A stretch of DNA of 27,930 nt. Origin: a virus. The position numbers and the translations under genes were made by a program. Of the stretch, positions 1 to 27,930 are shown piece by piece. Location of the stretch: positions 1-27,930 of the IMG/VR virus record IMGVR_UViG_3300025759_000528. One strand, given 5' to 3'. Under the pieces are notes generated by a model. The model worked only from the letters and a program-made list of their open reading frames with translations. It searched no databases and was not told the origin of the DNA. The first letter of the stretch is position 1, and each line of letters begins with the position of its first letter.

Positions 1-481
1 GCCAGCCTGTTGAATTTTGTCCTCTGTTGTCTTTGATGCTTTGTATGCGTCCTGCAGGATCATCCCAATAGTTTGTACCAAAGTCTTTGGCAAGTCCAAT
101 TTCAGTTGCTGCTTTGATAATGCCTTCAACTGTGCCATACTCTTTGCGCTCCAGTTTGTCAGCACTTTGCAAGATTGCCGCTTCCAATGCTTTGTGTCTA
201 CAGAACTGTTCAAAGTTATCCATAAACCAGTTTTTGTGTTCTGGGCTTAGTCTGTCACTTACGTCTTGTACTTCAACACCATTCACTGCACGAACTTGAT
301 CCAGCATGGGAACATCATGGTATTCTTCTGCATGCTTTTGAATAAACTCCACAGTGTCTCTGAACTGTCTGTCAAAGTAACTGCTCTCAAGAATGGCATT
401 ACAACGCACAAACAAGTCCTTGTCTGCCAACAAGAACTCCAAATATAATTTTTGTAAATCTGCGCTGTAGTCTTCACTCAT
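1..481 (-). CDS. 41: Replicative DNA helicase, N-terminal part (T4 gp41-like), cut by window edge
   Basis: The frame is open from the ATG at 481 to the left edge, giving the first 160 residues. The N-terminal stretch (MSEDYSADLQKLYLEFLLAD) and the helical region after it resemble the N-terminal domain of DnaB-family phage helicases. The RecA-like motor domain with its Walker motifs would lie outside the window, so the call rests on the N-domain and on position. It follows the gp61-type primase, separated only by one small ORF whose stop it overlaps by 8 nt. In T4, gp41 hexamers unwind the fork and form the primosome with gp61. No promoter of its own is seen, so it is probably co-transcribed from the primase promoter. 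Confidence 0.72.
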   Translation of the reverse strand, partial: MSEDYSADLQKLYLEFLLADKDLFVRCNAILESSYFDRQFRDTVEFIQKHAEEYHDVPMLDQVRAVNGVEVQDVSDRLSPEHKNWFMDNFEQFCRHKALEAAILQSADKLERKEYGTVEGIIKAATEIGLAKDFGTNYWDDPAGRIQSIKDNRGQNSTGW

Positions 482-806
482 TCATTTCCCCTTTTAGCTT
501 TTTTGTAATATACTCTTCTCTGGTATATATCAAAGTCCATTGATTGCCTTTTCTAGGCACAGCGCCTTGACTATCCATAGTTATAACGTACTCATAATAA
601 TCTGTCAACCATATCATATCGTTAGTAATATCGCTGCGTTTTGGTATCCAAGCAAATCGCTTGATCCATTCTGTAGTTGGTGTGAAATGAGCACTTATAT
701 GCTTCATGTTTGCTGCTCTCTTATAAAATTCTTCATCCCTGATGTTGTAATCATCTACAACGGGATTTAGCAAGTATTTTGATCTTTGTACTCGATGTCT
801 CGACAC
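474..806 (-). CDS. Small conserved-looking protein between primase and helicase
   Basis: 110 residues, basic at the N-terminus and rich in aromatic residues, with no domain I recognise. The frame begins with GTG at 806, 56 nt inside the end of the primase gene. An AAGGAG lies about 11 nt upstream of that GTG. The next in-frame ATG would lose 33 residues, so the start is uncertain. The end overlaps the helicase start by 8 nt, which implies translational coupling. Its place between two primosome genes suggests a replication accessory role, but that is inference from context only. Confidence 0.65.
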   Translation of the reverse strand: MSRHRVQRSKYLLNPVVDDYNIRDEEFYKRAANMKHISAHFTPTTEWIKRFAWIPKRSDITNDMIWLTDYYEYVITMDSQGAVPRKGNQWTLIYTREEYITKKLKGEMNE

Positions 807-1770
807 TTTCTAATACACTCCTTACTGTAAACAGTCTACCATAGTGCATGGCTGCATCTCCGGCATCTTTAATATCTTCTTCCCATTCTGGAAAACTAAC
901 AGCCCATCCACGTTTGACTGCAATGTTTACTGTGTCTCTGCCTGGTTGATCAAAGTCCGGCAATAGCACAACATTTTTTCCTAAGTCTTCGATTATACTG
1001 CACTGTGTAGCACTAGGTGTGTTTCCTGCTAGTGCAACTCCGCCAGTTATCAGTGCATCAAATTGACCTTCAGTAACAATCACTGTGTCGTGTTTTTTCT
1101 GTGCATCTAAGTTGTACACAAAATGCTTTGGGCTTTGCAAATAATACTTGGGCATTGCTTCTGGTCTGTGTTCTGGTACCCAACGTGCAGTGTATCCTAC
1201 AGTAACGCCTTGGTATATAAATGGCAATATCACTCTATTAGCAAAGTGCATGTGTGGACTCCAATGCCAATGCTTGTGAAAATCTATACCACGTTTCATT
1301 AGATATGTACAAGCCAATGCCAGTTTATCCAGTTCTTTACTGTCCAGTTCATCTATAGGATATGCACCAATTGGATAACTGCGAGGAGGCAGTTCCATTG
1401 GCTCCCATTTTATTTTTGTTTTCTTAGTTTCTTGTTCTGGTATATAAACTCTACTGATATCTTTTGCATCTTGTTCTTTGAGCAGTTCTAAGTTAACTCG
1501 TTGTATATCACTTTCATCTGCACCAAATGCTTTCAATAAACTGGACAGTCTTCCTGCAATACGTCTATCTTCACTCCATCCTGTTTTGAATCCACAGTTA
1601 AAGCAATTGTACTGAAACTTTTTGTCTTGAAACATAATACCGCCTCTGCCTCGTTTGTCTGGACTATGACCACGAGTGTGGCACATTGGACAGTTGCCAC
1701 TGATCCAACCACTGGGTGTTTGTTTCCAGCCATGAGGCATGTTCTGACGAATAAAGTCTAGTACTATCAT
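751..1770 (-). CDS. 61: DNA primase (T4 gp61-like)
   Basis: 339 residues, close to T4 gp61 (342). An N-terminal zinc ribbon uses C27-x2-C30 and C56-x2-C59. A TOPRIM-type core follows, with the EG motif at E234-G235 (VTEGQFDAL) and DxD at D272/D274 (LLPDFDQPGRD), the residues that bind catalytic Mg2+ in this fold. It should make short RNA primers for lagging-strand synthesis together with the gp41 helicase encoded just downstream. A good sigma70-type promoter ends 6 nt before the ATG and there is no Shine-Dalgarno sequence, so the mRNA may start at the start codon. Confidence 0.92.
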   Translation of the reverse strand: MIVLDFIRQNMPHGWKQTPSGWISGNCPMCHTRGHSPDKRGRGGIMFQDKKFQYNCFNCGFKTGWSEDRRIAGRLSSLLKAFGADESDIQRVNLELLKEQDAKDISRVYIPEQETKKTKIKWEPMELPPRSYPIGAYPIDELDSKELDKLALACTYLMKRGIDFHKHWHWSPHMHFANRVILPFIYQGVTVGYTARWVPEHRPEAMPKYYLQSPKHFVYNLDAQKKHDTVIVTEGQFDALITGGVALAGNTPSATQCSIIEDLGKNVVLLPDFDQPGRDTVNIAVKRGWAVSFPEWEEDIKDAGDAAMHYGRLFTVRSVLESVETSSTKIKILAKSRCR

Positions 1771-1776
1771 ATATTG

Positions 1777-1805
1777 ATATTAGCTTCTGTAAACAACTTT
1801 GTCAA
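1777..1805 (-). promoter_or_regulatory. sigma70-type promoter for the primase operon
   Basis: On the minus strand TTGACA (1800-1805), a 17-nt spacer and TAATAT (1777-1782). Six bases separate the -10 box from the primase ATG at 1770, so the predicted +1 is at or next to the start codon. Confidence 0.75.
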
Positions 1806-2553
1806 GTGTTCCTGTGTTGGCTACATCCGGAGTGTGAACTATTCTCACATACTGATATTGACCATAAAATGTATGATATTTTACACCAGTGTCACTGGTT
1901 AAAGTATAACTTTGACCTGCAATATCAAACCAGTCACTGTCGGTGGGTTGTATACTCAGTGTTCCCTGAAACTTGTATACACCTGTATAATCTGTTGTGT
2001 GTACTTGTGCAGTTTGTAGTCCTGTTCTATTTGCGTTTTGTGCAGGACCTGTCATTCTACCACCAACTCTGTCATCTCCTACAGTTTGGAATACACTAAC
2101 AGTTTCACTTGCTCTAAATTCTCCAGGTTGATCTCTTACATCTAACACATAGGACAATCTCATGTTTTGATCACTTGTGCCGCCGTAACTTCCAGTGCTG
2201 TTTGTCAAGGTATAAGTAACTGTGACATCATATGTTTTTGCATCAAGTTGTGAAGTTTCTTCATGATCTAAATGAAGTAAAAGTATACCATTGTCATAAT
2301 CATGAGGCATTAATTGTTTATTAATAACAACAGCACCGCTAGTCCTGTCAATGATCTTACAAGTGTAGGTTTTATTGTGCAGAGTTTGTGGTTTACGATC
2401 TGTATCTTTTGCAAAAAAATCAATATCTATATTAAGACCTTTATAACAAACAAGTGGTTTGTGATTGTCAGGACCGTAGTAACTAGTGCCTCTGCGTTCA
2501 GGGATAAGTATTTCTGCCCGTTGGTTGTATTGATAAATGGTTGCTTGATGCAT
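1780..2553 (-). CDS. Putative virion (baseplate/tail fibre-type) beta-rich protein
   Basis: 257 residues, rich in Thr, Ser, Tyr and Asp, with alternating hydrophobic patterns typical of beta-sandwich phage structural proteins. No cysteine-rich or enzymatic motifs are visible. The N-terminal half (residues about 30-140) has the look of a BppU-like baseplate domain, but I cannot confirm that. A T4-late-type octamer AATAAATA (2571-2578) lies 17 nt upstream of the ATG, and GGAG sits 9 nt upstream. Late control fits a virion component although the neighbours are replication genes. It ends just before the primase promoter. Confidence 0.7.
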   Translation of the reverse strand: MHQATIYQYNQRAEILIPERRGTSYYGPDNHKPLVCYKGLNIDIDFFAKDTDRKPQTLHNKTYTCKIIDRTSGAVVINKQLMPHDYDNGILLLHLDHEETSQLDAKTYDVTVTYTLTNSTGSYGGTSDQNMRLSYVLDVRDQPGEFRASETVSVFQTVGDDRVGGRMTGPAQNANRTGLQTAQVHTTDYTGVYKFQGTLSIQPTDSDWFDIAGQSYTLTSDTGVKYHTFYGQYQYVRIVHTPDVANTGTLDKVVYRS

Positions 2554-2570
2554 GTTAAAATCTCCACTTG

Positions 2571-2588
2571 TATTTATTTGAATAAGTA
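2571..2588. promoter_or_regulatory. Back-to-back late-type promoters (divergent)
   Basis: Minus strand AATAAATA at 2571-2578 faces the gene starting at 2553. Plus strand AATAAGTA at 2581-2588 faces the gene starting at 2595. The two octamers are separated by 2 nt. Both resemble the T4 late promoter TATAAATA. Confidence 0.55.
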
Positions 2589-2594
2589 TTTAAA

Positions 2595-2981
2595 ATGAAC
2601 AGTATTCCAAAGAAATATCAAAACTTATTAGACGATTTTCCTTTTTTAACGCTTGTAAGCTATGGAGGAAAAGAGTATGTAGGAATTATTCAAAATGTTG
2701 ATAATAATTTAGCCAGCATGTATAATTTTGATGGCATAAAAACATTAGAGCAAAAACAAATATTCTTGAATTTAGGTGAGGAATGGTGGTGGGGAACAAA
2801 TAGAATGATTCCCATTAACATAATTCTCAAAAGTCAATTTGAACCTTTTAAAGAATGTCTGCTTACTTTTAGCATCAAAGATTTTGAAATACTGCATGGT
2901 CCTTCTTTAAGTTTGAGTAATATTATACAAAAACGTGTTAAAAGAAAAAACATACAATTAGTCAGAAGAATGAACAATTAA
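2595..2981 (+). CDS. Conserved marine-phage hypothetical protein, the only plus-strand gene
   Basis: 128 residues, Lys/Asn/Ile-rich and AT-rich. The N-terminal half contains LVSYGGKEYVGIIQN followed by an acidic/tryptophan stretch (GEEWWWGTNR, about residues 62-71). The C-terminus is very basic (KKRVKRKN-like, residues 112-126) and could touch nucleic acid. I have the impression of having seen this family in many marine phages, always without function. It is transcribed against all its neighbours. The ATG is 6 nt after a late-type AATAAGTA, with no Shine-Dalgarno sequence. Its stop overlaps the stop of the convergent dioxygenase gene in a shared TTAA. Confidence 0.85.
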   Translation: MNSIPKKYQNLLDDFPFLTLVSYGGKEYVGIIQNVDNNLASMYNFDGIKTLEQKQIFLNLGEEWWWGTNRMIPINIILKSQFEPFKECLLTFSIKDFEILHGPSLSLSNIIQKRVKRKNIQLVRRMNN

Positions 2982-3718
2982 GTAGTTCTTAATGCACTGT
3001 TTACCTGAGGATCAATTACATCAAGCCTTCTGGCAGTTTTCTTTTCTGCAGCATGTAACAACAGAGCACGACGAATTTCATTGCTTTTGTTGGGCATAGT
3101 ACTGTGCAATAGTCTCGGATGCCAGCAAACGAAACTACCTGCGCCAGCAGTATATTGTTCATAATTATCTGCAAAAAACGGTGCCCACATATCTAAATTA
3201 TCACGCATTTGTATAGCATCATAGATGTACTTGTGTGAACCTGGAACATATCCTGTAGCACCGTTATCTGGTGTAAAGTCGCACATCATTACCATAAATT
3301 GTAATCCTAATAATCCTTCTGCATAACGAAACTCTTTAAATCTATACGGTGTATCGATATGTGGACGATAAAAATTCATACCTGGTTGTAATACAATAAA
3401 ATCTTGAACATGCCATACCCAATTACCTTGTCCAAATGCAGCATCTGCCATCGGTGATAGCTGATGTTTAATATTATTAATATGCGGATGATGCACATGC
3501 TCTGTCCAGTAATATGCCCAATCTACATCTTCTTTTGGATTTTCCATTTCAGCAACATTGTTCCACCCATACCATTTCATATTTTTATCATGCCCACGCT
3601 GTGGTTGCAGTGTACTAGCATAATCATTTAATTCATTAATCATGTCATGATTAAAAATATTTTGATGTACTGTAAATCCTATGTGATTAATGTCATTAAT
3701 AAATTTTTCTTTATCCAT
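2978..3718 (-). CDS. Phytanoyl-CoA dioxygenase (PhyH)-like 2OG-Fe(II) oxygenase
   Basis: 246 residues, the normal size for a compact PhyH-family enzyme. The iron-binding triad is visible as H120-x-D122 (FYRPHIDTPYRFK) and a distal H205 (RLLHSTMPN), with R216/R217 placed to bind the 2-oxoglutarate carboxylate. A VPGSH motif (158-162), typical of the family, precedes the distal His. Known relatives hydroxylate lipids, amino acids or other small molecules using O2 and 2-oxoglutarate; the substrate here is unknown. The ATG follows AGGATATTAGT. The gene starts directly after the stop of the DnaE-like ORF, so it may be co-transcribed with the replication block upstream. Probably auxiliary-metabolism or virion/DNA-modification cargo. 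Confidence 0.82.
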   Translation of the reverse strand: MDKEKFINDINHIGFTVHQNIFNHDMINELNDYASTLQPQRGHDKNMKWYGWNNVAEMENPKEDVDWAYYWTEHVHHPHINNIKHQLSPMADAAFGQGNWVWHVQDFIVLQPGMNFYRPHIDTPYRFKEFRYAEGLLGLQFMVMMCDFTPDNGATGYVPGSHKYIYDAIQMRDNLDMWAPFFADNYEQYTAGAGSFVCWHPRLLHSTMPNKSNEIRRALLLHAAEKKTARRLDVIDPQVNSALRTT

Positions 3719-3719
3719 A

Positions 3720-4289
3720 CTAATATCCTAATTGCTCACAAATCAAATTCATGTGTATGACCACAACCATTGCATAACTGAGTGCGTGAGCTTTTTTAAA
3801 GTAATATGCTTTGTTATCGTTTACAGGCTTGATCCATACCTGTTGCATTATGGTTTGCCAATCTTTGTCTTGTAAATAACGTTTGGCTGGTCTGATAATT
3901 GCCAGTGTTGCTGCTAGTTGTTCTACGCTGCACGGCTTTAATTTTTTAATAAGTTCATCATGCCCACTGAGATGAAAAAGTTGATCTACAAAATCTTTGT
4001 GTTCTAACAGTTCCCAGATTGGTTCTCTGTCCATGAGTTGTTGTAGATGATTATCGTCTTTAACATCTTTATAGATACTGAGGTTTAGCAAGTCTAATTT
4101 AAAAAAACCCATTTGATCTGCATCAGTGTGTTCTACTGTGCATACACCGCTAAAAGGATTGCTGGGTACTCTGTGAAAGTACACACCTGTGTTGTGCTTG
4201 CGCTGTTTTAGTTTTGCTGGAACATGTCTAAAAACTTCAAGTGCTTGTTGTCTATCTGCAAAGTCAATATCAATATCAGGTAGTTCCAT
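3720..4289 (-). CDS. Miniature C-family DNA polymerase (DnaE/Pol III alpha) palm-like protein
   Basis: 189 residues against about 1,160 for bacterial DnaE. Residues 4-10 (PDIDIDF) match the DnaE PDFDVDF motif, with D7/D9 at the positions of E. coli D401/D403. Residues 62-69 (FFKLDLLN) match KFDFLGL, with K64/D66 at K553/D555. Residues 111-135 (DELIKKLKP, then ATLAIIRPAK) match the DLIKRLQP...ALFRPGP region, and 166-177 (KKAHALSYAMVV) match the K-S/A-HAxxYA helix before the tau/thumb side. The PHP, OB and beta-binding parts and about 90 residues between the catalytic motifs are absent. It overlaps the zinc-finger gene by 14 nt (coupled). It may be a degenerate polymerase, a nucleotide-binding accessory or a new minimal enzyme. 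Confidence 0.75.
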   Translation of the reverse strand: MELPDIDIDFADRQQALEVFRHVPAKLKQRKHNTGVYFHRVPSNPFSGVCTVEHTDADQMGFFKLDLLNLSIYKDVKDDNHLQQLMDREPIWELLEHKDFVDQLFHLSGHDELIKKLKPCSVEQLAATLAIIRPAKRYLQDKDWQTIMQQVWIKPVNDNKAYYFKKAHALSYAMVVVIHMNLICEQLGY

Positions 4290-4983
4290 CTATCATCTCC
4301 TGTACAAAGTGTGCATCATGTGGATTCAATTGTCGTTTTTTAGCCCAATAGTCTGCATCGATACAATTGGCTATTCTGTTTACACACTCGTTGGGCATTG
4401 CACCAATTGCATGTTCTGCACGTTTACTACTGATAATAATCCACGGACTTATCTTGCCCATTTCAACCCAATCAGCAATTATATAACCACTGGCACTTTC
4501 CCAAAATGTATCAAAGTATTGTGTGGTGCTAGCATGCTGCACAAACCGTTCCAGCGCACGTTCTACACTTTCTCTTTTGCAATGATCCTGTACAAACAAC
4601 AAATACATTTTGTCTGTGGGCCAGTCTTTGAGCTTTACTTTGTTTTTGATCAACCAACGTGTAAACTGTTCTTGATCAATTACTCTTGTGTTAATACAAT
4701 AGTTACCATACTTTACAAAAGCTGTGTAGTATTGACTGTCAACAAAGTCTTTATACTCTCTAGGCTTGCTTTGCATTTCAATTCTATAAAACAAATCATA
4801 ACTGCCAAATCCTACCAAGACATCTTGATTATCTTTGCTTTGCCAACGTCTTTTCTTTTCACAACTGTGAGCCAAGAGTGTGCCTTCTCTTTGAAAGCTC
4901 TTCTTACAGTATTCACATTTGAATGTGCCCATTGTTACCTTTATATCACCAAGTTGGCTAACTACATTTTCTGCTGTGGTCAT
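4276..4983 (-). CDS. Zinc-finger protein coupled to the DnaE-like gene
   Basis: 235 residues. Near the N-terminus is a classical finger start, C23-x2-C26-x12-H39, but the last ligand position is unusual: C41 is only one residue away (HSCEKK) instead of x3-5. The following 190 residues are rich in Trp, Tyr, Lys and Asp and match nothing I recognise. It overlaps the gp62-like gene upstream by ATGA and the DnaE-like gene downstream by 14 nt, so all three are probably translated from one message. A DNA- or replisome-binding adaptor is a reasonable inference, not shown. Confidence 0.75.
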   Translation of the reverse strand: MTTAENVVSQLGDIKVTMGTFKCEYCKKSFQREGTLLAHSCEKKRRWQSKDNQDVLVGFGSYDLFYRIEMQSKPREYKDFVDSQYYTAFVKYGNYCINTRVIDQEQFTRWLIKNKVKLKDWPTDKMYLLFVQDHCKRESVERALERFVQHASTTQYFDTFWESASGYIIADWVEMGKISPWIIISSKRAEHAIGAMPNECVNRIANCIDADYWAKKRQLNPHDAHFVQEMIDGTT

Positions 4984-5450
4984 TTAAACAGCTCTTTGAT
5001 TTGTTTTTTATCCATGCCCATCTCTTCAGCAATGTCTACAAAGTCTTGTTTGCTATTTGTACTTACCAAAAGTTCTAGTTCATCGTCGTTGTATGTTGGA
5101 TAAAGTTCTTGCAACCACTTTAACAGTTTACCTGCTTTGCCTTTCTTTTGTTTACTAGGCGGAATCCAGGGATGAAACTGTGTTACACCCAAGCCCACAC
5201 ACTGTAACAGTTTGTGTTGCAGTTGAGGTTCATGTCTTAGGATATTGTAGTGCTTGTTTACTAATTCATTTGTTAGTTTAAGATAATGATATTCAATGTC
5301 TGGATTATTGGTTTGCACTGCACTGGTATAACGCATGAGCACAAAGATACCCACTTTCTTTTGTTCTTCTTCAGTCAAGCTATCCCACCACGATCTGTCA
5401 CGTTGGTCAATTGCTCGCATCTCTTCTTTGATACTCAGTTTGTTACTCAT
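4980..5450 (-). CDS. 62: Probable clamp-loader small subunit (T4 gp62-like)
   Basis: 156 residues (T4 gp62 has 187). The middle (FVLMRY, then NKHYNILRHEPQLQHKLL) and the basic-then-helical end (PSKQKKGKAGKLLKWLQ, then ELELLVSTN and IAEEMGMDKKQIKELF) follow the pattern I know from T4-like gp62 proteins: a start such as FMVNRGLS, a conserved region of basic residues with KW, then helices ending in a KExxDxI-like tail. The similarity is weak. gp62 partners with four gp44 ATPase subunits to load the gp45 clamp; gp44 and gp45 are not in this window. The start overlaps the upstream ORF (TAATG-type junction), implying coupling. Confidence 0.5.
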   Translation of the reverse strand: MSNKLSIKEEMRAIDQRDRSWWDSLTEEEQKKVGIFVLMRYTSAVQTNNPDIEYHYLKLTNELVNKHYNILRHEPQLQHKLLQCVGLGVTQFHPWIPPSKQKKGKAGKLLKWLQELYPTYNDDELELLVSTNSKQDFVDIAEEMGMDKKQIKELFK

Positions 5451-5715
5451 ACCAATGCTTTCTTTTATTGGGGTTGAATCCCATGTCTTCGTCGTAGTGT
5501 CTAATTGCTTGATTAATAATAGTCCACTTTATCCAACTGTCCCAACAATGATCTCTATTACCAAACACACTGTTTATAATATAAACTAAGTTAGCTTTAT
5601 TGTCACGTTTTCTTTGCCAATTTCTTGCACTAAACGTCTGATTGATTCTTCCTCCTAGTAAAACATTTACAAATATACTGAATGCAATACTAACTCGTCT
5701 AACATATCTTACCAT
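5443..5715 (-). CDS. Small hypothetical phage protein
   Basis: 90 residues, strongly basic with an N-terminal hydrophobic segment (about residues 8-22, VSIAFSIFVNVLLGG) followed by QTFSARNWQRK and a His/Cys pair (DHCWDS, 54-59). I recall similar short proteins with a VNVLLGG...QTFSARNW core in marine phages, with no assigned function. The hydrophobic run is short for a membrane span because conserved polar residues follow it. The ATG lies inside the end of the preceding gene (ATGGTAA), so it is translationally coupled. It overlaps the gp62-like start by 8 nt. Confidence 0.75.
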   Translation of the reverse strand: MVRYVRRVSIAFSIFVNVLLGGRINQTFSARNWQRKRDNKANLVYIINSVFGNRDHCWDSWIKWTIINQAIRHYDEDMGFNPNKRKHWYE

Positions 5716-6212
5716 AAATCATCCGTACTTAGTACATCTGGTATTTTATTTGTTTCCTTAACAAAGTACACACACGGACTGTTAGCATCTTCTGTTAGTG
5801 GCACTGTTAGTATGTGTCCAAACTTGAGTTTAGGAAAATACCATTTTACTTCTTGATAAATGTTAACTATCTCTATTTCTTCAAAACTGGGCAAGAATCC
5901 TGTGATTGGATTGAACACAAATGCTTTGAATCCTCTGTCGTTTAAACTTGTAACAGGCAACACTTCGGGTTCACCTATCATAGGATCACAAGTTACTAAA
6001 CTCCAGTCCAAAGGTATTTTAACATTTTTATCTCCAATTTTGAGTATTGCTGCAGGTGCATTAAAACTTTCTAAAAACACCAATGGAACAAAAATGTAAT
6101 CAGCATCCTTGGGATTGCTATAATCGAGAACACAATATCTTATATCCTCAATTTCTTCTGGCACCATATCTAAATTATATGCTGTATTATCTACTGTGAG
6201 TATTTTTGTCAT
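5709..6212 (-). CDS. Conserved hypothetical protein downstream of UvsW
   Basis: 167 residues, acidic, beta-rich in appearance, with no enzymatic signature. Notable segments are DYIFVPLVFLESFNAPAA and FNPITGFLPSFEE, full of Phe/Pro/Leu in a way typical of a small beta-barrel or interaction module. The start overlaps the stop of uvsW in ATGA, and the end overlaps the next small ORF, so the chain uvsW-this-90aa-gp62-like-zinc finger-DnaE-like is one coupled operon. Its constant place suggests a role in replication or recombination, by context only. Confidence 0.8.
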   Translation of the reverse strand: MTKILTVDNTAYNLDMVPEEIEDIRYCVLDYSNPKDADYIFVPLVFLESFNAPAAILKIGDKNVKIPLDWSLVTCDPMIGEPEVLPVTSLNDRGFKAFVFNPITGFLPSFEEIEIVNIYQEVKWYFPKLKFGHILTVPLTEDANSPCVYFVKETNKIPDVLSTDDLW

Positions 6213-7663
6213 CGATAATCCACTTTCTCTATATGAAACGGATATTTTGCTTCTCTATAGAATTTCTTTCTTTCTGTTAAATGTCTTTTGCTAAATTTTG
6301 CACTTGATGTAATATCCCAAATTTGCACATGGTCTTTGTCTTGTGCTTTACGAATGCCTCGTCCTATTGACTGGATAACACGGACAAAACTTTTGCCAGG
6401 CTCAACCAGCACAAGATTAAATATACGAGGAATGTTAATACCGACAGCCGCAACTCCATAGGTTGCCACAATGATTTTATTGTTTGCTTCGCTGACTTCA
6501 TCATACTCATCTTTTCTATCCTTGCTTTTCATTGATCCACTGATAAACACTGTGTCATCACCCAGTCTATCCACTAGTCCTTCGCCTGCCTTGATACGGT
6601 CAACCAACACCAATGTGTTTCCGCCTTGTGCTAGTTTGGCAATCAATTCACTCATATAGTCCAAGCGTTCTTTGTTTGTCGTCAAATATGTGAGTTCACT
6701 TTGATAATCCCCATAACTGATAGTATCTTGTAGTTGTAGTACGTTAACTTCACAGTTGGCTAGTACACCCATGTCTTGTAGTTCGTGTGCGCTCAAACTG
6801 TTGGTCACTTCGCCCAAGCTCACTTCCAAGCTCAAACGTTCGTGATCTGCTTTGGGTATTGTGCCTGTAAGCCCCCAACGAATTGGAATATTGCTGAATG
6901 CTCCAGTAAGCAGTTTTTTCAGGACATCTGCTTTGGCTTGGTGAACTTCGTCAACCATAACACACACAACTCCCTCTGCAAAATGGTGTAACCCTTCGTC
7001 TGCTAGCCCATCACGGAATCTTTTCTCTAAAACATTCAAACTCTGCCAAGTACATATGGTATGAGTTCGACCCAACTCTTTTCTATCACCGAAGTAAACA
7101 CCTACATCCAGTCCCAAGTTGACATAGTCAGCTTCTGTTTGAGTAACCAAGTCTTTGTTTGGAACGATAACAATAGTGCGTCCGTAGTTTTCGCACATAT
7201 AACTCAATGCCGCAGTAATCAGTGTCTTACCTGCACCAGTTGCAATCTCCTGCAAGCACTGTGGCGTTTGCAAGAACTTGTTGATGACCTCCACTTGATA
7301 ATCTCTGAGTACAATTGGTTCGCCTGCGGCTGGATGTTTCTTGGGCCAGACCCTGTCACTGAACAATTCTTCGGTTACCAAATCCCACTTGAGTTCGTGT
7401 GGTTGTCTGTGATCCTCTATATCAATGCTGTATCCTTCTTCATCAAGTATGGGCAAAATATGAGGCAAGCAATTTATAAATGTACTGCCACCCATTGTAA
7501 AGTAACCCACACAGCCGTCCCAACGTCCTAGTTTGTATGCTGGAACATGATATGCATATGGCAAAAAGAATTTGAGTTTCTTTTCTAATTTTCGACGAGT
7601 AGTCAACCCAAGTCCTTCAAACTTGCAGTTAACCTCGTCTTTGAGGACGAGTTTTGTTTTCAT
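6209..7663 (-). CDS. uvsW: UvsW-type superfamily 2 DNA helicase
   Basis: 484 residues (T4 UvsW 503). Helicase motifs in order: Walker A ATGAGKT (141-147), motif Ia IVIVPNK, motif II DEVH (238-241), motif III GLTGT (264-268), and a C-terminal RecA-like lobe ending with motif VI QSIGRGIRK. The first 110 residues form the UvsW N-terminal substrate-binding part. In T4, UvsW unwinds R-loops and branch-migrates recombination forks, moving replication from origin- to recombination-dependent mode. A sigma70 promoter ends 6 nt before the ATG and there is no Shine-Dalgarno sequence, so leaderless expression is possible. In T4 uvsW is expressed late; here the promoter looks early, a noteworthy difference. 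Confidence 0.95.
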   Translation of the reverse strand: MKTKLVLKDEVNCKFEGLGLTTRRKLEKKLKFFLPYAYHVPAYKLGRWDGCVGYFTMGGSTFINCLPHILPILDEEGYSIDIEDHRQPHELKWDLVTEELFSDRVWPKKHPAAGEPIVLRDYQVEVINKFLQTPQCLQEIATGAGKTLITAALSYMCENYGRTIVIVPNKDLVTQTEADYVNLGLDVGVYFGDRKELGRTHTICTWQSLNVLEKRFRDGLADEGLHHFAEGVVCVMVDEVHQAKADVLKKLLTGAFSNIPIRWGLTGTIPKADHERLSLEVSLGEVTNSLSAHELQDMGVLANCEVNVLQLQDTISYGDYQSELTYLTTNKERLDYMSELIAKLAQGGNTLVLVDRIKAGEGLVDRLGDDTVFISGSMKSKDRKDEYDEVSEANNKIIVATYGVAAVGINIPRIFNLVLVEPGKSFVRVIQSIGRGIRKAQDKDHVQIWDITSSAKFSKRHLTERKKFYREAKYPFHIEKVDYR

Positions 7664-7669
7664 GTTTTA

Positions 7670-7698
7670 ATAATACGCTCGGTTATAAATTTTGTCAA
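7670..7698 (-). promoter_or_regulatory. sigma70-type promoter for uvsW
   Basis: TTGACA (7693-7698), a 17-nt spacer and TATTAT (7670-7675) on the minus strand. Exactly six bases (TAAAAC) separate the -10 box from the uvsW ATG. Confidence 0.8.
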
Positions 7699-7904
7699 TA
7701 CCCAGGCAAGCTAGCTTTGGCTTGGAGATTGTTAGCGTGGTTTTCCATACGCTGTAATTGTATTTGTAAATCAGCCACTTGTTGTTTTAATTGTGCGATG
7801 ATTTCATCTTTTTGTTTGAGTTCTTCTAATCCTCGATATCCGTACTCTGTATATCCGTTTTTATCTTCATCGATTAGTGATGCATGTACAAAACCTCTTG
7901 CCAT
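7695..7904 (-). CDS. Small coiled-coil protein
   Basis: 69 residues. Residues about 25-58 are a heptad-like, Gln/Leu/Lys-rich helix (LKQKDEIIAQLKQQ onwards) that should form a coiled coil. The first 24 residues contain a Tyr/Gly-rich patch (NGYTEYGYRG). It has a good ribosome site (AGGAGTAAACA-ATG) and starts 3 nt after the stop of the SGNH-like gene, so the two form an operon. Its end overlaps the -35 region of uvsW. It may be a small virion or regulatory oligomer; function unknown. Confidence 0.75.
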   Translation of the reverse strand: MARGFVHASLIDEDKNGYTEYGYRGLEELKQKDEIIAQLKQQVADLQIQLQRMENHANNLQAKASLPGY

Positions 7905-7907
7905 TGT

Positions 7908-8684
7908 TTACTCCTGCTGCTGTATTAAATGTTTTTTTATGTGTTTCTTACTTATAAGATGTTTAGATGTAATATCTTTGTCAAACACATAATCTTTTAT
8001 ATTCAATTCAAACTCGTGCTGTCCATTTTTTATTTGTTGTGATATTTTGCTTGCTAAAATTTTATTATTCTCTCCAGTCATATGATTATATCTCATATCA
8101 ACTGTGTTTTTTTGTGACATCTCTCGACGATCAAATGTTTCAGAAAAAGCACGTTCTTCTAGTAATTGAATGTTTTCCAAATAAGACGAAACCGAGTCTT
8201 TAGGAACATTAAAGCACCAGATAAAAAATACCTTAGTATCTTTTTTTATATCTTGATACATTAAATCATAAATTATTTCATCTCGGGTGTCGTCTTGTAT
8301 GTGTAAAAGATAACTTTGTACGGCACGATACCATAATCTTTCATCTCCTGTAGTATTTTTTTCTCTAAAAGTAGCAGTTTCTATATTGGTACCTATGTAA
8401 ATGTATTCATCTTCGTATTCATCTCTTACTACCTTACTAATACGTCTATGATCTGTGCCAACAAAAATTATTTTGTCATACTGATCACGGTGATCTAAGT
8501 ATTTTTTATAACTATAATAAAAACAAGTACCTGCTTTTGCATAATTGTCAATTTGCCAGTCTGGATGAAGTTGTCTCAAATATTGAGCCCAAGGTTTTCC
8601 AAAATCACTTAGAAATGCATAGTCGGGCCAATAGTGCAGAATTCTTTCAACTGCAAAACTATCTCCGAATATAGCTACACGCAT
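7908..8684 (-). CDS. SGNH/GDSL-hydrolase-like protein
   Basis: 258 residues. The N-terminus VAIFGDSFA (residues 3-11) is block I with the nucleophile Ser9. Block III appears as FVGTDHR, and the C-terminal part has NHMTGENN, where N/H pairs recall the DxxH block V (here x-N-H at about 206-207). This fold hydrolyses ester or acetyl groups on lipids and glycans; phage members are often virion-associated and act on host polysaccharide. The last 50 residues are Lys/Ile/Asp-rich and look like an added tail. It is AT-rich compared with its neighbours. A late-type TATAAGTA lies 22 nt upstream and AAGGAAAG precedes the ATG, so late expression is expected. Confidence 0.65.
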   Translation of the reverse strand: MRVAIFGDSFAVERILHYWPDYAFLSDFGKPWAQYLRQLHPDWQIDNYAKAGTCFYYSYKKYLDHRDQYDKIIFVGTDHRRISKVVRDEYEDEYIYIGTNIETATFREKNTTGDERLWYRAVQSYLLHIQDDTRDEIIYDLMYQDIKKDTKVFFIWCFNVPKDSVSSYLENIQLLEERAFSETFDRREMSQKNTVDMRYNHMTGENNKILASKISQQIKNGQHEFELNIKDYVFDKDITSKHLISKKHIKKHLIQQQE

Positions 8685-8706
8685 TAATCTTTCCTTGTTA
8701 TACTAA

Positions 8707-8714
8707 TACTTATA
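8707..8714 (-). promoter_or_regulatory. Late-type promoter upstream of the SGNH-like gene
   Basis: Minus-strand TATAAGTA, one change from TATAAATA. It lies directly downstream of the ATPase terminator and 22 nt before the ATG at 8684. Confidence 0.6.
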
Positions 8715-8750
8715 AAATAAAGGGACTAGTAAGAAGTCTTACTAGTCCCT
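8715..8750 (-). terminator. Intrinsic terminator after the ATPase operon
   Basis: Near-perfect inverted repeat: AGGGACTAGTAAGA (8721-8734) pairs with its complement at 8737-8750. The minus-strand transcript continues into TTTATTTTATA. It separates the early ATPase operon from the late SGNH-like gene. Confidence 0.85.
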
Positions 8751-8756
8751 AGGTGC

Positions 8757-8843
8757 CTAACTGATGTGAGTGAGAGTGACGCAGACAGAGGAGTACATCA
8801 GTTAGTATTGGTAACCATTATTGTGAGTGAGTTTGGTTACCAA
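8757..8843 (-). other. Two stem-loops before the terminator (structured 3' UTR or small RNA)
   Basis: Stem 1 is a perfect 11-bp inverted repeat, 8757-8767 with 8795-8805, around a 27-nt loop. Stem 2 is a perfect 10-bp repeat, 8808-8817 with 8834-8843, around a 16-nt loop. Both loops contain GTGAGTGAG-like sequence on the plus strand (CTCACTCAC in the transcript). They lie between the ATPase stop and the terminator, and no ORF explains them. They could protect the mRNA 3' end, be a processed small RNA, or be a protein-binding site. Confidence 0.5.
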
Positions 8844-8849
8844 ATTCTT

Positions 8850-9866
8850 TTAAATACGTTTCATACAAGTTGACTCAACATAAGCCTTCCATTTGTTAAC
8901 ATTCATCTTGCGCAAGTCTGCAATTTTTAGAACCATACGCAAGCTCATTTCACGCAACCGATTCTTATTTGTATAGATATAATCCATAACTTCGGCTTCG
9001 TCTTGTTTGCTGAAGTTATAGCTATCTAGCATTCCATCTCCAACAATTTGTTTACAGCGCAAGAATTTGTCTCGCATTGTATCCAGTGTCAAGTCCAAGT
9101 AGTGACAACGTGACATAATCGCATCCAAGTGATCCTTCATCTTACCACGTGTTTTGTCAAACTTGAGGTTCGTAATAAAGATAATCGAACCTTTAAATTC
9201 AAATTGATCAGGCACACCGTTATTAGCCAGTGCCCGGCTTTCGCTACGCCAGCTTAGTGTCCGCTTGGGACTACTGTCCAGTGCCGCTTTGAGCAAGTTC
9301 AAACTTACTTCATCGTACAACACACTGTCACAGTCGTCCAGTACCAACACACTGCCATCACCACTGTAATCATACAGCAACTGATATAGACCAATTGGAC
9401 TAGCAGCGCCTTTTTCAACACCAAACTTGCGAGTTGAACTGCCACTCATTTTAAGCATAATGCCTGCATCTTTGAGTACCTTTTCAACTCCAAAGCTCTT
9501 GCCAACACCCGGAGGGCCAGTAACAACCATGCCGCGAACCACCCCGTCACATGACGCATATGTCATGTCTTCGAGGATCTGAAAACGCTCCCGCAATCGT
9601 TCGATGACTTGCTCATCTGTTTCAGGTTGGGCGGCTTGGCCTGAAACAACATTCTCTCCTTCTTCCAAGTAGTCAAATTCACTTTCATCAACTACCTTAA
9701 TCCGAATGGATCGATCCGGGAAGCCAGGTACTGCACTACCATCTACAGTAATAAAGTTACCTGTTTTGCCTTGTTTGTATTCTTTTACCAAAGGAAATAC
9801 AACATCCTTAACATTCAAATTACGATATGTACCGTTTGCGATACGAACTTCAGTTGCTGTCTGCAT
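8850..9866 (-). CDS. AAA+ family ATPase
   Basis: 338 residues. An N-terminal domain of about 85 residues precedes a AAA+ core with Walker A GPPGVGKS (117-124), Walker B VLVLDDCD (173-180), a sensor-1-like FITN and an arginine in MSRCHYL. The C-terminal helical lid continues to residue 338. It differs from the gp44 clamp loader in order and motif wording, so I do not call it gp44. Such ATPases are common in marine T4-like phages, with no settled function. An early sigma70 promoter lies directly upstream, AGGAG precedes the ATG by about 10 nt, and a strong terminator lies downstream. It may act with the 228-aa product of the gene upstream. Confidence 0.85.
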   Translation of the reverse strand: MQTATEVRIANGTYRNLNVKDVVFPLVKEYKQGKTGNFITVDGSAVPGFPDRSIRIKVVDESEFDYLEEGENVVSGQAAQPETDEQVIERLRERFQILEDMTYASCDGVVRGMVVTGPPGVGKSFGVEKVLKDAGIMLKMSGSSTRKFGVEKGAASPIGLYQLLYDYSGDGSVLVLDDCDSVLYDEVSLNLLKAALDSSPKRTLSWRSESRALANNGVPDQFEFKGSIIFITNLKFDKTRGKMKDHLDAIMSRCHYLDLTLDTMRDKFLRCKQIVGDGMLDSYNFSKQDEAEVMDYIYTNKNRLREMSLRMVLKIADLRKMNVNKWKAYVESTCMKRI

Positions 9867-9901
9867 AGTTTCTCACTCCTATTTTTACAACCTACATATT
9901 A

Positions 9902-9929
9902 ATAATAGCATCTTTGTTTATGCTGTCAA
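9902..9929 (-). promoter_or_regulatory. sigma70-type promoter for the AAA+ ATPase
   Basis: TTGACA (9924-9929), a 16-nt spacer and TATTAT (9902-9907), with TGC just before the -10. The spacer begins GCAT and ends ATGC. The predicted transcript starts GTAGGTTG. Confidence 0.8.
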
Positions 9930-9937
9930 CCTTTTTA

Positions 9938-10624
9938 TTACTCTATTTTCACATAATTGAACACAGTTTCTTTACAATTTGAGAATTTACTCACATCATG
10001 CGTTTTAACTTTTCCTGTCATAATCACGTCTCTGCCTTCTAAAATTCCAGCAATATCTGGCTCACGATTAAAAAAGAACTTAACAATATTTCCTTGTGTG
10101 GTCAAACAGGTCACCAAGTGAATGCTGTATTTGGCAATAAATTTTACATCTTGTATGTGAGCAGGAAAACGCATACGCTCTCCAATCTTACCAACAAACT
10201 CACTGGTTTTGCGATGCTCATCAAAGAAATTGTCCAATCCTTGTCGTTTTTGCAACACACGGAAACTATTGGGCAAACTAGCAAGAACTGCTACACCAAA
10301 GCCGTCTGTGGTTTCACTGCCCACAGCATTGAGAACACTTTGTTCAAAATCATTGATTGTGCCCATCATTTTTTTGGCAATCAATTCATGTTGAAACTCG
10401 TCAACAATTTTATCAGCTTGAGCAACAGTGTCTTCACTGATAGCAGGCATTTCTTCTGCACCTTGCATGTAATTTAGGATTTGTGTTTTGTTATCGTTCA
10501 CACGCTTGTCAGCTTCCCAATCATGGTAGCCAAAGCCACTTTTAATAAAGCCTTGTGCTTTATCAACTTCGATAGCAAGTTCCAATACTTGACGAGTATT
10601 GTATGTAACCTTTTGACGAGCCAT
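9938..10624 (-). CDS. Conserved phage protein paired with the AAA+ ATPase
   Basis: 228 residues in two parts: a helical N-terminal half (Gln/Glu/Asp-rich, to about residue 130) and a C-terminal beta-rich segment (KFIAKYSIHLVTCLTTQG onwards) whose end, GRDVIMTGKVKTHDVS, resembles an OB-type nucleic-acid-binding strand set. No catalytic motif is visible. Its own sigma70 promoter lies upstream, AGAGGACAAGAAC precedes the ATG, and the ATPase gene follows after its own promoter. Both promoters share the same initial transcribed sequence, which supports co-regulation. It may be an adaptor or substrate of the ATPase; this is inferred. Confidence 0.8.
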   Translation of the reverse strand: MARQKVTYNTRQVLELAIEVDKAQGFIKSGFGYHDWEADKRVNDNKTQILNYMQGAEEMPAISEDTVAQADKIVDEFQHELIAKKMMGTINDFEQSVLNAVGSETTDGFGVAVLASLPNSFRVLQKRQGLDNFFDEHRKTSEFVGKIGERMRFPAHIQDVKFIAKYSIHLVTCLTTQGNIVKFFFNREPDIAGILEGRDVIMTGKVKTHDVSKFSNCKETVFNYVKIE

Positions 10625-10661
10625 GTTCTTGTCCTCTGTTTTCTTTTCAACTTACTATTTT

Positions 10662-10689
10662 ATAATAGCATCAAGATATCTTATGTCAA
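10662..10689 (-). promoter_or_regulatory. sigma70-type promoter with internal palindrome
   Basis: TTGACA (10684-10689), a 16-nt spacer and TATTAT (10662-10667), with TGC before the -10. The palindrome AAGATATCTT (10673-10682) fills the spacer. The predicted transcript starts GTAAGTTG. Confidence 0.8.
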
Positions 10690-10842
10690 TAGATTTATTG
10701 CTAAAAATATTAAAAAAATTGTAATAACAGGATGTCTTATTGGCCAAGTCCAAAGGCTTCTATGTCTTGGCTTTTTTGACTGATTATAATTACTGGTGAG
10801 TAAATCATATTCAGCTTCATACATATCTATATCATTTTTCAT
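10681..10842 (-). CDS. Possible small membrane peptide
   Basis: 53 residues from the ATG at 10842. The C-terminus (HPVITIFLIFLAINLLT) is a plausible single membrane span after a basic stretch (KKPRHR). The longer version of this frame begins inside the tRNA-Trp gene, so the internal ATG, just downstream of that tRNA, is the more likely start. Only weak ribosome-binding sequence is present, and the end overlaps the -35 box of the next promoter. The gene may be chance coding, but the charged-then-hydrophobic layout argues for a real peptide. Confidence 0.4.
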   Translation of the reverse strand: MKNDIDMYEAEYDLLTSNYNQSKKPRHRSLWTWPIRHPVITIFLIFLAINLLT

Positions 10843-10856
10843 TGAAAACTCTAACT

Positions 10857-10931
10857 TGGCATAGGTGCAAAGATTTGAACTCTGACTTTTGGTTTTGGAG
10901 ACCAACGTGCTACCATTAACACTACACCTAT
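10857..10931 (-). tRNA. tRNA-Trp (anticodon CCA)
   Basis: Acceptor ATAGGTG pairs with CACCTAT, anticodon stem TTGGT/ACCAA, loop CTCCAAA with anticodon CCA, T-loop TTCAAAT, discriminator G and an encoded 3' CCA. 75 nt. Confidence 0.9.
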
Positions 10932-10935
10932 ACAA

Positions 10936-11023
10936 TGGCGGAGCGACTGGGAGTCGAACCCAGTGAGCCCTTGCAGGCTCTACAGATTAGCAATCTGCTG
11001 CATTACCGTCCTGCCCCCGCTCC
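10936..11023 (-). tRNA. tRNA-Ser (anticodon GCT)
   Basis: 88 nt with a long variable arm (GAGCC...GGGCTC), as expected for class II. Acceptor GGAGCGG pairs with TCGCTCC (one GU). Anticodon loop TTGCTAA gives GCT, reading AGC/AGU. 3' CCA is encoded. It lies 4 nt from tRNA-Trp. Confidence 0.92.
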
Positions 11024-11037
11024 GTTGTTGTACTTGT

Positions 11038-11065
11038 AATGTAAGCTATTTTGAAAATAAGTCAA
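11038..11065 (-). promoter_or_regulatory. Probable sigma70-type promoter for the Ser/Trp tRNAs
   Basis: TTGACT (11060-11065), a 16-nt spacer and TACATT (11038-11043), placed 14 nt upstream of the tRNA-Ser 5' end. It overlaps the end of the 77-aa ORF. Confidence 0.5.
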
Positions 11066-11279
11066 GTTGTTTTGTGTAATTTTTTACAGTTTCTTCAGTC
11101 ATAACACCATTGATCCAATTTTCTGCGGCATCAGTCACGTATGTTCGATGTTTATCAGGATAATCGATTGTGCCTACTATTACATTATTTTGGAAAAAAC
11201 TGCACATCAAGTATTCATCATCTACCAATGTAATTACTGCTAACCTGTTATCTTTTTCAAAACGATTGTAGTGATGCAT
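11046..11279 (-). CDS. Small hypothetical protein (77 aa)
   Basis: 77 residues, beta-rich at the N-terminus (RLAVITLVDDEYLMCSFF) and helical at the end. No recognised domain. It starts after the 75-aa ORF with the same direction and a GGAATTTAAAC leader, so the two belong to one short operon in the tRNA region. Small ORFs of this type in T4-like phages are often early host-takeover proteins, but nothing in this one proves that. Confidence 0.7.
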   Translation of the reverse strand: MHHYNRFEKDNRLAVITLVDDEYLMCSFFQNNVIVGTIDYPDKHRTYVTDAAENWINGVMTEETVKNYTKQLDLFSK

Positions 11280-11293
11280 GTTTAAATTCCATT

Positions 11294-11521
11294 TTATATC
11301 CTTTTAGTTATAAATGCGCCTTCTGGACTGTTAATGGCAGCAATCAATTCTTCCCATTGTCCTGGGCTCATTGCAACAGCTTCAATTTTTTTAGCATCTT
11401 CGTCCCACTGTCTTATAAAAACAATGTCATCGAAACTGTTAATGATCACATCTTCATGATTACCAGTGTCATCAATAATAGTAATAGTTACTTCGTCGTG
11501 ATCAAATTCAACTGTAAACAT
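11294..11521 (-). CDS. Small conserved acidic protein (75 aa)
   Basis: 75 residues, strongly acidic. The first 40 residues alternate hydrophobic and acidic residues (MFTVEFDHDEVTITIIDDTG), a small beta-sheet, followed by FIRQWDED and a short helix. The pattern resembles small proteins common in T4-like cyano- and pelagiphages; function unknown. Its ATG overlaps the stop of the upstream 66-aa gene (TAATG), so translation is coupled. No separate ribosome site is seen. Confidence 0.8.
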   Translation of the reverse strand: MFTVEFDHDEVTITIIDDTGNHEDVIINSFDDIVFIRQWDEDAKKIEAVAMSPGQWEELIAAINSPEGAFITKRI

Positions 11522-11721
11522 TAACTAAAATATTTGTTTAGCATTTCGATTCGATCAGTTGCCGCAGCCATCTTATCAAGTTCTTCTTGGATGGCTTCAA
11601 CAATATCGCTGTGTTCGCCAATGCCAACACTTTGGTTCATATAAACCATGATGTTTGTTTTAGCACGTTCTAGCTCACCTTCGGCGTGCATACGTGCTGC
11701 TTTTACTAATTGTTCTTTCAT
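11521..11721 (-). CDS. Small conserved helical protein (66 aa)
   Basis: 66 residues, predicted all-helical and acidic (ARMHAEGELERAKTNIMVYM, then HSDIVEAIQEELDKMA). I recall close relatives with a GIGEHSD core in marine T4-like phages, unassigned. The ATG has an AAGGAAAT ribosome site. It is first in a coupled pair with the 75-aa gene and follows tRNA-Thr, so the tRNA and ORFs are probably cut from one transcript. Confidence 0.8.
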   Translation of the reverse strand: MKEQLVKAARMHAEGELERAKTNIMVYMNQSVGIGEHSDIVEAIQEELDKMAAATDRIEMLNKYFS

Positions 11722-11739
11722 ACTTATTTCCTTATATTA

Positions 11740-11815
11740 TGGTGCTCCCACACGGACTCGAACCGCGGACCTACTGATTACAAATCAGTTGCTCTACCAG
11801 CTGAGCTATAGGAGC
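11740..11815 (-). tRNA. tRNA-Thr (anticodon TGT)
   Basis: 76 nt. Acceptor GCTCCTA pairs with TGGGAGC (GU and CG included), D-stem GCTC/GAGC, anticodon stem ACTGA/TCAGT with loop TTTGTAA giving TGT (reads ACA), T-loop TTCGAGT, encoded CCA. Confidence 0.93.
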
Positions 11816-11825
11816 ATTTGTTAAT

Positions 11826-11854
11826 AAGTTACATTCTAAATTGTTAGTTGTCAA
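11826..11854 (-). promoter_or_regulatory. Probable sigma70-type promoter for tRNA-Thr and the 66/75/77-aa genes
   Basis: TTGACA (11849-11854), a 17-nt spacer and TAACTT (11826-11831). The predicted +1 is a few bases before the tRNA-Thr 5' end at 11815. The -10 box is imperfect. Confidence 0.5.
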
Positions 11855-12035
11855 CTTTTTTTCTAGTCTCTGGCAAACAGTATGCCCTAATAGGAGGATT
11901 GCCAGTATAGGTATGATTTAATTGCATTGCAGTGTTCAAACAATCTTCCAAAACTGCATAATAGACTCTGTCGGTGATTTCTTCACCTAAACGTTCAATT
12001 ACTAGAACAAAATAAATTACACCAAAATCTATCAT
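11844..12035 (-). CDS. Small hypothetical protein (63 aa) with a late-type, leaderless-looking start
   Basis: 63 residues. The hydrophobic N-terminus (DFGVIYFVLVIERLG) is followed by a helical, tyrosine-containing middle and a basic end (ETRKK). No family recognised. The ATG at 12035 follows CATAAATA by exactly five bases, there is no Shine-Dalgarno sequence, and the octamer overlaps the CCA end of the tRNA-Met gene. Either tRNA processing or a late promoter could therefore create its 5' end. Confidence 0.65.
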   Translation of the reverse strand: MIDFGVIYFVLVIERLGEEITDRVYYAVLEDCLNTAMQLNHTYTGNPPIRAYCLPETRKKVDN

Positions 12036-12040
12036 ATAGT

Positions 12041-12048
12041 TATTTATG
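12041..12048 (-). promoter_or_regulatory. Late-type octamer overlapping the tRNA-Met 3' end
   Basis: CATAAATA on the minus strand, starting within the encoded CCA of tRNA-Met. Five bases follow before the ATG at 12035. It may be chance, because any CCA followed by TAAATA would look alike. Confidence 0.4.
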
Positions 12049-12122
12049 GTGCTCCCGATAGGATTCGAACCTATAGTCGACCCGTTATGAGCGGGGGGCT
12101 TTAACCGTTAAGCTACAGGAGC
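12047..12122 (-). tRNA. tRNA with CAT anticodon (Met, or Ile2 if lysidine-modified)
   Basis: 76 nt. Acceptor GCTCCTG/CGGGAGC, D-stem GCTT/AAGC, anticodon loop CTCATAA (anticodon CAT), T-stem ATAGG/CCTAT with loop TTCGAAT, encoded CCA. The outer anticodon-stem pair (position 27-43) is C-T, a mismatch. Sequence alone cannot separate Met from Ile2. Confidence 0.85.
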
Positions 12123-12134
12123 ATATATAATTTA

Positions 12135-12211
12135 TGGCGATCACGGAAGGACTCGAACCCTCAACCTGCTGATTAGAAGTCAGCTGCTCTATCCAGTTGA
12201 GCTACGTGACC
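12135..12211 (-). tRNA. tRNA-Arg (anticodon TCT)
   Basis: 77 nt. Acceptor GGTCACG/CGTGATC with one GU, D-stem GCTC/GAGC, anticodon stem GCTGA/TCAGC with loop CTTCTAA giving TCT (reads AGA), T-loop TTCGAGT, encoded CCA. Confidence 0.93.
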
Positions 12212-12219
12212 GTCAAAAA

Positions 12220-12510
12220 CTATACTTGTGCTGGAATCTCTCCAGTAATTGAATGCATTTTTTTAATAATACTGTCAACATTAGATTCTGTCAACCATCC
12301 TTTTACAGTGTCGTGTTCACTGGTAATACCCGGCAAGTTAACCTGTTCACATGCTTTGCTATCAATTACAGCAATTTCATATGCGCCATTTTTTCCGCCA
12401 TAAGAAAATTCGTGACTAACAATACTAAGATCGTATTGGTCACCGAATTTTAATACAACTTGAACACCATCATACAATGGTTGTTTTTCAAAGTCGGCTA
12501 GCTTAAACAT
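12220..12510 (-). CDS. Small hypothetical protein (96 aa)
   Basis: 96 residues from the ATG at 12510, chosen because GTGGAG lies just upstream and because a longer start at 12579 would overlap most of the previous gene. Beta-rich in the first 70 residues (VQVVLKFGDQYDLSIVSHEF, then GAYEIAVID), with a helical C-terminus ending PAQV. No domain recognised. It overlaps the 70-aa gene by 8 nt and is the last ORF before tRNA-Arg. Confidence 0.75.
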   Translation of the reverse strand: MFKLADFEKQPLYDGVQVVLKFGDQYDLSIVSHEFSYGGKNGAYEIAVIDSKACEQVNLPGITSEHDTVKGWLTESNVDSIIKKMHSITGEIPAQV

Positions 12511-12715
12511 AAGTGCTCCACTTTTCATTCCACATTTCAGCAACTGCTTCGTCAATTTCCTCAACACTGAGGTATCCAATTAATCCAGCTTGTGAAAAAA
12601 TTGCACCAGCCCGAGCCATTGCTTCACTTATATGTTCACATTCGCCGATGACGTCTGCAACATCATCCCAACATTTTTCTTCGATATTCATTAACCATTC
12701 TTTAGTTGCACTCAT
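12503..12715 (-). CDS. Small acidic helical protein (70 aa)
   Basis: 70 residues, acidic, with helices rich in Glu/Ala and several Trp (EWLMNIEEKCWDDVADVIGE). The short Gly-rich stretch IFSQAGLIGYLS sits in the middle. Function unknown. It overlaps its neighbours on both sides by 8-14 nt, part of a coupled chain from 13252 to 12220. Confidence 0.75.
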   Translation of the reverse strand: MSATKEWLMNIEEKCWDDVADVIGECEHISEAMARAGAIFSQAGLIGYLSVEEIDEAVAEMWNEKWSTYV

Positions 12716-12845
12716 TTTCTTCTTCCTCTTTTAGAGCATTAAACAAAGACTCGGGTATTACACCAAGTCCAATCTCACGACGAGGAGCACAATACTCCTC
12801 GTATGTTTCATATTCAACAGCTTCTTTTAAATGACCCATTGACAT
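12702..12845 (-). CDS. Small acidic peptide (47 aa)
   Basis: 47 residues from the ATG at 12845, which overlaps the upstream stop (TAATG) and has GGAGG eight bases before it. Longer starts would read back into the upstream gene. It contains a YETYEEY cluster and ends with a run of acidic residues (LKEEEENECN). Unknown function; the high negative charge and small size resemble DNA-mimic or anti-host proteins, but this is only a resemblance. Confidence 0.65.
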   Translation of the reverse strand: MSMGHLKEAVEYETYEEYCAPRREIGLGVIPESLFNALKEEEENECN

Positions 12846-13252
12846 TACGCTGCCTCCAACTGTGCTGTACACACATAAGGTTTGCTCCATTCGCCCACTG
12901 ACATATGAATGTAATAAGCAGTGTCAAAGTAGTCAATCATTGCGTCACTGTTGTCGTACCAACCTTTGTTAGCATGAAAACCTTCTCCCCGCATAGGAGC
13001 AGTTTTAATAATCTCGTGTACCTTATCAAAAAATGCTTGATGGTCACCATACATGTGTGTATGATATTGATTGATTTGAGCGTAGCCATCATCGCCACGG
13101 AAACAATCACTAAAGTCAGTTGGACCTTGTTTAATAGTAACGTCTACGCCGTGGCTGCCGCTTGACTTACGAACACCAAATTTGAAATTTGGAAATGTTG
13201 CTTTCAATTCGTTACGAATTGCTTGAACATCTTTTGCGTTAATATAAGCCAT
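12845..13252 (-). CDS. LPD29-like protein (135 aa)
   Basis: 135 residues. The N-terminal pattern AIRNELKATFPNFKFGVRKS, then HGVDVTIKQGPTD, resembles the LPD29 domain (large polyvalent protein-associated domain) of phage and mobile-element proteins, whose consensus is AIRKELKxxFPxxKFSVR followed by a VxWxDGP strand. The second half, with FHANKGWYDNSDAMIDYFDT, is typical of phage versions. It is the first gene after a sigma70 promoter, with AGGAG before the ATG, so it should be expressed early. Exact function unknown. Confidence 0.75.
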   Translation of the reverse strand: MAYINAKDVQAIRNELKATFPNFKFGVRKSSGSHGVDVTIKQGPTDFSDCFRGDDGYAQINQYHTHMYGDHQAFFDKVHEIIKTAPMRGEGFHANKGWYDNSDAMIDYFDTAYYIHMSVGEWSKPYVCTAQLEAA

Positions 13253-13283
13253 TTCTCACTCCTCTTTTCTAACTTACAAATAT

Positions 13284-13312
13284 ATGATAGCACCAAGACG
13301 TCTTATTGTCAA
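13284..13312 (-). promoter_or_regulatory. sigma70-type promoter with internal palindrome
   Basis: TTGACA (13307-13312), a 17-nt spacer and TATCAT (13284-13289), TGC before the -10. A perfect 10-bp palindrome AAGACGTCTT (13295-13304) lies in the spacer. The predicted transcript starts GTAAGTTAG. Confidence 0.85.
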
Positions 13313-13313
13313 C

Positions 13314-13342
13314 AAAAAAGATGTCTTTTTCGAATCTTTTTT
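13314..13342 (-). terminator. Weak AT-rich terminator candidate
   Basis: A nine-base inverted repeat (13314-13322 with 13334-13342) follows the stop of the 75-aa gene, and the transcript runs into TTTTTTG. The stem is almost all A-U, so efficiency is doubtful. Confidence 0.35.
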
Positions 13343-13568
13343 ATCCCCAATCTTTGAAGTCGCCAGCTTCTTCGTTGTCGTTATAACCACGAGTGTATGC
13401 TGTAATTTCTTCAGCGGTCATCAGTTCCATTGGAACACGTTCACTAGTTCCGGTGTTACCTACAAAATAGTGAGGCTTGTATCCTCGACGATAATAACTG
13501 TCTGCACCACCACGATCATATGGTCCGCCGTGACGTGTATCATATTTGATTTTAGTTTCGTTAGACAT
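13341..13568 (-). CDS. Small conserved protein with DTRHGGPYDRG motif (75 aa)
   Basis: 75 residues, hydrophilic and rich in Tyr/Gly/Arg. The N-terminal DTRHGGPYDRGGADSYYRRG and the following SERVPMELMTAEEITAY match a small protein family I know from many marine phages and some bacteria, with no assigned function. GGAGG precedes the ATG. The start overlaps the stop of the 99-aa gene (TAATG), implying coupling. Confidence 0.85.
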   Translation of the reverse strand: MSNETKIKYDTRHGGPYDRGGADSYYRRGYKPHYFVGNTGTSERVPMELMTAEEITAYTRGYNDNEEAGDFKDWG

Positions 13569-13867
13569 TATGCTGCCTCCTCTGTACAGATATTTTCAAT
13601 GTGACGCTCAATAGCACAGTCACTCCAATTGCTGAAGTCCAGCGAGCGAGCATAGCTCTTGCTAATACGATCAGCGGTCAAGTAGTAAGCTGACTCTTCC
13701 AATTCAATACGCTCAAACTCACGAAGAGTGCCGCTGGGCACACGCTGACTCCAATATTCGGAGTCACTTGGATGAGGCATAGAACCCATCCAGCAGCCAG
13801 GCTGTTTGTTGAACTCTTCAGCTTCAGCTCGTTGCGCCATGATATAATCTACAAGTGACTTTTCCAT
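13568..13867 (-). CDS. Small hypothetical protein (99 aa)
   Basis: 99 residues from the ATG at 13867, chosen for its AAGGAGAACGTT ribosome site; a start at 13885 would begin within the previous gene. It is acidic, contains GCWMGSMPHPSDSEYWSQRVP in its first third, and ends in a helical Cys-containing tail. No domain recognised. Second gene of the operon that begins at 14117. Confidence 0.75.
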   Translation of the reverse strand: MEKSLVDYIMAQRAEAEEFNKQPGCWMGSMPHPSDSEYWSQRVPSGTLREFERIELEESAYYLTADRISKSYARSLDFSNWSDCAIERHIENICTEEAA

Positions 13868-13877
13868 AACGTTCTCC

Positions 13878-14117
13878 TTACGCAAATAAAGGCTTCATTG
13901 TTTCGAACACTTTGTTATAAGCATTGACTTCTGCTTCATAGTATTCGTAAAAATCGCTGTCATCCTCAAAGCGGGGAGAACCACTAGCATGTTCTTCCCA
14001 AACCCGATCCATTGCTTGCATACCTTCTAACAAGTCTCCACGTCCGTAAGTGGTCATAACTTGTACAGCATCTTGCATGGTAGTTTCGAACTTGTAAAAA
14101 TTAGGAATTCTAAACAC
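13878..14117 (-). CDS. Small hypothetical protein (79 aa), GTG start
   Basis: 79 residues. The GTG at 14117 is preferred because CGGAGAG lies seven bases upstream; the next ATG would remove 13 residues. The protein is acidic and helical, with FEDDSDFYEYYEAEVNAYN near the end. Unknown function. It is first in the operon driven by the promoter at 14151-14179. Confidence 0.7.
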   Translation of the reverse strand: MFRIPNFYKFETTMQDAVQVMTTYGRGDLLEGMQAMDRVWEEHASGSPRFEDDSDFYEYYEAEVNAYNKVFETMKPLFA

Positions 14118-14150
14118 TGCATCTCTCCGTGTTTCTCAACTTACATATAT

Positions 14151-14179
14151 AATATAGCAAGACTTCTTGGTTATGTCAA
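14151..14179 (-). promoter_or_regulatory. sigma70-type promoter with internal palindrome
   Basis: TTGACA (14174-14179), a 17-nt spacer and TATATT (14151-14156). The spacer contains AAGAAGTCTT (14159-14168), arms AAGA/TCTT. The predicted transcript starts GTAAGTTG. Confidence 0.85.
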
Positions 14180-14197
14180 CCTTTTTGTGCAACTTTT

Positions 14198-15016
14198 TTA
14201 AAAAATTTTTCCACCTTCTTTTAAAAGTTCTTTGTACTCAACTACTGGATCTCGAGGGATTTGCTCTTTTCTGTAAATCAAAAAATTTCTAGATATATTG
14301 TGTGGTACAATGTTTAATTGCTCACACAATAAAAACATTCTTACGCCTGGTCCGTTGCGATCCAAGAATGGACTAGTCTGATTGTTCAATAAATTATATT
14401 TTTCTAAATTATTGTATATAGATTTATTAATCCAATACATATTAGATTGCAACAGATCCATTGTGTAGCTCGAACCATAATAAAAAACATCGTCTATATT
14501 TGTAAGATAAAATTCGTCTACCATTAAGCAATTATTTGCATAAATTGTTTTTTGATGAATTCTTTGTGGAGAGCTGTATACGTTAGTAAATTTTAAACCA
14601 GGTTGAAATGCTAAATCAAATCTACATTTAACAACTATATCAAACGTCATATTATTTCTTTGTTCATAAATTCTTTTTTGTAAGTTGGCTTTAGCTTCAC
14701 TGTAAAACAAATGGTCCCATACTTTATCTGTTTCGAACTTTTTTTCAACTTCTAAAAATTCAAAATTATAAAAACGATGCATATCGTCTTTTATAAAATC
14801 AATTGTATATTCCTCATGTTCGAAAACTACATTTGGAAATTGTCCTACTTTATAACTATTACTATTCCAAGTATGTGCAAAAAATTTTACATTTACATCT
14901 GGTAAATCGAAAAAATATCTGATACTATCTGCACAAAAATTATACATTCTAGGCTCGCCACTAAAACAAACAGCAATATTTTTTATGTTATTCATTGGAA
15001 TATCTAAACTACTCAT
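14198..15016 (-). CDS. Putative glycosyltransferase-like protein
   Basis: 272 residues, AT-rich (many Asn/Lys/Phe/Tyr) unlike the recombination genes beside it. The opening IAVCFSGEPRMYNFCADS matches the start of a glycosyltransferase-like family common in phages and polysaccharide clusters, and VVKCRFDLAF carries the R-x-D element usually seen in these proteins. The remainder is unassigned. The likely role is sugar transfer to virion, DNA or host envelope, inferred. Its start overlaps the stop of the 149-aa gene, so both form a unit. The real start could also be the ATG seven codons later. Confidence 0.6.
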   Translation of the reverse strand: MSSLDIPMNNIKNIAVCFSGEPRMYNFCADSIRYFFDLPDVNVKFFAHTWNSNSYKVGQFPNVVFEHEEYTIDFIKDDMHRFYNFEFLEVEKKFETDKVWDHLFYSEAKANLQKRIYEQRNNMTFDIVVKCRFDLAFQPGLKFTNVYSSPQRIHQKTIYANNCLMVDEFYLTNIDDVFYYGSSYTMDLLQSNMYWINKSIYNNLEKYNLLNNQTSPFLDRNGPGVRMFLLCEQLNIVPHNISRNFLIYRKEQIPRDPVVEYKELLKEGGKIF

Positions 15017-15458
15017 TTGCTTCTCGAACTATATTATTTTTAATACCATTGTTTACTGTAAAACCATAAAAATTTATGTCAGTATAATTTAGTGTGATAT
15101 GTTTAAATTTTTTAAACAAAGATATAGTGTTAAATGTTATATTATCTGTGTAAAAAAAATGCTCATTTAAATTGAACTCATGAATATTATTGCTTGTTGA
15201 ATAAACATTATTAATTTCTACATTATCTGGAAGGATAATATTGTCTAAGACAAAAGAAGAATGTATACAAAATATTATGTCATAATGATTACTATTGTAT
15301 AGTCCTGTCCATTGTTTATGATTGCCCGCAAGTTCTAATACATCGAAAAAATTTTCATTTTCAAAGTTTTGTGTTTTTAGATTTTGATATTTTTTTAATA
15401 GCGGATCAATTTGCTGTTGTGTAAAATTGTTTCCCCACCTATAAACCATCACTTTCAT
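15009..15458 (-). CDS. AT-rich hypothetical protein coupled to the glycosyltransferase-like gene
   Basis: 149 residues, exceptionally rich in Asn, Phe, Ile and Tyr. It has no motif I recognise; alternating hydrophobic stretches (YDIIFCIHSSFVLDNIILPD) suggest an alpha/beta fold. The ATG follows a perfect late octamer TATAAATA by five bases and lacks a Shine-Dalgarno sequence. It probably belongs with the next gene as a late-expressed sugar-related cassette inserted beside uvsY. Confidence 0.7.
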   Translation of the reverse strand: MKVMVYRWGNNFTQQQIDPLLKKYQNLKTQNFENENFFDVLELAGNHKQWTGLYNSNHYDIIFCIHSSFVLDNIILPDNVEINNVYSTSNNIHEFNLNEHFFYTDNITFNTISLFKKFKHITLNYTDINFYGFTVNNGIKNNIVREANE

Positions 15459-15463
15459 GATAA

Positions 15464-15471
15464 TATTTATA
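15464..15471 (-). promoter_or_regulatory. Consensus late promoter TATAAATA
   Basis: Exact TATAAATA on the minus strand, overlapping the uvsY stop codon. Five bases (TTATC) separate it from the ATG at 15458, so the predicted +1 is the start codon. Confidence 0.7.
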
Positions 15472-15922
15472 GGGAAACATCTTCCAATCCAGCTGCACGT
15501 AGTTTTACAATATTATTGATCTGAAATTGTTTTGCATCAATGGCTTTTATCAAGCCCATGTACTTGTTGCGTACCAGTGCTACTTCATTGATGATGTGCT
15601 GTTGGTCAATAACTTCATCTTCGCCATCAGCATACTTTTCAGCATCTCTACTCGAGAGTGCTTTGTTGTATCCTTCTAGATACTTTCTATAGTGTTTGTT
15701 GCGAATTTTACGCATCTCAATATTGAGATATTCCAGTATAGCTTCAATTTCCTGCAATTGATTAAAACGGTATTCAACTACACCAGGCATGTCACGACTG
15801 TGTCTTTCAACATTGCCCTTGAGTCCGCATTCTAGTCTTGCTTCTTCTAGTTGCTGTTCGAAATAATCAATTGCAGGAACAATGTTAGCTATATCTTGTC
15901 TTATTTTGTTAAACCAGCTCAT
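15467..15922 (-). CDS. uvsY: Recombination mediator UvsY
   Basis: 151 residues from the ATG at 15922 (T4 UvsY 137). The signature stretch KYLEGYNKALSSRDAEKYADGE (about residues 83-104), then INEVALVRNKYMG and KQFQINNIVKLR, is characteristic of UvsY in T4-like phages. UvsY hexamers load the UvsX recombinase onto gp32-coated single-stranded DNA; all three partners are encoded within 3 kb here. The start overlaps the preceding stop (TAATG), so it is coupled to the 85-aa gene. An in-frame TTG two codons earlier is less likely. Confidence 0.93.
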   Translation of the reverse strand: MSWFNKIRQDIANIVPAIDYFEQQLEEARLECGLKGNVERHSRDMPGVVEYRFNQLQEIEAILEYLNIEMRKIRNKHYRKYLEGYNKALSSRDAEKYADGEDEVIDQQHIINEVALVRNKYMGLIKAIDAKQFQINNIVKLRAAGLEDVSL

Positions 15923-16179
15923 TACCAATCATCATATTCATCAGAGTCTTCGTCAATATCGTCATATGCATCTTCATAATAACTGTCCTTTAGTACTCTG
16001 TCAAGTGTTGAATCAAATCCAAACCATTCGTCGCCTACTTCTGACAGATCGCAAATTCCTTCATTTACAACTGCTAGAAACTTTTCACAGGCTATGTCAC
16101 GGTCTTTTGCTGGAATATAAGACTTCATTGATAGCCACATATCAACATACGTGGCTACTTCGCTATCACTCATTTTCAT
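15922..16179 (-). CDS. Small acidic protein between UvsX and UvsY
   Basis: 85 residues with a helical N-terminus (SEVATYVDMWLSMKSYIPAKD) and a very acidic tail (DAYDDIDEDSDEYDDW). A similar short acidic protein sits between uvsX and uvsY in cyanophages. It may regulate the recombinase or act as a DNA mimic, but the role is unknown. It starts inside the uvsX 3' end (14-nt overlap) and its stop overlaps the uvsY start, so the trio is translationally coupled. Confidence 0.85.
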   Translation of the reverse strand: MKMSDSEVATYVDMWLSMKSYIPAKDRDIACEKFLAVVNEGICDLSEVGDEWFGFDSTLDRVLKDSYYEDAYDDIDEDSDEYDDW

Positions 16180-17281
16180 TGGCTATTTCTTCCTCAGGTA
16201 AGATATCTTGTTCGATTTGTTCGTTCTCGATATTTACCTCCGGAAGGTCTTTTTGTCCCCATTCTTGCATAATAAGATCCAAGCACCCATCATCGTTCCT
16301 TTCCCATGCTTTGCGGAATTGTGTTACAACTTCACCTGTAACAGGACTTATATATTCCAAACGGTTACCAGTTTTCTTTAAGATGTTTGTACTTTCACAC
16401 AAATCAACAAAACCACTATAGGGATTCATACCAGTTTCATATGGAATTTTGATCTGTACACTTTCAAAAGGTTTAGCAAAACGTGTTTTCATTACCTTAC
16501 AGGCTGCACGAATACCACGTACTTCGCTAATTTTGTTACCTTCCTCGTCTTCTTTGAGCTTGAGTTTGCGCATTGCAACAACAATGCTGGATGCATAGAT
16601 AAAGCCTTGTCCACCGCTGATCTTGTCATCTGGATCAAACATATCTTGCGATGCATATGTGTGGTTAGTTGCTACTAGACCGACATTGTAATCACCAAAC
16701 ATGTTTACACAGTTTCTAACAAGTGCTGTTAGTGCTTTAGGTTTACGACCTAAGTCACCTTTCATATCACCTTTTTGGAACTGGTCAATATCTGTGGGAG
16801 TTAGCATCATGCCCAAGCTGTCAATCACAAACAGTACCTTTGGGCGATCTTCTTCCTCTTTGTCAGCGAATTGTGCTTTGTAGTCTTTCATAAATTCACT
16901 GATAATTTTTGCAACTTCGTCAATCATTGCTACGTTTAGTTTGAGAAGTTTGTCTTCACTGGTGTCAACATCTAGTGCTTTGAGCCATGCTTCGTCTAGT
17001 GCGTTTTCACTATCAATAAGCACACAAAAAATACCTTGCTTTTGTGCTTCTCTGATCAGGTTACCGCTACAGATAAAACTTTTACCTGCACCACTTTCAC
17101 CTGCAAACACTGTAACTTTGCCTAGGGGTACACCTTTGTTAAAGTCGCCACTGAGAAGTTTGTTAAGTGTATAGTTACCTGTTGAAATCCATGTGTCAGG
17201 ATCTCTAAATCCGCTACTAAGCCCAGGCACGCTCTTTGTAATACTTTTGCGGAATTTACTTACGTCAAAAGGTTTTGCCAT
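16166..17281 (-). CDS. uvsX: RecA-like recombinase UvsX
   Basis: 371 residues from the ATG at 17281, which has GGAG six bases upstream; a TTG four codons earlier is rejected. Walker A is GESGAGKS (61-68) and Walker B LFVID (150-154). The later motifs VGLVATNHTYAS and the GGQGFIYASS L2-like region are as expected for UvsX. It catalyses strand exchange in recombination-dependent replication and repair with gp32 and UvsY. It follows gp32 after a hairpin, so transcription is probably shared with gp32 but attenuated. Confidence 0.96.
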   Translation of the reverse strand: MAKPFDVSKFRKSITKSVPGLSSGFRDPDTWISTGNYTLNKLLSGDFNKGVPLGKVTVFAGESGAGKSFICSGNLIREAQKQGIFCVLIDSENALDEAWLKALDVDTSEDKLLKLNVAMIDEVAKIISEFMKDYKAQFADKEEEDRPKVLFVIDSLGMMLTPTDIDQFQKGDMKGDLGRKPKALTALVRNCVNMFGDYNVGLVATNHTYASQDMFDPDDKISGGQGFIYASSIVVAMRKLKLKEDEEGNKISEVRGIRAACKVMKTRFAKPFESVQIKIPYETGMNPYSGFVDLCESTNILKKTGNRLEYISPVTGEVVTQFRKAWERNDDGCLDLIMQEWGQKDLPEVNIENEQIEQDILPEEEIANENE

Positions 17282-17302
17282 AATTATCTCCAAGAAAATA
17301 CT

Positions 17303-17324
17303 GTAGGCGACTATTGCCGCCTAC
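17303..17324 (-). terminator. Attenuator/terminator-like hairpin between gp32 and uvsX
   Basis: A seven-base-pair stem (GTAGGCG, 17303-17309, with CGCCTAC, 17318-17324) around an 8-nt loop. The minus transcript then reads AGTATTTTCTT. The short U-run suggests partial termination. Confidence 0.5.
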
Positions 17325-17335
17325 GTTGTGTTTGA

Positions 17336-18385
17336 TTAGCTGTTGTTACGATTGCGAATTGCTGCTAGTATATCCTGCGCACTTGGCTTTTCGCCTTCTG
17401 CTGCTGGTGCAGTCGCTGCCACTGTTTCAGCTACTTGCTCTTGCTGTGCAGGCGGAGTAACTGGTGCAGGTGCTGGCTCAGGTGCCGCTTCTGCTACAGG
17501 AGTAGGAGTTGGCGTAGCCTGAGGCTGCGGTGCAGGACTGGGTGCTGGCGCACTACCTGTGTTTGGCGCACTGTTGCTAGTATCAATTTGTACACCGCCT
17601 GGACGATAGAAGTTGCCCCACTGTTCTGGATCATACAACTGTCCATCAACACTTGCTTCAAACATCTGTGCAATCACAGCCAGTTCAGCTTCACTTGGCT
17701 GCTTGGGAAGATAATCATTTAAGGTGAACAATCCATATTGATCAATTGCTGCACGTTCATTTGCATCCAAACTGCGCTCTCGACGAGCCCAACTTGAAGT
17801 CGAATAATCAGCATACTGACCTTTGGTTGTCTTAGTAAGACGGAAATCAGTGCCTTGTTCGACGTCAGTTGGAAGTTCAACAAAGTCACTATCCATTAGC
17901 GCACCTTTGATGATGTTAAAAATGCTTGGATTGATAATAAACCTGCGAATTGGATTGTCAGGAGTAGTATCTTCTTGTAAGCTGCTTTCAGCTACAAAAC
18001 CTTGGAACACATAACTGCGTTTTTTCCAATATTTACGGCCCATATCTTCCATACTAGGATCTTTGAACCAGTTGCGTACTTCTGCAAGTACAGGACAGCT
18101 ACCCACTGGACCCCACATTTCGTTACAAGGAACGTTTACAGTAACACGACGACTGTTAGGATCGCCTTTTACACCTGCAAACTCCAAACGAATCATTTGA
18201 CGTTCACGCCAAAAGTAAGTGTTGCTTGCATCACCATCTGGTAAGAAGCGTAGTACACTTGTTGAATTTTCTGGGATATTCCAAAATGGGAAGATAGCGT
18301 TATCGCCGCCTCCTGAACTTGAGCCACCGCCGCCGCGGTTTTCTTGCTCTTGCAATTTTGCACGAATTTCTGCCAATGTTGCCAT
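17336..18385 (-). CDS. 32: Single-stranded DNA-binding protein gp32
   Basis: 349 residues (T4 gp32 301). Order: a basic N-terminal self-association segment (1-16), a Gly/Ser linker (17-28), the OB core (about 30-260) and a long Pro/Ala/Gln/Glu-rich acidic linker (about 265-330) ending in a conserved helix (SAQDILAAIRNRN). The core phrases DMGRKYWKKRSYVFQGFV and RRFIINPSIFNII are typical of marine T4-like gp32. Of the T4 zinc ligands (H64, C77, C87, C90) only the C-x9-C pair remains (C87, C97); L100 and G74 replace the others, so zinc binding is probably lost. Preceded by AAGGAGAATAACT and both early and late promoters. Confidence 0.95.
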   Translation of the reverse strand: MATLAEIRAKLQEQENRGGGGSSSGGGDNAIFPFWNIPENSTSVLRFLPDGDASNTYFWRERQMIRLEFAGVKGDPNSRRVTVNVPCNEMWGPVGSCPVLAEVRNWFKDPSMEDMGRKYWKKRSYVFQGFVAESSLQEDTTPDNPIRRFIINPSIFNIIKGALMDSDFVELPTDVEQGTDFRLTKTTKGQYADYSTSSWARRERSLDANERAAIDQYGLFTLNDYLPKQPSEAELAVIAQMFEASVDGQLYDPEQWGNFYRPGGVQIDTSNSAPNTGSAPAPSPAPQPQATPTPTPVAEAAPEPAPAPVTPPAQQEQVAETVAATAPAAEGEKPSAQDILAAIRNRNNS

Positions 18386-18432
18386 AGTTATTCTCCTTAA
18401 TTATGCCTATGTTTGTTGCCTAAGTATGCCTC

Positions 18433-18452
18433 GTGACTACTTATATAGTCAC
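18433..18452 (-). promoter_or_regulatory. Late-type TATAAGTA within a hairpin, upstream of gp32
   Basis: The octamer TATAAGTA (18438-18445) sits inside a GTGACTA/TAGTCAC inverted repeat (18433-18439 and 18446-18452), 52 nt before the gp32 ATG and just downstream of the sigma70 -10 box. It may be a second promoter or a 5'-UTR hairpin. Confidence 0.5.
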
Positions 18453-18453
18453 T

Positions 18454-18482
18454 AGTATATGTGTAGTTTGTGAAGTTGTCAA
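18454..18482 (-). promoter_or_regulatory. sigma70-type promoter for gp32
   Basis: TTGACA (18477-18482), a 17-nt spacer and TATACT (18454-18459). The -35 box overlaps the stop of the 452-aa gene. Confidence 0.8.
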
Positions 18483-19837
18483 CTAAAAAGTTTATCGAAA
18501 TCGTATTTGTTAAATGCGCTTTCAAATGTTTGTTCATAATCTTCACTTGCTACACTCGCTGATTCACTTGCAGGTGCTTTCAACTTAGGCATTAATGTTT
18601 TGATTGCACTGACTGCTTTAGATAGCATAGCACGTTCTTTAACATTGTCAACCACATCGTTGAATCTTGCAAGTAAAACTGCTAGTTGATCCTGATCTTT
18701 GCCGCCATCGATAGCGCCACTCAAGTATTCCATTACAGCACCGATTTGCGCTTGCATAGGAGCACTAGCAAGTCTCTTGCTAACAAGTGGATTTTCAGGA
18801 TCACTTTTTACATCAACACCTTTGCGTAGTCTAACACTATCCATTTTGTTGATAGCGTCTACTAAACTGTCCAGTGTTTCTGTTGCAAATGCATCAGCCT
18901 CTCTGATTGCTTTCATCTCTTTGACTAGTGCATTTACATACGGTAGTGCATCATCTAAACTTTCGTCAAATGTGCGTACTGTAAACTGATTACGAAGTTT
19001 TGTACGATCTGTTTCATTGATCTTAACTTCTCGTGCTTCAAACTTTTCTTTGGTTTCGTTGTAGCACTTGCAACCTTTTAATTTGTTGATTGTTTCTCTG
19101 ATACTAGCAATACGTTGAGAGACTGCTTCTACGATTTCTGCTGTATCTTCGTTTACCAAACCATTGCGCTTACTGTAGTTTGCAAACTCTTTGAGCTTTT
19201 TAAGTTCTACAGTTTGTTCTTGAATATATTGACCAAATTCATCATGTGGTGTGCCACCTTCTTTAACGTGACGCAGCATAGCTCTGCCGCCTGCTAGATT
19301 GTTGGTTGGCATCTTGTAGCGTTCGCCTTCTGCATTTTCAATATAGATAGCACTGATGTTTCTACTGCGGCTTCCACGTGATTCTTCATTCACTGGTTTT
19401 GTATGTTTAATAATTAGTCTAGCACTTTCTAGCTTTTGATAACTGCTCTTGCTACTACCATAAGCTGGACTAATACCTTCGTCTATTTTCATGTCTCTCA
19501 CCTTTTGCGCTTGGTAATCTTGGTCTTTTGGTTTTATTTCTTTTGTAAAATTCTTTAGTGTGTATTCAATAATACTTCTGTTAGCAAGTTGTTTTAACTG
19601 AAACAGTGTGTCTTTGAATTCGTTTAAATCAGCATTTTGATTTACACTTACACGTATTTCACGCTTGCTTTCTGTTTCATCCAAGTTGATCATGCTACCA
19701 ACTTTGGGCAAATAAAAACGTCTTGCTTGATCTGGATCAACAGTAGACTCGCCTTCGTCGGTGTACATTTGCACTGTAGCACCGCTGCCTTTTAAAATTT
19801 TAAACATTTCGTTGGCAATTTTTTCACTGTTAATCAT
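18479..19837 (-). CDS. Large hypothetical protein, probably late (452 aa)
   Basis: 452 residues from the ATG at 19837, with AAGGAATTGACA before it; a TTG two codons earlier is rejected. It is charged and largely helical. Segments such as FTKEIKPKDQDYQ (residues about 98-110) and the helical repeats rich in Lys/Glu match a protein I have seen in many marine phages, always hypothetical. A two-Cys CKCYN lies in the middle. The late octamer CATAAATA (19855-19862) overlaps the terL stop just upstream, so late expression is expected. It could be a virion or head-maturation factor. Confidence 0.8.
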   Translation of the reverse strand: MINSEKIANEMFKILKGSGATVQMYTDEGESTVDPDQARRFYLPKVGSMINLDETESKREIRVSVNQNADLNEFKDTLFQLKQLANRSIIEYTLKNFTKEIKPKDQDYQAQKVRDMKIDEGISPAYGSSKSSYQKLESARLIIKHTKPVNEESRGSRSRNISAIYIENAEGERYKMPTNNLAGGRAMLRHVKEGGTPHDEFGQYIQEQTVELKKLKEFANYSKRNGLVNEDTAEIVEAVSQRIASIRETINKLKGCKCYNETKEKFEAREVKINETDRTKLRNQFTVRTFDESLDDALPYVNALVKEMKAIREADAFATETLDSLVDAINKMDSVRLRKGVDVKSDPENPLVSKRLASAPMQAQIGAVMEYLSGAIDGGKDQDQLAVLLARFNDVVDNVKERAMLSKAVSAIKTLMPKLKAPASESASVASEDYEQTFESAFNKYDFDKLFS

Positions 19838-19854
19838 TGTCAATTCCTTTAATG

Positions 19855-19862
19855 TATTTATG
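19855..19862 (-). promoter_or_regulatory. Late-type promoter upstream of the 452-aa gene
   Basis: CATAAATA on the minus strand, 17 nt before the ATG at 19837 and overlapping the terL stop codon. Confidence 0.6.
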
Positions 19863-21408
19863 TTAGAAACACAAAAGGCATGGGCTCCACATTTTCATCA
19901 TCGTCAAAGGTATCTTTGAGTTCATCGTATGCGCCTTCGTCATACTGTGCTACTTGTTGAGCTATTCTTACTACCAGTACACATGCCATTACTAGGTCAT
20001 CAGTTTCGCCGTCTTTGGCACTAAAGCTACTGCCTCTGGCAATAAATGTTTTGATTTCTCTGAGCAATGCACTACTGGCAATCTCCATTCTGTCTGTTTC
20101 AATCCATGTTTTGAGTTTGCTACAGGCTGCAAGTTTGCTTTTGTTGGTGGTAGTAAATCCTTTTCTAAAACCTCTGTTGGCACTGCGTGGTTGACTGACC
20201 AATGTTCCAGGTATATTATCTTCACCCAATTCGTTGATAACAACCAATGCAGCTTCTCCCAGTGTATTGTTTTCCACACTCCAATATATTTCACTTTCTG
20301 GAGCTTCTTCTTGGATAGCCATTAACATGCTTCTTAGTATTTTGATTTGCTCGGTGATAGGAGTTTTATTGTGCATCCATTCTGCTACTTGACGCATACC
20401 CGGCAATTCGTATATTTGTATTGCAGCATTGTCGCCACCTGTTCCCAAACTTGGATCAAGTCCTGCAATGTATGTTTTACCTTTGGTAATATTTTTGTAC
20501 CAACGCACTTGTCCTGTACGCTTGTATACTTCTTTGTGTTCCATAACAGCCAGTTTTAAACTACTGATAAGTGTTTCGTCATAAGCAATAAACTCGTTAA
20601 GATGTTCACGACGAAAACGTTCTTCACCTATTTTGCCTTGTTCTTGATCAGCCCACTCTTGATCTCTGTCTGGATGTTGTTTCCAATCTGCACTGTATGC
20701 TTTGAATCCATTTTTACCAGTTTCTTTTTCATTGCCAAATTCATCCAGTGTGTTACAAGCACCACGCCAAATTTGTGCAAACTGATCATCATCTTGATTT
20801 GGTGTACTTGTGATAATACACTTACCACCTGTACTTAATGTTGGACTGAGTGCTGTCCAAAACTCACGGGCAATAGTAGGTCTCACAAATGCAAACTCGT
20901 CCAAGTATGCTAGTGAAATACTCAAACCACGTCCAGTGTTTTCAGTGGTTGCTTGTGCAATAATACGACTACCGTTGTCAAACTCTAGTGATCCTTTGTT
21001 GTATGCTGTTACACCTGCACGTACATGATCAGGTAAAAGTTCATAGGCAAATCTTACACGTTGCATAATCTCCTGAGCACCACTATATTTGTGTGCCGCA
21101 ATAAGAATAGTTTGATCTGGAACATACATTGCATACCATAACAAGTATGCAGCCGCCGCAGTTGACTTACCCATCTGGCGACTAATAAGAGCAATACTAT
21201 AACGATGATTGTGATAGGCATCTAATAATCCACGTTGAAAGTCAAACAAATCAAAACGCATTCTACCTTTGACTGGATGTTGAATCCACACAAAGTTTTC
21301 AATAAAATAAATTGGATCTTGTGTACACTTTACAAGATCTTCAATTTGTTCTTTTGTGAACTTTTCTTTCTTGTAAGGTGACTTGATTAAATTAGTATCT
21401 ACTGCCAT
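19858..21408 (-). CDS. 17: Terminase large subunit gp17 (TerL)
   Basis: 516 residues from the ATG at 21408. ATPase: Walker A SRQMGKST (76-83), Walker B LAYLDEF (166-172) with catalytic E171, coupling motif STPN (201-204). Nuclease (RNase H fold): D318 (AGLDPSLGTGGDN), E379 (SVENNTLGEA) and D470/D471 (GETDDLVMA). It packages DNA into the prohead and cuts it, with gp16. A longer start at 21447 would read through the terminator hairpin and is rejected. The ATG follows GATAAGTA by five bases and has no Shine-Dalgarno sequence. Unlike T4, it is separated from gp16 by three ORFs. Confidence 0.97.
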   Translation of the reverse strand: MAVDTNLIKSPYKKEKFTKEQIEDLVKCTQDPIYFIENFVWIQHPVKGRMRFDLFDFQRGLLDAYHNHRYSIALISRQMGKSTAAAAYLLWYAMYVPDQTILIAAHKYSGAQEIMQRVRFAYELLPDHVRAGVTAYNKGSLEFDNGSRIIAQATTENTGRGLSISLAYLDEFAFVRPTIAREFWTALSPTLSTGGKCIITSTPNQDDDQFAQIWRGACNTLDEFGNEKETGKNGFKAYSADWKQHPDRDQEWADQEQGKIGEERFRREHLNEFIAYDETLISSLKLAVMEHKEVYKRTGQVRWYKNITKGKTYIAGLDPSLGTGGDNAAIQIYELPGMRQVAEWMHNKTPITEQIKILRSMLMAIQEEAPESEIYWSVENNTLGEAALVVINELGEDNIPGTLVSQPRSANRGFRKGFTTTNKSKLAACSKLKTWIETDRMEIASSALLREIKTFIARGSSFSAKDGETDDLVMACVLVVRIAQQVAQYDEGAYDELKDTFDDDENVEPMPFVFLT

Positions 21409-21413
21409 ACTAG

Positions 21414-21421
21414 TACTTATC
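21414..21421 (-). promoter_or_regulatory. Late-type promoter of terL
   Basis: GATAAGTA on the minus strand, directly after the U-tract of the terminator and five bases before the terL ATG. Confidence 0.55.
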
Positions 21422-21423
21422 AG

Positions 21424-21454
21424 AAAAAAAGACAGTGTGAAACACACTGCCTTT
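21424..21454 (-). terminator. Intrinsic terminator between the 222-aa gene and terL
   Basis: A 12-bp stem with one GU (21428-21439 with 21443-21454), a three-base loop, then seven U residues in the minus transcript. Strong. Confidence 0.88.
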
Positions 21455-21458
21455 TAGT

Positions 21459-22127
21459 TTAAACGCCTGCTAATTTTTTAATTCTTGAAAGATCAGCACT
21501 TTCCATTTCAAGTGAACCTTCAAGGTGTGCTCTACCATCTTCTTGCATACCTTGTTCACTGAACTGAACTTCTGTGCCAATCAGATCACTGACAAATTCT
21601 TCAAAACCACTATCTGTGTAAACTGTCCAAGGACCGTCGTGCATAACAACTACTTCAATCATACCATCTCGTTCTTCAACTTCGTAGTCAGTCATTGTAA
21701 CACTAGGTGGATTTTCACCATCTCTGTCCCAAATACTGTCGCCTGCTAATTTAATAGGCTGTGGCAAACTAGCATATCCTGGGCCTTGTTTGCTTGCTTT
21801 TGCTGGATTATAATCTGGTGCATTTTCTTTTTTAATCATTTTTTCCCAACTTTTTCTATTGGGAATTTTGAGTAGCTTTGACCATTCCTCATCACTAGGA
21901 ACCATCGATTCGTCTGTCATTGATGCGCTCATAAGACCTTCATCTAGTGCATTTGCTGCTTTAGCTAATCCTTCTACTGCTTCTGCAAGCCAAGCAACGT
22001 CTCCGCCACTTTCTGAAACAGCGTTCCACATTTTACCTTCATTGCGAAATACTTTGATTAAACGATCAATTTGCGCAGTTGCGCCTTCTATTGTTTTTTG
22101 AATTTTTTGTTCTTGGCTTGTAGACAT
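21459..22127 (-). CDS. Hypothetical protein with C-terminal IKKLAGV (222 aa)
   Basis: 222 residues: a helical N-terminal third (to about 75), a linker, then a beta-rich acidic section (DYEVEERDGMIEVVVMHDGP) and a C-terminal DLSRIKKLAGV. The terminal LAGV recalls the LAGL ends of the neighbouring 224-aa protein. No domain recognised. It is last before a strong terminator, with AGGATTATAAC before the ATG, so it completes the operon gp4-gp16-ORFs. Possibly a head or assembly factor by context. Confidence 0.75.
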   Translation of the reverse strand: MSTSQEQKIQKTIEGATAQIDRLIKVFRNEGKMWNAVSESGGDVAWLAEAVEGLAKAANALDEGLMSASMTDESMVPSDEEWSKLLKIPNRKSWEKMIKKENAPDYNPAKASKQGPGYASLPQPIKLAGDSIWDRDGENPPSVTMTDYEVEERDGMIEVVVMHDGPWTVYTDSGFEEFVSDLIGTEVQFSEQGMQEDGRAHLEGSLEMESADLSRIKKLAGV

Positions 22128-22129
22128 TG

Positions 22130-22804
22130 TTATAATCCTGCTAGTTGTTTGAGTACATCGATATCATCTGTCAGAGAATCTGCTGTAGTAGAGTCCATCT
22201 TTACTGGATATGTTTTACCGTTAAAGCTAAATGACTTCTTGCCATCTTTTTTAGCATTAGCTGCCGCTGTGTTGAATGCATTATCTTCTTCAACATCATC
22301 TTCGTCAACTACTGCTTCTTCTACAGTTTCTTCAACTGATTCATTTGTTGCACTGCATCCACTATGACAGTTGCAGTCTGGACCACAGTCGCCGCCGCAT
22401 GAACAACTATCATCACAACCACATGCATGTGCTTCTGTTACTACTTGATTTTGTGCAGCTTTGTACTGTGCATATGCTTCAGTAATATCTTCCACATTGT
22501 GGTCTTCATAAACTTTTGTTTCATCTACAGTTACATGATCACCATTGGCTCCCAAGTATCTGCGTAGGCTTAGGTCAGCAGGACTACCCAATGTGCCTTT
22601 GTATTCTTCTGGCTCACCGCTGTAGTGGTCACCACTGTTTTGGTAGCCTTCTTCTTCTACAGCTTCTTCGCCTTGTAGTTGATTCAACTGCTCTGGAGTT
22701 ACCAATGCAATCAATGTTCTCATACCGTCGTTTGGCTGTTCTTGCACTGGTGTGTCAGCTGATTTACTAAGTCCTGCTAATTTAATTAAATCATCTAAAT
22801 TCAT
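22130..22804 (-). CDS. Hypothetical protein with eight-cysteine metal-binding-like insert (224 aa)
   Basis: 224 residues. It begins LDDLIKLAGL and ends IDVLKQLAGL. Between residues 126 and 150 lies a dense cluster: C128, C130, C134, C136, C140, C144, C146 and C150 with H126 and H147, spaced C-x-C-x3-C-x-C-x3-C-x3-C-x-C-x3-C. This is metallothionein-like and suggests metal binding. The remainder is acidic and disordered-looking, with a short FSFNGKTYPVKM strand near the C-terminus. It sits between gp16 and gp17. Function unknown; a prohead core or maturation protein is one guess. Confidence 0.75.
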   Translation of the reverse strand: MNLDDLIKLAGLSKSADTPVQEQPNDGMRTLIALVTPEQLNQLQGEEAVEEEGYQNSGDHYSGEPEEYKGTLGSPADLSLRRYLGANGDHVTVDETKVYEDHNVEDITEAYAQYKAAQNQVVTEAHACGCDDSCSCGGDCGPDCNCHSGCSATNESVEETVEEAVVDEDDVEEDNAFNTAAANAKKDGKKSFSFNGKTYPVKMDSTTADSLTDDIDVLKQLAGL

Positions 22805-22808
22805 TGTC

Positions 22809-23303
22809 TCACACCTTGTATTCTGTTGTTAGTTCTGCGCCTTTGGCGTCTTTTAGCATTTTTTCATTATATGCATCACCGTAATGATCTTCTGCATTGA
22901 TCTTTTCAGCTTCACTATAATCAGCGTCTGCTAATACGCTGGTTGCTTCTTCATCTGATTCTTCTTCAACTTCCCAAAGTTCTTCTGCTTCGTTCATGTT
23001 GTTTACAATCATGCTGCCCAAGCTGCAACCACAAATGCTTGCAATTTCTTCGTGCAAACTGCTAGGTGTTGCTGGTAATTTAGTAGCAAAATCATATATG
23101 TAAACTTCTTGAGCACCTACGTCTGCAAAACCACGTGGTTTGTGCATAATAGTTTTCTTCGGCGAGCCCATGCTTTCCATGTTGTATTTTTTCATATGGT
23201 TTTCAATTCTGTCCATATGGTCATCTGAAATCTCGTGCAGACTACGAAGTCTGAACTCATAGGTTTTTTCAGATTCAGCTAGATATTGTTTCAAACTTTT
23301 CAT
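22809..23303 (-). CDS. Conserved T4-like hypothetical protein (164 aa)
   Basis: 164 residues. The start MKSLKQYLAESEKTYEFRL, a signature I associate with a protein family of T4-like marine phages, is followed by an alpha/beta section and a long acidic tail (LWEVEEESDEEATSV onwards). The YIYDFATKLPATPSS segment is family-like. A late-type GATAAATA (23325-23332) is 21 nt upstream and AAGGAAAT precedes the ATG. Expected to be a virion or capsid-assembly protein; not proven. Confidence 0.75.
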   Translation of the reverse strand: MKSLKQYLAESEKTYEFRLRSLHEISDDHMDRIENHMKKYNMESMGSPKKTIMHKPRGFADVGAQEVYIYDFATKLPATPSSLHEEIASICGCSLGSMIVNNMNEAEELWEVEEESDEEATSVLADADYSEAEKINAEDHYGDAYNEKMLKDAKGAELTTEYKV

Positions 23304-23323
23304 CGCGATTTCCTTAACTGTAG

Positions 23324-23821
23324 TTATTTATCAGAGTTATTCATTTTATTAATAACAGCATTAATCAATGCATTGCGGTCTTCAAACTCTTCTGCTTCGC
23401 CTTGTATGCTGGTATCTCCACGAGATTTAGCTTCTTGTGCATCAAATTTGGCTTTTTGCAGTTGTAGTTGTACCATCTTGAGTTTTTTATCCATCTTTGC
23501 TGTTTTAGCAGTGATGGCGTTGGTCATCATTTTACTTGCTGTGTCAAAAATAGCAGCCGCATGTCTATCTTCTACGTTTTGTCCTAAATCCATGAGATCT
23601 TGGAAGGCATGCATTGCTTTTTGTGCATAGTTATCCATGTCAGCATCCAATGCTTCTAAATCTCTAACCATTGGTAATGCAGCATCAATTTTGTCAGCTA
23701 CGTCCAATTGTTGTTGTAACTGTGCTAGATCTAATCCAGTTTCTTCCTGCTTGACGGGCTCATCTTCGTATTCTTTTTCCATTGGAGGCAAATCGAATAC
23801 GTCTTCAATTTTTTTGTTCAT
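23324..23821 (-). CDS. 16: Terminase small subunit gp16-like (TerS)
   Basis: 165 residues (T4 gp16 164). A disordered acidic start with DVFDLPPMEKEYEDEP, then a long helical hairpin (about 60-135) in which DADMDNYAQKAM, FQDLMDLGQNVEDRHAA and IFDTASKMMTNAI correspond to the coiled-coil core of gp16-type TerS. TerS forms a ring that recognises concatemeric DNA and stimulates gp17. The ATG has AGAGGAAAAG upstream and overlaps the gp4 stop, so the two are coupled. Assignment is by pattern, moderately sure. Confidence 0.72.
   Translation of the reverse strand: MNKKIEDVFDLPPMEKEYEDEPVKQEETGLDLAQLQQQLDVADKIDAALPMVRDLEALDADMDNYAQKAMHAFQDLMDLGQNVEDRHAAAIFDTASKMMTNAITAKTAKMDKKLKMVQLQLQKAKFDAQEAKSRGDTSIQGEAEEFEDRNALINAVINKMNNSDK
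23325..23332 (-). promoter_or_regulatory. Late-type promoter for the gp16-gp17 interval genes
   Basis: GATAAATA on the minus strand, overlapping the end of terS and 21 nt before the ATG at 23303. Confidence 0.5.
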
Positions 23822-24261
23822 TTTCTTTTCCTCTTTTTAGGCTGATTGAACAACTCGTTTTCTGTTAGCACTCTAAATCCAACACCCTGTCTTTGACAGT
23901 ATACTTTAGCAGCTTGCCATTTGGCTTCATTTACGATTGCTTGTGCTTTTTGTACTGTGCTTCTAGCATGAGCCAGTGTTTGACCAGCAGGTTTAATCTC
24001 AATCATTTCTGCTTTGCGCTGTTTGTTCTTATCTTCATACACTATAAAAAAGTCTGGGACATAGTGTGTATTCTTACCTGTTGCTGGATTTCTATAAGGT
24101 ATTCTGTGTGCTTCACTAGCCCATGCTAGTATATTAGGATGTTCATCTAATAACCGCATAAACTTTAATTCCCATCCACTACGATATTTTGGACGGTGCT
24201 TGCCCACATACTTGCGAGGGTTTTTAACTTCGTATATGCCTTGTTGGAATTTATTTGCCAT
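23818..24261 (-). CDS. 4: Head-completion nuclease (T4 gp4/gp50-like, TnsA-like)
   Basis: 147 residues (T4 gp4 150). The order IYEVKNPRKYVGKHRPKYRSGWELKFMR, then WASEAHRIPYRNPATG, HYVPDFFIVYEDK and MIEIKPAGQ is the T4 gp4 pattern. The conserved PD-x-(15-25)-E-x-K motif is P-D at VPDFF and E-I-K in IEIKP, as in TnsA-like nucleases. gp4 finishes the packaged head before tail joining. A late-type AATAAATA lies eight bases before the ATG, and there is no Shine-Dalgarno sequence. Confidence 0.9.
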   Translation of the reverse strand: MANKFQQGIYEVKNPRKYVGKHRPKYRSGWELKFMRLLDEHPNILAWASEAHRIPYRNPATGKNTHYVPDFFIVYEDKNKQRKAEMIEIKPAGQTLAHARSTVQKAQAIVNEAKWQAAKVYCQRQGVGFRVLTENELFNQPKKRKRK

Positions 24262-24269
24262 TCTAGCAG

Positions 24270-24277
24270 TATTTATT
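24270..24277 (-). promoter_or_regulatory. Late-type promoter close to the gp4 start
   Basis: AATAAATA on the minus strand, eight bases before the ATG at 24261. Predicted leader length is zero to three bases. Confidence 0.5.
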
Positions 24278-24279
24278 AA

Positions 24280-25137
24280 TCAAAATATTTGATCAATAAT
24301 CTTAGATACTACATAAGTAACACCGGCTCTATTAATTAACTGTTCGGTTGATGAATTATAGTTGCCATCAAATAATCTAATAGCTGCGGCGGCTGCTACT
24401 GTAGTAGCAACAGCTCTACCCGAAACTGTTGCTGCTTCTCTGCCACCATCAACTGCTTGAGCATCTGCTGCTTGACTGCTACTTGCGCCCAGAGGTTCGA
24501 TATTAACATGTTCTGGTTGAAACTGTACTGTGTATTGTAGAGGATTGCTGTCACTGTAATCTAGTCTGTCATGATTAACATTGGTCATCATACAGTTAAA
24601 CATTCTAATTATTCTACCACCTTGTGCAGTGTCTTGTTGTTTAATAATGATTTCTTCAAAGAAAAATCTTTGATCATCTGGTATAGTTCTTGCACCATAA
24701 GGACTTGCTCCGCCACTTGCAAAACCACCATTGATTACATCATATGCACCTGCAGTGGTACTGTCAAGCTGATGTCCGTGAAAGTAATGTTGTGCATAAG
24801 CCATTAACAAAAAGTTAAATTGATTGTCTTTGGTATCGTAAAATAAAATGTTAATGGGTGGCGAATCCATTCTAGTAGGAACATATCTAGGTCTGTTGTA
24901 TTGATTTAGTCTAACCACACCATAATCAAAGTCTGGGAGACCTACACTTGAAACTCTATCAAATGTAAAGGCTCTCCCAAAACTTTCATCAATCAAAGGA
25001 ACTGTAGGATTTAGTATAAAGCTCACGCTAAAATTATATTTTAGTCTTGGAATACCTGTAAGCACATTACTTCCGTGTTGCACTCCAAACTTATCAGCGG
25101 CGGCATTATACGGGCCAGTATTACTAATCAGTCCCAT
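24280..25137 (-). CDS. Tail-tube-fold protein, possibly a gp54-type baseplate/tube initiator
   Basis: 285 residues. Beta-rich core YNFSVSFILNPTVPL to LLMAYAQHYF (about 33-115) looks like the tube fold of gp19 and its relatives, including a phrase INILFYDTKDNQFN with the expected strand-turn. It then has a Gly/Ser/Ala-rich section and a C-terminal alanine-rich helix (VATTVAAAAAIRLF). It follows gp19 directly and precedes gp4. T4 gp54, which starts the tail tube on the baseplate, has this fold; a gp3-type tail-end protein is the other option. Confidence 0.6.
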   Translation of the reverse strand: MGLISNTGPYNAAADKFGVQHGSNVLTGIPRLKYNFSVSFILNPTVPLIDESFGRAFTFDRVSSVGLPDFDYGVVRLNQYNRPRYVPTRMDSPPINILFYDTKDNQFNFLLMAYAQHYFHGHQLDSTTAGAYDVINGGFASGGASPYGARTIPDDQRFFFEEIIIKQQDTAQGGRIIRMFNCMMTNVNHDRLDYSDSNPLQYTVQFQPEHVNIEPLGASSSQAADAQAVDGGREAATVSGRAVATTVAAAAAIRLFDGNYNSSTEQLINRAGVTYVVSKIIDQIF

Positions 25138-25149
25138 TGGTTATCCTAA

Positions 25150-25749
25150 TTAAGTACCAGCGCCTGTTGCGTTGCTAACTGTCTGATCAGGTGTTTCGCC
25201 TGTTAGTGTAGCGTTACCTGCTGCATCGTAAATTTCAGCATTGTCGTAACGAATACTCACAGTAACCTGTACTTGATCACTGTTTGAGTATGCCATATCA
25301 CCATACTGAATATTTGCAATGTAGCAACCTGCTAGTTCAAATGTATCCAGTACACCTGGTGTTGGATTTGCGCCATCTAAACTTTCTACTACCATTTGGA
25401 ACTTGTAACCACTGCCTGCTCTTGAACTTGCTTGGTTAGCATGATCAACTTGTCTGTTGAGTTGATTGTTTAGTTCTCTAAGCACTGCACTGTCTACATC
25501 ATCTCTGAGTACAACTGTTACAGGATCCCATGTGTGTTTACCTGCTAGATAAATTCTCGAATTATATGCGTCTACCATTACTTCATCATGAGTTAAACTT
25601 GGTCTTGTTACACTGATAACACTTCTAGTGGGTACACCACTAAATGATTCACCAATAAAGTTCACTCTAAAACGATAAGCAAGTTTGGGCATAATAGTTG
25701 TGGTGTTGCCTTGATTGTCTGGAACACCAAGTGTTGTTATAACTGCCAT
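25150..25749 (-). CDS. 19: Tail tube protein gp19
   Basis: 199 residues (T4 gp19 163, so about 36 longer). PKLAYRFRVNFIG near the start and the alternating strands to VQVTVSIRYDNAEIY are typical of gp19-type tube subunits. The last 25 residues are a Thr/Gly/Ala-rich tail. It forms the inner tube of the contractile tail inside the gp18 sheath. AAGGAGATAGAG precedes the ATG, and the late octamer CATAAATA is 29 nt upstream. The terminator at 25797-25826 separates it from gp18, so it has its own late promoter. Confidence 0.9.
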   Translation of the reverse strand: MAVITTLGVPDNQGNTTTIMPKLAYRFRVNFIGESFSGVPTRSVISVTRPSLTHDEVMVDAYNSRIYLAGKHTWDPVTVVLRDDVDSAVLRELNNQLNRQVDHANQASSRAGSGYKFQMVVESLDGANPTPGVLDTFELAGCYIANIQYGDMAYSNSDQVQVTVSIRYDNAEIYDAAGNATLTGETPDQTVSNATGAGT

Positions 25750-25778
25750 CTCTATCTCCTTGTAATACCGGCTAGTAG

Positions 25779-25786
25779 TATTTATG
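25779..25786 (-). promoter_or_regulatory. Late-type promoter for gp19
   Basis: CATAAATA on the minus strand, 29 nt before the gp19 ATG and just downstream of the gp18 terminator. Confidence 0.65.
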
Positions 25787-25796
25787 ATTTTCAGTC

Positions 25797-25826
25797 AAAA
25801 AATTAGGCGCCCTTGAGCGCCTAATT
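25797..25826 (-). terminator. Intrinsic terminator after tail sheath gp18
   Basis: A ten-base-pair stem (AATTAGGCGC, 25801-25810, with 25817-25826), a six-base loop and a transcript that continues as TTTTTTGACTG. Strong. Confidence 0.88.
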
Positions 25827-25846
25827 AAGTATTAAGTTAATTTTTT

Positions 25847-27930
25847 TTAGTTTGTTGTTGACAATGCACCAGTATTCACCAGTCTAATTGGGACATAAAT
25901 GAATTCTGCTGCTTTTGCAGGTTCAATCGCAACATCTACATAGAATTCGTTGCGATCTATTCTTGCAGGTGTATTGTTTGATTCGTCACATACAACTGCA
26001 AAGTCGTTGAGACCTCTGCGGCTTAGTATGTCTGCCAAGAACCGTTCAAATGCAATTTTTGCTCTTGCTCTTGTTTGTGCATCATTGATTTCAAACAAGA
26101 ACGGACGAGCTAGTTCATCAAAACGATCTCTCAGATATGCTACCAATCTAGCAACATTCACCCGATCCAATGCACTTGTTGTTGTGTGCAGTGTTTTCTG
26201 ACCAAATACAATTGTACCTTGTCCAACAAATGTAGTAATTGGATTAAGTTTGACTGTGTACATCGCATCACGTTGTCCTTGACTCAATGCAATAGCTTTG
26301 AATTCATTTTCTGTTGTGATATAACCAACACTGCTTGCATTTTGTACAACACCTCTGGTAGTACCAGCTGGTGCAAACCACTGGAAGCTGATGTTGTCGT
26401 TGTATGCATATGTGTAAAGTGCCATGTGACTTGGCGGAACAATAACAGTATTACCATTTAATGGTTCTGTTGTTGCACCTGCAGGATAGTAAACTGCACT
26501 ATAAGTGTTGTTGGTTACTAGTCCATCTTCGCCATTTTCACTGGCTGTGTTGCTGTTTTGTACCCAACTGATAACATCTGTTGGATTTTTACGCATTGGT
26601 GTATCAACAATAATAAATGCTGTTTCGCCTCTGTCACTGTTTAGTGTGACCATTTCATCCACTAGTTCTGGATAGTTAGGTGCAGCAATTAGACTGAATC
26701 TGTTGCCTGGATCTCTGAGATCTGTGCCTGCTGCTACGGCTTGCATCGCTGTTGCAATAACACCACGTTGTGCATAACGTCCAAAACGTCCGCTGCCGTC
26801 TGCATGATTGCTTGCGCCATTTCTCCATGCTGTGCCGTTCCATGTTCTCACAGTGTTTTTACTCTGTGCCATGTTAACCGCTACCATTCCTGCTGGATAA
26901 ACAGTTGCACTAGGTGCGCCTGTAATTGGTGCTCCTCCGCCAGCTGTATCAAAAAAGTCTGCAAATATCACACCTGTTGTGGTTGTCTGGTCTGTGTTAT
27001 CGTGTGTAACCCATGCACTACCGTTGTATACTTTGATTTTTGGATAATCACGCTCGTTAGCTTGTCCACTAGCTGCTAGTGTTGTGTCAACCCAAATGTC
27101 ACCTACTGCTAGTGCATTACCTGCTGCATCTGTGGTTGGTTGTGTGGTTGAATACACAACATCTGCCACTGCAACCCATGCACCGCCAACTTGACGATAT
27201 AGGTCTAAACTGTTGATTGTGTTGTCAAACCAGTATGTACCTGTTGCTGTTGTTGCTGTTGGCTGAGCTGCTGAAGCGTTCAAGTCTGTTGCTGTTAGTG
27301 CGCCTGCAGCGCCGTTGGCGTCTACTTCACGCACAACAATTGATGATTTTGTGTCTGCTTGTTGATCCAGCAACAAGTTACCAGTTGTAGCTGAACTTGC
27401 TGTTAATACTGTAGTACTTGAACCATCTTGTGGCACAAAATCACCTATTACAGCAATGCCATCTGCTTGTGTAGTGCTAACACCTTGTACTGTTTTTTGT
27501 ACAAAAACACCCACACTTGAATCGTAGCTGTAAACTTTAAGATCAATACCATTGCCTAAGCGTGTGGTTTTGATCCAAATATCACCTGCACTAGGCGCCG
27601 CTGGTGGACTATAGTGAGGGGCATATGTTACTGCTTCGCCTGTGCTTATGCCTGTTGACTGATCTACAAGTTGCCAGGATCCACTTACACCATACACGTA
27701 TTCAATGCCCAGTTGACGATCTGCACTTGTTGATGTTTCGTTGTCAACATGTACAACAACACGGAATGTACCGTTTATCGTCGGACTTCCTCCGCCTGTT
27801 GGTGTGTGAACATTGCCAACAATATCGCTGCCGTCGTCTGCATTGATTTCAATTGAAGGAATTTTTACTTCCCACTTGCTTGTAGTGTCGTTCCATTGAT
27901 GGATACCAAAAGCACTACCATCTGTGTCTA
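25847..27930 (-). CDS. 18: Tail sheath protein gp18, N-terminus cut by window edge
   Basis: At least 694 residues; the frame is open to the right edge, so a GTG at 27697 is an internal codon, not the start. The C-terminal part (ALDRVNVARLVAYLRDRFDE, then FEINDAQTRARAKIAFERFL and the end RIDRNEFYVDVAIEPAKAAEFI) is the conserved sheath core that contracts the tail. Amino-terminal to it lie several repeated modules with GDIWxxTT and lYxYNGxAWV-like strands, which look like an inserted surface domain. T4 gp18 has 659 residues; this one is longer. Followed by a strong terminator. Confidence 0.9.
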   Translation of the reverse strand, partial: DTDGSAFGIHQWNDTTSKWEVKIPSIEINADDGSDIVGNVHTPTGGGSPTINGTFRVVVHVDNETSTSADRQLGIEYVYGVSGSWQLVDQSTGISTGEAVTYAPHYSPPAAPSAGDIWIKTTRLGNGIDLKVYSYDSSVGVFVQKTVQGVSTTQADGIAVIGDFVPQDGSSTTVLTASSATTGNLLLDQQADTKSSIVVREVDANGAAGALTATDLNASAAQPTATTATGTYWFDNTINSLDLYRQVGGAWVAVADVVYSTTQPTTDAAGNALAVGDIWVDTTLAASGQANERDYPKIKVYNGSAWVTHDNTDQTTTTGVIFADFFDTAGGGAPITGAPSATVYPAGMVAVNMAQSKNTVRTWNGTAWRNGASNHADGSGRFGRYAQRGVIATAMQAVAAGTDLRDPGNRFSLIAAPNYPELVDEMVTLNSDRGETAFIIVDTPMRKNPTDVISWVQNSNTASENGEDGLVTNNTYSAVYYPAGATTEPLNGNTVIVPPSHMALYTYAYNDNISFQWFAPAGTTRGVVQNASSVGYITTENEFKAIALSQGQRDAMYTVKLNPITTFVGQGTIVFGQKTLHTTTSALDRVNVARLVAYLRDRFDELARPFLFEINDAQTRARAKIAFERFLADILSRRGLNDFAVVCDESNNTPARIDRNEFYVDVAIEPAKAAEFIYVPIRLVNTGALSTTN

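Follow-up and report, generated by a model that had tools for sequence, protein, structure and literature searches.

What kind of polymerase protein fits into fewer than 200 amino acids, and can it work on its own? This question is raised by a short gene on a stretch of viral DNA of 27,930 nucleotides, which we refer to at its full length as the window. In an initial annotation, the gene was proposed to encode a miniature palm of a DnaE-like (C-family) polymerase with an intact catalytic triad. We found the open reading frame in place, with the DnaE motifs in order, and refer to it as gene B.

3720..4289, minus strand, gene B, 189 amino acids plus stop codon, ATG start, PHROG 11778

Homology of gene B to bacterial Pol III alpha

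The motifs of B that follow the order of DnaE are PDIDIDF (residues 4-10), KHNTG (31-35), FKLDLL (63-68), LIKKLKP (113-119), IIRP (131-134) and FKKAHALSYA (164-173). The family PHROG 11778, annotated as 'DNA polymerase', matches residues 5-186 with E = 5.5e-60, and the general phage DnaE family phrog_405, which is of the full DnaE type, matches at 2e-9. Matches of the single B sequence to cellular DnaE are weak (Pfam finger domain E = 0.068, PDB phmmer E = 0.073). As these are marginal, the homology between B and DnaE rests on the family. Structure prediction, which had been suggested as a check, gave an AlphaFold model with a pLDDT of 85.2. Its 15 best PDB matches in Foldseek are all C-family polymerases (Pol III alpha/PolC), with probabilities up to 0.99 and a modest best E-value of 3.4e-3. 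Family profiles and structural matches thus bear out the proposed relationship: B is homologous to bacterial Pol III alpha in the palm and in part of the fingers.

To locate the active site, we mapped B onto E. coli DnaE, whose relevant motifs are P400-D401-F-D403-V-D405 and K553-F-D555. The order of DxDxD, KxD, RP and FxKxHxxxY is the same in both proteins. D5, D7 and D9 of B correspond to D401, D403 and D405, H32 to H511, K64 to K553, D66 to D555, R133 to R639, H168 to H760 and Y172 to Y764. The aspartate triad of the C family (D401, D403 and D555) is thus present as D5, D7 and D66. The triad had been assigned to D7, D9 and D66; the assignment of D66 holds, whereas the other two are shifted by one repeat of DxDxD. 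The conserved positions are encoded as follows:

4263..4277, minus strand, codons of D5-I-D7-I-D9, equivalent to E. coli D401/D403/D405 (metal ligands D401 and D403)
4185..4199, minus strand, codons of K31-H32-N-T-G35, equivalent to E. coli K510-H511-A-G-G514
4092..4100, minus strand, codons of K64-L-D66, equivalent to E. coli K553-F-D555, with the third catalytic aspartate
3888..3896, minus strand, codons of I132-R133-P134, equivalent to E. coli F638-R639-P640 in the fingers
3786..3800, minus strand, codons of F164-K-K166-A-H168, equivalent to E. coli F756-N-K758-S-H760 in the fingers

Compared to E. coli DnaE (1160 amino acids), B lacks the PHP domain, the GS half of the palm, the thumb, the LRRAMGKK element and the beta-binding, OB and C-terminal domains. 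The absence of the PHP, thumb, OB and clamp-binding parts had been stated in the initial annotation, and Pfam gives no match of B to any of them at E < 5. The estimate that about 90 residues are missing between the motifs also agrees with the spacing, since D7 and D66 are 59 residues apart, compared to 152 between D403 and D555. Beyond what the initial annotation listed, about 86 further residues are deleted between P134 (P640) and H168 (H760), and with them the fingers element LRRAMGKK (E. coli 708-715), which is absent from the 189 amino acids of B. Furthermore, as its sequence starts only with the DxDxD strand, B lacks the GPGRGS motif of the palm (E. coli 359-364). The B of the window is a stand-alone C-terminal protein, with the DxD...D metal site and the template-binding part and without PHP, OB or clamp domains.

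Distribution and constraint of the B family

Relatives of B were found by tblastn in 90 phage records, which are mostly those of jumbo myoviruses (121Q, RaK2, GAP32, PA5oct, Atu_ph07, SCTP-2, XacN1 and Phosso); a carrier that is not a jumbo phage is the 141.6-kb Alishewanella phage Slickus01. A scan of viral contigs detected relatives on at least 579 viral stretches. From jumbo phages to marine contigs, the length of B is constant at about 185-215 amino acids. The PHROG 11778 family and the proteins annotated as 'DNA polymerase' in GenBank (121Q, GAP32, Atu_ph07) match B over its full length, and this label is silent on B being only half of a catalytic domain.

Among 90 distinct B sequences, we observed no substitution at D5, D7, D9, H32, G35, K64, D66, R133, P134, H168 or Y172. 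The first three aspartates are identical in all 89 sequences that reach that point, and K64, D66, R133, P134 and H168 are each identical in 90 of 90; K166 is always K or R. Free variation of the catalytic aspartates among homologues is thus untenable. Close relatives differ from each other with pN of 0.05-0.26 compared to pS of 0.40-0.82, and dN/dS is about 0.04-0.15 where dS is unsaturated and can be estimated. B is under strong purifying selection, and the earlier argument against decay is upheld by this ratio and by the invariance of D5, D7, D9 and D66.

In relative phages, a second gene encodes the GS part of the palm

The GS piece that is missing from B was found in a second small protein of about 175 amino acids, which we call A and which is present in nine of nine annotated relative phages; in 121Q, for example, A is gp56 and B is gp16. 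A matches PF07733 (2.1e-9 to 2.9e-11), aligns to residues 320-392 of E. coli DnaE and matches phrog_405 just upstream of the part that is matched by B. Its GxGRGS motif is identical in 89 of 89 sequences. The predicted structure of A (pLDDT 88.9) also has only C-family polymerases (Pol III alpha/PolC) among its 15 best PDB matches, with probabilities up to 1.00 and a modest best E-value of 2.2e-2.

EFL(K/R), which corresponds to L392 of E. coli DnaE, lies no more than a few residues from the end of nearly all A proteins listed. B starts at the equivalent of residue 399, so that A ends six to seven residues before B begins. The cut falls into the short loop that links the GS part to the DxDxD strand, as would result from a single ancient split. 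Jointly, A and B hold every conserved residue of the palm, and each of them is strongly constrained. By its sequence, the product of gene B is thus the putative C-terminal half of a split minimal Pol III alpha. That B is a minimal polymerase by itself, as had been considered, is unlikely; we rejected a stand-alone enzyme as the most likely explanation because the GS half is missing from B and was found as a separate gene in its relatives.

Co-occurrence of A, B and a B-family polymerase

We picked seven A-bearing viral contigs of more than 200 kb without use of B. B is present in six of them, and a B-family polymerase in all seven. The contig without detectable B (IMGVR_UViG_3300035698_035310, 359 kb) encodes A and a B-family polymerase; either it is incomplete, or its B has been lost or is very divergent. 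A contig of 180.9 kb (G001) combines A, a B-family polymerase and a close relative of the window's B. All nine isolate relative phages encode a T4-type B-family polymerase, and no Pol A was found over the cut-off in the relative phages. When comparing divergence, we find that the distances of A and of B are correlated (r = 0.81, 17 genomes, permutation p = 2e-4), which could also be expected from plain vertical inheritance alone. From the A-bearing contigs, G001 and the correlated distances, we infer that the split pair is inherited together, and this in phages already equipped with a T4-type replicase.

The window is only a fragment. A GS-motif scan and a profile search detected no A in its 27.9 kb, and there is no B-family polymerase among its open reading frames; the phage's own A and gp43 lie either outside the fragment or are absent from the phage. 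The genes near A in other genomes mostly have no counterpart in the window, so that the absence of A is uninformative, and the pairing of A and B in this phage is transferred from its relatives. In other phages, A and B can be separated by more than 100 kb. In marine relatives, a GS-motif scan and a profile search detected no A within 10 kb of B, except for a single-chain polymerase in some contigs, and no A was seen in several marine B contigs of 85-144 kb, which may be fragments.

Gene neighbourhood of B

B is part of a block whose gene order is shared by the window, environmental contigs and most isolate jumbo phages. The block comprises a UvsW helicase, two to three small genes, a zinc-finger-like protein of 235 amino acids and B, followed by a small gene on the opposite strand, a structural protein and a DnaG-type primase. 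In the window, these are:

6209..7663, minus strand, UvsW-type helicase, upstream end of the conserved block
5709..6212, minus strand, conserved neighbour of 167 amino acids, PHROG 11279
4980..5450, minus strand, conserved neighbour of 156 amino acids, PHROG 11758
4276..4983, minus strand, protein of 235 amino acids with one C2H2-like zinc finger, PHROG 11058, directly upstream of B
2595..2981, plus strand, small conserved gene, convergent with B, at the same place in most relatives (88 loci)
1780..2553, minus strand, virion structural protein, PHROG 14467, conserved neighbour
751..1770, minus strand, DnaG-type primase, downstream end of the conserved block

The first 14 bases of B are shared with the end of the gene upstream. 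This C2H2-like neighbour accompanies B in jumbo phages as well as in environmental contigs and is a possible candidate for a partner of the split enzyme.

The position directly after B is occupied in the window by a phytanoyl-CoA dioxygenase-like gene (2978-3718, minus strand, PF05721, 1.1e-19), which is also found there in the contigs L002 and L007. L013 has a methyltransferase-like gene instead, and many relatives have nothing. As the content varies among these genomes, this position looks like a cargo slot.

Single-chain C-family polymerases in marine contigs

Several kilobases downstream of B, seven marine contigs (L013, L018, L023, L029, L065, L076 and L077) encode a C-family polymerase of about 545 amino acids in a single chain without a PHP domain. 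For instance, it is located at:

L013, 14841-16472, single-chain polymerase
L023, 18533-20194, single-chain polymerase
L065, 16422-17681, single-chain polymerase, cut by the contig end
L076, 10740-12383, single-chain polymerase
L029, 12760-14181, single-chain polymerase, cut

Polymerases of this type combine A-like and B-like parts of the palm in one chain and are only remotely similar to A and B (hhalign probabilities of 93 and 75). Unlike B, they retain the fingers element in full (YRRAFAKK) and extend further at the C-terminus. A related single-chain polymerase is encoded together with a B-family polymerase by the 484-kb uncultured phage LR756508.1, where the A and B profiles match only inside the single-chain polymerase.

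Proposed function and alternatives

We consider it likely that B is the half that binds metal and template in a minimal C-family nucleotidyltransferase (Pol III alpha type) made of two subunits. A and B would bind each other and together rebuild a Pol beta-like palm. In such a complex, A would contribute the GS helix, which binds the triphosphate of the dNTP, and B would supply D5, D7 and D66 to hold two Mg ions, along with cut-down fingers and part of the template path. The complex may then add nucleotides to DNA in auxiliary synthesis beside gp43, such as gap filling, repair, or recombination-linked or one-strand synthesis. This proposal builds on computed features, namely the homology of both halves, the split point, the invariant active-site residues in both proteins, their co-occurrence and correlated divergence, the purifying selection on B and the presence of a B-family polymerase in the same relatives. 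Processive synthesis is doubtful, as LRRAMGKK, thumb, PHP, OB and the clamp-binding domain are missing. With LRRAMGKK, the thumb and the clamp-binding parts gone, synthesis by the complex would rather be short and non-processive, or the reaction might even be a different kind of nucleotide transfer.

The latter possibility could be taken further: instead of a DNA polymerase, A and B might form a nucleotidyltransferase that needs no template or processes ends, with DNA, RNA or a small molecule as its substrate. The palm belongs to the Pol beta nucleotidyltransferase superfamily, and it is the dNTP-contacting LRRAMGKK that is missing in B, whereas the single-chain C-family relatives from the same environment keep YRRAFAKK. 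However, B retains fingers helices with IRP and FKKxHxxxYA, and its conserved block includes a DNA primase and the UvsW helicase. We therefore regard such an activity as improbable, if worth keeping in mind.

In part of the marine lineage, B might work without A, perhaps with the neighbouring single-chain polymerase 6-10 kb away. When the latter was used as a query, all 11 contigs found carried B, but they showed no A and no B-family polymerase in up to 144 kb of sequence. A marine T4-like sublineage could thus have been rewired, with A gone and the catalytic B kept with or beside the single-chain polymerase, perhaps without a gp43-type replicase. However, these contigs are fragments centred on one region, A may lie more than 100 kb from B as in other phages, and the nearest relatives of the window (L004, L005, L006 and L007) have no such polymerase within about 10 kb downstream of B. 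Both B acting without A and the rewiring of a sublineage thus appear unlikely to us, at about the level of the end-processing activity.

Slightly less probable still is that B, with A, is not an enzyme and has a structural or regulatory role, binding the phage replisome or poisoning or decoying the host Pol III by imitating its alpha subunit. Such a role would suit a tiny protein that lacks many polymerase domains in phages that already own a full replicase. Yet no metal- or nucleotide-binding position of A or B varies over a very large divergence, and a decoy would not need D5, D7, D66 and K64 or GxGRGS. The clamp-binding and PHP parts provide the contacts to clamp and exonuclease; a decoy of the holoenzyme would be expected to copy these parts, which B lacks. 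The decoy role raised in the initial annotation thus finds no support here.

Lastly, its shortness and the loss of most DnaE domains might suggest that B is what remains of a full DnaE gene in decay. This is refuted by purifying selection, invariant catalytic sites, constant length and a fixed neighbourhood, and we give it practically no weight.

Relation to previous work

Our preferred reading, a split minimal Pol III alpha, has been described before in the 'group 2.2' jumbo phages (Iyer et al. 2021, Viruses 13:63, PMC7824862). A C-family fragment had been called unexpected in T4-like phages, yet it is a described hallmark of this group. The window shares with that system the same C-terminal Mg- and template-binding protein, and the relatives of the window share the distant, separate N-terminal NTP-binding protein A and the T4-type B-family polymerase. 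It differs in coming from the environment as a fragment, and neither A nor the B-family polymerase is seen on it. In addition, the relatives detected here include the 141.6-kb Slickus01 and many environmental contigs that are not treated in that paper. The genome papers of Atu_ph07 (PMC6102473) and CBB (PMC5259590) noted the pieces of Pol III alpha one at a time, the latter calling a homologue of 172 amino acids truncated. Our literature search found only the one paper that describes the split form, and no experimental work on the family.

The window is thus a further, environmental member of the kind described by Iyer et al., and its phage is probably marine. As the arrangement was published in 2021, the window extends the known distribution and sharpens the evidence at the level of residues and does not define a new class. 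The additions made here are the precise position of the split, the counts of invariant residues, the test of co-occurrence and the spread beyond jumbo phages. If nucleotide- and metal-binding halves of a palm do exist as separate proteins, they would be a natural test of the minimal Pol III alpha that suffices for nucleotide transfer. Members of the family are plentiful both among environmental viruses and among cultured phages that infect E. coli, Klebsiella and Pseudomonas, which makes it accessible to such tests.
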